From an uncultured Nitrosospira sp. (GTDB taxonomy: Bacteria > Nitrospirota > Nitrospiria > Nitrospirales > Nitrospiraceae): a DNA stretch of 64,000 nucleotides. Positions 1 through 64,000 of the stretch are shown one piece after another (the stretch's first letter is position 1; every line of letters begins with the position of its first letter). Made by a program: the position numbers and the translations under genes. The DNA is taken from contig CAADGK010000106.1 in assembly GCA_900696515.1 (NCBI GenBank), positions 1 through 64,000 of the forward strand, given 5' to 3'. Under the pieces are notes generated by a model. The model was not told the DNA's origin. It was given only the letters and a program-made list of their open reading frames with translations, and did no database searches.

Positions 1-2
1 CT

Positions 3-1193
3 GTAGAAAGCGTGAGAGTCACACCGACTTTGGCAGACCCCAGGGCAACCATGACCGTCAACGGACAACCCACCCCATCCGGACAACAATCTCAACCCAT
101 TGGGCTTGGCATCCCGGGCTCGCCCACTATCATCACGATCATTGTCATTGCTCAAAATGGGACGCCCAAATCCTATTCGGTGACCGTCAATCGGGCCGCC
201 CTCGGGGCAAACAATAACCTGTCGGCCTTGACCGTCTCACCAGGTACTTTAGACTCGCCCTTCAGTGCAAACGATCTGAGTTATACCGTCAATGTCGGGA
301 GTACGGTAGAGAGTGTGAGAGTGCGGCCGACTCTGGCAGATTCCAGAGCAACTATGACCGTCAACGGACAAGCGGTTACGTCCGGACAACAATCTGGCCC
401 CATCACGCTAAATCCCGCAGGCGGTCAGCCGACGGGTATTCAGATCGTTGTCACAGCTCAAAATCAAACCACGAAGACCTACTCCGTGACGGTCGTTCGC
501 CCCCCCCTCGGGGCAAACAGTAATCTATCAGCATTAACTGTCTCACCGGGTACTTTCGACTCGCCCTTCAATGCGAACGATCTCAGCTATACTGTCACTG
601 TCGGAAGCGCCGTCGAGAACGTCACCGTTTCTGCAACTAAGGACGATGCCAATGCCACGATGGCGCTAGGCAGTGTAACCGTCCCACCGGGCACTGCGTC
701 AGGGCAAGCGAATTTCCCACTGGAAGGTGCAGGAGGAGCAAATACAATAATCTCGGTCACCGTAACTGCTCAGAACGGGGTCAACGTCAACACCTACACC
801 CTCTCCGTGTTCCGTCCGGCTGCACCCACCGCACCGGCTAGACCGACATCCACACCAGATCTGTTAACAGCAGATGACTCTTGCCCGCTCATCCCCGGCT
901 CAACACTCTGCTTTGCCGGCAGCAATACGGACAACATCACCAATGTCAAAAGACCAGGATTCAGTGTCCCTCTGCCCGGTCCTGGGGAGACTGCAAAGCT
1001 TTACATGGATGGAAATGAGATCCCTTCATCCGCTACTCCATCTGGCAACACCCTCATCCTCAGACCAAATGCAGATTTGCCTGATGGGTCCTACGACGTC
1101 ACTTATACCTTGAGTAATGCAGTCGGCGAGTCGGACAAGAGTCCAGAAATGACGCCACAATTGGAAATTAACACCATAATTATTAACAACTAA
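3..1193 (+). CDS. Cadherin-like beta-sandwich repeat protein, 5' end missing
   Basis: The reading frame is open from the left edge of the window, and the residues just before the first GTG (position 12) match the equivalent part of the next repeat, so the true start lies outside the window. About two and a half cadherin-like beta-sandwich repeats of roughly 95 residues are visible, each with the pattern LSALTVSPGT, SYTVxVGS, VxVxPT and a closing YSVTV strand. The last ~120 residues form a different Ig-like domain (NITNVKRPGFSVPLPG, AKLYMDGNEIP). Such domains are typical of exported bacterial proteins; the function is unknown. It is the first of five related genes in a row, all in the same direction. 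Confidence 0.85.
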   Translation, partial: VESVRVTPTLADPRATMTVNGQPTPSGQQSQPIGLGIPGSPTIITIIVIAQNGTPKSYSVTVNRAALGANNNLSALTVSPGTLDSPFSANDLSYTVNVGSTVESVRVRPTLADSRATMTVNGQAVTSGQQSGPITLNPAGGQPTGIQIVVTAQNQTTKTYSVTVVRPPLGANSNLSALTVSPGTFDSPFNANDLSYTVTVGSAVENVTVSATKDDANATMALGSVTVPPGTASGQANFPLEGAGGANTIISVTVTAQNGVNVNTYTLSVFRPAAPTAPARPTSTPDLLTADDSCPLIPGSTLCFAGSNTDNITNVKRPGFSVPLPGPGETAKLYMDGNEIPSSATPSGNTLILRPNADLPDGSYDVTYTLSNAVGESDKSPEMTPQLEINTIIINN

Positions 1194-1626
1194 CAGCACC
1201 AGCCTGGTATCGTACGGCAGGAAGTGGCCAACTGGTGGAGTGATCGTTGCGACAACTAAGTTCAGACCTCAATGCGGTGGTATCTGGATCACCACGTATC
1301 AGCAAGGAAATCTCAATGTATTAATTGACGCTTCTACCAGAAAAACCGGAGGCCACAATTCTCCTTCGTTAACCTTTCAAGAAACACTCCCCCTCATAAG
1401 CCGACCGGCCAGATATCACTCCGTAGTTTTGATGGCGAACTGCCTGCCCACGTCGGTTGATTCCATATGGTCCCTCGACGAGGTCCCGCCTTCGCCCGGA
1501 GTTCCCTTACCTTTGTAGGCCTAGACCGTTTCCCCATCCTCTCCTAGCATCAGGACTCTGTTGTTTGGGATTGGCAGGGCCAAGAAGCCACAAATTCCTG
1601 TACCACAAGAAATAACCGGGACCACT
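1194..1626. other. Intergenic region between the first two repeat-protein genes
   Basis: The 433 bases hold no ORF that looks like a protein: a 92-codon frame starting at 1240 lacks any recognisable domain, and the extension of the next gene upstream of 1627 has no secretion signal. No strong terminator hairpin was seen. It presumably carries the promoter of the next gene. Confidence 0.5.
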
Positions 1627-3315
1627 ATGAAACACCTGTTGACCTTCACCAAGACCTGTTGGGCTGTCATCCTGGTCGCTGCAATCGGCTTCGAGAGCTA
1701 CGGATGCTCGGACAGCGCGTCTATTTCTGAAGATGTAGCGGTCCCGCTCAGCAGCCTGACTATAACCCCCGGATCCCTCCAGCCAGGGTTCTTCAAAAAT
1801 ACCACCAGCTATGTAGTTGAGGTTTCGACCACGGCGAGCAGCGTCACCGTAACAGCTACTCCCAAGGACAGTACCACCACAATGACAATCAATGCGATCG
1901 ATACCAACCCAGGTCAGGGGCGTATCATTCCACTGAGTCCATCGGGAACAACCACGAATATCACCATTGTCTTAGCGAACCAGAACGGCATCGAAAGCAC
2001 TTATAATATCCTTGTTCGCAAAGTCGACAATACGCTGTCGGCGTTATCGGTAACACCTCCTGGTGCCTTCCCTTCTCCTGGTTTCAATCCGAGCACACTG
2101 ACTTATCAAGTCGAAGTTCCCAGTGGAGTCTCTAGTGTGGCTATTGTAGCCACCAAAACCGATTTGCATGCTGTGATGTCGGGATCAGTGATCGCCGCAG
2201 CAGGAATTACAACGGGAAAAGCGACCATCCGACTGAATGACCCAGGACAGCCAACTGTGGTGTCTATCACGGTAGCCGTCAAAAATGGCGAGGCCAAGAC
2301 CTATACCATCACCGTAAACCGGCTGTCGGGCGACAACAAACTAGAGGCCCTGACCGTCACACCCGGCACCTTCGATCGTCCCTTCAATCCAGCCATCACG
2401 GATTACACAGTGGATGTGGCGAAGGACATAGACAAAGTGACCATTTCGGCGACCAAGTCTGACATCAATGCCTCAATGTCGGGTAACCTGACAGCAGGAC
2501 CAGGGATAAAAACAGACACCCAGCCACTCAATCTGGGAGGACAAGGAACCGAAACCGATTTCTTCATTACAGTGGCTGCACCAGATTCGACTGTCACACC
2601 CAAGGTCTACAAGATCACTGTGATACGAGCGGCGTCGAGCGACAACAAACTCTCCGCGTTGAGTCTGACAGGAACCACTGCCACAGCTACGATCCCGCTT
2701 GACCTAACTCCTCCCTTCGATCAAAATCATCCGGACTACACGGTGGAAGCACCGTTTGATGTCCAGAAAATAACCGTCACGGCAACCAAGTCCGATTCGA
2801 ACGCTGTGATGTCCGGTTCCGTAACAGCTGGAACAGGTGTCCCAACCGGACAGGAAGATATTTTCTTTCTCTTACTACCTCCACCACCTCCTGCACAGAT
2901 ATCGATCACCGTCAGAGCACCAGATGGGACGCCTAAGACCTACACCATTACCGTGAACCGTGTAGTATCAAACGACAACAAACTCTCCGCGTTGAGTCTG
3001 ACAGGAACCACTGCCACAGCTACGATCCCGCTTGACCTAACTCCCTCCTTTGATCGGAATCATCCGGACTACACGGTGGAAGCACCGTTTGATGTCCAGA
3101 AAATAACCGTCACGGCAACCAAGTCCGATTCGAACGCTGTGATGTCCGGTTCCGTGACAGCTGGAACAGGTGTCCCAACCGGACAGGAAGATATTTTCTT
3201 TCTCTTACTACCTCCACCACCTCCTCCGCAGATATCAATCACTGTCACAGCAGTAGATGGGACGCCCAAGACCTACACCATCACCGTGAACCAAGCGCCT
3301 CCTCTAGCCCCCTAA
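1627..3315 (+). CDS. Cadherin-like beta-sandwich lipoprotein (562 aa)
   Basis: The chosen ATG gives a lipoprotein signal peptide: MKHLLTFTK, a hydrophobic stretch, then lipobox SYGC with the lipidated Cys at residue 27. The frame is open further upstream to 1561 but that would bury the signal. After the Cys come five to six repeats of ~95-110 residues with the motifs LSALxVTPGxF, DYTVEVxxxVxxVTVTATKSDxNAVMSGSVTAG and a closing TYTITVNR strand, matching the cadherin-like beta-sandwich family (PF12733 type). The last two repeats are nearly identical at the DNA level (333 bp each) and contain an odd FFLLLPPPPP segment. It is probably anchored to a membrane and acts as a surface or periplasmic scaffold, but its ligand is unknown. 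Confidence 0.85.
   Translation: MKHLLTFTKTCWAVILVAAIGFESYGCSDSASISEDVAVPLSSLTITPGSLQPGFFKNTTSYVVEVSTTASSVTVTATPKDSTTTMTINAIDTNPGQGRIIPLSPSGTTTNITIVLANQNGIESTYNILVRKVDNTLSALSVTPPGAFPSPGFNPSTLTYQVEVPSGVSSVAIVATKTDLHAVMSGSVIAAAGITTGKATIRLNDPGQPTVVSITVAVKNGEAKTYTITVNRLSGDNKLEALTVTPGTFDRPFNPAITDYTVDVAKDIDKVTISATKSDINASMSGNLTAGPGIKTDTQPLNLGGQGTETDFFITVAAPDSTVTPKVYKITVIRAASSDNKLSALSLTGTTATATIPLDLTPPFDQNHPDYTVEAPFDVQKITVTATKSDSNAVMSGSVTAGTGVPTGQEDIFFLLLPPPPPAQISITVRAPDGTPKTYTITVNRVVSNDNKLSALSLTGTTATATIPLDLTPSFDRNHPDYTVEAPFDVQKITVTATKSDSNAVMSGSVTAGTGVPTGQEDIFFLLLPPPPPPQISITVTAVDGTPKTYTITVNQAPPLAP
2641..3306 (+). repeat. 333-bp direct tandem duplication inside a lipoprotein gene
   Basis: Two near-identical 333-bp units, 2641-2973 and 2974-3306, follow each other in frame (111 codons each). 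Only scattered substitutions are visible, for example CCTCCCTTCGAT versus CCCTCCTTTGAT and GCACAG versus CCGCAG near the proline run. The other repeats of the gene are far more diverged, so this duplication is recent or kept homogeneous by gene conversion. Confidence 0.9.
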
Positions 3316-3333
3316 TAAATTGGGTCGCCCACC

Positions 3334-3361
3334 GAGGCCTTTCTGTTACCAGATAGGCCTC
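3334..3361 (+). terminator. Possible terminator hairpin after the second repeat protein
   Basis: A perfect 7-bp stem GAGGCCT/AGGCCTC with a 14-base loop lies about 20 bases after the stop codon. No clear T-run follows, so this may be only a weak or processed transcript end. Confidence 0.4.
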
Positions 3362-3599
3362 TTGCGAAACACCATCCTTCCACAGACTTACTTCCCATAA
3401 CCGATCATCCACCACCTCTTAATCTGAAGCGTTGCCCTAATCAGTTAGGATCGCCTCTTCTCTCACCCGGCTGATCCATACACAAGTAGGGATAGACCAG
3501 TCAGGAAGCCCTCTCGTAAGATTTGCACCTCCCGTTTTGGTTCATGCGGGTGGCTGGGCACAGCAGAATTTCTAGCAAGGCGAATGTCCCGGGTTCTTC

Positions 3600-4607
3600 A
3601 TGAAACACCTTTCCACCATCCCTGCGCAGTACCTTGCGCTCGTCCTTCTTGTCGGGATCACCGGGCTTGGCACCTCTGGCTGCACGGACACAGGATCAAT
3701 TGATCCAGGCCCTCAACTGGCCGGCCTCTCAGTCTCCGGCGCATCGCTTCAGCCGCCGTTCGCCAGCGACACAACCGGCTACACGGTTGATCTGCCCGGT
3801 ACCCAGCAAGACGTCACCATTTCAGCAACGAAGTCTGAACCGAATGACGTGTTGTCCGGTGGGGTCACCGCCCCGGCTGGACAAGTCACTGGTCAAACCA
3901 CGATTCAAGGCCCCGGCCCTGGATCAACCAAGGATGTCTCCTTGACCGTCTCATCCTCTGAGGGAAGGGCGAAGATCTACACAATAACCCTGCGGGCGAT
4001 CACCCTTGCCGGGGACAACACCCTGAAGAGTTTGACTGTCTCGCCGGGAACCTTGGCTCCCGCCTTTTCTGCCGCCACTCAAGACTACACGGTGAATGTG
4101 GCGAGTGGGGTCACGGAAGTCACCGTCTCGGCAACCACCTCTGATTCCAATGCCGTGATCTCGGGTGATCTGCCGAACGAGGGACGCGCGACAATCAAAC
4201 TCGATGGGCCGGGGACGACCAAGGTTATTTCGTTGACCGTCACGGCCTCGAATGAAACCTCAAGGACCTATACCATCACCGTCACACGTGCGAGACCTTC
4301 GAGCGACGATGCGCTCACCGGCTTGACGGTCACTCCTGGCTCCTTGGATCCAGACTTTGCATCGAATATCCTGAGCTACCGGGTGAATGTGGACAATAAC
4401 GTGGACACCGTGACCATTACTGCAACGAAGTCCGATCCCAATGCCGTGCTGTCCGCACTTGGTTCCATCATCGCAGCGGCAGGGACACAGACAGGACAAG
4501 TCTCCGTCCCTCTAAGGGAAAGACGCACCGAGATGGATCTGACCGTCACCGCGCAGGACGGTATGACGACACGCTCGTACACCATCTTCATCCGGTCTCG
4601 TCGATAG
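3600..4607 (+). CDS. Cadherin-like beta-sandwich lipoprotein (335 aa)
   Basis: The N-terminus has a lipoprotein signal peptide with lipobox TSGC and the modified Cys at residue 28. Three beta-sandwich repeats follow (about residues 40-130, 135-228 and 232-335), with the signatures LAGLSVSGASLQPPF, LKSLTVSPGTLAPAF and LTGLTVTPGSLDPDF, each ending in a YTITVTR-like strand. It has the same architecture as its neighbours but is the shortest of the array. Some repeats carry the variant SGDLPNEGRATIKLDGPG in place of the usual SGSVTAGxG, which recurs in the next gene and points to segment exchange between paralogues. The function is unknown. Confidence 0.85.
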   Translation: MKHLSTIPAQYLALVLLVGITGLGTSGCTDTGSIDPGPQLAGLSVSGASLQPPFASDTTGYTVDLPGTQQDVTISATKSEPNDVLSGGVTAPAGQVTGQTTIQGPGPGSTKDVSLTVSSSEGRAKIYTITLRAITLAGDNTLKSLTVSPGTLAPAFSAATQDYTVNVASGVTEVTVSATTSDSNAVISGDLPNEGRATIKLDGPGTTKVISLTVTASNETSRTYTITVTRARPSSDDALTGLTVTPGSLDPDFASNILSYRVNVDNNVDTVTITATKSDPNAVLSALGSIIAAAGTQTGQVSVPLRERRTEMDLTVTAQDGMTTRSYTIFIRSRR

Positions 4608-4873
4608 ACTGTAGGCTCAGCTTCACCCTGACCCGGGCATATTTCTACCGCCGTTTACTCATGTCCAACGGTTTCTCTGAATCACTGTCCTGACGTTCTC
4701 ACACATCGCGCCCCTCATCCCTCCTCACTTCGTCCGTTGACCCGACCGGTCAGATCGGCTATATCAACTATTATCCGCTCTGAACCACTCGACTCTTCGT
4801 CGCTGACGGTTTGGGCTCACCAGAACAGATCGCTCTGTTACGTCGTCCAGCAAAGGCCGACTCCGATATCAGC

Positions 4874-6472
4874 ATGAGACGCGTATTGATCATGACGAGA
4901 GCAGATTGGGTTGCGCTCTGCCTCGCTATTTTCTGCCTGACTCCCTACGGCTGCAAGGACTCTGCATCGGAATCACACGAAGTACTAGTTCCACTTGTCA
5001 GCCTGTCGGTCTTGCCCGGCACCCTTCAGCCGGCATTTTCCAGCAATACGACGGACTATCACATTGATGCTCGGACAGCGGCCACCAGCGTTGCCGTGAC
5101 GGCTGGCCCACGGGACAGCACCACCACGATGACGATCAATGGGGTCGAAACGCCTGCCGGGCAGTCGCGGTCGGTGTCCTTAGGCCTTCCGGGATCCACC
5201 GTCACAATCTCCATCGCCTTGTCGTCACAAACGGGAAGCGAAAGTACCTATACCGTCACGGTCACGAGACTCTTATCAAGCGACAACAATCTGTCCGCAT
5301 TAACGGTTACACCGGGTCTGCTAAGCCCCGCCTTTGCTCCCGACCAACCGGCCTATACGGTGGACGTGGCCACCAGCATCTCCAGTGTTACCATAGCCGC
5401 CACCAAATCCGATCCCGAGGCGATCCTATCGGGTGATGTATCCGATGAAGGGCGCGCCACCATTCAGCTTGACGGGCCTGGAACAAGCAGAGCGGTCCCG
5501 ATTATTGTGACGGCCCCGAATGGCGAGAGCAGGACCTACCGTATCACCATCAATCGCGCGGCTTCGGGCAACAACAATCTGTCGGCCTTGAGCGTGACGC
5601 CCGGCTCCCTGAGCCCGGCCTTTGCCGCCGGCACTCTGAACTATCAGGTGGACGTGGGTCCCAAGGTCGGCAGCGTCACTGTCGTGGCAACCAAGGTGGA
5701 TTCGAATGCCGTAATCTCGGGTGACCTTCCCAATGAAGGGCAAGCCACCGTCCAACTCAACGGGCCGGGAAATCCCACCTCGATATCGATCACGGTGACG
5801 GCACAGAATGGAACCGGTAAGACCTACACGATCACGGTCAACCGAGCAGCTCCCTCGAGCAACAACAATCTGTCCGCTCTCAGCGTGACATCGGGTGTCC
5901 TCAGCCCGGCGTTCACCGCAGAACAGTTGGCCTATGCGGTGGATGTGCCGACCACCGTCGGCAGTGTGGATGTTTCGGCGACCAAAGCCGACCCGGACGC
6001 CGTGCTGTCTGGCTCGGTCACAGCCGGGACAGGTGTTGCGATAGGACAGGCAACCGTTCCACTCAGTGGCCCAGGATCTCCGACACAAGTATCGATGACC
6101 GTCACCGCGCCTAGTGGTGCCTCGAAAGCCTACTCCATCACCATCAACCGGCGCGCATCCGACGACAGTACACTGTCGTCCTTGAGCGTCAGTGCCGGGA
6201 CCATGGATCCTCCCTTCGCCGCCCAGATCCAGAACTATTCCGTCAAGGTTGGCCTCCTTGTCGGCAGCGTCACCATCACCGCGACCAAGACCGACCCAAA
6301 TGCCATCATGTCCGCGCTCGGTTCGGTAATCGCCGCGGGAGGAACCCCAGCTGGATCGGTCACGGTATCACCGGGGATCGGGCCTAATCCGCCGGTGGAA
6401 ATCATCGTGACCGCGCAGGACCGAATCAAGACAACGACGTACACCGTCGTCGTCACCCGAGGGCTCTTCTAG
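4874..6472 (+). CDS. Cadherin-like beta-sandwich lipoprotein (532 aa)
   Basis: From the ATG at 4874 the protein begins MRRVLIMTRADW, then a hydrophobic core and lipobox TPYGC (Cys 27). An ATG six codons later (4892) and a TTG at 4811 are alternatives; the TTG would put 21 polar residues before the signal. Five full repeats follow, each opening LSALxVTPGxLSPAF and closing with TYTITVNRA. The first repeat matches the first repeats of the genes at 1627 and 6683 (DSTTTMTINGVET-like), while the internal ones resemble those of the gene at 3600. The last repeat (GLLVGSVTITATKTDPNAIM) is nearly the same as the last repeat of the next gene. Confidence 0.85.
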   Translation: MRRVLIMTRADWVALCLAIFCLTPYGCKDSASESHEVLVPLVSLSVLPGTLQPAFSSNTTDYHIDARTAATSVAVTAGPRDSTTTMTINGVETPAGQSRSVSLGLPGSTVTISIALSSQTGSESTYTVTVTRLLSSDNNLSALTVTPGLLSPAFAPDQPAYTVDVATSISSVTIAATKSDPEAILSGDVSDEGRATIQLDGPGTSRAVPIIVTAPNGESRTYRITINRAASGNNNLSALSVTPGSLSPAFAAGTLNYQVDVGPKVGSVTVVATKVDSNAVISGDLPNEGQATVQLNGPGNPTSISITVTAQNGTGKTYTITVNRAAPSSNNNLSALSVTSGVLSPAFTAEQLAYAVDVPTTVGSVDVSATKADPDAVLSGSVTAGTGVAIGQATVPLSGPGSPTQVSMTVTAPSGASKAYSITINRRASDDSTLSSLSVSAGTMDPPFAAQIQNYSVKVGLLVGSVTITATKTDPNAIMSALGSVIAAGGTPAGSVTVSPGIGPNPPVEIIVTAQDRIKTTTYTVVVTRGLF

Positions 6473-6682
6473 CGCCTAGACGTCCAGAGTAGGAACGTCT
6501 TATCTTTCACCCCGATGGATTGACCACGAGCAAGTAGATTCGCTATAGGTGTTAGGTACCGGTGCGATACTCCCGGTCATGACATACGAAGCGTGAGTCG
6601 GCCCTTGGCCTCACCGCCGCATAGGATGTACGACGGAGCGCACAGACCATCTTCCGGCTCTTGAGAGAGTGACCACGCGTCC

Positions 6683-8044
6683 ATGACCCATCTGCTGATT
6701 GCCTTGAGCTACCGTATCACTGCTGTCTTTCTCATCACCCTCTGCTTCAGTGCCTCCGGCTGTAAGGACAGCGCATCAATTTCAGAGCAAACAGTAGAAG
6801 TTCCCCTGTCCGGCTTGACGATCACCCCCGCCGGTGCGCTCCAGCCGGCCTTTTCAAGCAATACCACCAGCTATACCGCCACCGTGTCCACAGCCGTAAC
6901 CAGTGTGACGGTGACCGCCAGGCCAAAAGACAACACGACCACGATCATCATCAACGGAACAACCGTCTCGATAGGACAAGGCCACCCTGTGTCGCTCGGC
7001 CAGCCTGGGTCAACTACACCCGTCGAGGTGATCGCATCCTCACAAAACGGCGGCGAAAGCACGTACCGCATCGCGGTCATCCGACTCTCAGGTGACAACG
7101 ACGTTTCGGCCTTGCAGGTGACAGCAAACAACGTCGTTCAGCCGTTGGCTCCGGAAGTTGATGCCAATATCCTTGAGTACACCGCCGACGTCGCCAGCAC
7201 GGTTGAACGAGTCACCGTCCTGGCGACAAAATCCGACCAGAATGCCACGATGCGCATGAGTTCAGGAACAAGTTCCGTTACCGCTGGGCCTGGAATCAAT
7301 CCGGGGCAATTGCAGGTCGTCCTTGGCCCGCAGGGAGCATCAACCCTCGTGTCGATTGAGATGACCGCGCCAAACGGCAGCCAGAAAACCTACCAGATTA
7401 CCGTCAACCGCCTGTCCGGCAACAACACGTTACAAGCGTTGTCCGTCATACCAGGCACGTTCGATCGTTCGTTCGACCCTGTTGTGACGAACTACCTCGT
7501 GACGACACCGACCACGGCTGAACAGGTGACGGTCACGGCCACCAAGTCTGATCGGCTTGCCGCGATGTCCGGAAACGTCACGGCTGGTGCGGGACTGGAG
7601 ACAGGTACCGCGACGTTTGGGTTAGGGACTCCTGGTTCTGAGCTGCTTCTCTCCATTACCGTCGCCGCACCGGATCCGACCGTCGCTCCAAGGGAATACC
7701 GTATCACCGTCAAGCGAGCGGTCCCCTCAAACAATGCCACACTGTCTGCATTGACGACGAGTGCAGGATCTTTGGATCCGCCGGTCTTTACTCCGGACAG
7801 GAGGAACTATGAAGTGCAGGTCGGCCTCCTCGTCGGCAGCGTCACCCTCACGGCGACCAAGTCTGATCCTAACGCCATCATGTCCGCGCTCGGCTCGGTG
7901 ATCGCCTCCCCCGGGACTCCAACCGGCCAGGTGACCGTCACCCCGGGCTTTGGGATCGGAACAACCGTCGACATTGATGTGCGGGCAGAGGATGGGGTGA
8001 ACAGCGCGACGTACACTATCACCGTCATTCGTGGGCTTTTCTAG
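6683..8044 (+). CDS. Cadherin-like beta-sandwich lipoprotein (453 aa)
   Basis: The ATG at 6683 follows a GAGAG-type ribosome binding site and starts a signal peptide with lipobox SASGC (Cys 27). Four repeats follow; the first closely matches the first repeat of the genes at 1627 and 4874. The last ends GLF, exactly as in the gene at 4874, indicating duplication. It is the last gene of the array and ends convergently with the response-regulator gene. Membrane anchoring by the lipid is expected from the lipobox; the binding partner is not known. Confidence 0.85.
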   Translation: MTHLLIALSYRITAVFLITLCFSASGCKDSASISEQTVEVPLSGLTITPAGALQPAFSSNTTSYTATVSTAVTSVTVTARPKDNTTTIIINGTTVSIGQGHPVSLGQPGSTTPVEVIASSQNGGESTYRIAVIRLSGDNDVSALQVTANNVVQPLAPEVDANILEYTADVASTVERVTVLATKSDQNATMRMSSGTSSVTAGPGINPGQLQVVLGPQGASTLVSIEMTAPNGSQKTYQITVNRLSGNNTLQALSVIPGTFDRSFDPVVTNYLVTTPTTAEQVTVTATKSDRLAAMSGNVTAGAGLETGTATFGLGTPGSELLLSITVAAPDPTVAPREYRITVKRAVPSNNATLSALTTSAGSLDPPVFTPDRRNYEVQVGLLVGSVTLTATKSDPNAIMSALGSVIASPGTPTGQVTVTPGFGIGTTVDIDVRAEDGVNSATYTITVIRGLF

Positions 8045-8178
8045 CAGATCATCTGGCTTGTGGAGTTCCTGCCCCCGCATTCAGGACCAGGCGCCTGCGC
8101 TCCGCTCATAGTCCTCAGCGAAAACGCGCGCACCGCTAGCTTAGGGGAACAGGAACCCGTTCACGTGCGAAGAGCGCC

Positions 8179-8850
8179 CTATCGCTTTGGATCCAGCTCG
8201 ATCAGACCCTTGCGGATGGCGAGAATGGCCGCCTGTGTGCGGTCGTAGACTTGCAGCTTGTGAAAAATATTCCTGACGTGATTCTTGACCGTCTTTTCAC
8301 TGAGGTCCAAGTTATTGGCGATTTCTTTGTTGGTCTTTCCGTCGGCTACCAATCGCAAGACGGTGATTTCCCGTTCCGTCAAGTCATGTTCTGCCCATGC
8401 CGGTTTTTTCCCTTTTTTCTGAGCCATGAGCGAAAACTCCGCCAGGATCTTGCTGGCGACCGACGGATGGATCAGCGATTCTCCTCGATAAATCGCGCGG
8501 ATGGCCGCCACAATCTGTGACGATTCTGAATCTTTCAGGAGGTATCCCGTGGCACCGGCGCGGACCAGGTCAAAGATGTATTGCTGCTCCTCGTACATGG
8601 TCAACGCGACCACGCCGATGTGCGGAAACTCACGCTTGATCTGTCTGGTCGCCTCCACGCCCCCCATCCGAGGCATACTCACGTCCATTAAAATCACGTC
8701 CGGCAGCAAGGCCCGAGCTTTCTCCACCGCTTCCATGCCGTCCTGCGCCTCGCCGAGGACATGAATATCGTCTTTCGTCTTGAGAATAGCGGCTAACCCC
8801 TCGCGGACGACCCGATGGTCGTCGGCGATGAGGACCTTAATCTTTTCCAT
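8179..8850 (-). CDS. NarL/FixJ-family response regulator
   Basis: The 223-residue protein has an N-terminal receiver domain (about 1-120) with acidic pocket DD at 10-11, phospho-acceptor Asp56 in VILMDVSMP, the conserved Thr of VVALTMYE, and a Lys in YLLKDS. A LuxR-type helix-turn-helix occupies about 150-215 (LTEREITVLRLVADGKTNKEIA). The ATG at 8850 is chosen because upstream codons encode no domain. The start overlaps the end of the kinase gene by 14 bases, so the two are translationally coupled and surely act as a pair. Target genes are unknown; the convergent repeat-protein array is a neighbour but not an established target. Confidence 0.93.
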   Translation of the reverse strand: MEKIKVLIADDHRVVREGLAAILKTKDDIHVLGEAQDGMEAVEKARALLPDVILMDVSMPRMGGVEATRQIKREFPHIGVVALTMYEEQQYIFDLVRAGATGYLLKDSESSQIVAAIRAIYRGESLIHPSVASKILAEFSLMAQKKGKKPAWAEHDLTEREITVLRLVADGKTNKEIANNLDLSEKTVKNHVRNIFHKLQVYDRTQAAILAIRKGLIELDPKR

Positions 8851-9946
8851 GCTGACGTTCCTCCTTCTGGCCCAACGGCACTTCAACGATGATGCGTGTG
8901 CCTTTCCCCGGTTTGGATTCGACTCGCCCTTCCCCTCCGACCAATCGCGATCGCTCCAAGATGCCCTTGATCCCGAAATGGTCCCACTTCTCGGGGTCCC
9001 GCAGCACGGTCTCCATGTCAAACCCAATCCCGTTGTCTGTGATGGTGACCCGCAAGAGATCGATGTCGATATCCAGTTTTATCGCCACGCGGTCTGCCTT
9101 GGCATGCTTGTGAACATTCCCCAAGGCCTCCTGAATGATGCGAAAAAGAAACATCTTCGTTCGAGGAAATAGAATCTGTTCATCCCCGGAGAACGTAAAC
9201 TTGGTGGTGATGTGTGTCTGCGTCTGATAGGACTTGAAATAGTTGGTCAGCGCGGAGATCAATTCCATCTTGTCGTAGTGCAGGGGACGCAAATTGAAAA
9301 TGACCTGGCGGGCTTCCTGAATCGCCAGTTTCAGCTGAGCCTTGCTCTCCTTGAGCGTCGCCAAGCTCGCGCGTGGATTCTTCCGGAGAAGCTGCTGGCA
9401 CAGATCCAGCTTGAAGTTCACCCCCGCCAAGATCTGCACGAATCCGTCGTGAATCTCGCAGGCGATTCTGGTCCGTTCATCGGTCACTGCTGCGCCGGTT
9501 TCCTTCACGTACAACCGGTAGAGGGATTGATACTTATTCAGCGTTTTCTCGATCTCCGCCGTCGCGCGGATTCTGGCGCCGATCAGCTCCCACATGAATT
9601 TCGCGCTGGCTCCGCCGATGACGGTGACCCCCATGCGATGAAAGTCTTGGAGAAATTGCCAGATATCCGGATCCCCCGACACGTCGATGATGAGATCGAC
9701 TCGCTCCATCGTGAGCAGGTGTTGATAGTCGTCGGTCACCGGAATTTTCAATTGTTTAGCCAGCGCAAGTCCCGGCGCCTCCGGATTGATCTCCGCGACC
9801 CCGACGATCTGCACCAACGGGTCGTTCGCGAAGATCTCGATCAGCGCGGTGCCGCCGCGACCGGCACCGATGATGGCGACGCTGGTGGCCGCAGAAGCCG
9901 ATGCGTTTCGTTTCCCACGCGGGGCTAGAGGCTTGATGGTCGGCAT
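8837..9946 (-). CDS. Cytosolic histidine kinase with N-terminal Rossmann (NAD(P)-binding-like) domain
   Basis: The 369-residue protein has three parts. Residues 22-125 form a Rossmann fold with the dinucleotide-binding glycine motif VAIIGAGRGG, a strand VGVAEINP ending in an acidic residue, and DLIIDVSGDP, as in Gfo/Idh or homoserine-dehydrogenase-type domains. A linker helix leads to a HisKA_3 dimerisation domain with phospho-acceptor His166 (EIHDGFVQ). The last part is a HATPase_c domain with N-box NVHKHAKA, DNGIGFD and GIKGILERS. There is no membrane segment. A plausible reading is a soluble kinase that senses a nucleotide cofactor or metabolite; that sensing role is inference. The ATG at 9946 is used; the frame is open farther upstream without a domain. 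Confidence 0.88.
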   Translation of the reverse strand: MPTIKPLAPRGKRNASASAATSVAIIGAGRGGTALIEIFANDPLVQIVGVAEINPEAPGLALAKQLKIPVTDDYQHLLTMERVDLIIDVSGDPDIWQFLQDFHRMGVTVIGGASAKFMWELIGARIRATAEIEKTLNKYQSLYRLYVKETGAAVTDERTRIACEIHDGFVQILAGVNFKLDLCQQLLRKNPRASLATLKESKAQLKLAIQEARQVIFNLRPLHYDKMELISALTNYFKSYQTQTHITTKFTFSGDEQILFPRTKMFLFRIIQEALGNVHKHAKADRVAIKLDIDIDLLRVTITDNGIGFDMETVLRDPEKWDHFGIKGILERSRLVGGEGRVESKPGKGTRIIVEVPLGQKEERQHGKD

Positions 9947-10251
9947 GGAGGCTCTACCAGGTTGATACACAGGGTATGCACTGCCCGGTGACCTGTGGCT
10001 GTATGATCCGATGTGCGATCCGCATAGGCTACAGAACGTTCGACAGGCCCCGCCCGCCGACCCGCACCCGGCCACGAGGCAACGCGGGCCCAGCAGCGTG
10101 TCGTAAACGGCTGAGGGAGGTCTGAACCATGCAGGAGAACTGGTCCACGAACCGGCTCGTACTCACATGGCGGACCTTGTCGCCCTGTAGGACATGAAAC
10201 GGTCGAGGCAGAACCACGCTGGAAAGAGAGCTGCGCGACGACGGCCGAAGG
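9947..10251. other. Intergenic region between nrdR and the sensor kinase gene
   Basis: About 305 bases upstream of the kinase gene. A 77-codon minus-strand frame (10029-10262) has no recognisable features and overlaps the end of nrdR, so it is not called. The promoter of the kinase-regulator operon should lie here, but no confident promoter boxes were identified. Confidence 0.5.
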
Positions 10252-10716
10252 TCAAGGCTCACTACGTTCCTGTGCCAGGGTCTTCAACTCATCCAAGAAT
10301 TGGTCGATATCCTTGAACTCCCGATACACGGAAGCAAACCGGACATAGGCGACCTGATCCAGCTGATGCAATTCCTTCATCACTTCTTCCCCGACGATCC
10401 GGCTTTCGATCTCCGTCTCGCCCATCTCTTGAATGTGTTTCTCAATGCGATCGGTGACGGCTTCAATGGTACTGATACTGATCGGCCGTTTTTCACAGGC
10501 TTTCTTTAGGCCGACGAGAATCTTGTTACGATCGAACGATTCCCGTCGTCCGTCCTTTTTCACCACGACCGGGAGAATCTCTTCGACGCGCTCGTAGGTG
10601 GTATAGCGGCGCTTACAGCCAAGGCATTCGCGACGGCGACGGATGACCTCGCCTTCCTTGGCCATGCGGGAATCAACCACCTTGTCTTCAAGCTCATCGC
10701 AGAAGGGACATTTCAC
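10252..10716 (-). CDS. nrdR: Transcriptional repressor NrdR
   Basis: The 154-residue protein has the full NrdR layout: an N-terminal zinc ribbon with CPFC at residues 3-6 and CLGC near 31-34, followed by [10 protein letters not shown] and an ATP-cone domain (about 46-136). NrdR represses ribonucleotide reductase genes in response to ATP/dATP bound by the cone. The start is GTG. It lies downstream of rplI and glyA on the same strand, with 33 bases between glyA and nrdR, so the three are likely co-transcribed. No nrd gene is visible in this window. Confidence 0.96.
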
Positions 10717-10749
10717 CGGCGGCGACCCCGTCCTCTGGCTAGCGGCTGG

Positions 10750-12015
10750 TTAGTATTGATGGATGAAGGGAAACCGACTGTTCAACGCCTTCGCCTCAGC
10801 CCGTACGTCCTCCAGTACCGACGGCTCCTGCCGATGTTGCAGCACGCGGTCGACCAACCCCACGATCTGTTTCATCTCGGGCTCGCGCATGCCGCGCGTC
10901 GACACGATGGGTGTTCCAAGGCGAATCCCGCTGGCCACGGCCGGTGGTTTCTCGTCGTAGGGCACCGCGTTCTTGTTGACGATGATCCCGGCGGCATCGA
11001 GCGCCGCATCGGCGTCTTTCCCCGTAATCCCTTTATTCGACAAGTTAAGGAGCATCAGATGGGTATCGGTCCCCCCGGAAACGATCTTATACCCACGCTC
11101 GATCAACCCCTGCGCCAAGGCTTTGGCATTCGCCAACACTTGCTGCTGATAGCGCTTGAACCCGGGGGAAAGGGCTTCCTGAAACGCAACCGCTTTTGCC
11201 GCAATCACATGCATGAGCGGTCCGCCTTGGAGTCCGGGAAACACCAGCTTGTCGACCCCCTTGGCGTACTCAGCTTTGCACATCGTCACACCGCCACGCG
11301 GTCCACGCAGAGTCTTGTGGGTCGTCGTGGTCACGAAGTCCGCATAGGGCACCGGGTTCGGATGCAAGCCCGCTGCGATGAGCCCAGCAATGTGAGCGAT
11401 GTCCACGAGCAAATAGGCGCCAACGGATTTCGCAATCTGCTGAAACCGCGGAAAATCGAGGATCCTCGCATAGGCGCTGGCCCCGACGACGATCATGCGC
11501 GGGCGACATTCTTCAGCCACCTTTTGCACGGCATCGTAGTCGATGGTTTCAGTCTGGCGATCAACGCCGTAGGAGAACACACGGAAGAGAATGCCGGAGA
11601 AATTGACCTTGCTGCCGTGCGTCAAATGACCGCCCTGAGCCAGATCCATCCCGAGAATCGTATCCCCCGGTTTTAAGACCGACAGATAGGCCGCCATGTT
11701 CGCCTGCGACCCGGAATGCGGCTGGACATTGACGTGTTCGGCACCGAAAATCTGCTTGCACCGCTGAATCGCCAAATCTTCAACGGCATCCGCATGCTGG
11801 CAGCCGCCGTAGTACCGTTTACCCGAGTAGCCCTCGGCGTATTTGTTGGTGAGCAGCGACCCCTGGGCGGCAAGCACCGCCGGACTGGCGAAGTTTTCCG
11901 AGGCAATCAAGAGCAACTTTTCACGCTGCCGGACCTCTTCCGACTCAATCGCGGCATAGACCTCGGGATCTACCGCTTTCAGTGCCTCCAATGAGCCGAT
12001 CGCGTCCTGCATCAT
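10750..12015 (-). CDS. glyA: Serine hydroxymethyltransferase
   Basis: The 421-residue protein is full length for GlyA. It shows the N-terminal [10 protein letters not shown] and [15 protein letters not shown] substrate and cofactor segments, and the PLP-lysine motif [14 protein letters not shown]. It interconverts serine and glycine with transfer of a one-carbon unit to tetrahydrofolate. It begins seven bases after the rplI stop codon, in an rplI-glyA-nrdR operon. The neighbouring kbl-tdh genes also make glycine, and the formiminotransferase-cyclodeaminase at 28939 also feeds the folate pool. Confidence 0.97.
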
Positions 12016-12022
12016 GCCGTCA

Positions 12023-12505
12023 TCACCCCTTTGCTTCCGAAGCAGAAGGTTCTTCCGCCTCTTGTTGCTTCACCACGCGAACCGTCACGGTCGCGACCAC
12101 GTCCCTGGGCATCTTAATCGGCACCGACACCGTGCCCAGCTCCTTGATCGGCTGTGCCAATTGAATCTTCCGCCGATCCACCGTGATCCCCTGTGCGGCC
12201 AGGCCTTCCGCAATGTCTTTCGTAGTGACGGATCCGAATAGCTTGTCGTCCTTGCCCGCCTGCATCTCGATCGTCAGCGACACCGCCGACACTTTTGCGG
12301 CATGGGCTTCGATCTCCAGCTTTTCCTTCTTGGCTTTCTCAGCCGCCACTCGTTTGACGTGCTCGAAGGCTTTGATGCTCCGGCTGTCCGCTTCAACGGC
12401 CTTACGCCTCGGCAACAGGTAGTTTCGCGCAAATCCATCGGCCACGTTGATAAGGTCACCGAGATGTCCGACCCCTTCCAGGGTCTCTTGAAGAATAACT
12501 TTCAT
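12023..12505 (-). CDS. rplI: 50S ribosomal protein bL9
   Basis: The protein starts [18 protein letters not shown] and continues with [16 protein letters not shown], the diagnostic N-terminal RNA-binding domain of L9. A long central helix and a C-terminal domain ([15 protein letters not shown]) complete it. At 160 residues it is slightly longer than typical (~150) because of an acidic, alanine-rich tail. A GGAG ribosome binding site lies just upstream of the ATG. First gene of the rplI-glyA-nrdR group. Confidence 0.97.
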
Positions 12506-12590
12506 AGCCCTACTCCTTCACATAATAAAGTGCCAGAGAATACTGAGCTGGCTGCGAAATGTCAATTCGGCGAGATACGGGTGGGGATGC

Positions 12591-13781
12591 CTATGGAATG
12601 ATACCGAGCGCGCGGCCCACTTTGGAAAACGCCGCCACGGCCTGTTGCAACTGAGCGGCTGTATGGGCCGCCGACATTTGGGTCCTGATCCGCGCCTGCC
12701 CTTGCGGAACAACGGGATAGCTGAACCCGACGACGTAGACCCCTTCTTTCAGCAAGGCCTCCGCCATCGAGGTGGCAAGGGCGGCCTCACCCAGCATGAC
12801 GGGAATGATGGGATGCTCGCCTGGAACGAGCCGGAAGCCGAGCTTGGTCAGTTCATTCCTGAAAAAAGCGGCATTGGCGCGAAGCTGTTGCCTGAGATAG
12901 TCACCTTGTTTCACAAGTTCAAGGGCACAGAATGCGCCAGCTGCGATCGGCGGAGGCAGGGAGTTCGAAAACAGGTAGGGTCGAGACCGTTGGCGCAGTA
13001 GCTCGACAACCTCAGCCTTTCCGGATGTGAATCCCCCCGTTGCCCCCCCAAGCGTCTTTCCCAAGGTACTGGTCACGATTTCAACACGGTCGGCGACGCC
13101 GAAGTGAGCCGGCGTACCCCTCCCCTTCGGACCCAATACCCCTGTGGCATGGCTGTCGTCGACAATGACGGCTGCGTCGTACCGGTCCGCCAGCCCGACA
13201 ATTCGATCAAGCTTGGCCAGGTCACCATCCATCGAGAAGACGCCATCCGTGACGATGAGTCGAAGGCGGCAGTCACCTGCTTCCCGAAGCTGCGCCTCGA
13301 GATCAGCCATATCGGAATGGGCGTACCGAAATCGTTTGGCTTTGCAGAGCCGGATGCCGTCGATCAGACTCGCATGGTTCAACGCATCGCTGATGACGGC
13401 ATCCCGCTCGTCCAGAAGGACTTCGAATAATCCACCATTGGCATCGAAACAGGAGCTGTAGAGGATCGTGTCCTCCGTACCGAGGAACTCACTGATGGCC
13501 TGTTCCAGCTGCTTGTGCAGATCTTGCGTACCGCAAATAAACCGCACCGAGGCCATGCCATAGCCATGGGTATCCAACCCTGTTTTCGCCGCCTGGACGA
13601 TCGACGGATGATTCGCGAGGCCGAGATAGTTGTTGGCGCAGAGATTTAATACCGAGCCTTGAGAGACCCGAATGTCCGACCCTTGAGGCCCCAGAATGCG
13701 CCGCTCGGATCTATGCAGCCCCTTGGCACGGATGTCCGCGAGTTGGGTATCGAGAACCTGTTTGAGAGAATGGTAAGCCAT
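12591..13781 (-). CDS. kbl: Glycine C-acetyltransferase (2-amino-3-ketobutyrate CoA ligase)
   Basis: The 396-residue protein belongs to the alpha-oxoamine synthase family of PLP enzymes. Visible signatures are [10 protein letters not shown], the [11 protein letters not shown] region, [10 protein letters not shown] and the PLP-lysine segment [12 protein letters not shown]. It splits 2-amino-3-ketobutyrate with CoA to glycine and acetyl-CoA. The ATG at 13781 starts the canonical MAYHSLKQ; upstream codons run into an intergenic hairpin. tdh lies directly upstream on the same strand, so the pair forms the two-step threonine degradation route. Confidence 0.95.
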
Positions 13782-13790
13782 GATTAGTAG

Positions 13791-13878
13791 GTGAGGGGTA
13801 AAAGGTAAGGGGTAAGGGGCTTGAGAAAAACCTCGCAATTGCATTCTCTCATTTCACACCTCACTCCTTACTCCTCAC
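13791..13878. repeat. Iterated-word inverted repeat between tdh and kbl
   Basis: The left arm (13791-13819) repeats G-rich words GTGAGGGGTAA, GGTAAGGGG and TAAGGGG. The right arm (13855-13878) carries the complementary words CACCTCAC, TCCTTAC and TCCTCAC. The tdh stop codon (13875-13877) lies inside the right arm. The arms can pair in several registers. It may act as a terminator or processing hairpin. Confidence 0.7.
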
Positions 13879-14909
13879 GGAAATAGAACCACCTTTCCGC
13901 ATTGCCCTGACTGGATCAACTCAAACCCGGTCGCGAACTCGCTCAGTGGAAACGAATGGGTGAGAACCGGCCGGATAGTGAGGCCGGCCTTGAAGAGACC
14001 AGCCAGCCGGTACCAGGTTCCAAACAAACGCCGACCGGTAATCCCGTACACGCGAATCCCCTTGAAGATCATTTCGTTGGGGAGATCAAACGTCACGGGG
14101 CCCGTGGGAATGCCGAACAGCGTGACCCGCCCACCGTTCTTCACGGCACGAAATGCCTGGTGCAACGCTTCTGGGTTTCCCGACATCTCCAACGACGCGT
14201 CAACCCCTTCACCGGCGGTGATGTCGAGGATCGCTGCGGCGAGTTGTTCCGGAGGTTGAGTCTTGGCATTGAGGACGTAATCCGCACCAACCTGCTTCGC
14301 CAAACCAAGCCGGTAGTCACTGATATCCGACGCAATAATCGTCGCCGCGCCGGCGGTGCGCGCGACCGCCGCGGCGAATAAGCCGGTCGGGCCACATCCG
14401 GTGATCAATACCGTCTGACCGGTCAAGTCTTCGGCGAGGGCCGCATCCACGGCATTGCCGATTGGCTCCTGCAGGCAGGCCAACTCGGGAGGAATGCTCG
14501 GATCCGTCTTCCACAAGACGCCTTCAGGTAAGACGACATACTGCGCGTAGGATCCGTCTCGGTCGACCCCGAGGATCTTGTAATTCTTGCACACGTGCGC
14601 CAATCCCGTCCGGCACTGAAAACAGGCTCCGCAGGTCAGGTGCGATTCCGCGGCAACATAATCGCCGATCTTGACGAGGGACACCTCGCGTCCGACCTCC
14701 ACCACATGGCCGCACAACTCATGGCCGATCACACGCGGTGGATGGATCCTCCGCTGCGCCCATTCGTCCCAGCGATAGATATGGGCGTCCGTCCCACAGA
14801 GCGAGGTCGCCGCGACCTTGATCACCGCATCGTGCGGCCCCGGGGTTGGGTCCGCCCAATCCGTAAAGGTGAGGCCCACTCCCGCTGTTGTTTTGACGAG
14901 TGCTTTCAT
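13875..14909 (-). CDS. tdh: L-threonine 3-dehydrogenase
   Basis: The 344-residue protein is a zinc-dependent medium-chain dehydrogenase of the Tdh type. It has the catalytic-zinc Cys in SLCGTDAHIYRWDEWAQ, the GHELCGHVVEVG motif, the four-Cys structural zinc site (CGACFQCRTGLAHVC), and a Rossmann domain starting VLITGCGPTGLFAA. It oxidises threonine to 2-amino-3-ketobutyrate with NAD+, feeding Kbl just downstream. Divergent from yceI across a 157-base promoter region. Confidence 0.95.
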   Translation of the reverse strand: MKALVKTTAGVGLTFTDWADPTPGPHDAVIKVAATSLCGTDAHIYRWDEWAQRRIHPPRVIGHELCGHVVEVGREVSLVKIGDYVAAESHLTCGACFQCRTGLAHVCKNYKILGVDRDGSYAQYVVLPEGVLWKTDPSIPPELACLQEPIGNAVDAALAEDLTGQTVLITGCGPTGLFAAAVARTAGAATIIASDISDYRLGLAKQVGADYVLNAKTQPPEQLAAAILDITAGEGVDASLEMSGNPEALHQAFRAVKNGGRVTLFGIPTGPVTFDLPNEMIFKGIRVYGITGRRLFGTWYRLAGLFKAGLTIRPVLTHSFPLSEFATGFELIQSGQCGKVVLFP

Positions 14910-15066
14910 GAGTGCATTCTATACCAACAGCATCAGTGAACACCCATTTTCAGCGAAAGAAACACATTGCACCATTTTCCCATGCTGGATAGGATATCAA
15001 GTAGAAGGGGCTGGATTGATCGAGAAGGGACAGGCTTTTACCGGAGAAGCTGAAAGGGGAATGATT

Positions 15067-15672
15067 ATGAACAGGAGCCGAGTCTGGACACGGAGCATCA
15101 TCGTGATAGGTGTCTTGGCGCTGTGCCCACTGAGCGCTCTAGCCGAGACGGCTCGCTGGAACATCGATCCTGACCACTCGCTCATTGAGTTCCGCGTGGC
15201 ACACATGGTGATTTCCAAGACCTCGGGACGGTTTCTCGACTATCGAGGATTCGTCGAACTGGACGCAGACTCGAAAACCTTGAAGACCATCGAGGCGACC
15301 ATCAATGCTGACTCCGTCACTACAAACCACGAGAAGCGCGACGGGCATCTGCGTAATGCCGACTTCCTGGATGTCAAACAGTTCCCGACTATCACCTATG
15401 CGATGAAAACCGCTCAGAAAGATGGAGAGACCTATAAGGTCGTCGGCAATCTCACCCTGCATGGTGTGACCAAAGAAGTGACGCTCACCGGGACGCTGAA
15501 CGGCGTCACAAAGGACCCTTGGGGAAACACCAGAGCGGGATTCACCGCCGATGGTAAATTAAATCGCAAGGATTTCGGCATGGTGTGGAACAAGACTCTC
15601 GATACCGGAGGACTCGTCGTGGGAGACGACGTCCACATTCATTTAGACATTGAGTGCATTAAGGCGAAGTAG
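15067..15672 (+). CDS. YceI-family periplasmic protein
   Basis: The 201-residue protein begins with a Sec signal peptide (MNRSRVWTRS, hydrophobic core, cleavage after ALA near residue 26). The mature part opens with the YceI signature RWNIDPDHSLIEFRVAHMV and continues with the lipocalin-like barrel (HLRNADFLDVKQFPTITY, LTLHGVTKEVTL). YceI proteins bind long amphipathic isoprenoids in other bacteria; substrate here is unknown. The ATG at 15067 is preferred over the one at 15061 because an AGGGGA ribosome binding site stands at the right distance from it. Confidence 0.93.
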   Translation: MNRSRVWTRSIIVIGVLALCPLSALAETARWNIDPDHSLIEFRVAHMVISKTSGRFLDYRGFVELDADSKTLKTIEATINADSVTTNHEKRDGHLRNADFLDVKQFPTITYAMKTAQKDGETYKVVGNLTLHGVTKEVTLTGTLNGVTKDPWGNTRAGFTADGKLNRKDFGMVWNKTLDTGGLVVGDDVHIHLDIECIKAK

Positions 15673-15685
15673 CGGTAAAACCGTA

Positions 15686-15834
15686 GAGGAGTTTCACGTT
15701 TCAGGTTTCGAGTTTTGTGTCTCCGGATCAGAACGAGATGCTCTGAAGGACCTTCCCTCCCGAAACACGTAACCCGAAATCCTGAACTTCGGACCAAGAA
15801 CCTGAAACTAGAAACCCGCAATTCGAAACTCCTC
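15686..15834. repeat. Iterated-word inverted repeat between yceI and the dehydrogenase gene
   Basis: The ends are perfect 10-bp inverted repeats, GAGGAGTTTC (15686-15695) and GAAACTCCTC (15825-15834). Inside, the left arm repeats GTTTCACGTTTCAGGTTTCGAG and the right arm repeats CGAAAC, CTGAAC and CTGAAACTAGAAAC words. The element spans about 150 bases and ends 12 bases before the next start codon. Confidence 0.7.
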
Positions 15835-15846
15835 ATCCCAGCGATT

Positions 15847-16845
15847 ATGAAATGCATGGTGCTGCGCCATACTGGTAATGTTTCGAGCAATCCATTGCAG
15901 CTTGAGGATCGACCAATACCCACCCCAGAAGCCGGACAGGTCCTTATCAAAGTCCATGTCTGTGGCGTCTGTCGCACCGATCTTCACGTGGTAGAAGGGG
16001 AACTGCGCGACGTCGCCTTGCCGATCATTCCAGGGCATCAAGCAGTCGGCACGGTGATGCAGCTTGGCGCTGATATCTCGGAAATCGAGGAAGGAGATCG
16101 AGTCGGGATCGCCTGGCTTCAAGGAACGTGCGGAGAGTGTGAATTCTGTACCAGTGGACGAGAAAATCTCTGTTTGAGAGCGCGGTTCACCGGCTATCAG
16201 GTCAACGGCGGTTATGCAGAATATGCCACCGTGCCAGCACGATTCGCCTATCCAATCCCTTCAATCTTTTCCGACGACGAAGCCGCCCCCCTGCTCTGTG
16301 CCGGCATTATCGGCTATCGCGCCTTGCGGCTCAGCGGGATCAAGCAAGGCCAGCGCCTGGGGCTCTATGGTTTCGGCGCCTCAGCCCATATTGCGATCCA
16401 AATTGCGCGCCACTGGGGTTGCCAGGTCTATGTGAGCTCGCTCAAACCGGAGCATCAAGCACTGGCCAGACAACTGGGAGCGTACTGGGTCGGAGGAGCG
16501 ACTGAGATGCCTCCGGACAAACTGCACAGCTCCATCATCTTCGCCCCAGCCGGTGAACTCGTGCCTCCCGCATTACGCGCACTCGAACGCGGCGGCACCT
16601 TGGCGCTGGCCGGCATCCACATGTCGCCAATTCCCTCGCTGGATTACAATCGTGATGTGTTCGGCGAGCGTATCATCCGCAGCGTCACGGCCAATACCAG
16701 ACAGGACGGCATCGATTTATTGCGTGAAGCAGCGGCCATTCCTATCAAGCCCCGCACGATCCGTTTTCCTCTGGAAGAGGCGAACCGTGCGCTACAAGAA
16801 TTGAAAGCCGGAAGCTTTCAAGGCGCCGCGGTGCTCACGATGTGA
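15847..16845 (+). CDS. Zinc-dependent alcohol dehydrogenase family protein
   Basis: The 332-residue medium-chain dehydrogenase has catalytic-zinc ligands in CGVCRTDLH and GHQAVGTV, a four-Cys structural zinc loop (GTCGECEFCTSGRENLC), and a nucleotide-binding segment LGLYGFGASAHIA. It matches the 'zinc-binding alcohol dehydrogenase' subfamily (TIGR02822 type), whose physiological substrate is not well defined. The ATG at 15847 gives the natural MKCMVLRHTG start; the longer frame upstream only translates the intergenic repeat. It stands alone, with no obvious partner gene. Confidence 0.9.
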   Translation: MKCMVLRHTGNVSSNPLQLEDRPIPTPEAGQVLIKVHVCGVCRTDLHVVEGELRDVALPIIPGHQAVGTVMQLGADISEIEEGDRVGIAWLQGTCGECEFCTSGRENLCLRARFTGYQVNGGYAEYATVPARFAYPIPSIFSDDEAAPLLCAGIIGYRALRLSGIKQGQRLGLYGFGASAHIAIQIARHWGCQVYVSSLKPEHQALARQLGAYWVGGATEMPPDKLHSSIIFAPAGELVPPALRALERGGTLALAGIHMSPIPSLDYNRDVFGERIIRSVTANTRQDGIDLLREAAAIPIKPRTIRFPLEEANRALQELKAGSFQGAAVLTM

Positions 16846-16927
16846 CCGTGGCATGACCTCTAGTAAGCCCCACAACAGGCACAAGGCGGTTCAGATACCG
16901 ATTACTCGGGTAAGGTGGCCCCCCTGA

Positions 16928-16964
16928 TTGACGAACGTCGCTCTCAAGGTATATTTTCTATACC
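16928..16964 (+). promoter_or_regulatory. Promoter and operator of the brnTA operon
   Basis: A sigma70-like -35 box TTGACG (16928-16933) and -10 box TATATT (16950-16955) are 16 bases apart. The inverted repeat GGTATA-TTTTC-TATACC (16948-16964) overlaps the -10 box and ends three bases before the BrnT start codon. Its position suits autorepression by the BrnT-BrnA complex, as known for this family; the binding itself is inferred. Confidence 0.6.
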
Positions 16965-16967
16965 AGG

Positions 16968-17252
16968 ATGGATTTCGAGTTCGATGTTGCAAAGAGCAAG
17001 GCCAACCGTGAAAAACACGGGATCGACTTTATCGAAGCACAAGGGCTGTGGGAAGACGAGGACCGTCTGGAAATCCCAGCGCGAACAGAAGATGAGCCAC
17101 GATATGTGCTGATCGCGGTCCACAAGCAAAAGCTCTGGTCGGCTTTTTTCACCTATCGCAAGGGACATATACGGTTGATTTCAGTTCGCAGATCCAGAAC
17201 GGAAGAAAGGGCACTCTACTATGAAAGCCAAGAATCTCGAGAAGATGTTTGA
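16968..17252 (+). CDS. brnT: BrnT-family toxin
   Basis: The 94-residue protein has the BrnT pattern: an N-terminal MDFEFDVAKSKANREKHGIDF (Trp/Asn-x-x-Lys-His-Gly region), a central ARTEDEPRYVLIA, and the C-terminal GHIRLISVRRSRTEERALYYE, where RxSxRxER-type residues are conserved. BrnT proteins are RelE-fold ribonucleases. The toxin gene comes first and overlaps the antitoxin gene by 32 bases, the usual brnTA order. Only a few bases separate the predicted transcription start from the ATG. Confidence 0.9.
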   Translation: MDFEFDVAKSKANREKHGIDFIEAQGLWEDEDRLEIPARTEDEPRYVLIAVHKQKLWSAFFTYRKGHIRLISVRRSRTEERALYYESQESREDV

Positions 17253-17457
17253 TGAGGGCAAAGACGTGACACCTCATCTTAACCTCTCGAAGTCACGCCG
17301 TCCTGGGCATGAGCAGAGACGGGTGAACGTCGACTTTCCCAATTGGATCATCGATTCTCTAGACACTCAGGCGAGCCGCCTTGGCGTCACCAGGCAATCC
17401 GTAATCAAACTGTGGATCGCCGAGCGGTTGAAGGAAGAACAAAAGAAGGCTAGTTGA
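17221..17457 (+). CDS. brnA: BrnA-family antitoxin (CopG-like)
   Basis: The 78-residue protein has a disordered N-terminal toxin-binding part and a C-terminal ribbon-helix-helix: RRVNVDFPNWIIDSLDTQASRLGVTRQSVIKLWI, the BrnA/CopG signature. It neutralises BrnT and, with it, represses the shared promoter. The start lies inside the brnT gene. Confidence 0.9.
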   Translation: MKAKNLEKMFDEGKDVTPHLNLSKSRRPGHEQRRVNVDFPNWIIDSLDTQASRLGVTRQSVIKLWIAERLKEEQKKAS

Positions 17458-17493
17458 GCACCGACAGGTAGACAGGGACGTAGTCGAGGTACC

Positions 17494-17763
17494 GTGAAGG
17501 ACTACCACATCAGTGCCATCTATAGCGATGCAGACAGAGGGTACATCGCCGACATCCCCGACCTCGACACCTGTTCGGCGTTCGGAAACACTCCAGCCGA
17601 AGCACTCAAACAAGCGAAAGTCGCGAAACGAGCCTGGCTGGCAGCGGCACGCGCTGAGAAGAAACCAATCCCCAAACCACGATATCGCCTGGCCATCTAT
17701 CAGACAAACCAGCACATAATCTGGTTCATCCGTCCTGGAGTTCAACTCCTCGGCGCCGAGTGA
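17494..17763 (+). CDS. HicB-like protein without a HicA partner
   Basis: The 89-residue protein has the HicB N-terminal fold: an ISAIYSDADRGYIADIPDLDTCSAFG strand-turn region and TPAEALKQAKVAKRAWLAAA helix. Normally a HicA toxin gene would be adjacent, but none is seen. The C-terminal part (RYRLAIYQTNQHIIWFIRPG) is not the usual DNA-binding domain. The start codon is GTG at 17494. It could be a remnant antitoxin or an independent regulator. Confidence 0.7.
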   Translation: MKDYHISAIYSDADRGYIADIPDLDTCSAFGNTPAEALKQAKVAKRAWLAAARAEKKPIPKPRYRLAIYQTNQHIIWFIRPGVQLLGAE

Positions 17764-17798
17764 TGCACGATCGAAGATCAAACCGCCATGGCAGTTTT

Positions 17799-18740
17799 TC
17801 ACGCTGTAGGGCGAGGTGATTGTCCTTTGGCCTGGGCTTCCTTTAATCCTTTCAGCAAACTGGTGCCGAACTGACCTAGCCAATTCTTTGAGTGAAGCCA
17901 TTCTAGTCCTGGAATCAACTTGTAAGCAGACGGATCATCCTGATGCTGAAGATGCCAGCCGAGATTTGTAATAACGGGTTCAAACACCCGGCAGATACTA
18001 TCAATATTCTCACCGGGAGTTGGGCTCCACGCCATCCACTCTTTCAGAATCAGCTGCCTCTGAAAGTCAAAATCATTGGTCCGCCACTCACGGATCCCTT
18101 TGACATTCGCAACACGAAGCAACAGCATGATCACTGTAATGCGGTCGTACTGAAGCCATGTATCCATCAAAGCAATCGCATGTCCCCTGAAGCTCGGGTC
18201 GTTAAGTTCTTGTTGGCTCACGCTGAGAAAAGGGGGGCCTAGAGAGACAGTCGAGGTAATGCCATCTCCAGCGCAGCCGCCCAATTCCTGTGTTGCACCT
18301 GACAGCGTAAATATGGTGCCGGAACAATCAGTGAATTCACACACAATCCGAAACGGCGCTGAACTTCCACCCAAAACGAGCCAGATCGGCCAAAGAGAGT
18401 AGAAATCGATTTGGCAAAGATTGGCACTCACGCGAGCGAGGTACAGAGGCACACCAAGAGTGCGCAGCCAGTCAATCTCGTAAGCTTTCCATGTGTCGCC
18501 CTTGTCGTTCATTCCCCCGAACTGCAAGTTGCAACCAGGTCCACGGATTTGTACGCCAAAAGCCCCCCCGATGGTTGAAGAGGTCGCGTCAAGGGGCCGA
18601 CGGACGTGGCAGTACGCATCGATGCCATAGTCGTCTGCCCGGGGGACTCTGACAATCGATAGAAACTGCGATGCGATAGCGTCGAACGCCTTTTCGTATT
18701 GCTCGCCGCGGATGGAGAAGTTTATCTGGCGTCCAGGCAT
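17799..18740 (-). CDS. Hypothetical protein with a DUF4365-like N-terminal domain
   Basis: The 313-residue protein is not confidently recognised. Its first ~150 residues resemble DUF4365: DDYGIDAYCHVRRPL, then GAFGVQIRGPGCNLQF, then WKAYEIDWLRTLGVPLYLARVS. DUF4365 proteins have a restriction-endonuclease-like fold; here the usual VQIKS is VQIRG, so the catalytic Lys may be replaced. The C-terminal half has no family I know. It lies on the opposite strand to the BrnTA and HicB-like genes, in a patch that looks accessory. Confidence 0.6.
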   Translation of the reverse strand: MPGRQINFSIRGEQYEKAFDAIASQFLSIVRVPRADDYGIDAYCHVRRPLDATSSTIGGAFGVQIRGPGCNLQFGGMNDKGDTWKAYEIDWLRTLGVPLYLARVSANLCQIDFYSLWPIWLVLGGSSAPFRIVCEFTDCSGTIFTLSGATQELGGCAGDGITSTVSLGPPFLSVSQQELNDPSFRGHAIALMDTWLQYDRITVIMLLLRVANVKGIREWRTNDFDFQRQLILKEWMAWSPTPGENIDSICRVFEPVITNLGWHLQHQDDPSAYKLIPGLEWLHSKNWLGQFGTSLLKGLKEAQAKGQSPRPTA

Positions 18741-18986
18741 AATGTTATCTCCAAAGAAATTCTCTTATGTGGTGCTGATGTTCGGGTCGCCGAATGTTTG
18801 TGAAGACGAAAACTGGTCAGAACTCGTTTCTTGACATAATTTCTCAATTGCCCCGAAAAATCCAGTCATGCCAAGCCCTACCCTCTCCTTCTCCAGCCCC
18901 CCACTTTCCCAATCACCGAGGTTGCCCCAGCCTCCCGCTACAGCCACTTGTGAAACTCGCCCGCAATCGGTACGCTGCTTTCCCTC

Positions 18987-19244
18987 ATGCCTGATTCATC
19001 CACGCACCAGTCACGCGCTATGACCCACCCTCGCGATCCGTTGCACGGGATTACACTGAAAACTATTGTCACAACTTTGGTTGCAGGGCATGGATGGGCG
19101 ACGCTGGACTCACGTGTGCCCATTCGCTGTTTCCGCCACCACCCAACAATCAAATCGAGCCTGACGTTCCTGCGCAAGACGCCATGGGCGCGCAAGCGCG
19201 TGGAGCAGATGTTTGTGGCAGAACTCGCAGCACATCCAGACTAA
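18987..19244 (+). CDS. VF530-family (DUF2132) DNA-binding-like protein
   Basis: The 85-residue product carries the VF530 signature: DPLHGITLKTIVTTLV, GWATL, IRCFRHHPTIKSSLTFLRKTPWAR and KRVEQMFV. These small helical proteins are annotated as DNA-binding from a structure, with no settled role. The ATG at 19020 (MTHPRDPLHG) is an alternative start and would fit the usual family length. Confidence 0.8.
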   Translation: MPDSSTHQSRAMTHPRDPLHGITLKTIVTTLVAGHGWATLDSRVPIRCFRHHPTIKSSLTFLRKTPWARKRVEQMFVAELAAHPD

Positions 19245-19375
19245 CTGGACGATTCAAGACCGGCCTCTCTGGATCGCCGAGGGGACGCAGACGCTCCACA
19301 CCGAATGTCACCGTTTGAAGGGATGACACCGCCAAAGGCCTCTCGACAGGGCAAGAATAGAGCTGAAGGGAACTC

Positions 19376-20203
19376 CTACCGCTTTCTCCCAAGGATGGTC
19401 GTGGCCTGCTCCGACACTTCCTTCACCAAGACACCCAACTTGGAGTGTGAGGGCTCGAAGTCGACCGGCCAGTCGAAGTGGCGCAACCGTTCGCTGGCAG
19501 CAGGACCTATTGAGCCCACAACCAGTTTCTGCAACGCGTCATGAAACGGGATGACGTGTCCATCCTGCTCCAATACCTGCATAACGTGATCAATCTGTAT
19601 TGCGTTGGTAATCAGCATCACCTCTACCTGCCCGGCGATAACGCGCTCGCAGGCAGTCCGTAGCGGTCCAAGATCTTCCGGCAAGGCCCATTGATAGATC
19701 GGCACAGGGAAGACGTCCGCCCCGCGCTGTTCCAAAGCCTTCACCAGCGCGTTGTTGGGAATGCCATATTCCTGCACGGCGATCCGCACACCCGGCTCGA
19801 GACTATACTCATCCAGAGCGGAAACCAGATCGATCCAGGTATTAGGCTCCGGCACTGTCACCGTCGGCAGAAGACCCACAGCCTTGAGGGCTGCCACCGT
19901 TTTTGCTCCCCTGGCGATGGTCACGATGCCTTGTAACGCCTGGACGATCGACGGCCAGGGATACCGCGTTTTCAGAATCTCAAACAGTGCTTCTGTGCCC
20001 ACGCCGGTGAGCAACACCAGCATATCAACCTGCCCCGCCATGAGGCGCGCTCCGAATTCATAGGCCGCCTGGTTGCTCTCCAGCGGGATCTCTCGCAACG
20101 CAGGAGCGATGAACGGGCGACCTTCGTACCGCTCAATCAATCGAACCAGCTCCGTCTCCATCCGACTTTCGAACGCCACCACCGTCATTCCGTTGAATGT
20201 CAT
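19376..20203 (-). CDS. hemD: Uroporphyrinogen-III synthase-like protein
   Basis: The 275-residue protein has the two-lobed HemD pattern: an opening VVAFESRMETELVRLIERYEG, a first-lobe segment VDMLVLLTGVGTEALFE, VTIARGAKTVAALKAVGL, and in the second lobe PVPIYQWALPED and VMLITNAIQIDHVMQV. HemD closes the linear tetrapyrrole with ring-D inversion in heme biosynthesis. The family is poorly conserved and no other heme genes are adjacent, so a related use is possible. Confidence 0.82.
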   Translation of the reverse strand: MTFNGMTVVAFESRMETELVRLIERYEGRPFIAPALREIPLESNQAAYEFGARLMAGQVDMLVLLTGVGTEALFEILKTRYPWPSIVQALQGIVTIARGAKTVAALKAVGLLPTVTVPEPNTWIDLVSALDEYSLEPGVRIAVQEYGIPNNALVKALEQRGADVFPVPIYQWALPEDLGPLRTACERVIAGQVEVMLITNAIQIDHVMQVLEQDGHVIPFHDALQKLVVGSIGPAASERLRHFDWPVDFEPSHSKLGVLVKEVSEQATTILGRKR

Positions 20204-20344
20204 AGCCTAACGACTCCTTCACGATGAGGCGCCAATCATACTACACTCGCCGTCATGAGGGAGAGCCGGTTTTCCATTGACGGCTGATCATTGGTCTCCC
20301 TACTATACAAGCGCAACCTCGTTCAACGAATGCGTGACATCCCT

Positions 20345-20785
20345 ATGACGGCACCACTTCATCGCGGGCTTCGGCATCTGGCGCTTCGCGTCATGAATCT
20401 TCCGCGATCGCGCCGATTCTATGAGCAAATCCTGGGCATGCAGGTCGTCTGGGAACCGGACCCGGAGAACGTGTACTTCAGCTCCGGAGTCGACAACCTC
20501 GCGCTGCATCAGATCTCGAAGCATGAATTGGACTCCTACGAGTCCTCGAAGACCCAACTGCTCGACCACATGGGAGTGATTCTTGAAAATCCGCAGGCCG
20601 TGGATGAGATGTACCGTGAGATTGTGCCCTCCATTGAGTCGCTGGGCGGACGCATCACCAAGGAGCCGAAACAGCATCGTGACGGCAGCTACTCGTTCTA
20701 TTTCTCCGACCCCGACGGCAATGTGATCCAAGCGTTGTACGAACCGGCGATCAGCAGATTGACGTGGGTGAACAGTAAGGGGTAA
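20345..20785 (+). CDS. VOC-family (glyoxalase/bleomycin resistance-like) protein
   Basis: The 146-residue protein has a single VOC domain: HLALRVMNLPRSRRFYEQILGM at the start and YSFYFSDPDGNVIQALYEP at the end, with candidate metal ligands in HLALRV, LALHQI and the C-terminal acidic strand. Family members are metal-dependent dioxygenases, isomerases or binding proteins; the substrate cannot be told. The ATG at 20345 is used. The stop codon lies inside the GGGTAAGGGG word of an intergenic hairpin. Confidence 0.85.
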   Translation: MTAPLHRGLRHLALRVMNLPRSRRFYEQILGMQVVWEPDPENVYFSSGVDNLALHQISKHELDSYESSKTQLLDHMGVILENPQAVDEMYREIVPSIESLGGRITKEPKQHRDGSYSFYFSDPDGNVIQALYEPAISRLTWVNSKG

Positions 20786-20856
20786 GGGGTGAATGGAGCA
20801 AGCAGTGACCCAATAAGTTTCCTTATCACCTAACACCTTATCCCTCACCCCTCACG
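20775..20856. repeat. Iterated-word inverted repeat between the VOC and metallo-hydrolase genes
   Basis: Left arm GTAAGGGGTAAGGGGTGAATGG (from 20775) and right arm CCTTATCACC-TAACACCTTA-TCCCTCACCCCTCACG (20821-20856) are imperfect complements made from the same words as the elements at 13791 and 31399. The VOC stop codon (20783-20785) is inside the left arm and the next gene starts five bases after the right arm. Confidence 0.7.
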
Positions 20857-20860
20857 AGTT

Positions 20861-22489
20861 ATGAGTATTTGGACCAGCCTTCCCAAGACCCAGTATGTCA
20901 GCCTCGTCCCCTGGTGTTGGGCCCAACTGGAAAGTGCGGAGCCACCGGGTCCCTTTCCCTTCATCGGCGGTGTGGCCCCTGACGTCGTGACCAGCCTCCA
21001 AGAGGCTCACGGTCTCCTGTCCAGCGCGATTGATACCGCGATCAGCGATGTCTTCTCAAAGCGGGCCCCGCTGGACGAACCCGGGCGTCGCCAACGGCTC
21101 GAAGATGCCTATGTGGAGCTAGTCAACGCCCGCCCCTATCTCCAGCGACACATTCGCTGCGGCCGTCAACCGGACGGCACCTTTTACTGGGAATTTCCGA
21201 CTGATCCGACTCAGTCCGCAACCGTCACGAACGGCGGTCTCCGCATATTTCATGCGATTAACCAGCAAGCCGTCCCGTTCGGATTCAATAACCGTCGCCT
21301 GGGCCCATCGATCGGTAAACTGCTCGGTCTCCTCAATGGTACTCATACCGCGGACGAGATCCGTACTATCGTCTCATCAATGCCTCGTGACTCCCAGGGC
21401 CTGCTCACCACATTCATGGAACTGTTGGAGCGGCACGGATGCCTGGCCACATCGGCCACAGCGTCCTTGCGCCGACATTGGTTCGACATCGTTCAGGATC
21501 AAGATACCGTGCACCTTGGCCATGCGGCCTTACTCTACCGGCAACGCGACACGGTGTTGCTCTTCGATCCCTGGCTCTTACCCTGGTTTGCAGAATCCCC
21601 TCTGCCGTCACTCTGGGGCGGACTTCTCCCAAAGCCCGCCGCGGTCTTTCTTACCCACGATCACGATGACCATGTGGATCCCCGCACCTTGCTCCATCTG
21701 CCGAAGGAGATCCCCATCATCGTCCCCAGCCGGCGCAATCGCACCCAGCTGTTTTTTGACTATCGTTCACTCTTGGGCGAGCTGGGGTTTGAACAGGTCA
21801 TCGAACTCGCTCACGGCGAGAGCTGGCCGTTTGAAGGAGGCGCCGTCGTGTCGGTCCCATTCTATGGTGAGGATCCTTGCGACCTGAACATGCCGAGAAA
21901 TTGCTATCTGATTTCCGATCGCGGGCACAATGTGCTGGTCCATGCAGATAGTGGACCCACCAATGACGGACGGTCGGCCCTCAAAGACGCTGTCATTCAA
22001 CAGTTAGTCGCCAAGTATGGACCAATTCCCCTCGCCCTGGCATCACAGCAACAACTGCGTGAGATCCGCAGCCATGCCGCCCACGCCCCGCTCTCTCACC
22101 CCGGCAAATGGCTGGATATCGGAGAGAACGGCTATCTGACGAATGCCTATCTGGCCAATCTCTGCACAACCGCCCGCGCCCGGCTGTTCGTGTCGTACGC
22201 CACCGGCGGAGCCGACTGGTATCCGGACCACCTCTCGTTCATGTTCAGCCGCAGGAACCCTGCCAGAACTGCGTTGCTGACGGCCCACTGGGAACCGGCG
22301 GAAAAGTTAAAAGACCTTCTGGCTTCACAGGGATGTCGTTATCATCATGCCCACGCCCTGGATATCTATCGAGCTACAGATGGAGGAGCGATCGAAGTCC
22401 ACCCAGCAGGAGAATCCCTAACCCCACTGGCTCTTTATCGGGTGGATCATGGCGATCCCCCGTTTATGAAAGCCGCGCCGCGGCGATAA
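20861..22489 (+). CDS. Metallo-beta-lactamase-fold hydrolase with an internal PqqD-like domain
   Basis: The 542-residue protein has an unassigned N-terminal part (1-120), a PqqD-like winged-helix segment (about 140-195: [30 protein letters not shown]), then a metallo-beta-lactamase fold (about 200-450) with strand [12 protein letters not shown] and the metal motif [14 protein letters not shown] further ligand region is [14 protein letters not shown]. It probably hydrolyses or oxidises something bound to or near a peptide-modifying pathway, but the substrate is unknown. The start ATG follows the hairpin element directly; the epimerase gene follows 23 bases later. Confidence 0.8.
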
Positions 22490-22512
22490 GTCGGTATTTT
22501 TTAGGAGCAGCT

Positions 22513-23535
22513 ATGAGCGAACGACCAGCGACGATTCTTGTCACCGGAGCCGCGGGATTCATCGGATTCCATGTGGCGATGCGCCTCTTGGATAGAGGCG
22601 ATCATGTCATCGGCCTCGACAATCTCAACGATTACTATGACGTCCGACTGAAGGAAGCTCGACTGGCACAGCTACGGCCTCGCGAACGCTTCACGTTCAT
22701 CAAACTGGACCTCGCCAATCGGCAAGGCATGAAGGACCTCTTTGCAGACCAGTCGATCCATCGGGTGGTGCACCTGGCCGCTCAAGCCGGGGTTCGTTAT
22801 TCGCTGATCAATCCACACGCCTATGCCGAGAGCAACATCGAAGGGTTCATGAATATCCTGGAAGGCTGCCGGCACAACCGGATCGAACACCTGGTCTATG
22901 CCTCTTCAAGTTCTGTCTATGGCGGCAATACTCACATGCCGTTCTCGATCCACGACAACGTGGATCATCCCGTCTCGCTCTATGCCGCCAGTAAAAAGGC
23001 CAATGAGCTCATGGCCCACTGCTATGCGCATCTGTATCGACTGCCTTGCACCGGCCTGCGTTTTTTTACCGTGTATGGCCCCTGGGGACGTCCCGATATG
23101 GCCCTTTTCATCTTTACCAAGGCCATTCTGGAGGGCACACCGATCGACGTCTTTAATCAGGGCAAGATGAAACGCGACTTCACCTATGTCGATGATATCG
23201 TTGAAGGCGTCATTCGGACACTCGATCGTCCGGCAACCGCCAATCCCTCCTGGTCGAGTGAGCACCCGGATCCTGGAACCAGCTCCGCTCCGGCACGTAT
23301 CTACAACATCGGCAACCATCAGCCCGTGGAACTGCTGCATTTCATCGACGTACTGGAACAAGCTTTGGAGAAAAAGGCGGAGAAGCGGCTCCTGCCGATA
23401 CAGCCGGGCGACGTGCCCGCGACCTATGCCGATATCGACGCTCTCACCAACGACGTCGGCTTCAAGCCAAGCACCTCGATCGAGGTGGGCATTCCTCGCT
23501 TCGTAAAATGGTACCGAGAGTTCTATCGGGTCTGA
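22513..23535 (+). CDS. UDP-glucuronate 4-epimerase-like NAD-dependent epimerase
   Basis: The 340-residue short-chain dehydrogenase has the Rossmann motif [15 protein letters not shown], the [17 protein letters not shown] segment typical of UDP-glucuronate epimerases (CapI/LpsL type), [13 protein letters not shown], the catalytic SSSSVYGG and YAASKKANE motifs (YxxxK), and [14 protein letters not shown]. It would convert UDP-glucuronate to UDP-galacturonate for surface polysaccharide. A TAGGAGC ribosome binding site precedes the ATG. No other polysaccharide genes adjoin it. Confidence 0.9.
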
Positions 23536-23755
23536 GGAACGAAGAGGGACAACCTGGCGGACCACAAAAACGCGGGTGCGGTGTCGCCGATACGCTCAAA
23601 CTGTGCCGATCGGTCTTCGCGCTAGACGAACTTCAGGATGCTCAAATAGGCTGGCCAGTATGGCCGCAGCGGGTGAACAGGCGAAGCGTACGCTGCGGTA
23701 CGTCGAGTCTTTGAACGATGCGAGAACGCCGCTGGCGGACTGTTTCAGCGTGCGG

Positions 23756-24316
23756 TTAGAAGCACCCCACCGGTACAAACCCGGTCCCGAAGAGTCTCGA
23801 CAAGGCAATGTAGCGCGCATTGTCGTAGAACGAATAGCTGGCCCCTCGCTGATTCCTCCCCGTGAGGTCCCCCCCATAGGACGGATCGGACCCGAAGAAC
23901 ATCCCACCCCTGGTCTTCTGCACGAGATGCATCCATTCCATGTACAAAATGCAGGCTTCCGCCTGAACAGATCCGGAACCCGTGTTACTCGCGTACCAAT
24001 CACGCGCCCATTCCGGCACCTGCCGTCCTGCACCCATGGACTCGCGATCTCGCGCGGGCGACAGCTCAAACTGCGAATCCCTCATGGGCTGCGTCCGAGG
24101 AATGGTCGGCATATTCACCAGATCAGGCACGACAGACAACGGCTTCAGATCCATCGCCTGGCACCCGGCCCCCTCTTTGTTGGTGTACATCGAGCTCCCG
24201 TCTGCCTCGAGACATTTCCAGGTCGTCGAACCAGTGCCCGTGTCCCCCCAAGCCATTCCCAGGGACAGAGTCATCAACATAGTCGCCGAGAGGAATGTTC
24301 CTTGAACCAGCCGCAT
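23756..24316 (-). CDS. Secreted DUF4124-like protein
   Basis: The 186-residue protein has a signal peptide (MRLVQGTFLS, hydrophobic, ending GMAWG at about residue 24). The next segment, TTWKCLEADGSSMYTNKEGAGC, resembles DUF4124, a short beta domain in exported proteins. The C-terminal part has aromatic-rich motifs (ARDWYAS, YMEWMHLVQKTRGG, SYSFYDNARYIALSRL) that I cannot assign. Upstream codons to 24400 lack a signal, so the ATG at 24316 is chosen. Confidence 0.75.
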   Translation of the reverse strand: MRLVQGTFLSATMLMTLSLGMAWGDTGTGSTTWKCLEADGSSMYTNKEGAGCQAMDLKPLSVVPDLVNMPTIPRTQPMRDSQFELSPARDRESMGAGRQVPEWARDWYASNTGSGSVQAEACILYMEWMHLVQKTRGGMFFGSDPSYGGDLTGRNQRGASYSFYDNARYIALSRLFGTGFVPVGCF

Positions 24317-24729
24317 GGGACACCTCCAGATCATGTAGCCAAGACGCATGGCGCGCGAGCACCCGTCACTCACTATAGTTGGTGCGCACACCCTACTCAA
24401 TGGCCGGTTGTTCGTCTATGCAGCTTTGGGGGGGGGACCTCCACTATACGGTCCTTGGGCCGAATGGCGTTTGCCCTGTATCGCCCATGGCAAACCCGTA
24501 AGAGTCGGATATCGGAAGGGTCAACGATTCAGGCTCAAGCCCCTGTATCCCGATGCGTTTTTGCGTCACAGCCTGCATTACCTTGTCCGGCATGCAAACC
24601 TCAGGTATCCTGCCTATCGTATTCCCGAGAGATTGTCGGGTCGCGCCGTGCCGGCTCGTGATCCTCGGACCATCGGCAATCTCCAGGCAGCTTCATCATA
24701 CGACGACGTACGATCGATCACGATACCGC
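24317..24729. other. Divergent promoter region with a G9 tract
   Basis: This 413-base spacer separates the minus-strand DUF4124 gene from the plus-strand antiporter gene. Plus-strand frames through it (24348 and 24553 on) give no recognisable protein. A run of nine Gs sits at 24428-24436. Promoters for both genes should be here. Confidence 0.5.
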
Positions 24730-26739
24730 ATGACCGACTACAATGTTCTGACGAATCTGCTCTTTATCTACACCGTGTCGATCGCGGTGGTGTTTCTGTT
24801 TCATCAGTTCCGACTCCCTTCAATCGCCGGGTTCCTCGTCGCCGGTGCGCTGATCGGCCCCCATGGGCTCAATCTCGTCTCCGACATCGCAACCGTGCAG
24901 GTCTTGGCGGAAATCGGCATCGTACTCCTCCTCTTCACCATCGGCATTGAATTCTCATTGGTCCAACTCGCCTCCCTTCAACGCCTGCTGCTGATTGCCG
25001 CCCCGATCCAAGTGGGAGGCGTCATCGTCATTACATGGCTCGGCGGTACTCTCGCGGGATTGCCGATCTCCCAGGCGATCTTCTGGGGATTTCTGCTCTC
25101 ACTCAGCAGCACGGCCATTGTGCTCAAAGCACTGACTGCCAGTGAAGCAAGCGATTCACCGCACGGGCGGGCGACGATCGGCATCTTGGTCTTCCAAGAC
25201 ATCGCGGTCGTACCCATGATCTTGTTCACGCCTATGCTCGCCAGCCCCGGCGACGGGGCGATCGCACCGGTGTTGCTCTCTTTGGGAAAATCCCTGATCG
25301 TGGTGGCCTGTATTCTGGTCGGCTCATGGTATGCAGTCCCCGTCTTACTTGAGCACATCGTCCGTAGCCGAAGCCGAGAACTGTTCTTGTTGACCATCAT
25401 TGTTCTCTGCCTGGGCATCGCCTGGCTGACCTCCCTCGGCGGGCTCTCTCTGGCGCTCGGCGCCTTCATCGCCGGCCTCGTGATCTCCGAGTCGGAGTAC
25501 AGTCACCAAGCCATCGCCGAAGTGCTGCCATTTCGGGACAGCTTCAATAGTCTCTTCTTCGTTTCCATCGGCATCCTGATGGATTGGCATATTCTGCTGG
25601 AGTACCCCTTCGTCGTGACCGGCCTGCTGCTGATCGTCCTCTTGGTGAAATTCTTCGCGGGCGCTGGTGCCGTGCTTGCCGCATCCATGCCGCCCCGATC
25701 CGCAGTCATGACCGGCATCGCGCTCGCACAAGTCGGAGAATTCAGTTTCATCCTGGCACAAGTCGGCCAGGAGGATCAGCTTCTGACCGGAACACAGTAT
25801 CAAATTTTTCTGGCTGTCTCGGTCTGTTCGATGATCATTACCCCGTTCCTTATCCAGCTTTCTCCGCATCTAGGCCGGCGTGCTGAGGCCATCCAGCGGC
25901 TCAACCGTTGGTTCCCTGGACAAACCACCGCGCATGTCCTGGAAGCCGAGGGGCGGCACCTCCGCATTAAGGACCATGTCGTGATCGTGGGCTATGGGTT
26001 GAACGGCCGCAACTTGGCTCGCGTCTTGGGCGAGACGGAGGTTCCTTATATTGCGTTGGATCTGGACGGTGAAACCGTGCGACGGGAGGCGGCACACGGC
26101 TTACCACTCTACTATGGCGATGCCACCAATCCGACCGTGTTGCGGCACGTGAAGATTGAACAGGCTCGAGTCCTGGTCGTGGCCATCTCCGATCCCTTCA
26201 TGGCGCGGCGGACCGTGCAGGTCGCCCGAGGATTGAATCCGAAGATCCATATCGTCGTCAGAACCCGCTATTTGCGCGAATTGGAAGAACTCCATCAGCT
26301 CGGAGCCGACGATGTGGTGCCGGAAGAGTTTGAAACATCGATCGAGATTTTCGCGCTCGTCCTCCGTACTTATCAGATGCCCCAGGATTTCGTCATGCGC
26401 AAGGCGGAACAGGTGCGTCGGGAAGGCTATGCGCTCCTCCGCCGAAGCGAGCTGCCGGAACTGGCGCACCACCTACGCGGCGGCACCCTCGCGGATGTGG
26501 AAGTGGAAACCTGCCGGATCGAGGAAACGGCACCGGCAGCAGGAAAAACGCTCGCCCAGCTGGCGTTGCGCCAGCGGACCGGAGCCTCGATCATCGCCTT
26601 GACCAGAGGCGGGGCGACCGAATCGAACCCGTCGGACAAAACCAAACTCTTGGCCGGAGACATCGTGGTCCTCCTCGGGTCACGCGATGAGATTCGTCGC
26701 GCAATGGCATTCATCCTCGCGGATCAATCTGTCCGGTAA
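24730..26739 (+). CDS. Kef-type monovalent cation:proton antiporter with RCK domains
   Basis: The 669-residue protein has about 12 membrane helices in residues 1-385 (CPA2 family; GFLVAGALIGPHGLNL, LLFTIGIEFSL, LVFQDIAVVPMIL, LALGAFIAGLVISESEY). A TrkA-N/RCK_N domain (about 415-535) follows with the nucleotide-binding glycine pattern VIVGYGLNGRNLARVL, then a TrkA-C domain (about 580-665). It likely exports K+ or Na+ in exchange for protons under nucleotide or thiol control. The ATG at 24730 starts MTDYNVLTN at the first helix; the longer frame has no features. Confidence 0.92.
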   Translation: MTDYNVLTNLLFIYTVSIAVVFLFHQFRLPSIAGFLVAGALIGPHGLNLVSDIATVQVLAEIGIVLLLFTIGIEFSLVQLASLQRLLLIAAPIQVGGVIVITWLGGTLAGLPISQAIFWGFLLSLSSTAIVLKALTASEASDSPHGRATIGILVFQDIAVVPMILFTPMLASPGDGAIAPVLLSLGKSLIVVACILVGSWYAVPVLLEHIVRSRSRELFLLTIIVLCLGIAWLTSLGGLSLALGAFIAGLVISESEYSHQAIAEVLPFRDSFNSLFFVSIGILMDWHILLEYPFVVTGLLLIVLLVKFFAGAGAVLAASMPPRSAVMTGIALAQVGEFSFILAQVGQEDQLLTGTQYQIFLAVSVCSMIITPFLIQLSPHLGRRAEAIQRLNRWFPGQTTAHVLEAEGRHLRIKDHVVIVGYGLNGRNLARVLGETEVPYIALDLDGETVRREAAHGLPLYYGDATNPTVLRHVKIEQARVLVVAISDPFMARRTVQVARGLNPKIHIVVRTRYLRELEELHQLGADDVVPEEFETSIEIFALVLRTYQMPQDFVMRKAEQVRREGYALLRRSELPELAHHLRGGTLADVEVETCRIEETAPAAGKTLAQLALRQRTGASIIALTRGGATESNPSDKTKLLAGDIVVLLGSRDEIRRAMAFILADQSVR

Positions 26740-26750
26740 CATCCGCCTCG

Positions 26751-26767
26751 TTGTTTCAACGAAACAA
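26751..26767. terminator. Possible bidirectional terminator between convergent genes
   Basis: A perfect stem TTGTTTC/GAAACAA with a 3-base loop lies in the 30-base gap between the antiporter and the Rieske gene, which converge. A second stem GCTTCGC/GCGAAGC (26773-26788) sits in the last codons of the Rieske gene. Neither has a clear U-tract. Confidence 0.35.
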
Positions 26768-26769
26768 AC

Positions 26770-27852
26770 TCAGCTTCGCCAGCGAAGCGTGACTCGTTCT
26801 TTCAGCGGGTGATCGAATGGGCGCCCGGTCTGAACCGATTCGAGGTGGGCCGCCTTCAGCTTGTAGTACCATCGCGCGGGCATATCGGCATCGCCCAGAA
26901 ACATGGAGGAGGGCTTGTGACGAAGCCCCACCGCCAAATGCTTCATGGCCCGTTCATCCTGGCCCAAAAACATCTTGGTCAGCGTTCGAAAAATCACGTT
27001 GCCGAAGGGCAGCCAATGTAATCCACGCCAATAAGCCGAAAAATCAATGCGGCATTCCATATCGGAAACCGGCGTGGCCATTAACCGGTTGGCGAGCCAG
27101 ACCCTCCCACATTGCATCAGTTCGACCCGTTGATTCGGCAGAAGGAAGTCGATGGTGGTGCTCAGCGGCCCCCCGTAGATGCGCTCGATCCAGTGAAACG
27201 GCCCGCTGTTCTTTGCCGGCCGATGGGCGGTCATCCGGAAGCCGTGGGGAATCGGTTCGAAGACTTTCGTCTTTTCATGCATCTTCGCATCACTACGCCA
27301 CCACGAATGGACGTATGGTCCATGGACCGGATCGATGAGACCGATGACCCCATCATCGGGCGTGCACGTGTAGGTCAGCGAAATATGAAATGATTGCTTC
27401 GGCTCCGATGGAAGCGGCATTCGGGGAACCGGAGGTAACGGATCACAGTTCCCTCGTTCATCGGCGAGATACAGCCAAATCATCCCGTCCGCTTCTTGTG
27501 CCGGATAGGTTGCAACGCCGATCTTGTCGGTTTGCAAGGGTGTCCCCTCCGGCAGAGCAGGGATGCGGCGGCAGCGACCTCCCATATCGAATTGCCAGCC
27601 ATGGTACGGACACTCCACAAGCTTGCCGTCGAATCGGCCGCATGACAACGGCATGCCACGGTGAGGACAAAGGTCACGCATCGCTGCCAACGCACCTGTC
27701 CGATCACGGCAGAGAAGAATCGGCAGGTCCAGCATCTGTAATCCCGTCATCATGCCCGGGCGAAGCCGATGGCTAGGAACGGCGGGATACCAGAAACCCA
27801 AGAGAGGCGCACTTCGGGAAGATTGCACTTCGGGTAATGGTGGTTGGGTCAT
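26770..27852 (-). CDS. Rieske non-heme iron oxygenase, large subunit type
   Basis: The 360-residue protein has an N-terminal Rieske domain with the [2Fe-2S] ligands in CPHRGMPLSCG and CPYHGWQF (about residues 62-87), and a C-terminal catalytic domain with the mononuclear iron ligand pattern DPVHGPYVH (Asp, His, His). Its compact form recalls pheophorbide-a-oxygenase/vanillate-demethylase-like enzymes. No ferredoxin or reductase partner is adjacent, so electrons must come from elsewhere. The substrate is not known. The ATG at 27852 gives MTQPPLPEV; the extra upstream frame lacks features. Confidence 0.88.
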   Translation of the reverse strand: MTQPPLPEVQSSRSAPLLGFWYPAVPSHRLRPGMMTGLQMLDLPILLCRDRTGALAAMRDLCPHRGMPLSCGRFDGKLVECPYHGWQFDMGGRCRRIPALPEGTPLQTDKIGVATYPAQEADGMIWLYLADERGNCDPLPPVPRMPLPSEPKQSFHISLTYTCTPDDGVIGLIDPVHGPYVHSWWRSDAKMHEKTKVFEPIPHGFRMTAHRPAKNSGPFHWIERIYGGPLSTTIDFLLPNQRVELMQCGRVWLANRLMATPVSDMECRIDFSAYWRGLHWLPFGNVIFRTLTKMFLGQDERAMKHLAVGLRHKPSSMFLGDADMPARWYYKLKAAHLESVQTGRPFDHPLKERVTLRWRS

Positions 27853-28036
27853 TGCTGAAGCGGAAATCCACAAGAAGGCACTGCGTAATCGTTTGACGAC
27901 TATAACGGGGGGCAGGGGGCAGGTCAAGCAACGGACGGACCAGCGCGTCCCCGTTTCTTGACACTCTCAAGGAGCACATACTATTCTGTCCAAATATCAA
28001 GCTCACCGAGCCTTGTGTAGAGTGTGGGGTGACAAC

Positions 28037-28567
28037 ATGATTGCCACGCAGATCGAGCCGACGGCGACGTTGGCGCAGCTCCAAGAATCCAAGCCCGAGA
28101 GTGTCACCATCGTGTTGCTGAGTGGCGATATGGATCGCGCCATGGCCGCCTTCATCATTGCGACGGGTGCAGCAGCCATGGGAATGAAGGTGACGATGTT
28201 CTTTACCTTCTGGGGGCTGAACGCCATCCGCAGAAGGGGCGCCGCCAGTTCGGCAAAGGACTGGCTTCGCCGGATGTTTGGGCTACTCAATAGAGGCGGT
28301 GCCGACAGCCTTCCGTTGTCCCGCTTTCATATGGGCGGGTTAGGCACAATGATGATGCAGAAGGTGATGAAGCAAAATCGTATGCCGGATGTGCCGGAAT
28401 TAATGCAGACCGCCCTGGATCTGGGTGTGCATTTCATCGCGTGCACGACGACCATGGGCCTGATGGGCATTACCAAGGATACCTTGATCGATGGAATCGA
28501 CCAGTTCGCCGGTGTCACGACGTATCTGGCCGAAGCGAAGCAGGGTAGTGTTAATCTATTCATTTGA
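28037..28567 (+). CDS. DsrE/DsrF-like family protein (DsrE2 type)
   Basis: The 176-residue protein matches the DrsE_2 family: TIVLLSGDMDRAMAAFIIATGAAAMGMKVTMFFTFWGL, then FHMGGLGTMMMQKVMKQ, a central Cys in FIACTTTMGLMG, and an end TYLAEAKQGSVNLFI. DsrE2 proteins pass sulfane sulfur and are membrane-associated through the hydrophobic centre. The TusA gene directly downstream is the usual partner. The ATG at 28037 is chosen as the start. Confidence 0.9.
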   Translation: MIATQIEPTATLAQLQESKPESVTIVLLSGDMDRAMAAFIIATGAAAMGMKVTMFFTFWGLNAIRRRGAASSAKDWLRRMFGLLNRGGADSLPLSRFHMGGLGTMMMQKVMKQNRMPDVPELMQTALDLGVHFIACTTTMGLMGITKDTLIDGIDQFAGVTTYLAEAKQGSVNLFI

Positions 28568-28583
28568 GCTGAGAGCTCTCAGC
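28568..28583. repeat. 16-bp perfect palindrome between dsrE2 and tusA
   Basis: GCTGAGAGCTCTCAGC begins at the base after the dsrE2 stop codon and lies 20 bases before the tusA start. It could form a hairpin that affects the relative expression of the two genes. Confidence 0.6.
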
Positions 28584-28603
28584 CGAGAGCGAGGGATATC
28601 TTC

Positions 28604-28849
28604 ATGATGCAGGCCGATGTCAAACTCGATACCTTAGGGTACTTTTGTCCCATGCCGATCATTCTGACGTCGAAGAAGATCAAAGAGCTGGCCTTGGGCC
28701 AGGTGTTGGAGGTCGTCTCCGATGATGAAGGCATCAAGAAGGACATGCCGGCTTGGTGTGAAACTACGGGTCATCAGATGGTAGGGCTGGAAGAGGAACA
28801 GGCAAAGTCCGGGCGAATTTATAAAGCCTTCGTCAAAAAAACGAAATAA
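28604..28849 (+). CDS. TusA-family sulfur carrier protein
   Basis: The 81-residue protein has the TusA fold signature LDTLGYFCPMPIILTSKKIKEL with the sulfur-carrying Cys in CPMP, and WCETTGHQMVGLEEE at the end. TusA accepts persulfide sulfur for tRNA thiolation, cofactor synthesis or sulfur oxidation. Pairing with DsrE2 36 bases upstream suggests a sulfur-trafficking role rather than tRNA thiolation alone; that is inference. Confidence 0.92.
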   Translation: MMQADVKLDTLGYFCPMPIILTSKKIKELALGQVLEVVSDDEGIKKDMPAWCETTGHQMVGLEEEQAKSGRIYKAFVKKTK

Positions 28850-28882
28850 ACCCGACCTTTTTCGAGATCGACCAGAACTGAA

Positions 28883-28916
28883 GCCGGAAGGACCAGACCA
28901 AGTCCTCCGGCTTTTT
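28883..28916 (+). terminator. Rho-independent terminator after tusA
   Basis: GCCGGAAGGAC and GTCCTCCGGC form a GC-rich stem with one bulged base and an ~8-base loop, followed by TTTTT (28912-28916). It ends the dsrE2-tusA transcript before the ftcD-type gene starting at 28939. Confidence 0.8.
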
Positions 28917-28938
28917 CGTTTGAGCTCAGACAGATGGC

Positions 28939-30405
28939 ATGGATCACATCGTTGAATGTGTGCCTAACTTCAGTGAAGGCCGGAATCGAGCCACCGTTCA
29001 AGCCATACTTGACGCGGTGACCTCGACGTCCGACGTCGTGTATTTGGACCACTCGATGGATCCAGACCACCATCGAGCCGTCCTGACCTTCTGTGGAACC
29101 CCGGAGGCGGTTGTCGAGGCGGCTTTCCGTGCGATCCGTACCGCAACCGACCTCATCGATTTGCGCAGTCATGCCGGCGTACATCCTCGCGTGGGAGCAA
29201 CGGATGTCGTACCTTTTATTCCAATTAAGGGTACGACGATGGACGAGTGTGTCCGGCTTGCCGGACGACTCGGATCACAGGTCGGACGTGAGCTGGAAAT
29301 TCCCGTCTTCTTGTACGAACGGGCCGCGAGTCGAGCCGATCATGCCTCCTTGGAAGCAGTCCGACGCGGGGGCCTTGATGGATTGGCGTTCCGAATGGCA
29401 TCCGATCCCGATTGGGCTCCTGATTTTGGTCCGACTCGACTCCATCGGACTGCCGGAGCCATCGTCATCGGCGCCCGGCCACCACTCATCGCCTACAACG
29501 TGAACCTCCTCTCCACCGAAGTGGACAAGGCTCGTGCCATCGCCCGCACCGTCCGCCACTCGAACGGAGGACTCCCCCATGTCAAAGCAATCGGCGTCGA
29601 GTTACCCACTCGGAGGATGGTCCAGGTCGCCATGAATCTGACCGATTATTGCGTGACATCCATCCTCACCGCATTTCAGGCAGTCACAGTTGAAGCAGAA
29701 AAACGTGGGATTTCGGTGGCGGGCAGTGAACTGATCGGATTGATCCCGCAGGCGGCGTTGGAGCAAGCTGCGGTGGCTTCGCTCACGTTGGAACGATTCG
29801 ATCCATCTCGCGTCCTGGAAAGGAGAATTGCCGAGGCCATGGGCGAAAAGGACACATCCGATCAAACCATCGAGGGTTTTCTGAACGCGGTTTCCGATTC
29901 CAAACCGACTCCCGCGGGCGGAAGCGTCGCGGCGCTTGTCGGCGCATTAGCGGCTTCGTTGGGAGTCATGGGCGCACGCCTTGTCAAACAATCCGATGGA
30001 GAAACAACCCTTCTGCAACTGAGTCGGAGACTATACAAACTCGTTCAAGCAGATGCATCAGCCTATAAGGCCTTGTTGAAGGCTCACAAAATTCAGAAAG
30101 ACCAACCGGATCGGCCCGCTACAATTTCGACCGCCCTCCTCAAGGCTACAGAAGTCCCTCTGGAAATTGCAGAAAGAGCTTGCGAAGTCGCACGGGTCCT
30201 TCATGGCTTGCGACAGGTGGTCAAGCCGGCAGTCTATTCAGACCTTACCGTGGGTATGATCCTGGCCCTTGCAACCGTTGAAGCCGGACTTTTCACAGCA
30301 CAAATAAATGTAAAACTTTCGTCAAATCAGTCAGTTATGGAACCACCCCAAGCAAAAATCATAAAGATACGCGAAAGTCTTGAGGAGCTGAGGAGGTTAT
30401 GCTAG
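28939..30405 (+). CDS. ftcD: Bifunctional glutamate formimidoyltransferase / formimidoyl-THF cyclodeaminase
   Basis: The 488-residue protein joins two enzymes. Residues 1-300 are the formiminotransferase (VECVPNFSEGRN, DHHRAVLTF, DLRSHAGVHPRVGATDVVPFIP). Residues 310-488 are the four-helix cyclodeaminase (FLNAVSDSKPTPAGGSVAALVGALAASLGVM). Together they transfer a formimino group from N-formiminoglutamate to tetrahydrofolate and release ammonia, giving 5,10-methenyl-THF. No histidine-degradation genes are nearby, so it may serve folate or one-carbon metabolism alone. Confidence 0.93.
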   Translation: MDHIVECVPNFSEGRNRATVQAILDAVTSTSDVVYLDHSMDPDHHRAVLTFCGTPEAVVEAAFRAIRTATDLIDLRSHAGVHPRVGATDVVPFIPIKGTTMDECVRLAGRLGSQVGRELEIPVFLYERAASRADHASLEAVRRGGLDGLAFRMASDPDWAPDFGPTRLHRTAGAIVIGARPPLIAYNVNLLSTEVDKARAIARTVRHSNGGLPHVKAIGVELPTRRMVQVAMNLTDYCVTSILTAFQAVTVEAEKRGISVAGSELIGLIPQAALEQAAVASLTLERFDPSRVLERRIAEAMGEKDTSDQTIEGFLNAVSDSKPTPAGGSVAALVGALAASLGVMGARLVKQSDGETTLLQLSRRLYKLVQADASAYKALLKAHKIQKDQPDRPATISTALLKATEVPLEIAERACEVARVLHGLRQVVKPAVYSDLTVGMILALATVEAGLFTAQINVKLSSNQSVMEPPQAKIIKIRESLEELRRLC

Positions 30406-30477
30406 ACTCCGCGGCTGCATTGTGACGAACCATCACCAACAGGCTGAATTGGCCTGAGAAAGTCGGTAGTTAGCCGG

Positions 30478-30672
30478 ATGGAAATCAAGGTCTTCAACAA
30501 CAACGTTGAAAAAGCACTGAAAGTTGCCAAAAAAAAGCTCGCAGGCGAAGGCCTGTTTCGTGAGCTCAAGCGTCGCCGTTTTTATGAGAAGCCCAGTGTG
30601 AGGAAGAAGGCCAAGCAACGCGAGGCCCAGCGGCGCCGTCAGAAGTGGTTGTCAAAGCGGAAACCTGAGTAG
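30478..30672 (+). CDS. rpsU: 30S ribosomal protein bS21
   Basis: The 64-residue basic protein starts MEIKVFNNNVEKALKVAKKKL and continues GLFRELKRRRFYEKPSVRKK, the standard bS21 sequence, ending in a lysine/arginine-rich tail. It is part of the small subunit near the anti-Shine-Dalgarno end of 16S rRNA. Stands between ftcD and nth, all in one direction. Confidence 0.97.
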   Translation: MEIKVFNNNVEKALKVAKKKLAGEGLFRELKRRRFYEKPSVRKKAKQREAQRRRQKWLSKRKPE

Positions 30673-30737
30673 AGACGCCCTCAGGGCTCTTCTAATCCCT
30701 TCCGTAGCCTCCTCTCTCCATTCGTGCCCGCGCCCCT

Positions 30738-31397
30738 ATGCGTCAGGAGCAGATCCATGCCGCCGTCCGCATCCTCAAGCGGGAGATTCGCCGTTGGCAG
30801 GAACCGGTCGTCGGCGTGGTCGCCAAGGAATCGAACCGCGATCCCTTCTTGATTCTTATTTCCACCCTTATCAGTTTACGAACCAAGGACAAGACAACCC
30901 GAGAAGCAGGCGACCGACTCTTTGCGTTGGCGCGTACCCCTGCCACAATGCTGCAGCTGCCGCTGAAGAAGATCGAACAGGCAATTTATCCAGCCGGGTT
31001 CTATCGGACTAAGGCCAAGTCGATTCACGAGATCTGCCGGCGATTGCTGGATCAGTACGGCGGCAAGGTCCCGGACTCCATCGATGAACTGGTCAGCTTA
31101 CCGGGAGTCGGGCGGAAAACGGCGAATCTCGTGGTCACGATCGGATTTGGGAAACCGGGAATCTGTGTCGATATTCATGTACACCGCATCAGCAACCGCT
31201 GGGGCTACATCAAGACCAAGACGCCGGAAGAATCGGAAAACGCCCTCCGCCGAACACTACCGAAACAGTACTGGATCATTTACAACGACCTTCTCGTGCC
31301 CTATGGACAAAACCTCTGTCTTCCTGTGTCGCCCCTATGCAGCACTTGCAAGTTGACAGACTTGTGCGACCAAGTGGGAGTCACGAGAAGTCGTTAG
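30738..31397 (+). CDS. nth: Endonuclease III
   Basis: The 219-residue protein has the HhH-GPD fold: LISLRTKDKTT, the helix-hairpin-helix LPGVGRKTANLV with catalytic Lys, the catalytic Asp in VDIHVHRISNRWG, and a C-terminal four-Cys [4Fe-4S] loop CLPVSPLCSTCKLTDLC. It removes oxidised pyrimidines and cleaves the abasic strand in base excision repair. The 'SLRTKD' segment replaces the more common 'SAQTTD'. It ends at an iterated-word hairpin. Confidence 0.95.
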   Translation: MRQEQIHAAVRILKREIRRWQEPVVGVVAKESNRDPFLILISTLISLRTKDKTTREAGDRLFALARTPATMLQLPLKKIEQAIYPAGFYRTKAKSIHEICRRLLDQYGGKVPDSIDELVSLPGVGRKTANLVVTIGFGKPGICVDIHVHRISNRWGYIKTKTPEESENALRRTLPKQYWIIYNDLLVPYGQNLCLPVSPLCSTCKLTDLCDQVGVTRSR

Positions 31398-31398
31398 C

Positions 31399-31472
31399 GG
31401 TAAGGAGTAAATGGTGAGGGGTGATTTGGTTGATTCTGTAAACCCCTTACGCCTCACCCCTACCCCCTCACC
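31399..31472. repeat. Iterated-word inverted repeat between nth and the second dsrE gene
   Basis: Left arm GGTAAGGAGTAAATGGTGAGGGGTGA (31399-31429) and right arm CCCCTTACGCCTCACCCCTACCCCCTCACC (31443-31472) are built from the same words as the elements at 13791 and 20775. It fills the gap between two convergent genes and could terminate both. Confidence 0.7.
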
Positions 31473-31474
31473 TG

Positions 31475-31894
31475 TCAAATAAACAGCTTCGTCTCCGCCT
31501 CAGCTGTCAAAGACAGAATCGCGGGCAGACCCAACACTTCATCGACGTTCCGTTCGACCGCACCGGCATCCACTCCCATATATTCCAGGCCGGCGCTGCA
31601 GGCGATTAGCCGGAGCTTCCCGACGTGCTTGGCATCCTGAAACATTTCTGAAATCTTGGGCACGTTCTTTTCTTTGAGGAGTCGGGCGACCTCCTCGGCC
31701 GACCCTGCATACTCCGGCGGAAAGTCGATCTCATCGATCTTGCCTTCGGCCAGCTTTTTGATCGTCCAAAATAACAACACCACGATCACATCCTTGCCCA
31801 TCGCGGCAGCCGTCATGCCGAGCGTCGCGACCTGATGCAATTTATCGTAGGTCGCGTTGTGGGCAAAAATAACAAACTTCGGTTTGGTCGACAT
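31475..31894 (-). CDS. DsrE-family protein
   Basis: The 139-residue protein is a single DsrE-like domain: FVIFAHNATYDKLHQVATLGMTAAAMGKDVIVVLLFWTI, a helical insert, and KLRLIACSAGLEYMGVDAGAV with the Cys expected in the sulfur-carrying position, closing with EAETKLFI. It shares the overall plan with the DsrE2 protein at 28037 but is shorter and more soluble. A small exported-protein gene precedes it by three bases. Confidence 0.88.
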   Translation of the reverse strand: MSTKPKFVIFAHNATYDKLHQVATLGMTAAAMGKDVIVVLLFWTIKKLAEGKIDEIDFPPEYAGSAEEVARLLKEKNVPKISEMFQDAKHVGKLRLIACSAGLEYMGVDAGAVERNVDEVLGLPAILSLTAEAETKLFI

Positions 31895-31897
31895 GGT

Positions 31898-32227
31898 TTA
31901 CTTCTTCCGTACCCTGGCTTTCACGCTGTTGATATAGTCCGTAATCGCAGCATCAACGTCATCGGCTGTCATGGGACGATCATGCGTTTCACTCTCGTCG
32001 ACAAGATAGCGTTCATGATCTTTTTCCTGCTTTAGAATGACGGCGTTGTCAGGGGTCACCTCAATCAACATAAACCATTCCTTCGCCCCTTGTGAGAGCA
32101 CCACCTGCTTGCCGGCTCCCTTTCTGGTGATCTCAATCTGAAGCCCATCATCCGTTTCCGTCGAGGACCATGCTCCGCTTGCAAACGACATCGCCCCAAT
32201 GACGACCGTCAAGATACCGAGGAGCAT
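31898..32227 (-). CDS. Hypothetical exported protein
   Basis: The 109-residue protein begins MLLGILTVVIGAMSFASGAWS, a signal peptide or membrane anchor. The remainder is charged, with WFMLIEVTPDNAVILKQEKDHERYL. I recognise no family. The stop is three bases before the dsrE start, so the two are probably co-transcribed. Confidence 0.7.
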   Translation of the reverse strand: MLLGILTVVIGAMSFASGAWSSTETDDGLQIEITRKGAGKQVVLSQGAKEWFMLIEVTPDNAVILKQEKDHERYLVDESETHDRPMTADDVDAAITDYINSVKARVRKK

Positions 32228-32373
32228 TACAGCTTTGGGATTCACCTGGCACCACACCGCCGGGGACAATTCACGACGACTCGATTATAGCGGGCAGGGG
32301 CGACTCCGTAAACCATCGAGATCTATCTCGTTTACCTTGAGGGGCACGTGAACCCATGTTAGGATGCCGCCCG

Positions 32374-32805
32374 ATGGATGGACTCATTGCAACGGTTGAG
32401 CAATACATCTCCACCGAAACACTCGTGACCCTGACGGCCCTCTCGATCGTCTTTTTCGTCGGGTCGTTGATCGCCATCCCCTTCATCCTGGTCAGGTTGC
32501 CGACAGACTTTTTTGACACGCGTGTACCAAGACGCTGGATGGAAAATCATCACCCGGTGCTTCGACTCCTCGGTCATCTTGCGAAGAATGTGGTCGGCGC
32601 GATCTTCGTGTTTGCCGGATTCTTGATGCTCTTCCTCCCAGGTCAGGGCATTCTGACCATGTTAATCGGGATCACAATGCTGGACTTCCCCGGCAAGCGC
32701 AAACTCGAAGCCAAGATGATCGGCCAACCCGCCGTCCTCAACGCCATCAACGGGATGCGCGAGAAATTCGGGAAGCCACCACTCATCATTGCACCAAACC
32801 CATAG
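32374..32805 (+). CDS. PGPGW-type small membrane protein
   Basis: The 143-residue protein has two or three membrane segments: LTALSIVFFVGSLIAIPFILV (about 15-38) and VVGAIFVFAGFLMLFLPGQGILTMLIGITML (about 72-102). The LFLPGQGILTMLIG part resembles the PGPGW motif of small putative transmembrane proteins of unknown function. An ATG at 32356 is an alternative start. It lies before polA, separated by a hairpin element. Confidence 0.75.
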   Translation: MDGLIATVEQYISTETLVTLTALSIVFFVGSLIAIPFILVRLPTDFFDTRVPRRWMENHHPVLRLLGHLAKNVVGAIFVFAGFLMLFLPGQGILTMLIGITMLDFPGKRKLEAKMIGQPAVLNAINGMREKFGKPPLIIAPNP

Positions 32806-32806
32806 A

Positions 32807-32873
32807 AGCCATCAGCTCTCAGGTGTCAGCCATCAGAAAAAGAGCCCTGACGAGCTGACTGCTGATAGCTGAG
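32807..32873. repeat. Iterated-word inverted repeat before polA
   Basis: Left arm AGCCATCAGCTCTCAGG plus TGTCAGCCATCAG (32807-32836) faces right arm GAGCTGACTGCTGATAGCTGAG (32852-32873). It has the same construction as the G-rich elements but a different word (AGCCATCAG). It ends 17 bases before the polA start codon. Confidence 0.6.
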
Positions 32874-32890
32874 CCCTGTAAGCTAGACAT

Positions 32891-35539
32891 ATGACATCAC
32901 CACGCCCCACTCTGTATTTGATCGACGGCAGTGCGTACATCTATCGCGCCTTTTTTGCCCTGCCGGCCCTTAACAACTCCAAAGGCCTCCAGACCAACGC
33001 GGTTTATGGATTCATGACCACCCTCCTCAAGATCATTCGCGAACATCGACCCGATGGTCTGGTCGTGGCATTCGATGAGAAGGGGCCGACACTCCGGCAC
33101 GAGGAATTCAAAGAGTACAAGGCACAACGCCCACCGATGCCGGACGGGATGAAAGCCCAGATCCCGTACATTCATCGCGTGGTCGAGGCATTGAATATCC
33201 CTGCTGTGAAGCAAGTCGGCTACGAAGCCGATGATCTGATCGGGACCCTAGCTCGCCAAGCAGAACAGGCCGGCCACGATGTCGTCATCGTCACCGGTGA
33301 TAAAGACATGCTCCAACTCATCACGCCGCATGTGCGCATCTACGATCCGGTGAAAGACAAATGGTCCAGCGATGCGGAATGCATCGCCAAGTTCGGCGTC
33401 GAACCAGGACGTGTCGTCGAAATCATGGGATTGATGGGCGACAGCAGCGATAACATCCCTGGAGTAAAAGGCATCGGCGAGAAAACTGCCATGAAACTCA
33501 TCTCTCAGTTTGGAACCATCGATGAGCTGCTTCGCCGCCTCGACGAGGTGACACCCACGCGCATCAAGACCCTTCTGACCGACCAGGCGGACAATGCCAG
33601 ACTGAGCCGGAAACTCGCGACCATCGACACCCAGAGCCCGGTGGAATTCCATCCTGAATCCTATCGGATCAAGCCACCGCATGACGAACAACTTGCCGAG
33701 CTGCTGCGTGAACTCGAGTTCACGTCGCTGCTGAAGAGTCTTCAGCCGTCGCCTAAACAGGCGGAGACGAAAACCCCGGTGCCGGTCATAATTGAAGATG
33801 AGTCAGCCGCACAGCGGTTTGCTGACAGCTTGCCCCAAAACACTCCGCTCGCCGTGCACTGTCTCTTTGCAGGACATCCAGGAGTTCATGCCGATCTGAA
33901 AGGCCTCGCCCTCTCGAGTGGTGGCCACACCACCTTCGTCCCGATCGACATCCACGCCTATATGCGACCGATCATGCCCCTCCTTCACGATCCGCAGAGA
34001 ACCAAAGTGGTGCACGACCTGAAAGCGACCCTCTTGGCCTTACATCGCCTCGGCGTGACCCTGGCACCGCCCTATGTCGACGCCATGGTTGCGGACTATC
34101 TGCTCAATCCCAACCGGCGGGACCATAGCCTTGAAACGATCGCCATGGAGCGGTTGGGTGAGCGGTTTGGATCAGACAAGGGGCAGCAGGCCCAACCGCA
34201 ATCGCTCTTTGATGTCGATACCGGATCCCGAGACCACGCGACAGAAGCCGCTTCATGGTTGGTCAAACTCGAGCCCATCCTGTCGAACCAGTTGACGGAA
34301 CATGGAAGCCTGCCCCTCTTTACCGATGTTGAGATGCCACTCATTCCCGTCCTGGCAGACATCGAACGGAATGGGTTCTTACTCGATGTTGAAGGGCTAC
34401 ACATATTGGGTAAAGAGCTCGAACGGGAACTCGACCGCATGATGGAAACAATCGCCGGGCTCGCCGGGGGTGAGTTCAATATTAATTCACCCAAACAGCT
34501 GACCACGGTCCTATTCGAGAAGCTCGGCCTAAAACCCCTGCGGAAGACCAAGACCGGGTATTCCACCGATGAAGACACCCTGACGCAACTAGCATCGCAA
34601 CATGATCTACCTGCACAAATCCTGAGCTACCGCAGTCTCAGCAAACTCAAGTCCACCTATGTTGATGCCCTTCCGGAACTCGTCAGGCCGGAGACAAAAC
34701 GCCTCCACACATCGTTGAACCAGACCGTTGCCGCAACTGGACGGCTTTCATCGACTGATCCGAATCTGCAGAATATCCCCGTCAAAGGCGACTATGGCCT
34801 GCGTATTCGTGAAGCCTTCATCGTGCCCAAAGGCCATGAACTGCTCTGCGCCGACTACAGCCAGATCGAGCCACGTATCCTCGCCCATCTGTCACAAGAC
34901 CCGAGACTACTCTCAGTCTTTGCCAAGGAAGAAGACATTCACATGGCCACCGCCATGGAAATCTTTGGCCTCCCCTCCAGTCAGATCACGAGAGACATGC
35001 GCCGCGCAGCCAAGACCGTCGTCTTCGGCATCGTCTATGGGATCAGCCCGTTCGGTCTTTCCCAAAACCTCGGCGTGCCCCAGCCGGAGGCAAAGAAATA
35101 CATCGAGACGTTCTTTGAACGGTTCGCCGCCGTACGGGCCTTGATGGATCGCAATATCGCTGAAGGACGAGAAAAGGGCTACACCACCACCATCCTTGGC
35201 CGCCGCCGACCGATTCCTGAATTGCAAAGTGGAGATCCCACACAACGAGGTTTCGGTGAGCGCATGGCCGTCAACAGCCCAATCCAAGGCTCCGCAGCAG
35301 ATTTGATCAAAGTCGCCATGATCAACGTCCACAAGACGCTCCACAAAGAACTCCCCCACGTGAAGATGATCCTCCAAGTCCACGACGAATTGATCTTCGA
35401 AGTGCCGGATCATGATCTGGAGGAAGCAAAGCGGTTGGTGAAGCAGGAGATGGAAGGCATCGGCAAGCAGCTCGGCCTATCAGTCCCACTCAAAGTCGAT
35501 CTCGGCGTCGGCAAAAACTGGCGTGTAGCGCATCCGTAG
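32891..35539 (+). CDS. polA: DNA polymerase I
   Basis: The 882-residue protein has all three parts of PolA. The 5' nuclease (1-290) shows YLIDGSAYIYRAFFA, GYEADDLIGTLA, VTGDKDMLQLI and GDSSDNIPGVKGIGEKTA. The central 3'-5' exonuclease fold (about 300-470) lacks the catalytic DxE pattern where it should be (PLAVHCLFAGHPGVHADLKG), so proofreading is probably lost, as in Taq-type enzymes. The polymerase domain has TGRLSSTDPNLQNIP, motif A DYSQIEPRILAHL, motif B RRAAKTVVFGIVYG and motif C VHDELIFEV. Motif A has Pro where most PolA have Leu. Confidence 0.97.
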   Translation: MTSPRPTLYLIDGSAYIYRAFFALPALNNSKGLQTNAVYGFMTTLLKIIREHRPDGLVVAFDEKGPTLRHEEFKEYKAQRPPMPDGMKAQIPYIHRVVEALNIPAVKQVGYEADDLIGTLARQAEQAGHDVVIVTGDKDMLQLITPHVRIYDPVKDKWSSDAECIAKFGVEPGRVVEIMGLMGDSSDNIPGVKGIGEKTAMKLISQFGTIDELLRRLDEVTPTRIKTLLTDQADNARLSRKLATIDTQSPVEFHPESYRIKPPHDEQLAELLRELEFTSLLKSLQPSPKQAETKTPVPVIIEDESAAQRFADSLPQNTPLAVHCLFAGHPGVHADLKGLALSSGGHTTFVPIDIHAYMRPIMPLLHDPQRTKVVHDLKATLLALHRLGVTLAPPYVDAMVADYLLNPNRRDHSLETIAMERLGERFGSDKGQQAQPQSLFDVDTGSRDHATEAASWLVKLEPILSNQLTEHGSLPLFTDVEMPLIPVLADIERNGFLLDVEGLHILGKELERELDRMMETIAGLAGGEFNINSPKQLTTVLFEKLGLKPLRKTKTGYSTDEDTLTQLASQHDLPAQILSYRSLSKLKSTYVDALPELVRPETKRLHTSLNQTVAATGRLSSTDPNLQNIPVKGDYGLRIREAFIVPKGHELLCADYSQIEPRILAHLSQDPRLLSVFAKEEDIHMATAMEIFGLPSSQITRDMRRAAKTVVFGIVYGISPFGLSQNLGVPQPEAKKYIETFFERFAAVRALMDRNIAEGREKGYTTTILGRRRPIPELQSGDPTQRGFGERMAVNSPIQGSAADLIKVAMINVHKTLHKELPHVKMILQVHDELIFEVPDHDLEEAKRLVKQEMEGIGKQLGLSVPLKVDLGVGKNWRVAHP

Positions 35540-35752
35540 AGTTGCAGTCCGGCGTAATTTCCGTGCAGAATTGCGAAGCTACCGAGATCTTGCCAGGCAA
35601 AGCCGTTACATGAGCGAATCTCTATAAAGACTCCCTATTCCCAGCTTTTAGCCTCAATATTGCATTAGGATCTGACCCCACCAACAACTTTTCCGAAAAG
35701 CCCTGCCCCCCAATCCCACAAACGTGGCCTACCAGGTTTTCGGCATTGTCAA
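35540..35752. other. Spacer at a base-composition boundary
   Basis: After polA the sequence shifts to AT-rich. It contains the string AGGATCTGACCCC (35668-35680), similar to GGGGTCAGAC at 38228-38237 in the opposite orientation; such strings often occur near remnants of REP-type or IS200-like elements, but no transposase is present. Confidence 0.35.
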
Positions 35753-36535
35753 CTATTTAATGTTTTCCTTTCTTAATGAATTCAGTTTGGTTACACCATC
35801 TTGGTCAATTCTAGTTATTGATAAGTCAGCGCATAGATTTTCTTTGTACGATAGGCCTTGCCTCCTGTCGTAAATGCAATATCTGTCACCATTTGTGAGG
35901 ACTACAAATGGCGTCTTTGTTTCATGTGAATAGTTGTATGCTTGCGTTAGCGCCTTTTTGCTATCGGGCGAAAGTGCCCAGTCTGCTTTAACTTCAATGG
36001 TTATCAATGGGTGGTTCTCTTTATCGATTCGTATATCAATATTACCTCGGCGAAATTTAATATCATGAGTTCTTTCATATCCTAAAAGCTCAAAAAGAGA
36101 TGCGACAAGGTCTTCATGATCTCTTTCAAGAGCTTCGGGATCATTCTTGAGTGCGGTCACCTTGCCGACTAAAGGTTTCAGCCAATCAGGTGGCTCAAAG
36201 AAGTGGTTGGCAGCCGTAACTGCTGATGTTCGCCTTATTAAGAAGTCAGGTCTGATATTCCGTGCCAGGCTTTTCGGGTGTTCAGTATTGGCATGGCGAG
36301 CTGCGATACCAAGAAAACCTTCAATCGAGGCAGATTTCTTGCGTTCAAGTGCTGCAAGTAGCTCTTCATCATTAAAATATCGTTGACCCACGAGCCATTG
36401 TGGATTGGAGTTTAAATCAAAGGCTTTTTGAAAATAGCTCTTATCCGTTATTCTAGTTGACAGAGGAGAATTCAAAAAATAGACGTATCGGTATGGTCGT
36501 CTATCTAGTCTCGGTTTTTCTCTATCCCATCCCAA
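35753..36535 (-). pseudogene. C-terminal part of a frameshifted EVE-like/PD-(D/E)XK nuclease gene
   Basis: This frame encodes ~260 residues. It begins inside a PUA/EVE-like domain (RRPYRYVYFLNSP, SYFQKAFDLN, WLVGQRYF). It ends in a nuclease domain: Glu in EDLVASLFELLGYE, NIDIRID, ITIEVKADW with E-V-K, and AYNYSHETKTPFVVLTNGDRYCIYDRR, the pattern of HSDR_N-like PD-(D/E)XK enzymes. The frame is open upstream of the first Met and encodes ICFFVDCNDGRLQEYLGW in continuity, while the N-terminal half lies in the other frame. The DNA is markedly AT-rich compared with its neighbours, suggesting transfer. Possible original role: modification-dependent restriction. Confidence 0.7.
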
Positions 36536-36834
36536 ATACTCCTGAAGCCTTCCGTCATTGCAATCGACAAAGAAGCAAATCTGAAGATTTGTACAACTCT
36601 TTTGTTTTTGACATCTATCACATATTCGCCAGCCTTGAGCTCCACCAGATCTGCTTTATTTTTTTCATTCGCACCCCAAATATAAATGTCATTTCCTCTG
36701 GGGAAAAATCTCTTTAGTTCATTCTGATCCTTCAGTGACAGAAATTGGCATATTTCTTCGACTGTATGGGGCTTATCTAAGGTCTTCTCTCTGTTTTGGG
36801 AAGATGACCCAGCTGCTACAAAATAGATTCCCAT
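36505..36834 (-). pseudogene. N-terminal part of the same frameshifted EVE-like nuclease gene
   Basis: This 109-codon frame starts MGIYFVAAGSSSQNREKTLD and continues with ELKRFFPRGNDIYIWGAN and ELKAGEYVIDVKNKRVVQIF, which reads like the first strands of an EVE/PUA-like domain that positions a base-binding pocket. After about QIFRF the frame leaves sense and stops at 36505, whereas the other frame carries on with FFVDCNDGRLQEYL. A single indel between roughly 36540 and 36585 would restore one ~375-residue protein. It may be a real mutation or a sequencing error. Confidence 0.65.
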
Positions 36835-36992
36835 AATGTCTATTTATTAGGCCGACCTAACCCTGATGTCTAAATCGTTTCGGCAAACGCGGCAGAAGCT
36901 GCTTGCGAATCTGAGGCCGTGCGTAGGATAGGCCACGCATCCATGGAAAACCGGCTAGGGCAAGGACCAAAGCTAGGCCGTCAGTTACCTCT

Positions 36993-37397
36993 CTAAGATC
37001 TTGGCAAGTCGGTGTACTTGGTTGCCTTGCCCTTCGACAACTCGACCGGATATTTCTTTGCGTTGATTTCCAGTTTTTGCTCAATCGCTGCAAGAGGATC
37101 AATCCCTGTCGCGTGGCAAAACAAGAACGCAAAGGTCAATACATCTGCTACCTCATGCGCCAGCGCTTGTTTACACTCGAGATCCTGCAGATAGGCACTG
37201 ACCTCCTGGTCTGACTTCCATAGTAGAAGTTCTTGGAGCTCCGCAGCCTCAATAGAGAGAGCCGTCGTCAGGTTTCGCGGGGTATTGAACTGTTCCCAAT
37301 CTCGCTCGTCCCGAAAGGCAATCATTTTCTTAATGAGGAGTTGTAGCTTGTCCACAGTGTGCTCCAAGTGTTCAATCCATCTAGGCGATGCCGTCAA
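36993..37397 (-). CDS. MazG-like nucleotide pyrophosphohydrolase
   Basis: The 134-residue protein has the all-alpha NTP pyrophosphatase pattern: RDWEQFNTPRNLTTALSIEAAELQELLLW (ExxE motif) and ALAHEVADVLTFAFLFCHATG (ExxD motif), with a C-terminal KYPVELSKGKATKY. It resembles dCTP/MazG-type house-cleaning enzymes that hydrolyse non-canonical nucleotides. The start appears to be TTG; an ATG farther in (MIAFRDERDW) would remove a helix. It flanks the AT-rich nuclease remnant. Confidence 0.85.
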   Translation of the reverse strand: MTASPRWIEHLEHTVDKLQLLIKKMIAFRDERDWEQFNTPRNLTTALSIEAAELQELLLWKSDQEVSAYLQDLECKQALAHEVADVLTFAFLFCHATGIDPLAAIEQKLEINAKKYPVELSKGKATKYTDLPRS

Positions 37398-37469
37398 GGC
37401 TATGCTGAGTGCGGGGAGGTGTCAAGGCCATTAGCTTCCATGAGCTGCAGTCCATGTAAGAACCAGCTA

Positions 37470-37498
37470 TTGACGCTATCCTACCTGATTGCTATCAC
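37470..37498 (+). promoter_or_regulatory. Promoter of the first (decayed) RHH antitoxin module
   Basis: TTGACG (37470-37475) and TATCAC (37493-37498) are 17 bases apart. The same arrangement stands before the second copy of the module at 39135, so the promoter was duplicated with the genes. Confidence 0.6.
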
Positions 37499-37524
37499 TG
37501 AACATAACCGACAAGAGGAGCTTC

Positions 37525-37758
37525 ATGGCACAAGTGCTCGTCCGAGAGTTATCTGATCAGATCGTCAAACGGCTGAAAAATCGCGCGAAAGAACATGGTC
37601 GGTCGTTGCAAGCGGAAGTGAAAATAATTCTTGAAGAAGCAGTACCGGACTATGAGCAAGCCCGGAAACGAATTCATGCACTGCGAAACAAACTCAAGCG
37701 ATCCGGCAAAATGTTCTGCGACAGCGCCGACCTGATCCGAGAGGACCGCGATCGGTGA
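37525..37758 (+). CDS. FitA-like ribbon-helix-helix antitoxin, copy 1
   Basis: The 77-residue protein has an N-terminal ribbon-helix-helix (QVLVRELSDQIVKRLKNRAKEHGRSLQAEV) and a C-terminal toxin-binding tail with CDSADLIREDRDR. It is about 85% identical to the antitoxin at 39205. Here the toxin gene that should follow is only a short remnant, so the antitoxin is orphaned. It may still regulate its own promoter or neutralise the toxin of copy 2. Confidence 0.88.
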   Translation: MAQVLVRELSDQIVKRLKNRAKEHGRSLQAEVKIILEEAVPDYEQARKRIHALRNKLKRSGKMFCDSADLIREDRDR

Positions 37759-37806
37759 GACGCTATGTTGTCAATGCCAGTGAGGCGATCAAGTAGTTTA
37801 GCCCAT
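37755..37806 (+). pseudogene. Remnant of a PIN-domain toxin gene
   Basis: Starting at the GTG that overlaps the antitoxin stop, the sequence encodes MRRYVVNASEAIK, then a stop (TAG) and a few more matching codons. The intact copy at 39435 reads MKRYVIDASVAIKWF. Beyond about 37806 the similarity is lost until the DUF2007 gene, so most of the toxin has been deleted. The catalytic Asp of IDAS is also replaced by Asn. Confidence 0.8.
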
Positions 37807-37927
37807 GATATAGTTCTGAGCCGGAGGGAACACCCTTCCCTGCGTCTCTAACACTGCATAGCCATGCATCAAGTTCCAGCGCGATGCTCGGCCATCGAAA
37901 CGATTCTTCTGTGTGGATGTCCTCTCG

Positions 37928-38215
37928 ATGAGAAAAGTCTTCGTCTCTCAGCATTTATTTGAAGTTGAAATGCGCAAGGAGCGGCTTGAGCAAGCCGGCA
38001 TCTCCTGCACGATCAAAAACCAGCGTTCGGCTGGCCTGGCCGGAGAGATTCCCTTTATGGAGATTTTCCCTGAACTGTGGGTCATCCAAGACGAAGACGC
38101 TTATCGGGCACGACAAGTCCTCGACGAAGAGCTGATTACGCAGCCCTCAAACTCAAGCGCTTGGGTATGCACCGGCTGTGGCGAACAGCACGAGCGTCAA
38201 TTTTCTGAATGTTGA
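37928..38215 (+). CDS. DUF2007-type protein, copy 1, truncated at the zinc ribbon
   Basis: The 95-residue protein starts MRKVFVSQHLFEVEMRKERLEQAGISCTIKNQ and has GEIPFMEIFPELWVIQDEDAYRARQVL, the DUF2007 pattern (single alpha/beta domain, often called putative signal-transducing). Only the first CxxC pair of the terminal zinc ribbon is kept: after QFSEC a TGA stands where copy 2 (39952) has the TGG of CWKCG. The protein is therefore shortened by a nonsense change, and part of the decaying module. Confidence 0.7.
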   Translation: MRKVFVSQHLFEVEMRKERLEQAGISCTIKNQRSAGLAGEIPFMEIFPELWVIQDEDAYRARQVLDEELITQPSNSSAWVCTGCGEQHERQFSEC

Positions 38216-38592
38216 TCACGGGATCACGGGGTCAGACTTTTATATCTTAACTAACCTGTTTGTATTCGGAGGGCTCCGCCCATCCACAACCGCTTCACCT
38301 CGTTGCCTTTGGCCTTGACGATCTCTTCACCCACCTACGCAGGAAGCCACAGCTGTGAAGGAATGCGCAGTGGGTGTCCTCCGACCCGTCAGCCAGAGCC
38401 TATGGGCGGCGTGCCAAAGCCTCGGCGCCCGGCCTTCGCAGCCGGAGATGGCTGCTTCGGCGGGTTCCGCCGAAGACCCAAAAGTGACCACGGCTGCCCG
38501 TCCTCCGCAGTAGTCTGCTACGGAGGATGGATCAAGCCGTGGGGCTCCACACTCCAGCCGTACTCGGCTACCAATGTGATGCCGAACGATGC
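38216..38592. other. Hairpin-rich non-coding segment
   Basis: No credible protein is encoded. Several perfect stems are present: CCGCCCAT (38276-38283) with ATGGGCGG (38402-38409); CTTCGGCGG (38455-38463) with CCGCCGAAG (38467-38475), loop of three; and a nested pair CCACGGCT/AGCCGTGG (38488-38495, 38535-38542) enclosing TCCTCCG/CGGAGGA (38501-38507, 38521-38527). This is more ordered structure than a typical spacer has. It could be a structured RNA, or a degraded mobile element; the string GGGGTCAGAC (38228-38237) favours the latter. Confidence 0.5.
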
Positions 38593-38949
38593 TCAGTACT
38601 CGTCAAACATGCGGAGCTGTTTGGGATGAGGAATCCCTCGCTTCCAGGTGAACACCATCGGCTCTTTCTTCGACTTGCGAGAAGGTGAACGTGCTGCAAG
38701 CAACGTCTGGGCGGCAATCCATGGTCCAATCAGGTCAAAGCACACCAGATTGTGTTCTCGAAGATTCTGACTCCACTCCCTAATTGATCGCGTCTTGGGT
38801 CCCATGGAACGGTTCAGATAGCGCAGCTGAAAAAACCATTCACCCGACAGGGCGACCCCCACCCGATGCACGACCGCAATCAGACCAGCTCCCTCACCAG
38901 TCGTTTGCCGGAGATAAACCCCAGGAGCCATTACTTCACGATTCACCAT
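38593..38949 (-). CDS. Hypothetical protein
   Basis: The 118-residue frame from the ATG at 38949 encodes a plausible protein: GVYLRQTTGEGAGLIAVVHRVGVALSGEWFFQLRYLNRSMG then a charged C-terminus ending LRMFDEY. A TTG at 38979 could extend it by ten residues. I recognise no family and no neighbours hint at a job. It lies between the two copies of the antitoxin module. Confidence 0.5.
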   Translation of the reverse strand: MVNREVMAPGVYLRQTTGEGAGLIAVVHRVGVALSGEWFFQLRYLNRSMGPKTRSIREWSQNLREHNLVCFDLIGPWIAAQTLLAARSPSRKSKKEPMVFTWKRGIPHPKQLRMFDEY

Positions 38950-39134
38950 AGACTCGATGGTTATACTGGTCCACACCAAAGGTCAAGCGCGGGGTCGAGC
39001 ACAACCGGCTACCATGGCCACAATCATGGTCAAGCAGCATTGCATCCTGCATCACGTCTTCATCTGTGCGTGAGCCAGGATTTCGGCCAAATGAACCAAT
39101 CTCCATTGGCTGATGTCTTCGGAATGACCAGTCC

Positions 39135-39163
39135 TTGACGCTATACTACCTGCTTGCTATCAT
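39135..39163 (+). promoter_or_regulatory. Promoter of the second antitoxin-PIN-DUF2007 module
   Basis: A -35 box TTGACG (39135-39140) and a -10 box TATCAT (39158-39163) are separated by 17 bases, about 40 bases before the antitoxin start. The corresponding boxes in copy 1 are at 37470 and 37493. Confidence 0.65.
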
Positions 39164-39204
39164 TTCGCTATCATTACACACACTCGCCACACAAGAGGAA
39201 TCCC

Positions 39205-39438
39205 ATGGCACAAGTGCTGGTTCGAGAGTTATCTGACCAGGTTGTTAAACGGCTGAAAAAACGCGCGAAGGAACACGGACGGTCGTTGCAGGCAGAGGTT
39301 AAGACGATTCTCGAGGAAGCGGTGCCGGACTATGAGCAGGCCTGGAAACGAATTGCGACGCTGCGAGACACACTCACACGATCCGGCAAAACGTTCAGCG
39401 ACAGCGCCGACCTCATCCGAGAGGACCGCGATCGGTGA
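39205..39438 (+). CDS. FitA-like ribbon-helix-helix antitoxin, copy 2
   Basis: The 77-residue protein has an RHH DNA-binding region (QVLVRELSDQVVKRLKKRAKEHGRSLQAEV) and a C-terminal segment KTFSDSADLIREDRDR that should plug the PIN active site. An AGAGGAA ribosome binding site precedes the ATG. Its stop overlaps the toxin's GTG start by four bases, the classical coupled layout. It should bind operators in its own promoter. Confidence 0.9.
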   Translation: MAQVLVRELSDQVVKRLKKRAKEHGRSLQAEVKTILEEAVPDYEQAWKRIATLRDTLTRSGKTFSDSADLIREDRDR

Positions 39439-39866
39439 AACGCTATGTCATCGATGCCAGTGTGGCGATCAAGTGGTTTGTCCCGGAAATCCATTCAGAC
39501 GCAGCCCTTCGAGCTCAGCATAGTGGAACACACCTCCACATCCCTGCCTTTATGGTCTTGGAGTTGGGCAACGTCTTGGCTAAAAAGATTCGGCGCAACG
39601 AACTGACACCCAGAGATGGAGAGACCATTCTCAAAGAGCTCAAGCATCTCCCTCTTCAACGCCATGCCGATGCACGTTTGTTTCCCGCAGCCTATCAGCT
39701 TGCACTAGACACTCGGCGAAGTCTTTATGATTGCCTCTATCTCGCCTTGGCTGAAACTGTCGATGGCATCATGGTCACGGCCGACCACAAGTTTTTTGCC
39801 AGCCTGACGAACAGACCCTATGGAAGGAGGGTGATGTGGGTGGAAGACCTTCCAGCCCTAACGTAA
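39435..39866 (+). CDS. PIN-domain toxin (VapC/FitB type)
   Basis: The 143-residue PIN protein has the acidic active-site residues in the expected places: Asp7 (VIDASVAIKW), Glu in VLELGNVLAKK, Asp in SLYDCLYLALAE and Asp in MVTADHKFF. PIN toxins are Mg-dependent ribonucleases. The start is GTG, overlapping the antitoxin stop. A DUF2007 gene follows 85 bases later, as in the decayed copy at 37525. Confidence 0.92.
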   Translation: MKRYVIDASVAIKWFVPEIHSDAALRAQHSGTHLHIPAFMVLELGNVLAKKIRRNELTPRDGETILKELKHLPLQRHADARLFPAAYQLALDTRRSLYDCLYLALAETVDGIMVTADHKFFASLTNRPYGRRVMWVEDLPALT

Positions 39867-39951
39867 TTTACAACTGGAACAGGCTCCCTTCGCAGCCTCC
39901 CCACTGCTGCATAAACCAGCATCACATTCCAACTATGCGGATGTGCATTCG

Positions 39952-40269
39952 ATGAAACAAGTCTTCGTGTCTCAACATCTCTTTGAAGTTGAAATGCGCA
40001 AGGAGCGGCTTGAACAGGCCGGCATCTCGAGCCTGATCAAGAACCAGCGTACAACTGGCCTGGCCGGAGAGATTCCTTTTACCGAGGTGTTCCCAGAACT
40101 GTGGGTGGTCCAAGACGAGGAGTATGATCGGGCACGGCGCTTACTTGGCGATGGCCTCGTGGCATTATCATCGAACCAAGAAGGTTGGATCTGTCCGGGA
40201 TGCGACGAATGCCACGAAAGCCAGTTTGCGACCTGCTGGAAGTGTGGCCTGGAACAACCATCTGCATAA
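39952..40269 (+). CDS. DUF2007-type protein with C-terminal zinc ribbon, copy 2
   Basis: The 105-residue protein has the DUF2007 domain (MKQVFVSQHLFEVEMRKERLEQAGISSLIKNQ, then FTEVFPELWVVQDEEYDRARRLL) and an intact zinc ribbon: CPGCDECHESQFATCWKCG. The function is unknown; these proteins are called putative signal-transducing only from their fold. It follows the PIN toxin in both copies of the module, so it may be a functional third component. A GTG at 39943 is an alternative start. Confidence 0.82.
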   Translation: MKQVFVSQHLFEVEMRKERLEQAGISSLIKNQRTTGLAGEIPFTEVFPELWVVQDEEYDRARRLLGDGLVALSSNQEGWICPGCDECHESQFATCWKCGLEQPSA

Positions 40270-40302
40270 CCTCTCCGACACTCCCTCCTAATACTTACAC
40301 CA

Positions 40303-40749
40303 TCACTTCTTCCAACACACAAACTTCCAGACGGATTGTGCCATAGTCCCTCGTGGGATCGGTGCCCACGCTGATTCGCCGGACTTCTTGTAGATTGAGT
40401 CGCCGGTCCCCATATTGCCGGCAAATTGCTCGATGGCCACAAGGCGAAAGCGTTCCTTGGAACAGTCGTGTTCTTCCAGAGCCAGAACCGACAAGAACGC
40501 GCTGAGCCCTCGCTGATGGGGAGCCTTCAGATCGTCGAGCACCCAGGCTTTGACAATATCGCCGGTTCGGCTGATGCTCTCCCGATCGATATAAACCTTG
40601 GCATGATTGTTACCATCGAGGAGATGCCATTCCGGAGATGCGGAAACCTCCCTCGGCAGGTGGCTCACGACGAGCAGGAGCAGCGCCACGAAGCACCGTG
40701 GAGCCAACGGAAGCAGCACCCGCTGACAGACATGCCGTGTGGAGGGCAC
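40303..40749 (-). CDS. Exported Adhesin_E-like (surface-adhesin protein E domain) protein
   Basis: The 148-residue protein has a long signal peptide (to about residue 38, ending VSASPEW). The mature domain shows WHLLDGNNHAKVYIDRESISRTGDIVKAWVLDDL, an HDCSKERFRLVAIEQF segment with a central Cys, and a last Cys in KFVCWKK. This matches the surface-adhesin E domain family (PF16747 type), whose members are small exported proteins. The actual ligand is unknown. A membrane-protein gene lies just upstream. Confidence 0.75.
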   Translation of the reverse strand: MPSTRHVCQRVLLPLAPRCFVALLLLVVSHLPREVSASPEWHLLDGNNHAKVYIDRESISRTGDIVKAWVLDDLKAPHQRGLSAFLSVLALEEHDCSKERFRLVAIEQFAGNMGTGDSIYKKSGESAWAPIPRGTMAQSVWKFVCWKK

Positions 40750-40761
40750 CGGAATTCGCCG

Positions 40762-41019
40762 TCACTCAGATGGTGGCTTCATGCCGAGCTCTTCGACTCG
40801 TTTCAAGCAGTCGTTGAATCCCTGCCGACGCTGGACAAATGACCAGAACAGTTTGTACCGATTCAGCATGTCCAACTGTTCCACATGTTCATTACATGTC
40901 TTCTGTTTCCAGGGCTCTACGTTGTCCGGCGGCGCGGTGACGACCCATGCTCCCCCAACCAAGGCCGAGACGAGCAGGACCGCACCACCGACCATGATCA
41001 TTCCTTTCTTAACGTTCAT
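40762..41019 (-). CDS. Hypothetical single-span membrane protein
   Basis: The 85-residue protein starts MNVKKGMIMVGGAVLLVSALVGGAWVV, one membrane segment or uncleaved signal. The exported part has two Cys (KTCNEHVEQ and FNDCLKRVEEL) that could form a disulfide. No family recognised. It lies 12 bases upstream of the Adhesin_E-like gene, so the pair is probably an operon. Confidence 0.65.
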   Translation of the reverse strand: MNVKKGMIMVGGAVLLVSALVGGAWVVTAPPDNVEPWKQKTCNEHVEQLDMLNRYKLFWSFVQRRQGFNDCLKRVEELGMKPPSE

Positions 41020-41095
41020 GACTCCCTCTTTTGGTACGTTGAAAATCGAAGACCCGTCCACCCCCTAGGGCGGAACACGGGTGTCGCATCAATCA

Positions 41096-41185
41096 TGGTG
41101 CCGGAGACCGGGATCGAACCGGTACGGGCCTTTTGAGCCCGAGGGATTTTAAGTCCCTTGCGTCTGCCTATTCCGCCACTCCGGC
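41096..41185 (-). tRNA. tRNA-Leu (anticodon UAA)
   Basis: On the minus strand the sequence begins GCCGGAGTGGCGGAATAGG and ends GGTTCGATCCCGGTCTCCGGCACCA. The acceptor stem GCCGGAG/CTCCGGC pairs fully, the anticodon loop reads CTTAAAA (UAA), a long variable arm CGGGCTCAAAAGGCCCG is present as expected for a class II tRNA, and the CCA end is encoded. Confidence 0.97.
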
Positions 41186-41389
41186 GAAGTGGCGGATTTT
41201 AGCATAGGCACAAGGCGACCCACAGCCACTTTCTCGTTGCCCTTTCGTACCGGGCCCTGCGCCACTCCGATGACCAAGAAGCCGGATGCCGGCATGCGCC
41301 GTCAACACACCATCGCGGGGCTAGTATAGAATGTGGTGGATGAGCGAGGCGACACTCCGTAAAAAATGGGTCGGTGAGAAGGTAGTCCA

Positions 41390-41995
41390 TTGAGCACACC
41401 AGTCTCCCTCTTGTTAACCTGCCTGTTCATGTTCACCCTGGCACTACCACAAACAGCGGCCGGTCAAGAAGCCGCGCTCGACATTCTGCCGATTCGTCCG
41501 TTTAACTTTGATATTTCTTTCAATCAGCGTACTTTTGCACCCCAGGCCAGAGTCATCGCGGCACAGGTCGGGATCACTGCCCTTCGGTATGGGCCACTTG
41601 AAATGCGAACCGTCTATCAATACTACAGCCACCACACCCCGACATTTGTCACTGACCAGCATTCGCTGTTCCTGAACCCTCGGTGGAATAACTTCATCGA
41701 TGTCCTGGATTTCCCTCGAACCAGGCCGATCAACCGCATCATCCGGCATGTGCTGTTCGGACCGCTTGAAGAGCGGGCAGTCCCCTACGTCGGCACCCTG
41801 ATCGGCGGTACCCTTCCCGGACGGAGCGACGCCTCGCCCGGCTATCTATACGGAGGGCAAGTCGGCGTGCGATTCCCGGTCGCTCGTGGATTCTCAGTGG
41901 ATATGGGACTTCAGTACACGCGGTTTGAAATTGATTTTAAAGGCAAGTCTGATCTTTCCCAGCAATGGTTGTTCACAATCGGGGTTCGACTGTAA
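41390..41995 (+). CDS. Probable outer-membrane beta-barrel protein
   Basis: The 201-residue protein has a signal peptide (MSTPVSLLLTCLFMFTLALPQTAAGQ) and a mature part of alternating aromatic strands, several glycines (VPYVGTLIGGTLPG, GYLYGGQVGVRFPV) and the ending WLFTIGVRL, with a C-terminal hydrophobic residue as in outer-membrane barrels. The start appears to be TTG, with a GAGAAGG ribosome binding site upstream. It heads a three-gene operon with a solute-binding lipoprotein and a heme protein. Confidence 0.75.
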   Translation: MSTPVSLLLTCLFMFTLALPQTAAGQEAALDILPIRPFNFDISFNQRTFAPQARVIAAQVGITALRYGPLEMRTVYQYYSHHTPTFVTDQHSLFLNPRWNNFIDVLDFPRTRPINRIIRHVLFGPLEERAVPYVGTLIGGTLPGRSDASPGYLYGGQVGVRFPVARGFSVDMGLQYTRFEIDFKGKSDLSQQWLFTIGVRL

Positions 41996-41999
41996 CCGG

Positions 42000-43088
42000 A
42001 TGCACTCTATGCAATCGAGTACCCCCATCGCACGAACGATCGGATGGGTAGACGGCAAGACACGCGGCCATTGGCAGCGCCGCATCTTTCTTGGATTGGC
42101 ACTTCTCCTTCTGCAAGGCTGCGGCCTGCTCTACGATGCCGTCACAATGGTCCATCCATTGAGCCAGGACGAACTCTCAGCAATCTGCGCCCGTGGGCGA
42201 TTGCGTGTCGGCATATCCGTCGAGCCGTTCCGCCCGTTCATTTTTCCCGCTATGTACACGGATGAAGGGATTCGAGTCACAGGACTTGATGTCGAGCTGA
42301 TCCGAGAGGTTGCAAACGCCCTCACGGTTCACTGCGGCAAACAGACGCCCATCGTTCCCACCCTCCATGTCACTCGGTTTCCGGATCTCTTCATCAAGAT
42401 GAATGAAGGACAACTCGATCTTTTCGTCTCCTCCGTGAGCGGAACCGTTCCTGGAACGAAGCCGGCCGGATTGTGGTTTTCAGCTCCCTACCTGCGCGAC
42501 GACGGACTTGCCGCCATCATCCACAACCCCAAGATCGCTGAGCGTATCCAGACACAATTCGCACAGCACATCAGGAAATGGGACACACTCGCAGCCGTCC
42601 GGCAGGCCTTTGCCGACTTGACCATCGCGGTGCAGAAGGGCCGCTCGGCTCATCTCTATGCCCAGGCCAACCTCTCGCGGATCCGTCTGGTCGTCTGCGA
42701 CTCGCTTCCCGCCGCCATTGAAACAAGCGACCCGACGATTGATGTTATCCTCTCCAAGCATTCTATCGTTGAGTACGTCACCAAGCGCGTCTGGCATGAA
42801 TGGTCCCCCGTGACCAAACCCGACGGTTCTCCCTTGCTTCTGACACGCGACGATCTTTCGATCGTCACCAGTGAAGAACATCGACGCCTGCAATGGTTCT
42901 TGAATAACTTATTATTTCGCCTGGAAGAATCCGGACGATTGGCCCAGATGCGCCATCGCTGGATCGATGAGGACTATGCGCCCACTCGACGGGCGACGAC
43001 CGAAGGCTTACCCCTTGAAGTGACACAGGTTCCTGACCACTATGACCAGGGACAATGCCGGTTGGCCGAAGGTGCCGACGCACGATAA
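42000..43088 (+). CDS. Solute-binding lipoprotein (SBP_bac_3 type)
   Basis: The 362-residue protein has an N-terminal cytosolic tail, a hydrophobic stretch and lipobox LLQGC near residue 41. The rest is a bilobed amino-acid-type binding domain: LSAICARGRLRVGISVEPFRPF, VTGLDVELIREVANAL, PDLFIKMNEGQLDLFVSSVSGT, and in lobe two LTIAVQKGRSAHLY. No ABC transporter permease or ATPase is adjacent, so it may present a ligand to a receptor instead of a transporter. The ATG at 42000 lies four bases after the upstream stop. Confidence 0.85.
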   Translation: MHSMQSSTPIARTIGWVDGKTRGHWQRRIFLGLALLLLQGCGLLYDAVTMVHPLSQDELSAICARGRLRVGISVEPFRPFIFPAMYTDEGIRVTGLDVELIREVANALTVHCGKQTPIVPTLHVTRFPDLFIKMNEGQLDLFVSSVSGTVPGTKPAGLWFSAPYLRDDGLAAIIHNPKIAERIQTQFAQHIRKWDTLAAVRQAFADLTIAVQKGRSAHLYAQANLSRIRLVVCDSLPAAIETSDPTIDVILSKHSIVEYVTKRVWHEWSPVTKPDGSPLLLTRDDLSIVTSEEHRRLQWFLNNLLFRLEESGRLAQMRHRWIDEDYAPTRRATTEGLPLEVTQVPDHYDQGQCRLAEGADAR

Positions 43089-43107
43089 TGTGACGGAGGC
43101 GGTGATC

Positions 43108-43851
43108 ATGATGCCCTCACAGCTGTTCCGCTCTCTGATCATCACTGCCATGCTCCTCAGCGGCCTGACCAGCTTGGCCCATGGCGGTCAGCCCGAAACT
43201 GAACGGGCAGCTGAACTCTTAGCCACATTCCTCAATGCGGGGCGTGCCGTCGTTGAGCAACACCAATCGTTGATCAACGATCCGCGCAAAGGCGATAAGG
43301 GATTCACACCTGAGGTTTTCGAGCGGTCGGTCCTGGAGGAGTTCTCCCGTCAAACTCACATACACCTATGGGCGTCTCCCCCCTCGTTGCCGGCCTCGAC
43401 TCGAGATCTGTTGGCGCTACTCCTGCGCACCAGCAAGGAAGTCGTGGCGGACGCCCAGTTTGTCATCAACCAGCGTGGGATCGGGTACAAGAACTTTATT
43501 CCTGCCACGTTCGGCAGCCAGGCAGCACGGAAATTCTCCGCACGATCGAAGGTGACGATCAAACAGACTGCCCTCGACCCAAGGAATTTGCACAATGCCC
43601 CGGATACCTATGAGCGTAAGGTCCTCTTACGACTTGCCACGCAACCGACGGCAAGTCCGCCTGTTATCGAGTGGGTGGAGGGTGGGACAACCCTTCGGGT
43701 CATCACCCCGCTATACTATTCTGAGGATTGTCTGATCTGCCATGGAAGTCCGAAAGGAATCCTGGATATTTCAGGCTATCCACGAGAAGGGGCTCAGGTA
43801 GGGGAGCTGGCAGGGGCCATCAGCATCCATATTCCCCTGGACCAGCGGTAG
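43108..43851 (+). CDS. Exported Tll0287-like (DUF3365) monoheme protein
   Basis: The 247-residue protein has a signal peptide (MMPSQLFRSLIITAMLLSGLTSLAHG). The body resembles the Tll0287-like/DUF3365 domain: VINQRGIGYKNFIPATFGSQAA, LDPRNLHNAPDTYERKVL, LRVITPLYYSEDCLICHGSPKG. A single c-type heme site CLICH is present near the C-terminus. Such domains are redox or gas-sensing modules, often fused to kinases; here it is free. An acGGAGG ribosome binding site precedes the start. Third gene of the operon at 41390. Confidence 0.85.
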   Translation: MMPSQLFRSLIITAMLLSGLTSLAHGGQPETERAAELLATFLNAGRAVVEQHQSLINDPRKGDKGFTPEVFERSVLEEFSRQTHIHLWASPPSLPASTRDLLALLLRTSKEVVADAQFVINQRGIGYKNFIPATFGSQAARKFSARSKVTIKQTALDPRNLHNAPDTYERKVLLRLATQPTASPPVIEWVEGGTTLRVITPLYYSEDCLICHGSPKGILDISGYPREGAQVGELAGAISIHIPLDQR

Positions 43852-43914
43852 CAGGCGACCGGCGCCGACGGAGGAGGCGCCTGGCCGAGCTGCCACCGAT
43901 GATCGCCGGGGGAA

Positions 43915-44184
43915 TCAGTTCATCATCGCCACGAGTTGTGGCCGCTCTTCTTCGCACCCCTTCTTCGATCCAGACTTACGATTCAGCACTTCTTCCACCC
44001 CGGACTTGACGGCCCGACCCCATCGATTGGTCTGCGCCTGTGCCTTTCGAGCATAGCGACTGACCGTTCGACGAGTTTCGGCACCCGTCTGTGGAGCAAA
44101 GAGGAGCCCGAGCCCTGCTCCGATGACCGCCCCACCAGCGATGAATGCAGCTGCCTTGGCGACTTGCTTCTGCTGCTCCGACAT
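43915..44184 (-). CDS. YtxH domain protein
   Basis: The 89-residue protein has a glycine-rich membrane-like segment (AKAAAFIAGGAVIGAGLGLLFAPQTGAETRR) followed by a basic tail with KAQAQTNRWG, the YtxH family signature. Such proteins are small membrane-associated stress or general proteins of unknown function. Confidence 0.85.
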   Translation of the reverse strand: MSEQQKQVAKAAAFIAGGAVIGAGLGLLFAPQTGAETRRTVSRYARKAQAQTNRWGRAVKSGVEEVLNRKSGSKKGCEEERPQLVAMMN

Positions 44185-44628
44185 GGTGAACCTCCTCATG
44201 ATGGTGAATGAGCCGAACGATCGCTTCGCACCCCGCTCTCTCGGTAAGAACTATCAGCATGCTCCGTGCCAGGACCTGACTCGGTGGCTAGACACGGATT
44301 TCCGTGAAAAATCGCGGAGGGCGCTTTTTGTCATGAGGAAGGACTAATTTTTGGTCTCTTTTTCTCAACAAACCCGGGTACAGCCGTCTCAGAAATCCAA
44401 CAGCTGTTTCATGCCTGTCCTGGCCTGACAGCCATGGAGGCCGATTTGTAGGCCATGAGATGTTAAGGATGTCTTATCGCCGATGCACTTGCATTGATAC
44501 GTGAGCCTCCGTATTATCCACGGGCAAGTCTTGCCTAGCTCCCTCAGAGTCTGGCACGTGACTTCCGATTCGTGTTCCGCTATGGCGAAAGGCGTGCTCG
44601 TGCAACAGACGGCCTTGGAAAAAGCTTG
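44185..44628. other. Divergent intergenic region between ytxH and lgt
   Basis: 444 bases without a recognisable gene. A perfect stem CACGGA/TCCGTG (44292-44305) is present but has no U-tract on either side. A frame upstream of lgt (from 44572) is open but adds no features, so the lgt start at 44629 is preferred. Promoters for both genes are expected here. Confidence 0.5.
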
Positions 44629-45447
44629 ATGGGTCCCCTAGCCGCCCTCCCGTATCCCGATCTTGATCCGGTTATTGTCGCCCTTGGCCCCGTTCAACTT
44701 CGCTGGTATGGGTTGATGTACTTGATCGGCCTCACCTCCGCGTATTTTCTCATTCAGCGGAAGGTGATCCGGAAGGAGTTGCCGATCCGGAAGGACCAAG
44801 TCTATGACATGGTCGTCTATGCCGCCTTCGGAGTATTTCTTGGAGGGCGGATCGGCTATACGCTCTTCTATAATTTTTCGTACTACAGCCAAAACCCCTT
44901 GAAACTTCTTGCGGTCTGGGAAGGAGGGATGTCCTTTCACGGCGGGCTGCTGGGAACGATCCTCGCCTTGATCTGGTTCAGCAGAAAGCAGGGGATTCCC
45001 GCCTACACCGTCGCAGACCTCGCGGCCTCGGTTACCCCGATCGGCTTGGGATGCGGTCGGATCGGCAATTTTATAAACGGTGAACTCTTCGGCCGGGCGA
45101 CCGATGTCGACTGGTGCATGGTCTTTCCCGGTGGAGGGCCTGCCTGCCGCCATCCATCCCAGCTGTATGAGGCGACGCTCGAAGGACTCACGCTCTTCAC
45201 GGTCCTGTGGTGGATCGACCGCCGCCCGACTCCACCCGGCACCCTCTTCTGGACCTTCATTACCGGGTATGGGATGAGCCGACTCATCGTTGAACTGTTC
45301 CGTGAACCGGATCAGCACCTGGGTTTTATTCTGGGGCCGATCACCATGGGCCAGATCCTCTCAATCCCGATGGTTCTGGTCGGAACCCTCATGCTGATCT
45401 TGGGCTACCAGCGAGCACGACTGAAGACGCAAAACGCCATGGGATAG
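44629..45447 (+). CDS. lgt: Prolipoprotein diacylglyceryl transferase
   Basis: The 272-residue integral membrane protein has seven predicted helices and the Lgt signature motifs RWYGLMYLIG, GGMSFHGGLLG (catalytic His region) and the family signature GCGRIGNFINGELFG, plus HPSQLYEA. It transfers diacylglycerol to the lipobox Cys of prelipoproteins, which is needed for all lipoproteins in this window. It stands alone before a convergent metalloprotease gene. Confidence 0.96.
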   Translation: MGPLAALPYPDLDPVIVALGPVQLRWYGLMYLIGLTSAYFLIQRKVIRKELPIRKDQVYDMVVYAAFGVFLGGRIGYTLFYNFSYYSQNPLKLLAVWEGGMSFHGGLLGTILALIWFSRKQGIPAYTVADLAASVTPIGLGCGRIGNFINGELFGRATDVDWCMVFPGGGPACRHPSQLYEATLEGLTLFTVLWWIDRRPTPPGTLFWTFITGYGMSRLIVELFREPDQHLGFILGPITMGQILSIPMVLVGTLMLILGYQRARLKTQNAMG

Positions 45448-45512
45448 TGTTGAGTGTTGAATTGTAAGCTTTGAGTTAATCTCTAACTCAACACTCACAA
45501 CTAACAACTCAC
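45448..45512. repeat. Iterated-word inverted repeat after lgt
   Basis: Left arm TGTTGAGTGTTGAATTGTAAGC with inner TGAGTTA (45472-45478) faces TAACTCA (45484-45490) followed by ACACTCACAACTAACAACTCAC. The inner stem is a perfect 7 bp; the outer arms pair imperfectly through repeated GTTGAG/CTCAAC-type words. It sits between two convergent genes. Confidence 0.65.
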
Positions 45513-45527
45513 CACTTCATTTTGTGA

Positions 45528-45905
45528 TTAGTACGGCATCTCATCGTCATCCAGCCCCACATGGTGGCCGAGTTCATGAACGACGGTGTCGTACACTTCC
45601 TGTACCACTTCTTCAGGAGTCTCGCAGAGCCGGAGAATCGGCCCACGGTAAATAGAAATCTGCGGCGGCGCCTCCCCTCCCGGCCTGAAAAATGAATCGT
45701 CCGCCAGTGACTGGCCTTGATAGAGGCCAAGCAACTCGTCTTCGCCCTCAAGCTCGAGATCCTCAAGGACTTCCTTCGGTGGCTCCTCCTCGACCACGAC
45801 CGCGATCGATTCCATGAGCTTGGCATAGGAAGACGGCAGATCAGCAATAGCCCGTTGGACCAGCTCGGCAAAGGCGTCGGAGGAAATATGGTCATGCCTG
45901 GCCAT
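45528..45905 (-). CDS. Minimal zincin-type metallopeptidase family protein
   Basis: The 125-residue protein has the zinc-peptidase motif VVHELGHHVGLDDDEMPY near its end, preceded by ISIYRGPILRLCETPEEVVQEVYDT. It is the small zincin-like protease family (COG3824 type), whose substrate is unknown. The start at 45905 (MARHDH) or two codons earlier follows AddA by 24 bases on the same strand, so it may share that transcript. Confidence 0.88.
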   Translation of the reverse strand: MARHDHISSDAFAELVQRAIADLPSSYAKLMESIAVVVEEEPPKEVLEDLELEGEDELLGLYQGQSLADDSFFRPGGEAPPQISIYRGPILRLCETPEEVVQEVYDTVVHELGHHVGLDDDEMPY

Positions 45906-45929
45906 ATTCACAATCTCACAATCTACGAC

Positions 45930-48900
45930 TTACAACTCGACCGCTGTCGCGCAGCGCAGGAACAAACAATGAAAGCGTGGCTCCAGTTTTAAACGTTGTC
46001 GCACCGCCGCCTTGTAGACTTCTCCCTGGGTTCGGTACTGCTCAGCTCGAACGACTGCCTGATCAGACGACACGACATCCGTCTTATAGTCCGCGATCCA
46101 GAGCTCCCCGTCGAGTCGATAGAGAAGATCCATGACCCCTTCCATGACCTGCCGTTCGCCCCAGGGCATAGTGAACGGCACTTCGCGGCCCACAATCTGG
46201 GATGACCGAAGCCTGTCATAGAGGGGCGAGTCAGAAAATGTGGCAAACAGTTCGCACAGCGAGTCCGTGACAGCAGGAAGCAGCGACTGTTCCTCCGATC
46301 GGAGCACCTGCTCAAGGACCGGACCGATTTGCGCAATCAATCCGCTCGGCGGTGACGAAAAATTCCATCGCTCCAAGACCCGATGCGCGGCAATCCCCGT
46401 CAGTCGTCCTAGGTCGCGGGATTGACCGTTTTGAGCGGGAAGAGGCTTGCGGGGGGATTCTTGTCGAATCAATGCGGTCGGTGTCACATGCCATTCGGTC
46501 GTCTCGGCAACATTCCACCGTTCTTTCCGCTGCTCCCACAGTCCGGCAATTGAGGGCCCATCAATCGAGATAGACGGATTCTCTGGTGCATGCACCCGGC
46601 GCTGCCAGGTTCGCTCCGGCGCATGCACGACGCGATGAGGAAGGGTACTCGCTCCGACCGAAAGCTGCTGTGTGGCCACCTCGCCAACCTGCCCGTCGCC
46701 AATTTGTTGCAGCCATTGGAATGTGGTTTCTCCGACCGATCGGGCCACCTTCCCTCCGGACAACACCAACAGCTCCTTGGCTCTCGTCATCCCGACGTAG
46801 AACACTCGCCGTCGTTCGGCCTCTTCTCGTACGGCAAACTTTGCCTGAGCCAGCACCGCCCCGATCGTGCGTGTTGACCCGAGGGACAATCCATAGATAC
46901 CGCTCGACCAATCGTGCGCTACATGGGGCACAGTGCGGTCCCGTCCTGCTCCTTGATGCATTCCCGGCAAAACCACGATCGGAAACTCCAATCCCTTGGC
47001 CTTGTGGATCGTCAGAATTTGCACGGCATCGGAAGATTCTTCCGCCAGCGGACTCTCTGCCTCGTCCGGTTGTTCGTCCAATCGCGTCACCATCAACTCG
47101 ATGAACGCACTCAACGTCATCGTGGCCCGTTCGGACAGTGAGGCGGCTGTTTGTTTCACTTTCAACAAATTGGCGACGGCTTGTTCACCATGCAGGGAGG
47201 CTGCGGCGGCCTCCAAAAGCGGGAGTCGATCGAAGATCAATTGGATTGCGTCAGCCAGTGGGACTGAAGGAACAGCCCGATGGAGCCAGGCCAATTGTTC
47301 ATAGAAACGGCGAATCGCCGCCGCCCTCGGATGGTCGAACGAGTCGAGACTTGTCCATAACCTATACTCCAATTGGGAGGCTTCATGGAATTCAAACACT
47401 TCGCGATCCGTCAAACCTCCTAGCGGGGAACGCAGCAGTCCCGTCAGGGCAATGTGGTCATGCGGATGGTCTAGCACTCGAAGCACATTCACCAGGTCGA
47501 TCACTTCCTGGCGACGATAAAAATGTTTCTCCCCTTCAATGACATAGGGAATGTTGTGCCGGCGCAAGGCATCGAGGTAGGCATCGGCCTGGGTGAGCTT
47601 TCGAAACAACAATGCGACATGGCCTGGCGCAGTATGAGGCCGTGAGAGGATCTCATCCGTCAACCACCGTGCCAGCACTTCCCCTTCGGCTCGCACGGCG
47701 AGATCCGCATCAAAGGGTTCATGCGCATCAGCTGGAGTCGTCACCAGGAGTTGGACTCCCCCCTCCATGGTTGAAGGACGACGTTGTGGGCGGACCTCAA
47801 GCCGGACATTGGCCGGCTGCACGAGGGGGTGGTGGACAAAGAGCCGGTCAAAGATGTCGTTGATCGGGCTGAGCACGGCTGCGGCGCTGCGAAAGTTGGT
47901 CGTTAGCGTTTGGATGACACCACCGCCTTGGGTGATCTTGTCCACCACCCGGTCGAAGGCCTCAATGTCTGCCCGACGAAACGCATAGATCGATTGTTTG
48001 GGGTCGCCGACAATAAAGAGCTTCCCGGGATCTAGCCTCATATCCTGCCATGCGGTCTCATGACAGCCGAGCTCCTCCGACACCGCAAGAATGATTTCAT
48101 ACTGAATCGGATCGGTATCCTGAAATTCATCGACCAACACCGCCCGATACTCTCGCTTGATTCCTTCCCTGACTCCGGGATGCCCGTGGAGGAGACCTCT
48201 TGCCCTCGCCAGCAGACCGTCAAACGACAACCACCCTTTGTCCACGAATGCTGCGCGGATCGACTCAACCAGTGGACCGAGGAGCTTCAGCAGATCACCA
48301 AACACACTATGATCGACATCCAAGAGCGCCCGGCTGGTTTCAATGAGTCGTTTGGCCTCTTGAAACTCCGTTTCATCCCAATCTTTGACCTTACTCCCGA
48401 TGTCCTTGCTGAGCCAGTCACGAGTCGAGACATCCAGTCGCTGAAGTGCGCAGGGGCCTTCGTTCGCCACCTGCGTCAGCAACGACAGACACGCCCCGAG
48501 CATCTCCTCAATTTTTCGTCGTTTGGGACGATCGTAGGACTTCAGCAACGCGTGAACCTTGTCTGCGCGTTCACCAACCCACCGAGTGATACTCGGATTC
48601 ACCGAGTCCCTGGCCAGCTGTGACCGTATCGCCTCAAGATCGACAAGTTCGCTACAGAGCGCATATGCAAGGGCTCGGATCTCTTCGAGTGTCGTCACAC
48701 CGAACAGGCGCCGCCACTGCTCATGATTCCCGCCTTGTCGACTCAACTCCTGATCGATCCACACATCCCAGGCTTGCGTGAAATACTCTTCGAATCGCAA
48801 ACCGTCGTCTTCTTGAAAATCCGGATCGACACCACTCTCCAGGGGATGCAGTCGCAGCAGGTGCGCGGCAAAACTATGCAATGTCCCAATTTGTGATTTC

Positions 48901-49277
48901 TCGATATCGACCAGCGCAGCACGGGCTCGAACCACAATCTCGTCCCTGGTGATCCCATAACGTTCTTGCAGATCTTGAGCCGAGACGGCTCCGCCATCTT
49001 GCAGCCGTGTTCCATCTGTTCCGGGATCGGCCAGCCAGGTCAACCGCTCGCGCAGGCGCACCTTCATTTCCATCGCAGCCTTGTTTGTAAATGTCAGTGC
49101 GACAACCTGCGTGATGGGCACTGGGCGTGGCTCTTTCATCACCAGGTGCACCAGGCGGTTGACCAGGAGCGTCGTCTTGCCGGTTCCCGCCCCGGCAATC
49201 ACCACGACATTCCGATCAAATGTGGTTTCGGCGGCTTCGCGGGCGGCACGATCGGAAATCTCGTGGTGGTTACTCAT
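45930..49277 (-). CDS. addA: AddA-like UvrD-family helicase-nuclease
   Basis: The 1115-residue protein has all SF1 helicase motifs: Walker A VIAGAGTGKTTLLV, TFTNKAAMEM, motif II VDEFQDTDPIQ, GDPKQSIYAFRRAD, TIHKAKGLEFPIVVL and VGMTRAKELL. A C-terminal RecB-type nuclease domain shows GVMDLLYRLDGELWIADYKTDVV with the conserved Asp and Lys of the PD-(D/E)XK fold. AddAB processes double-strand breaks for recombination and degrades linear foreign DNA. The ATG at 49277 overlaps the end of the addB gene by eight bases. Confidence 0.9.
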   Translation of the reverse strand: MSNHHEISDRAAREAAETTFDRNVVVIAGAGTGKTTLLVNRLVHLVMKEPRPVPITQVVALTFTNKAAMEMKVRLRERLTWLADPGTDGTRLQDGGAVSAQDLQERYGITRDEIVVRARAALVDIEKSQIGTLHSFAAHLLRLHPLESGVDPDFQEDDGLRFEEYFTQAWDVWIDQELSRQGGNHEQWRRLFGVTTLEEIRALAYALCSELVDLEAIRSQLARDSVNPSITRWVGERADKVHALLKSYDRPKRRKIEEMLGACLSLLTQVANEGPCALQRLDVSTRDWLSKDIGSKVKDWDETEFQEAKRLIETSRALLDVDHSVFGDLLKLLGPLVESIRAAFVDKGWLSFDGLLARARGLLHGHPGVREGIKREYRAVLVDEFQDTDPIQYEIILAVSEELGCHETAWQDMRLDPGKLFIVGDPKQSIYAFRRADIEAFDRVVDKITQGGGVIQTLTTNFRSAAAVLSPINDIFDRLFVHHPLVQPANVRLEVRPQRRPSTMEGGVQLLVTTPADAHEPFDADLAVRAEGEVLARWLTDEILSRPHTAPGHVALLFRKLTQADAYLDALRRHNIPYVIEGEKHFYRRQEVIDLVNVLRVLDHPHDHIALTGLLRSPLGGLTDREVFEFHEASQLEYRLWTSLDSFDHPRAAAIRRFYEQLAWLHRAVPSVPLADAIQLIFDRLPLLEAAAASLHGEQAVANLLKVKQTAASLSERATMTLSAFIELMVTRLDEQPDEAESPLAEESSDAVQILTIHKAKGLEFPIVVLPGMHQGAGRDRTVPHVAHDWSSGIYGLSLGSTRTIGAVLAQAKFAVREEAERRRVFYVGMTRAKELLVLSGGKVARSVGETTFQWLQQIGDGQVGEVATQQLSVGASTLPHRVVHAPERTWQRRVHAPENPSISIDGPSIAGLWEQRKERWNVAETTEWHVTPTALIRQESPRKPLPAQNGQSRDLGRLTGIAAHRVLERWNFSSPPSGLIAQIGPVLEQVLRSEEQSLLPAVTDSLCELFATFSDSPLYDRLRSSQIVGREVPFTMPWGERQVMEGVMDLLYRLDGELWIADYKTDVVSSDQAVVRAEQYRTQGEVYKAAVRQRLKLEPRFHCLFLRCATAVEL

Positions 49278-52200
49278 CCTGCACCTTGATCGCCCGCAAG
49301 GATCGAAGATCTTTGGACTCCGGTGCACGATACGACCGCCACCAGGTCAACTGATGTTCACGCCGACAAGCCACCCGATACTCACACGTCTCACAGTAGG
49401 TGCCGGGCAGGATAAAGAACTGACCGGCTTTGAGGCCGGTCACCAGCCTCTCGATCGTGTCTTGGATCAACGCGCCAACGTTTCCAGACTGATCCCGTTT
49501 GGCAAACATCGAACGATTGATTCGCTTCGGCCAATTGGGAGCCACAAAGAGCAATTGGACTTCCTCGGTCGCTCCCAACTCGGCAAGACCGAGACGAGCA
49601 TAGAACGGCGGTTGCAGCCGAACACCTCGGGCCGCCGACTGGCGGAGATTCCGGTCTTCCGTCTTCATGGTGCTACCGGTCTTATATTTGTAGTCGATGA
49701 TTCGCAGGACACCGCTGTCTCGATGTCGGTCGAGCCGGTCCAGACGGCCTTGAATCTTCAGTTCGATTGGTTCCTCCTCGACCACAAGCGACAGAATGCC
49801 GCTTGCCTCCAGTTCAAAGGCAATCGGCTGATAGGGCAACTCGGCATAGGCCGCTTGATCCGAAGCAATCGCGGCAAGCACCAAGGCGACGGCCTGTTCC
49901 TTCGCCAATTCCCATAGGAGAAAATGTCCGGGTGGATGCACGCTCTCGCAGTCCGCAGCCGCCTTGACCACGGCCTCCTCAGCGACTCGACGGACGTCGT
50001 CGCCCGGCAATGTGATGGCAGGCCATCCCTTTCCGACCAGCGATTCATAGGCGCGGCGCAGTCCCGAGTGGAGCAGGATACCGATCACCAGGGCTTCCGG
50101 TTCTTTCCCCATCGCCAAACGAACCGGCTCCAGCCGCAGCACGTCCGTCCCAAAATACTGGAACGGACAGCGGGCATATCGTTCAAGCGGGGTCGGAGCC
50201 ACCCCTCGCCGCATCACCCGTGACCAGTGGGATGGAAGCGGCCCCGTCTGCCCATCAAACGGTGTGAGCAACGGCACATCCTCTTCAACTCCCGCCACCG
50301 CCATAACGGCATGACTCAACGATTCAACATCTTCCCCCATAGCCTGCAGGAACGACGTGGGATCATGCCCTTGCAACACCATCCATCTCGCAAATTCCCT
50401 GGGAGGAAGATACCGGCGCATCGCAGGCCGGTGGGCCACTCGATCTGTCAGGCGGCGAGGAACCGTCTCCACCGGACACTCAAGCTGACCGAGCCGACGA
50501 GCCCCCTGCTCCACGTAGGGCGAGACTACGGATACACGCCCATTTTCATCGGCCCGCAGATACGACAGCGACAGCCGCCGGATTGCAGCCTGGCAAAGCA
50601 GGGCGAACAGCAATGCCTCCTCGTCATAGCCGGCTAATTTTTCGTCGATCTTGAACCCGAGCGTGCTATCGAGGACCCCACGATGGCGATCGCGCAGAAA
50701 GGGATCCTCGCGAATATAACGGGGAAAGTGCTTCTCATTCAGTCCGATGACAAACAGTGCTTTGAAGGGGATCCCGCGGGCGGCCATCGCATCAAGTACG
50801 GTGACACCTTGATTGGAGACGGAACTCACCGGCACAGAAGCACGCTCCAGCGCATGCTGCAGCAGTTCAACGAATTCCACCCAAGACAGTTCTTCTCCAA
50901 GAAGATCGAGCGACCGTAATCCGTCCCAGGTCTGTTCGATAGCCTGCCAAATCGAAGGCGATCGCGTATCACCAGAGCGATCCGATGCCGAACCCTCAGC
51001 CTCCTGATGAGACAGATGGCGTGAAGCCAGCTGCTCAAGCGCATCCACGTGTTCCCGGATCGTCGCCTGCGCAGGCAACGTTTCACAGGATTGGAACAAG
51101 TCTTCTACGACCTGCCAGCACAGTGCCGCCACTTCCGGTGCCACCTCCAGCGATCCGCCTTGAACCTCTTCAGCTGTTTCATCTTGCAGCGTCAGCACGG
51201 ACCGGCTTACCCGTTTCACCCGCTCCCATTCATCACGGCCATGGGTGATACGGAGCGCGGAGACCATGGCCTTCCATTGTTCGGGCCGGTAGTGAGGACT
51301 CCCGTCCAATGACGTGAATGATCGATAGAGCGGCGAAGTAATGAGGTCGAGAACCGTCGCGCCATAGAAATCATTGATGGGCAGGGAAGCCAGCTGCAGG
51401 AGAAACTTGCAGAGCGGCTCATGGATCAGCGGAGTGCCTCCATTCGTCACGAACGGAATACAATGCCGATCGAATACGTGTCTCAACAACCCGCTGTAGG
51501 GATCCAACGTCCTGGCCACGACGCCGATCTCATCAAATCGATACCCGTTCGTTTCGACGAGATCGAGGATCTGACGACAGGTGGAACTCAATTCTTCTTC
51601 CGCCCCGATAACGCTGGAAATCGACAACGTCACGGGATTGCCACCAACAGCCACATCTGGTCTCGGCAAGGTCACCCAGGCGTTCGGACCTGCGCCGAGA
51701 GGGTTGATATGCCGATCAAGGAAGCGTTGCGCAAACGTGTAGGAGGGGTCTTGCTCCAGCGGGAAGAAGAGTGTGGTCCGCACCGTTGCACGCACGGCTT
51801 CAAGCAGCGAGAGTTGTACCTGCGTGAGATCATAAAATCCGTAATAGAACAGATGCGTGAGTGACGCCAGGAAGGGAGACGATGGAACGAACGGAATCAA
51901 GGACTCGGCAAAGTCATCATCCGTTCCTACCCCAAATGTCGTGCCCACCTCTTCCACAGCCGCGTACAAGGAAAAGAGGGCTTGGAGCTGATCGAGTTCA
52001 TCTTGGCCGAAATACCCTTCTGTGACACCTTGGATTGCGGCAGCGGGGTCAACCCCGGCGTCCTTCAAGTCACGAATGCTCGACCAGAGAGCGGCCCAGG
52101 TCCCTGAGGCGTGTCCGATCCGTTGAAGTGGCGCTAACCCAGAGAGACGATTCCTTGTGAGATAACGGACGAGCTGCTCAAAGAACAGATCGTCGACAAC

Positions 52201-52461
52201 ACGAATGCTCGGCGCTCGATCCTGACCGCGAATCTCATCTGCCAGGCGAAGGGCGAGCTGATGAAAGGTAAAAAGATGGACATTGAGCAGCGCGCAGCTC
52301 CGCTCAACACTAAGGAGCCGTTTAATGCGATCGAGTAACGTGCCTGATGGGACAAGAATCGCAACTGGGGCGAATGGGTCGTCAGTCTGTGCGTGATGAA
52401 GTTGATCGACGAGCGCGGACTCAAGAGATGGATGAAACCGACCGGTGACAACGCGGAGCAT
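49270..52461 (-). CDS. addB: AddB-like helicase-nuclease subunit
   Basis: The 1063-residue protein has an inactivated SF1-like N-terminal part (VAILVPSGTLLDRIKRLL without the Walker lysine) and a C-terminal RecB-type nuclease: LRIIDYKYKTGSTM. The four cysteines of the AddB [4Fe-4S] staple are present: one in RYARCPFQYFGTD and three in YCETCEYRVACR. It should form a heterodimer with AddA, whose gene overlaps its end. The family is very diverged, so the exact subtype is uncertain. The gene begins 100 bases after the zinc-ribbon peptide gene. Confidence 0.85.
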   Translation of the reverse strand: MLRVVTGRFHPSLESALVDQLHHAQTDDPFAPVAILVPSGTLLDRIKRLLSVERSCALLNVHLFTFHQLALRLADEIRGQDRAPSIRVVDDLFFEQLVRYLTRNRLSGLAPLQRIGHASGTWAALWSSIRDLKDAGVDPAAAIQGVTEGYFGQDELDQLQALFSLYAAVEEVGTTFGVGTDDDFAESLIPFVPSSPFLASLTHLFYYGFYDLTQVQLSLLEAVRATVRTTLFFPLEQDPSYTFAQRFLDRHINPLGAGPNAWVTLPRPDVAVGGNPVTLSISSVIGAEEELSSTCRQILDLVETNGYRFDEIGVVARTLDPYSGLLRHVFDRHCIPFVTNGGTPLIHEPLCKFLLQLASLPINDFYGATVLDLITSPLYRSFTSLDGSPHYRPEQWKAMVSALRITHGRDEWERVKRVSRSVLTLQDETAEEVQGGSLEVAPEVAALCWQVVEDLFQSCETLPAQATIREHVDALEQLASRHLSHQEAEGSASDRSGDTRSPSIWQAIEQTWDGLRSLDLLGEELSWVEFVELLQHALERASVPVSSVSNQGVTVLDAMAARGIPFKALFVIGLNEKHFPRYIREDPFLRDRHRGVLDSTLGFKIDEKLAGYDEEALLFALLCQAAIRRLSLSYLRADENGRVSVVSPYVEQGARRLGQLECPVETVPRRLTDRVAHRPAMRRYLPPREFARWMVLQGHDPTSFLQAMGEDVESLSHAVMAVAGVEEDVPLLTPFDGQTGPLPSHWSRVMRRGVAPTPLERYARCPFQYFGTDVLRLEPVRLAMGKEPEALVIGILLHSGLRRAYESLVGKGWPAITLPGDDVRRVAEEAVVKAAADCESVHPPGHFLLWELAKEQAVALVLAAIASDQAAYAELPYQPIAFELEASGILSLVVEEEPIELKIQGRLDRLDRHRDSGVLRIIDYKYKTGSTMKTEDRNLRQSAARGVRLQPPFYARLGLAELGATEEVQLLFVAPNWPKRINRSMFAKRDQSGNVGALIQDTIERLVTGLKAGQFFILPGTYCETCEYRVACRREHQLTWWRSYRAPESKDLRSLRAIKVQDE

Positions 52462-52473
52462 CTACGGCGTATC

Positions 52474-52537
52474 TCGTGAAGCGTGAAGCGTGTGGACACC
52501 AATACAATCTTTCATCTCTCTGGCTTGCGCTTCACGA
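52474..52537. repeat. Iterated-word inverted repeat upstream of addB
   Basis: TCGTGAAGCG (52474-52483) and CGCTTCACGA (52528-52537) are perfect 10-bp inverted repeats. The left word is repeated at once as TGAAGCG (52484-52490), so two registers of pairing are possible. It lies between addB and the zinc-ribbon gene, all on the minus strand. Confidence 0.65.
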
Positions 52538-52560
52538 ACGGCGAGTAGCGAACGACTCAA

Positions 52561-52716
52561 CTAGCCGGTCTCCGGTCCCAAGAGCTCTCCGTTACAGTCG
52601 ACGCAGGCCCAATCTCCATCAATAAACCCCATCGGGTCGCCGCAGATTGGACAGTCGGGAGCAGGTCCCTTATCAATCCGGGGAAGATCCGGCAGCTCAA
52701 AATCCTCTTCTTCCAT
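52561..52716 (-). CDS. Small zinc-ribbon protein (51 aa)
   Basis: The 51-residue peptide, below common gene-length cut-offs, starts MEEEDFELPDLPRIDKG and has two CxxC pairs in PDCPICGDPMG and WACVDCNGELLG, a zinc ribbon. The acidic N-terminus is typical of small adaptor proteins. It starts seven bases after the stop of the thioredoxin-like gene, in the same direction, and its reading frame has a sensible composition. Function unknown. Confidence 0.75.
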   Translation of the reverse strand: MEEEDFELPDLPRIDKGPAPDCPICGDPMGFIDGDWACVDCNGELLGPETG

Positions 52717-52723
52717 GGCGCCT

Positions 52724-52993
52724 CTACCCTTCTTCCCGTTGTTTGATTTTTAACTGGATGGCCTTCTCCGCACTCTCCCGGCTCGGCACACCAACAAACG
52801 TCAACCGCCCATCAATGATCGTCGCGGGTACCGCACGGACGGAATGGCGATCAGCCAACTCCTGCCCGTCCTTCGTGGTAATATCCACTTCCCGGTAGGA
52901 AAAACTGTATTTTACCTTCAGTTGCTTCCACAGGCTCTTTGCTGATGGGCAGGCCCCACAACTAGGCGACACAAGTAACGTAATGTTTGGCAT
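52724..52993 (-). CDS. Thioredoxin/glutaredoxin-like protein
   Basis: The 89-residue protein has the thioredoxin fold with a CGAC redox motif after ITLLVSPS, the cis-Pro segment RAVPATIIDGRLTFVGVPS, and EVDITTKDGQELADRHS. It should catalyse dithiol exchange or be a thioredoxin-like disulfide reductase. It leads a minus-strand run with the zinc-ribbon peptide, addB, addA and a metallopeptidase. Confidence 0.9.
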   Translation of the reverse strand: MPNITLLVSPSCGACPSAKSLWKQLKVKYSFSYREVDITTKDGQELADRHSVRAVPATIIDGRLTFVGVPSRESAEKAIQLKIKQREEG

Positions 52994-53325
52994 GATCTTT
53001 CCGAACCGGTTGTAAGCTAGGCTTGTGTTGGGATCTTAGCACCCGCTCAAAACCCTGCGCAAGGACGGCCCACTGCCGTCTTCCTGAAATATGTCTGTAG
53101 TAACCCTTTCGATCGGGCCGCTGCATCAACCCCGGACATGCGCTGGGCCCTGACTTGATTGAGGACTCAGGGCACGCGGATTTCACCCCCGTAAGGACTC
53201 AATTGCTCTGTTCGGGCTGAGATCGTCGCACGACCGTCACAAGAGGTTGAACCTTCCCGTCAGGCAGTCATCGATCGTCTCCGACCGCTGGAAAGCTTAG
53301 TGAAATTGGCGTATGGTGTTGAGAG
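52994..53325. other. Divergent intergenic region
   Basis: About 330 bases between the thioredoxin-like gene (minus) and the EEP-family gene (plus). No gene-like frame was found: the minus-strand frame 52962-53186 overlaps the thioredoxin gene and has no features. It must hold the promoters of both. Confidence 0.5.
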
Positions 53326-54300
53326 ATGTTTTGCCACCGCTTCCATATCTTCCTCTGGCTTATCACCATACTTGGACTTTTCATTTCGCCGGCAACAGCT
53401 CAACCAGGCCAAGATGCTTCGTCTCGACTGCGTGTACTTACATACAATCTGCTGCACGATGGGGGATGGTCAGGGTTCTTCGAGAGCGGCACGCATCTCG
53501 AAGAGCGGTTGGAGATAACCATTCAAGAATTGAGGCGGGTACAACCCGACATCATCGCGCTCCAGGAAGCCTCCGAGAGCCGGAAGCATGGAAACGTGCC
53601 GAAACGGATCGCCGAAGCGTTAGGGTACCACCTGGTGTTCGAGCCTGCGACACAACACATCTCTGGCTTCGGTCTTTTTGATCGTCTGATCACCTCAGCC
53701 ATCGGCTTCAAAGAAGGACCGGCTATCTTAAGCCGGTATCCGATCGCCGCATCAGAGGTCTACGATCTGCCCCGCTGCCAACGTAAATTGGACCCCCGCA
53801 TTCTCCTGCGGGCTGAGGTCACTGCACCGGATGGCCCGATCCAGATCTTTTCCGCCCATACCGCAAAGGGAGATGACTGTCAGCTCCAGCGAGTCGGGGA
53901 GTTGTTTCGTGAACATCAAGGAACGGGGCGCGCCATCCTCATGGGGGATTTGAATACGGGGGAACAATCCCCGGTCCTTCTTGAATGGCAAAAAGACCCG
54001 GGCCTCATCGATGTCTTCCGGGCCGCAAATCCGGGTGTCTCTGGCGGAACCGTCTGGCAAAATATCTACGTCGATTGGCCCACCACCGATCGTCGCGTCG
54101 ATTTTATTTTCGTACTGGACGAAGGCACTGGGAGTAGTCCCGTGGTGCACTCCAGCACACTGGCCTTTGACCAACCCGGCCGCCTTCCGAATGGGGATGC
54201 CATCTGGCCATCCGACCACCGCGGCGTGATCGCCGAGATTGAGTTCCTCCCTCTCGACCGTCCGCGAATCAGCCGGCTACCGGCCGCAAGCGCTCGTTAA
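53326..54300 (+). CDS. Secreted endonuclease/exonuclease/phosphatase-family protein
   Basis: The 324-residue protein has a signal peptide (MFCHRFHIFLWLITILGLFISPATAQ). The catalytic domain shows the EEP pattern: LRVLTYNLLHDGGW, the metal-binding Glu in DIIALQEASES, FSAHTAKGDD, MGDLNTGEQSP with Asp and Asn, and the closing WPSDHRGVIAEIEF. It should hydrolyse a phosphodiester outside the cytoplasm, such as DNA, a lipid head group or a nucleotide; the substrate is not set. Its last 204 bases are repeated at 55129. Confidence 0.88.
   Translation: MFCHRFHIFLWLITILGLFISPATAQPGQDASSRLRVLTYNLLHDGGWSGFFESGTHLEERLEITIQELRRVQPDIIALQEASESRKHGNVPKRIAEALGYHLVFEPATQHISGFGLFDRLITSAIGFKEGPAILSRYPIAASEVYDLPRCQRKLDPRILLRAEVTAPDGPIQIFSAHTAKGDDCQLQRVGELFREHQGTGRAILMGDLNTGEQSPVLLEWQKDPGLIDVFRAANPGVSGGTVWQNIYVDWPTTDRRVDFIFVLDEGTGSSPVVHSSTLAFDQPGRLPNGDAIWPSDHRGVIAEIEFLPLDRPRISRLPAASAR
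54097..54300 (+). repeat. Direct repeat copy 1: 3' end of the EEP gene
   Basis: These 204 bases, from GTCGATTTTATT to the stop codon, are repeated in the same orientation at 55129-55332, with a downstream shift of 1032 bases. Between the copies lies a toxin-antitoxin pair on the opposite strand. Confidence 0.85.
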
Positions 54301-54369
54301 CCAGACGGCACAATACTATGAGATTTGGGCATCTAACCCGGCTAAGGGGCCGAGAATATTCTGCTGCGA

Positions 54370-54795
54370 TCATTGCAGGCAGAAGAGTTTCTGCTTAACA
54401 AATGAGCTCGGTGAGAGGATGACAATTCCTCGGAAGGACCGTAATCGAAGGAGATCAGAATCCCCGCTCACAATATAGCGAGCTCGCGCCGACAGAGCAC
54501 ATGCAAGCACCTCATCATCAGCGGGATCGTCGACAACGACACGCCTGATGCGCTGAGGACTCACAAGGCGAGCTAATCGTGCGTAATCGGCAGTCAGTTC
54601 TGACGCGCTGGCTTGTAGTTCGCGAAGTCTCGCGGCAAACTTAGGACGGTTCAAAACTCCTGCGAGTTCGCGGAGAAGCGCTGGAGAGGTATACAGAGTG
54701 AGCCGCGCATCTTCTGCAGCGACAAGGATTCTATGAGGACTGCCGGTCCAGAGCATGGCCGATACGATGACATTCGTATCGACAACAACTCTCAT
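54370..54795 (-). CDS. PIN-domain toxin
   Basis: The 141-residue PIN protein has Asp6 in VVVDTNVIVSAML, the Glu in ALLRELAGVL, and Asp residues in DDPADDEVLACALSARARYIVSGDSDLL. It belongs to the 'putative toxin-antitoxin component, PIN family' group and should be a Mg-dependent ribonuclease. Its ATG overlaps the stop of the antitoxin gene by four bases (positions 54792-54795). Confidence 0.9.
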   Translation of the reverse strand: MRVVVDTNVIVSAMLWTGSPHRILVAAEDARLTLYTSPALLRELAGVLNRPKFAARLRELQASASELTADYARLARLVSPQRIRRVVVDDPADDEVLACALSARARYIVSGDSDLLRLRSFRGIVILSPSSFVKQKLFCLQ

Positions 54796-55016
54796 GCCGA
54801 GCGGCGACGTTTCCGGTAGGCCTTCACTTCGCGAACCACTGCCCTCATTGGGAGAGCACGACCTCGAACGCGCTGGGCGATTGAGGAAAGGCGAAGATGC
54901 ACTTTCTTGATAACGACAGTATCGCCTTCAGTCATCACCAGGACGGTATCATCCGGCTGAAACAGACGCTTAGGAAGCACGATACGCCGATCCGGTGCCA
55001 CCTTCATCACGTGCAT
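54792..55016 (-). CDS. AbrB/MazE-like antitoxin
   Basis: The 74-residue protein has a swapped-hairpin DNA-binding start (MKVAPDRRIVLPKRLFQPDDTVLVMTEGDTVVIKK) and a basic C-terminus that would bind the PIN toxin. The ATG at 55016 gives the natural start; an ATG three codons later is equally possible. It precedes its toxin, the usual order. Confidence 0.85.
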   Translation of the reverse strand: MHVMKVAPDRRIVLPKRLFQPDDTVLVMTEGDTVVIKKVHLRLSSIAQRVRGRALPMRAVVREVKAYRKRRRSA

Positions 55017-55128
55017 CGCTCCGCTCCTTTCCGATGAGATCAGTGCCCCACTACGTGCCACTATAGCCAACAAGCGCTAAAGCGGTCAAACATACATCGT
55101 CAAACAGATGAGCCCGCACCGCTCATGA

Positions 55129-55332
55129 GTCGACTTTATTGTCCTGTTTGATGCAGGTGCCCACAGGAGCCCGGTCGTGCACTCAAGCACGCTGGCCTTT
55201 GAGCAACCCGGCCGCCTTCCGAATGGTGATGCCATCTGGCCGTCCGACCACCGCGGCGTGATCGCCGAGATTGAGTTCCTCCCTCTCGACCGTCCGCGAA
55301 TCAGCCGGCTACCCAACTCAAGCACTCGATAG
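55129..55332 (+). pseudogene. Duplicated 3' end of the EEP gene (direct repeat copy 2)
   Basis: This frame keeps the last 67 codons of the EEP protein open to a stop: VDFIVLFDAGAHR, then SPVVHSSTLAFEQPGRLP, then WPSDHRGVIAEIEF and PRISRLPNSSTR. It differs from the intact gene by a moderate number of substitutions, mostly at the start and near the end. There is no start codon or signal peptide, so it is a gene remnant downstream of the toxin-antitoxin pair. Confidence 0.85.
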
Positions 55333-55438
55333 AAAGACGAAGCAAGCAAGCTGAGGCCTCATTGACACGTGACGGGAAGTCCCCGACAATGCCCACCTGT
55401 TAGCTGTTTCCTAGCGACGAAAAGGAAGATCTCTTCAG

Positions 55439-55735
55439 GTGAGTCCGATCAGAAGATTTAGACTGACCGCCTTGGCCGAAGGTAGTTCATTTCTCGTGTT
55501 GCTATGCATCGCGATGCCGATGAAGTACGTGATGGGGATGCCGAGGGTGGTGACCGTCGTGGGGGCGATTCATGGAATCCTGTTTCTAGCCTACATCGCC
55601 CAGTTGGCTAAGTTGCGAGTTGCCTTTCAATGGGACAACACGTTTTCCCTCTACGCCTTTCTGGCATCACTTCTCCCGTTCGGACCATTCATCTTCGATA
55701 AACGCCTGCGTGAGAAAGAAGTCGCCGCCAACTGA
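55439..55735 (+). CDS. DUF3817 family membrane protein
   Basis: The 98-residue protein has three membrane segments: FRLTALAEGSSFLVLLCIAMPMKY, VVTVVGAIHGILFLAYIAQL and FSLYAFLASLLPFGPFIFD. It matches the DUF3817 family (EGxSFLxLL, HG and PFGPF/FD motifs), integral membrane proteins of unknown role. The start is GTG. Confidence 0.85.
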   Translation: MSPIRRFRLTALAEGSSFLVLLCIAMPMKYVMGMPRVVTVVGAIHGILFLAYIAQLAKLRVAFQWDNTFSLYAFLASLLPFGPFIFDKRLREKEVAAN

Positions 55736-55755
55736 CTGGCCAACGCGGGAACGCC

Positions 55756-57315
55756 TCATCGTTTCCCGTCATACCCCCGATCTTTCCACTTCTCTAACTG
55801 TTGAATGCGTTTCTTGAGCTGTTCAACCGTCGCTTGATCAACACGGCTCCCGGTGCGGGCGATCAGTTCCGCATTAAGTTTTCGATGATCGACCCCGCTG
55901 GTTCTGGACACGGCGCTGACAAGCAAGCGATGCAAATCTCGAAGGTCTTGCTTCTGCTCATAGAGTGAAACCGCCGGTTCCTGAACTGCAGCCGCATCGC
56001 CCTCACTGCGCGTCTCGTCTTCACCAATGAGGCTATCCATCCTGGCGACAGCCATCAAGGGAACATATTCGTTCGTCGAGATCGTTACCCGCCCAAAGAG
56101 ATCCCGCTGCCCTGCCGGCATGATCTCTTCCAACACATGATCGCGCTCCGCCTTGATCTGTTTGGCATAGTGGACCAGCACCGGATCCTTCGGCAGATAG
56201 AGCCACGCCCGTTGCGGCTTCGGCAGCCCCTCCTGCATTCGCACAAACCGGCCCACGACCTGCCTGAAGTACATTTCCGTGATGACGTTCGTGCCGTAGA
56301 CGCCGACACGCAGTCGTGGAATATCCACCCCTTCGCTGACCATGTTGACGGCCACCAACCACTGCTGCTTCTTGTGCATGCCGAATGCTTCAATCGTCTG
56401 CGAGGCAGCCGGATCATCAGACACTGCCACCTCCGCTTTGGTCCCGGTGACGCGGGCTACGAGTTCAGCCACCCAACGGGCATGGTCCTGATCCATGCAA
56501 ACGATCAACCCGCCGGCATCCGGTTGTTCTTCCTTCCGAAGACGTGTCAGCTGCGCATGGGCATCGGTGATGACTGGGCCGAGCCAGGTGTCTTGCAGCA
56601 GCGCCGTTTTCAACCGTTCCCGCTGCCGGTTGAACTTCAGCCCGTCCTCAAATGTTGCATGATGCTCTTGTCCTTCCGACAGCCAACTCAGCTCGCCTTC
56701 ATAGCTTGGGAAAACGATGGGTCGACAGACGTTGTCACGAATCGCTTCGGTATACCCATAGGCAAAATCAGCCCGGCTTTCATCATGCTCATACCGGATA
56801 AACGGAATCGGATTGTTGTCCGACCTGAACGGCGTACCGGACAAGATCAGCCGAAACACCGCCGGATCGAAGGCGGAGCGAAGCGCTTTCCCCCAGTTCT
56901 TCCCATCGCCTGCGTGGTGCAACTCATCAAAAATGAGCAACGTCTTCTTGCTCTTGCAGACGCGCTGAAAGATCTCTGGAGCCAGGCAAACCTGCTGGTA
57001 GGTGACCACCGCACCGTGATAGTCGGAGGCTTCAGCCGGCTGATCGTTCGTCAATGTCGGGTCGAGCTGCAGCCCGATCTTCCCTGCGGCCTCGGACCAT
57101 TGCGTGCGGAGGTGATTGGTCGGGCAGACAACCAGCACCCGGACCGCCGCCTGTTTGGTCATAAACTCGTGCGCGACCCTCAGCGCAAATCTCGTTTTGC
57201 CCGCAGCGGGCGTGGCCATGGCGAGAAAGTCTTGTGTTTGATGGGCACAGACAGCAGACAGCGCTCGTTGCTGCCAGTCACGTAGCGGTGCAGTCCAGGC
57301 AGGCAATCTCTTCAT
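55756..57315 (-). CDS. SF2 DEAD/DEAH-type helicase
   Basis: The 519-residue protein has superfamily 2 motifs: LRDWQQRALSAV (Q-like), Walker A MATPAAGKTRFALRVA, PTNHLRTQW, motif II IFDELHHAGDGKNWG, SGTPFRSDN, MVSEGVDIPRLRVGVYGTN and QVVGRFVRMQEG. A C-terminal helical part (about 430-519) ends in a lysine-rich coiled segment. It lies 37 bases downstream of the Topo VI A gene and reads like its partner in one operon. No nuclease domain is present. Confidence 0.9.
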   Translation of the reverse strand: MKRLPAWTAPLRDWQQRALSAVCAHQTQDFLAMATPAAGKTRFALRVAHEFMTKQAAVRVLVVCPTNHLRTQWSEAAGKIGLQLDPTLTNDQPAEASDYHGAVVTYQQVCLAPEIFQRVCKSKKTLLIFDELHHAGDGKNWGKALRSAFDPAVFRLILSGTPFRSDNNPIPFIRYEHDESRADFAYGYTEAIRDNVCRPIVFPSYEGELSWLSEGQEHHATFEDGLKFNRQRERLKTALLQDTWLGPVITDAHAQLTRLRKEEQPDAGGLIVCMDQDHARWVAELVARVTGTKAEVAVSDDPAASQTIEAFGMHKKQQWLVAVNMVSEGVDIPRLRVGVYGTNVITEMYFRQVVGRFVRMQEGLPKPQRAWLYLPKDPVLVHYAKQIKAERDHVLEEIMPAGQRDLFGRVTISTNEYVPLMAVARMDSLIGEDETRSEGDAAAVQEPAVSLYEQKQDLRDLHRLLVSAVSRTSGVDHRKLNAELIARTGSRVDQATVEQLKKRIQQLEKWKDRGYDGKR

Positions 57316-57352
57316 GGCCGATGCGTCACGGCCAGATTACATGGATGAGAGG

Positions 57353-58456
57353 CTAGTCGAGCCAATCCCGTTCCTGAAGTTTCTTCGGCAGGTACTTTTT
57401 GGTCAGGTACTGGAAATCTTTGTTGGCCAACGCATCGAGTTCGTATTTCAATCCGCTGGCCAGCATGCGTTTAATCTCCGCTTGCCAGGCCGGCTTCTTG
57501 AACCACTGGTAGTTCAATAATTCCTTCGCACGGGCTATATCCTTGTCGTTGAGCTTGATGCCGACGTTCCGCGGCAGCTCATAGTTCTCCGGATCGGCAC
57601 TCGACAGGCCCACGAACTTGGCTTTGGGAATGGCCATCCGCTCGCTCTCGAAGGCCAGATTGATCGAGCCCTGTTTGACCACGGAATAGATGTAGTACCC
57701 CCAGGGGTCGTTATCGACCAGCACATAGACCGGCAACCGATGTTCCTCGTGCAGACGGCAGGCCAATCGCCGCACACCCCGAGGAGGCTGACCGTTTCCA
57801 GTCAGAAGAATACAGTTATAGCGACGCCAGAACTTGTCCTCCGAAAGCCTGTTCCACTGCGTGCCCTTCTCGACGAGCAGCACGAAGTCGGCCGTGCAGC
57901 GTCGGATCTCCAAATACTCCGGCTCGACGATCGAGGGAACCGAGTAGCCCCCCTTGCCGAGCTTTGAACAATCGACGCGATCACCGTCATCACCAAACAC
58001 CACCGGCCCCACGATACTGCCTCGATTTTCCGCACTGACATGGAGCTCTTCTCGAAGCGCGGCAAGGGATACCTCGAGATCCTCAATGACTGGATCGGAT
58101 TCGTCCTGCGCATCGAAGGTGTTCTCGTGAGAATCTTTGATCGTGTGTTTCGTGCGGTAATAAATTTCCCGAAGCGAGGTCGTCAAATCAGCACGCTGCA
58201 GCTCGGAGAGCGCATCAGCGACCAACACGGTCTGCATGAACCGCTTCGCCATGCCGACGTTAAAAAAGGACCGCTCTTGCTTCTTGCTCCCCATCTCAAT
58301 CAGGCCTTTCTTTTCATTGAAGGCCACGTTCGAAAGGGCACGGATCGGGATCTGAAACGTTGGATCTTTTGACCGTTCAGCCGCTTGGATCACGACATCC
58401 GCCAGACTGATCAGCTTTTTTTCGACCACGGTGGGTTGCTTTGTCTTCGTCGCCAT
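57353..58456 (-). CDS. top6A: DNA topoisomerase VI subunit A
   Basis: The 367-residue protein matches the Spo11/TopVIA family. The winged-helix domain has the catalytic Tyr in SLREIYYRTKH (residue 99 or 100). The Toprim domain has Glu196 in LLVEKGTQWNRL and the acidic pair in LVDNDPWGYYIY. It forms the cleavage and re-ligation subunit of a type IIB topoisomerase with the B subunit encoded six bases upstream. Common in archaea and plants, rare in bacteria. Confidence 0.93.
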   Translation of the reverse strand: MATKTKQPTVVEKKLISLADVVIQAAERSKDPTFQIPIRALSNVAFNEKKGLIEMGSKKQERSFFNVGMAKRFMQTVLVADALSELQRADLTTSLREIYYRTKHTIKDSHENTFDAQDESDPVIEDLEVSLAALREELHVSAENRGSIVGPVVFGDDGDRVDCSKLGKGGYSVPSIVEPEYLEIRRCTADFVLLVEKGTQWNRLSEDKFWRRYNCILLTGNGQPPRGVRRLACRLHEEHRLPVYVLVDNDPWGYYIYSVVKQGSINLAFESERMAIPKAKFVGLSSADPENYELPRNVGIKLNDKDIARAKELLNYQWFKKPAWQAEIKRMLASGLKYELDALANKDFQYLTKKYLPKKLQERDWLD

Positions 58457-58462
58457 GATGTC

Positions 58463-60559
58463 CTATTTTGGTTTACGCCGCGCCACGGTCTTCCCCGACT
58501 GAGATGCCTTTCCTTGGGATTTCTTCTTCGTCCCTGATTGTTCCGCAAAGAGCGCTACTTGCTCAGGCTTGGCGGATGGCTTCTTCGCCAACTTTTTCGG
58601 GTGAGTTCCCCCAGCGACAGGCTCCTTCACCGATGGCACACCAGCTGCCGACGATACGCCAAGCACATCCGGGACGGTTCCCGACTCTATTCCAGCTTGA
58701 TCAGCCTCAACCTGCGTCGCTAAGGCCGTCTCGCCTTCGATGCCTTCTGCTGTCACAATGATGGAATGAGGCAGCCCCTCAGGCCCCGCTCCGGTCTTGC
58801 CCAAGGCATGGTCGGTTTTCTGCCCTCCGGTACGGGCAGCCGCGATCTTGAGGAGTTGCCCCTTCAGTTTTTCTTTTGGCAACTTGCCGCCCTTGAGCCG
58901 ATTGCAGGCATCCACGACTTCTTCAATGTACAGTTCAAAGATATTCCGGCGCCGAAATTCGCTCGCAGCCCGTTCGCGACGACGCACAAAGAGTCCCAAC
59001 CGCCTACCGCACTCGCGAAGTGCAAGGGTGATTTCTTTTTGGATCTCATCGTAGTCGGCGATCGCTTCTTTAGACTCACTCGTAAACGGCACCCAGACCG
59101 AGGCCATATGGACGAAGATCACCATCGGCCCACCAGGCAACGCCCCGCGCGACTGCGTCAGCCCATAGTTCTTCCACGTGGTGCTCAGCACGGCCTTGAA
59201 AGTGGAACAGGCCGATTGCTGATACAACAGCGGCACGCGATTCGCGTAACGAATCACGCGAGCAAGCTCTGAATCTTCCTCCTCGCCTTCACCCTCGGCT
59301 TTTGGCATGGTCGGCTGCTGCGGCTTGTTCTGATCTTGCGGCCTGTTGCCATAAGCCAGCCCGGCCTCGATGATGAAGGGGTTGCCACGATAGACGGCCG
59401 GCGGCCGGCTGACCGCGGTATAGAACTCGCCTTTGATCTGCTTATACAGTCCTGAGAGAATCGCCTTCTCACCAATGGGGGAAATGCAGTTGGTCGGCGG
59501 CGCCATGAGCTTCGTCTCTTGTAATGTCTTGTAGAGTGTTTCAGCCACCGGTCCTTTCAACTCACGCGGCTTGGCGTCGGGCGACACCTTCGCCGCCTTA
59601 CAAACCTCTTCGGCAACCTGAGTCGGCACTCGACAAAAATCGCTCTCGAGAAATCCGGCAACCGTGTGGCTCTTCGTATCCTGCAACATCTTGAGCAACA
59701 TGCCGAACTCGATCCCGTAGGGATGTGGCTTGATCTCGCGTGGTTGCGGCGGCAGTTCATGATAAGTGCGTGCATACTCCTTCGCCTCGCCCTCCGGCGT
59801 GTGATAGATCAATTTCACATGGGGATTGGCGATCGAGGTCTGTTCCAGCCATTCATCAACCGATGCACGCCCCTTCTGATACTTCCCTTCAACTTCCAGT
59901 GTGACTTGGGTGCCGCGTGGCTGCTCCCAGTCGATCTGCTTATTCTCATGCACCAGCGGTTCGTTTTTCTTGGTATCGATTTGCACTTCAAAGAAATGCG
60001 CGGCCGCCTTCGGACCGATCCGAGAAATAATCCTGACCGGTTTTCCGGTCGTGAGCTGTCCGTACATGCCAGCGGCGGAAATCCCGATCCCCTGCTGCCC
60101 TCGGCTCATTCGCAGCCGGTGGAACTTCGAGCCATACAACAGCTTCGCAAAGATCCGCGGGATCTGTTGCCGGACAATCCCGGGCCCGTTGTCGGTAACC
60201 GTCACACGAAATCGGTTCGCTTGGCTTGCCGCTACGGGTTGTCCGTTTGACACGATCTCAAGTCGGACCGTCACATCAGGAAGGATCCCCGCTTCCTCAC
60301 AGGCATCGAGCGCGTTATCGACCGCTTCTTTCACGCAGGTCAGCAACGCCTTGCGCGGGTTATCGAAGCCGAGCAAATGCCGATTCTTCGTGAAAAATTC
60401 CGAAACCGAAATCTCCCGCTGACGCGCGCCCATTTCCACTGCAGTGACCCGTTCCGCGGGCTTGGCTGCTGGTTTCTTGGTTGCGACTGGTTCAGGAGTG
60501 GCTCGAGAAGCGGACGATGTCGGTTCAGTCTCTGATGCGGATGCTTTCTTAATGGCCAT
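58463..60559 (-). CDS. top6B: DNA topoisomerase VI subunit B
   Basis: The 698-residue protein has the GHKL ATPase: REISVSEFFTKNRHLLGFDNP, EAVDNALDACEEAG (N-box with Glu), VTDNGPGIVRQQIPRIFAKLLYGSKFH and MSRGQQGIGISAAGMYGQLT. The H2TH and transducer regions follow, with KGRASVDEWL and a GGPMVIFVHMASVWVPFTSESKEAI segment. The C-terminus (about 575-698) is a long lysine-rich, low-complexity extension, absent from most archaeal TopVIB (~530). ATP-driven dimer closure passes a duplex through the break made by subunit A. Confidence 0.93.
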   Translation of the reverse strand: MAIKKASASETEPTSSASRATPEPVATKKPAAKPAERVTAVEMGARQREISVSEFFTKNRHLLGFDNPRKALLTCVKEAVDNALDACEEAGILPDVTVRLEIVSNGQPVAASQANRFRVTVTDNGPGIVRQQIPRIFAKLLYGSKFHRLRMSRGQQGIGISAAGMYGQLTTGKPVRIISRIGPKAAAHFFEVQIDTKKNEPLVHENKQIDWEQPRGTQVTLEVEGKYQKGRASVDEWLEQTSIANPHVKLIYHTPEGEAKEYARTYHELPPQPREIKPHPYGIEFGMLLKMLQDTKSHTVAGFLESDFCRVPTQVAEEVCKAAKVSPDAKPRELKGPVAETLYKTLQETKLMAPPTNCISPIGEKAILSGLYKQIKGEFYTAVSRPPAVYRGNPFIIEAGLAYGNRPQDQNKPQQPTMPKAEGEGEEEDSELARVIRYANRVPLLYQQSACSTFKAVLSTTWKNYGLTQSRGALPGGPMVIFVHMASVWVPFTSESKEAIADYDEIQKEITLALRECGRRLGLFVRRRERAASEFRRRNIFELYIEEVVDACNRLKGGKLPKEKLKGQLLKIAAARTGGQKTDHALGKTGAGPEGLPHSIIVTAEGIEGETALATQVEADQAGIESGTVPDVLGVSSAAGVPSVKEPVAGGTHPKKLAKKPSAKPEQVALFAEQSGTKKKSQGKASQSGKTVARRKPK

Positions 60560-60677
60560 TCACCCTCTCTTGAAGACAAACGTTGATTGTGTGGTACCAC
60601 AAAACTTATTCGGAAACAATGGGACCGGATGGTGAATGCCGAAAACGGGAATAGACCTGTGCAGGAAACACACTGCC

Positions 60678-62921
60678 CTATCGGGTGACGGCAGGATCGC
60701 GCAGATAGTGAGCCGGAGCCATAGCCTCCAGAGACCAGACCAGAATTTTCCGGTTGAGGGTCGATACGATCAAGTGCTTCCCATCGCTTGTCCAATACAG
60801 ATGCGAGGGCGTCCTGACATGAAAGATCGCTCGTTTGGCTTTGGCCGACAGATCCCAGACGGAAATGCGTTCTCCCACGCGAGTGGCTGCCCATCTTTGC
60901 TGTGGATCCACAGCCATGGCTGTCCCTAACCTCACGGGCGGTCCGTGATCAACCTCCGTATCCCGATCGGCAAAGGTGTCGAGGTCTGCCCATACTGCAT
61001 TGTGCTTGGGGTCCCAAATCGCGAGCATCTTGGATTTTGGGTCACGTGTGCGCGCGATCGTCCAGATAAATGGCTGGTTCCATCCCAGACCGGACCAGAC
61101 TTCCGGAGTGCCCGCCGGCTTCTCGACTTCCTGCCAGGTCGTACTGTCCCACACGACACGACCAGATCGCGAGATCGTCACGAGCCATGGACTGCCCTCC
61201 AAGAAACTCAATCCCTCGACGACCTCCCCCTGCACAGATCGCCGCTTTGCACAGGTTTTCCCAACACATGCCGGCGACCGGCTGATATGTACCAGTTGTT
61301 TCACGACTGTTCGGGCGACGAGATCCACGACGGACACCTGTGGCTGTTCCCCGGCGACGACCAGAACGCGGTTGCCCGGAAGAAATTGCAATGCATTAAT
61401 CTGTCCTTGTGCGCTTGCATATGCGGAAAACTCCCGCCAACTATGAGTCTCCCACAAACGAATCTCTCCTTGGGTGGTCCCCACCGCCAGGATGGCGCCA
61501 TCGGAGCTGAATGCAAGGGCGCTGGCAGGGACAGGCAGCTTCAATTGACGCAAGAGCATCCCCTGCCCCGGGTCCCATACTTTCAAATACCCGTCGTCAC
61601 TGACGGTCACAAGCTGGTTGACACTGGGGGAGGTCGCCACCGCACGCACTGCCATGGCATGGACGAAGGTCGGCACCGCTGTCGGCGCGGGAGATGCTAT
61701 CGGTCCTCTCTCCTGTGGCGCCGTTCTCTTTGCCAAAATCTTGGCCTGTGACTGGCCCGGATCCAGCACCAGCTCCGGAGAATGTGACGAAACATCCCAA
61801 ACCGAGACCTTCCCGTCCACCTCGGGATTCAGCCCTCCCTGCAACATCACGACCACCTTGGCTCCTGTCGGCGACCATTTCAGCAACGAGACCCGGGTGC
61901 CCGTCTGACGGCAATCATGCCCACACAGGTCCGGCAACATCGCTCCCGCCGACAAATCCCAAATCTGGATCGTGGAGAGATGTTCCGATTGTCCGACCAG
62001 TGAGTCACCATCGGCTGAGATATCGACCGCATGCAGATGACTCGGCACCCGCACTCCCCTCTCATGATCCTCATGGAGAAACTCCGTCAAGGCTGCCTGC
62101 TTACCCGTACCGACGTCGATCAAGACATAACTCGATTCACTGTTCTCGGCCACCATTCGCTGACTGTCACGCGAGAAGAACGCACGCATCGCCTGTCCGC
62201 CTGCCCTCTCCGCGTTCGGCAACGTCGCGCGAGCCGAGACCGTCGCTCCGCCCGTATCAATGAAGAGCATGGCGCGACCAACGCTCGCCGCGAGAGTGGC
62301 GCTGTTCGGTGCAAAAAGAAGATCCCGCACAACGCCGTCCATGGCCATATCACGGATGGTTGTCCCTCGCAGGTCGTACAAGTGAATCGTATGATCTTCC
62401 GCGATCGCCAATTGCTGGGCATCGGGAGAGGCTGCAACGGACGACAGATCTTTCTTCTGATCCAGCGCGATATGTTTCAGCGGGACAAGTTTCTTGCCCA
62501 GCTGCCAGACGGACACGGCCTCGTTCCCATGGCGGAGAATCAGCTGATCGGTCTCACGCGAGTAGGCAAGTAGCCGATAGGGTTCGCGTGATTCAGACGG
62601 AATCGTGCCCACGACAGCATGATTCTTCCAGTCGTAGATGGCGACACTGTGTCCCACACACAGCACCCATCCGTCTTGTTTCATCAGCGCGATCTGCTGA
62701 CAGGGAAGGTCCGGGATCTTCGTCACAAGCGCTTTGGTCTCTAGATCCCACACCGCCAACTCCTCCATCTGAACCAGGAGCAACCGGCCATCATCCGAGA
62801 AGACAGCAGAAGGTCTGGAAACGGCCCCCGCTGCATCCTGTAGGAACAACGTGAGAATCGCCAAGAGAGCCGCCAGCGCAACGCTCATGCCTGTCTGTCC
62901 TGTCCTCCTATCCACCGTCAT
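60678..62921 (-). CDS. Secreted WD40-repeat protein
   Basis: The 747-residue protein has a signal peptide (TGMSVALAALLAILTLFLQDAAGA) and a long series of WD40 beta-propeller blades: VWDLETKALVTK, VWQLGKKL, LYDLRGTT, IQIWDLSAGA, VSVWDVSSHSPE, LKVWDPGQGML, IRLWETHSW, ISVWDLSAKAKR and ILVWSLEAMA. It likely forms one or two propellers that act as a scaffold; no enzyme domain is seen. The ATG at 62921 begins four bases after the stop of the DUF4124 gene, so the two are coupled. A Met at 62939 is an alternative start. Confidence 0.88.
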   Translation of the reverse strand: MTVDRRTGQTGMSVALAALLAILTLFLQDAAGAVSRPSAVFSDDGRLLLVQMEELAVWDLETKALVTKIPDLPCQQIALMKQDGWVLCVGHSVAIYDWKNHAVVGTIPSESREPYRLLAYSRETDQLILRHGNEAVSVWQLGKKLVPLKHIALDQKKDLSSVAASPDAQQLAIAEDHTIHLYDLRGTTIRDMAMDGVVRDLLFAPNSATLAASVGRAMLFIDTGGATVSARATLPNAERAGGQAMRAFFSRDSQRMVAENSESSYVLIDVGTGKQAALTEFLHEDHERGVRVPSHLHAVDISADGDSLVGQSEHLSTIQIWDLSAGAMLPDLCGHDCRQTGTRVSLLKWSPTGAKVVVMLQGGLNPEVDGKVSVWDVSSHSPELVLDPGQSQAKILAKRTAPQERGPIASPAPTAVPTFVHAMAVRAVATSPSVNQLVTVSDDGYLKVWDPGQGMLLRQLKLPVPASALAFSSDGAILAVGTTQGEIRLWETHSWREFSAYASAQGQINALQFLPGNRVLVVAGEQPQVSVVDLVARTVVKQLVHISRSPACVGKTCAKRRSVQGEVVEGLSFLEGSPWLVTISRSGRVVWDSTTWQEVEKPAGTPEVWSGLGWNQPFIWTIARTRDPKSKMLAIWDPKHNAVWADLDTFADRDTEVDHGPPVRLGTAMAVDPQQRWAATRVGERISVWDLSAKAKRAIFHVRTPSHLYWTSDGKHLIVSTLNRKILVWSLEAMAPAHYLRDPAVTR

Positions 62922-62925
62922 GGCT

Positions 62926-63498
62926 TCATTCTGTCGCATGATGACGCGAACGCAAGACACCCGCCGCTTGTTCCTTGCCCTTACGCGCAGGACGTGAGAC
63001 AGACGGGTCATCGAGCTTGATCCCGGCCTCTGCGCCTCCCTTCATCGGCGGCAACACGTCGACGAAGTGATCAAGCCCCTGCTTGTCTCTCCACGATTGC
63101 ACCGGAGCTCTGGCGGCTCCCTCACTGTTGTCGAAGACCTGCCATGGACTGGTCAACATCGCCTGGAAGGGGTTTAACCCTTCGATGATCAGTTGAACAG
63201 GAGACTCCTCACTGGCCGGAGACGCGACGCTTGGAGCCGGAAGCGGGCGAACCTCCGCGCGAGAGGGTTCAGGTGTGACAGGCCGAACTCTCGTCTTCTT
63301 CGGCAACGCCAATTGTGGAGCCGGTGCCACCGTCGGAGCGGATTTCTTGTGCATGCCGGCGGGCGGGGCGTCCGTAATGTGGAGGTGCCCCTGTTCATCA
63401 GTCCATTTATAGAGCTCTGCGAAACTGACGATCGGGGAGAGGAGAAGTCCAGCCGCTATGCTCAGGATGACCGCATTCATAGTGAAGGATGACCGCAT
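62926..63498 (-). CDS. Secreted DUF4124-domain protein
   Basis: The 190-residue protein has a signal peptide (MRSSFTMNAVILSIAAGLLLSPIVSFA) followed at once by the DUF4124 motif ELYKWTDEQGHLHITDAPP. The rest is a proline- and alanine-rich linker and a second small domain (SPWQVFDNSEG, DKQGLDHFVDVLPP). It is in one operon with the WD40 gene, suggesting a common envelope function. A second, separate DUF4124-like gene is at 23756. Confidence 0.85.
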   Translation of the reverse strand: MRSSFTMNAVILSIAAGLLLSPIVSFAELYKWTDEQGHLHITDAPPAGMHKKSAPTVAPAPQLALPKKTRVRPVTPEPSRAEVRPLPAPSVASPASEESPVQLIIEGLNPFQAMLTSPWQVFDNSEGAARAPVQSWRDKQGLDHFVDVLPPMKGGAEAGIKLDDPSVSRPARKGKEQAAGVLRSRHHATE

Positions 63499-63946
63499 AA
63501 CACACATGGGACATCAATGGACCAAAGTATAGCAGCTGCTTCCTGTTGTGCACGTAACTTCTCGTAATTGTACGGGAACCAATCAAGGAGACCTTGCCGT
63601 GGGCGTAGGAGAGAAGGGAGGATCGATTTGGGTGGGAGGAGCACGCACCTAACCGAGGACGATCAGGTACGGCGGAGATCTTGGGAGAACTTTAGGCTTC
63701 CCAGTCAGCGCTGGGCTTGCACACCATCCTCTATCGCTCGACCCCCTTTTGAACCATATTCCCTCGGGGCGTTAACTCCTCCCACTCTGGTACCATAGGC
63801 CTCATACCGGGGTGAGTCAAGAGGCGGATAGAATTCGCCTGAACGGCCCTCCCACTGTGGTGATTCCTTCTGGCCGGTGGTATGTTGCTGAATGCTCAGT
63901 TGTACGACAAACCTTACATGTTTCAGAACCGAGAGGACTATGGCCC
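63499..63946. other. Divergent promoter region at the right end
   Basis: Frames in this 448-base stretch (63568-63798 plus, 63705-63995 minus) show no domains. It separates the minus-strand DUF4124 gene from a plus-strand gene that leaves the window, so it should carry both promoters. Confidence 0.5.
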
Positions 63947-64000
63947 ATGGCAACCGCGTTGACCAGTGAGAACGTGCACGACGCATGGTCTGCACTGGTG
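63947..64000 (+). CDS. Start of a plus-strand gene running out of the window
   Basis: An ATG preceded by AGAGGA at about nine bases starts an open frame, MATALTSENVHDAWSALV, that continues past the right edge. Too little is visible to name the protein. Frames in the other direction here have no features. Confidence 0.55.
   Translation, partial: MATALTSENVHDAWSALV

Follow-up and report, generated by a model that had tools for sequence, protein, structure and literature searches.

In the window, as the whole 64,000-nucleotide stretch of DNA analyzed here is called, polA is followed by a variable segment (35540-37433) that contains two minus-strand genes: a gene (35753-36834), interrupted by a frameshift, for a predicted reader of modified bases joined to a nuclease, and, 158 nt upstream of it, an intact MazG-like (dCTP pyrophosphatase 1-like) gene (36993-37397) that is proposed as its partner. 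By blastn against the polA-downstream regions of 20 relatives, no counterpart of this segment was identified, and the sequence after polA differs among these relatives. The GC content was 0.408 for the reader-nuclease gene, 0.496 for the MazG gene and 0.561 for polA. The absence of the segment from the 20 relatives and the low GC content support the transfer suggested in an earlier note on this DNA, the gene apparently having been acquired horizontally as part of a mobile segment that follows polA.

In a close relative, G076, the same place after polA is taken by a gene for an OLD-like AAA protein of 622 residues (L093, 704-2572), which resembles the defense ATPases of the Old/GajA/PtuA type. 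Three genomes of the genus carry copies of the polA 3' tail (window 35465-35538) downstream of polA (L103, 11667-11739; L110, 3885-3958; L111, 1617-1730), which suggests, on the sequence, that the end of polA is a reused integration site. Next to the variable segment, the stretches 37434-38214 and 39148-40270 of the window appear to be tandem copies of one unit, made up of a VapB-like antitoxin gene and a small conserved gene; only the second copy includes a VapC-like toxin gene (39435-39866).

Reading frames and the intact relative

The reader-nuclease gene is divided between two overlapping minus-strand frames, ORF1 (36505-36834) and ORF2 (35753-36535). ORF1 runs from MGIYFVAAG to VVQIFRF, and its frame is lost afterwards, as confirmed by re-reading in all frames. 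The frame of ORF2 is open back to about 36652; where ORF1 turns to nonsense, it continues with CFFVDCNDGRLQEYLGWDREKPRLDRRPYRYVYFLNSP... and CFFVDCNDGRLQEYLGW... A net -1 shift at about 36577-36580, by lesion or by sequencing error, is required to join 36834-36577 with 36577-35753, and this is the only lesion, both frames being intact apart from it. The 5' part of the gene (36577-36834, within ORF1) encodes the N-terminal half of the reader (residues 1-86, aligned to residues 1-90 of the intact relative L002), and the C-terminal half of the reader is encoded by 36250-36577, as located by alignment to L002 and by a match to the family profile A9 at 36341-36601. The nuclease domain follows at 35753-36200.

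The homologue L002 (242-1332), from a Hyphomicrobiales MAG/bin, is 45% identical to the window protein over residues 1-357 and carries VVRIFRFTFWFETNDTRLQEFIGW across the junction. Because L002 reads the junction in one frame and gap-free, the two frames belong, on this alignment, to one gene that carries a single net -1 shift near 36577, and do not overlap by chance. The frameshifted gene described in the earlier note is thus borne out, including its coordinates, and L002 provides a homologue that is intact across the junction, of the kind that the note called for. Neither of the observations that were named there as contrary to a fusion, homologues keeping the two halves as separate genes or an N-terminal part without a PUA-like fold, was made. 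The linker of L002 contains a scaffold gap of 10 N, and we infer its connection to the nuclease from order and spacing.

The copy in the window is probably inactive, since the frame shifts inside the reader, unless an error in the sequence accounts for the shift. Programmed ribosomal frameshifting, by which both frames would be joined in the cell to give a low level of enzyme, agrees with the single lesion between otherwise intact frames, but is very improbable, because inspection of the junction revealed no canonical slippery heptamer and L002 has no shift; it was set aside on the former ground.

The gene is single-copy in its genome, and a search of 78 other genomes of the genus gave no match. 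With six peptides as queries, a scan of 84,980 genomes identified L002 as the sole full-length relative. A second reader of the L002 type was detected in none of the genus, phylum and order searches; tblastn of plasmids and phages with the window protein gave no significant match, and scans of IMG/VR with the window or L002 protein or with the nuclease families gave nothing. A search with the reader profile added one further member of the wider reader family, L127, from the same phylum.

The reader and nuclease domains

For the N-terminal domain (the first 190 residues), no family was named by Pfam, PADLOC or NCBIfam. The Pfam EVE family (PF01878) matched neither the window protein nor L002, and sub-threshold matches (E about 0.001) appeared only in the family members L122 and L123. 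A reader consensus was employed solely as a query for fetching real sequences, on which all the comparisons rest. The proteins obtained with this type of query formed a plasmid family, in which HNH endonuclease and restriction endonuclease are frequent annotations. By hhalign, the N-terminal domains of the window protein and L002 aligned with twelve plasmid readers at a probability of 96.6% (E 5.5e-10, 164 columns), compared with 0.3% for a control with the reversed profile. A reader HMM built without the window protein and L002 recovered both (E 1e-6 and 1.7e-5). The A9 profile, which includes window rows, matched the window at E 2.7e-15 and the N-terminal domain of Thermococcus gammatolerans McrB (TgMcrB; 6p0f) at E 6.4e-9.

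The reader domain of L002 was modeled with AF2 from an alignment of 20 sequences (pLDDT 89.1, pTM 0.84); a model from three rows (pLDDT 41) was not used. The L002 model exhibits a five-stranded PUA-type core that matches the solved EVE and YTH structures. Its best solved match was the N-terminal domain of TgMcrB (6p0f/6p0g; Z 14.7 over 156 residues, 2.7 A), with the EVE protein PH1033 at Z 10.5, VcaM4I at Z 9.3 and YTH domains at Z about 9; TgMcrB, EVE, ASCH and YTH chains fill the list of structural matches. The model, the structural matches and the profile matches altogether support the assignment of the N-terminal domain as a PUA-superfamily reader, in agreement with the EVE/PUA-like module and the PUA-type fold expected in the earlier note. 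Since Pfam EVE scores appear in only two family members and stay below the threshold there, the safest name is EVE/YTH-like, PUA superfamily. Elsewhere this reader precedes other C-terminal domains, among them HNH and Mrr_cat, in fusion proteins, and it is also fused to an McrB-like ATPase that adjoins a PD-(D/E)XK gene.

The HSDR_N-like nuclease proposed for the C-terminal part was supported by the match of the last 140 residues of the protein to HSDR_N_2 (PF13588; E 7.3e-7, 29.7 bits against a curated cut-off of 25), the domain family being that of PF13588 and PF04313. Within the alignment of a four-member subfamily, the PD-(D/E)XK residues D52, E66 and K68 (E-x-K) and Q83 and Y87 (Q-x-x-x-Y) are invariant in all four homologues. 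The score for Mrr_cat (PF04471) was 17.9 bits, below its cut-off of 21. The nuclease module is shared (E about 1e-37) by L004 and L005, two proteins from the same phylum, which possess an N-terminal domain different from the reader of the window protein and L002; therefore, the N-terminal partner of the nuclease module is of more than one kind. This N-terminal domain of L004 and L005 resembles the part preceding the Mrr_cat nuclease in L050, and a second N-terminal domain ("YVAIGW") is common to nucleases of the HsdR-N type (L004, L005) and the Mrr type (L050).

Enzyme type and comparison with known systems

Reader and nuclease are in one chain in both the window gene and L002. McrBC consists of an AAA+ GTPase, McrB, with an McrC partner; the window gene lacks an AAA+ domain, and no such domain was recognized in the neighboring ORFs. 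Together with the low Mrr_cat score, this agrees with the view of the earlier note that the enzyme is neither a standard McrBC nor a standard Mrr; the note also had the architecture and the likely function right. From polA to the toxin-antitoxin genes, inspection of the ORFs by eye revealed no recognizable methyltransferase. We consider that the gene encodes, or once encoded, a single-chain modification-dependent (type IV-like) restriction endonuclease, acquired with or beside MazG, and give this whole explanation a probability of roughly 70%. The EVE/YTH-like domain would bind a modified base in double-stranded DNA, probably flipped out of the helix, and the PD-(D/E)XK domain of the HsdR-N type would then cut nearby; for PUA-superfamily readers, base flipping and nearby cleavage are both supported (PMC7641849, PMC7897488). 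The DNA target, and cleavage that depends on modification, we infer.

The same domains might alternatively form an RNA-directed nuclease, in which the reader recognizes modified RNA and tRNA or mRNA is attacked, leading to cell arrest during infection. The HsdR-N nuclease fold, however, acts on DNA in its known members, and a dNTP-hydrolyzing partner also points to DNA. YTH and many EVE domains do bind RNA (PMC7897488, PMC7641849), and RNA readers are included among the structural matches, but the TgMcrB domain, which is the nearest structural match, reportedly binds 6mA DNA (PMC12707154), and we regard an RNA target as improbable.

With TgMcrB, the proposed DNA endonuclease shares the fold and the profile of the reader domain, as described above, but TgMcrB has its own AAA+ GTPase and works with McrC, whereas the window gene encodes no NTPase and joins its nuclease to the reader within one chain. 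VcaM4I, described as a 5mC/5hmC reader, and other EVE-HNH endonucleases (PMC7897488) resemble the window gene in having a PUA-superfamily reader first and a nuclease second within a single chain; they differ in that the nuclease is of the HNH type instead of HsdR-N PD-(D/E)XK, and the reader of the window gene is nearer to the TgMcrB type. Bell et al. 2020 (PMC7641849) predicted EVE-PD(D/E)XK fusions with the same core architecture of a reader with PD-(D/E)XK, and MazG is not mentioned in the main text of that paper. The N-terminal nuclease of type I HsdR belongs to the same domain family; unlike HsdR, the window gene has no helicase domain, and HsdM and HsdS were not recognized among its neighbors. 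Reader-nuclease fusions are already known, and the recurrent MazG partner is the addition made here.

Pairing with MazG and its proposed role

The window MazG gene matched PF12643 (E 1.8e-13), and its nearest solved chains were dCTP pyrophosphatase 1 (PDB 2a3q/6sqw; E 2.8e-22 over 108 residues); PADLOC gave no match for it. The catalytic acidic residues E-x-x-E / E-x-x-D are invariant and kept, as in DCTPP1/RS21-C6 and bacterial MazG. In contrast to DCTPP1 and bacterial MazG at a housekeeping locus, the window MazG is encoded next to a restriction gene, within a mobile segment.

The same gene order was observed elsewhere. On plasmids of Peribacillus and Nocardiopsis, a gene annotated as MazG-like or nucleotide pyrophosphohydrolase directly precedes reader-HNH genes. 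Of 21 viral contigs retrieved with MazG sequence as the only query, 10 have a same-strand ORF for a reader-nuclease immediately downstream of MazG. Conversely, MazG is directly upstream in nine of 13 viral contigs that were outside the MazG-fetched set or first reached through reader sequences, a count in which some queries included readers first found beside MazG and which overstates the number of independent cases, because some contigs are near-identical. On bacterial plasmids, five of the six readers have MazG directly upstream, in three cases as a remnant, and in L127 the MazG and the reader protein have overlapping ends. None of the haloarchaeal reader loci examined carries MazG, and the 241 nt available upstream of the L002 gene are too short to reveal one.

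On this conservation of gene order, the MazG gene is probably part of the system, and it likely arrived in the window jointly with the reader-nuclease gene. The earlier note placed the MazG-like gene correctly but took it for a neutral flank, which does not hold for a gene that shares the variable segment and is a recurrent partner elsewhere. The two genes may instead have arrived separately, since they are 158 nt apart, against about 0-50 nt elsewhere, and differ in GC content. The endonuclease would then act as proposed with MazG as an unrelated neighbor, in a site that collects mobile genes; the varied cargo at the polA 3' site and the sporadic presence of MazG in the genus (six of 36 other genomes, at most 48% identical), where it has other partners, agree with such an arrangement. 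We consider it possible but rather unlikely, as the same gene order and strand recur with homologous readers in several phyla, and both genes are missing from all 20 relatives compared.

As for the role of a MazG partner, a reader-nuclease would become a danger to its host if modified nucleotides, whether they stem from salvage, damage or a resident phage, were incorporated into host DNA. We propose that MazG hydrolyzes modified dNTPs (e.g. 5-substituted dCTP) and keeps them out of host DNA, which would stay free of the nuclease target; it may also deprive phages of modified dNTPs. MazG and the EVE/YTH-reader-nuclease could, quite tentatively, constitute a two-gene restriction module with self-protection via the nucleotide pool instead of a host-marking methyltransferase, the nuclease half being interchangeable (HNH, Mrr-like, HsdR-N-like and others). 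The MutT-type pyrophosphohydrolase noted earlier beside SauUSI-type enzymes (PMC7641849) fits this idea of nucleotide-pool protection. As a point against it, a MazG of the dCTP type would not serve a 6mA-binding reader such as that of TgMcrB. In a partial literature collection, no paper mentioning both MazG and type IV restriction was found. If the idea is correct, the recurrent MazG partner would turn nucleotide-pool sanitation into a kind of self-protection in restriction that can be tested, and a MazG neighbor provides a simple criterion for finding more such systems.

The link between MazG and the reader is not exclusive, MazG being paired with other defense-type genes as well. In two genomes of the genus (L184, L188), MazG is followed after 4-13 nt by a large ORF that encodes a helicase-type motor, possibly another MazG-coupled defense pair, and MazG is thus a wider companion of mobile defense genes. 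The helicase ORF of L184, upon testing, matched a Schlafen group 3 helicase.
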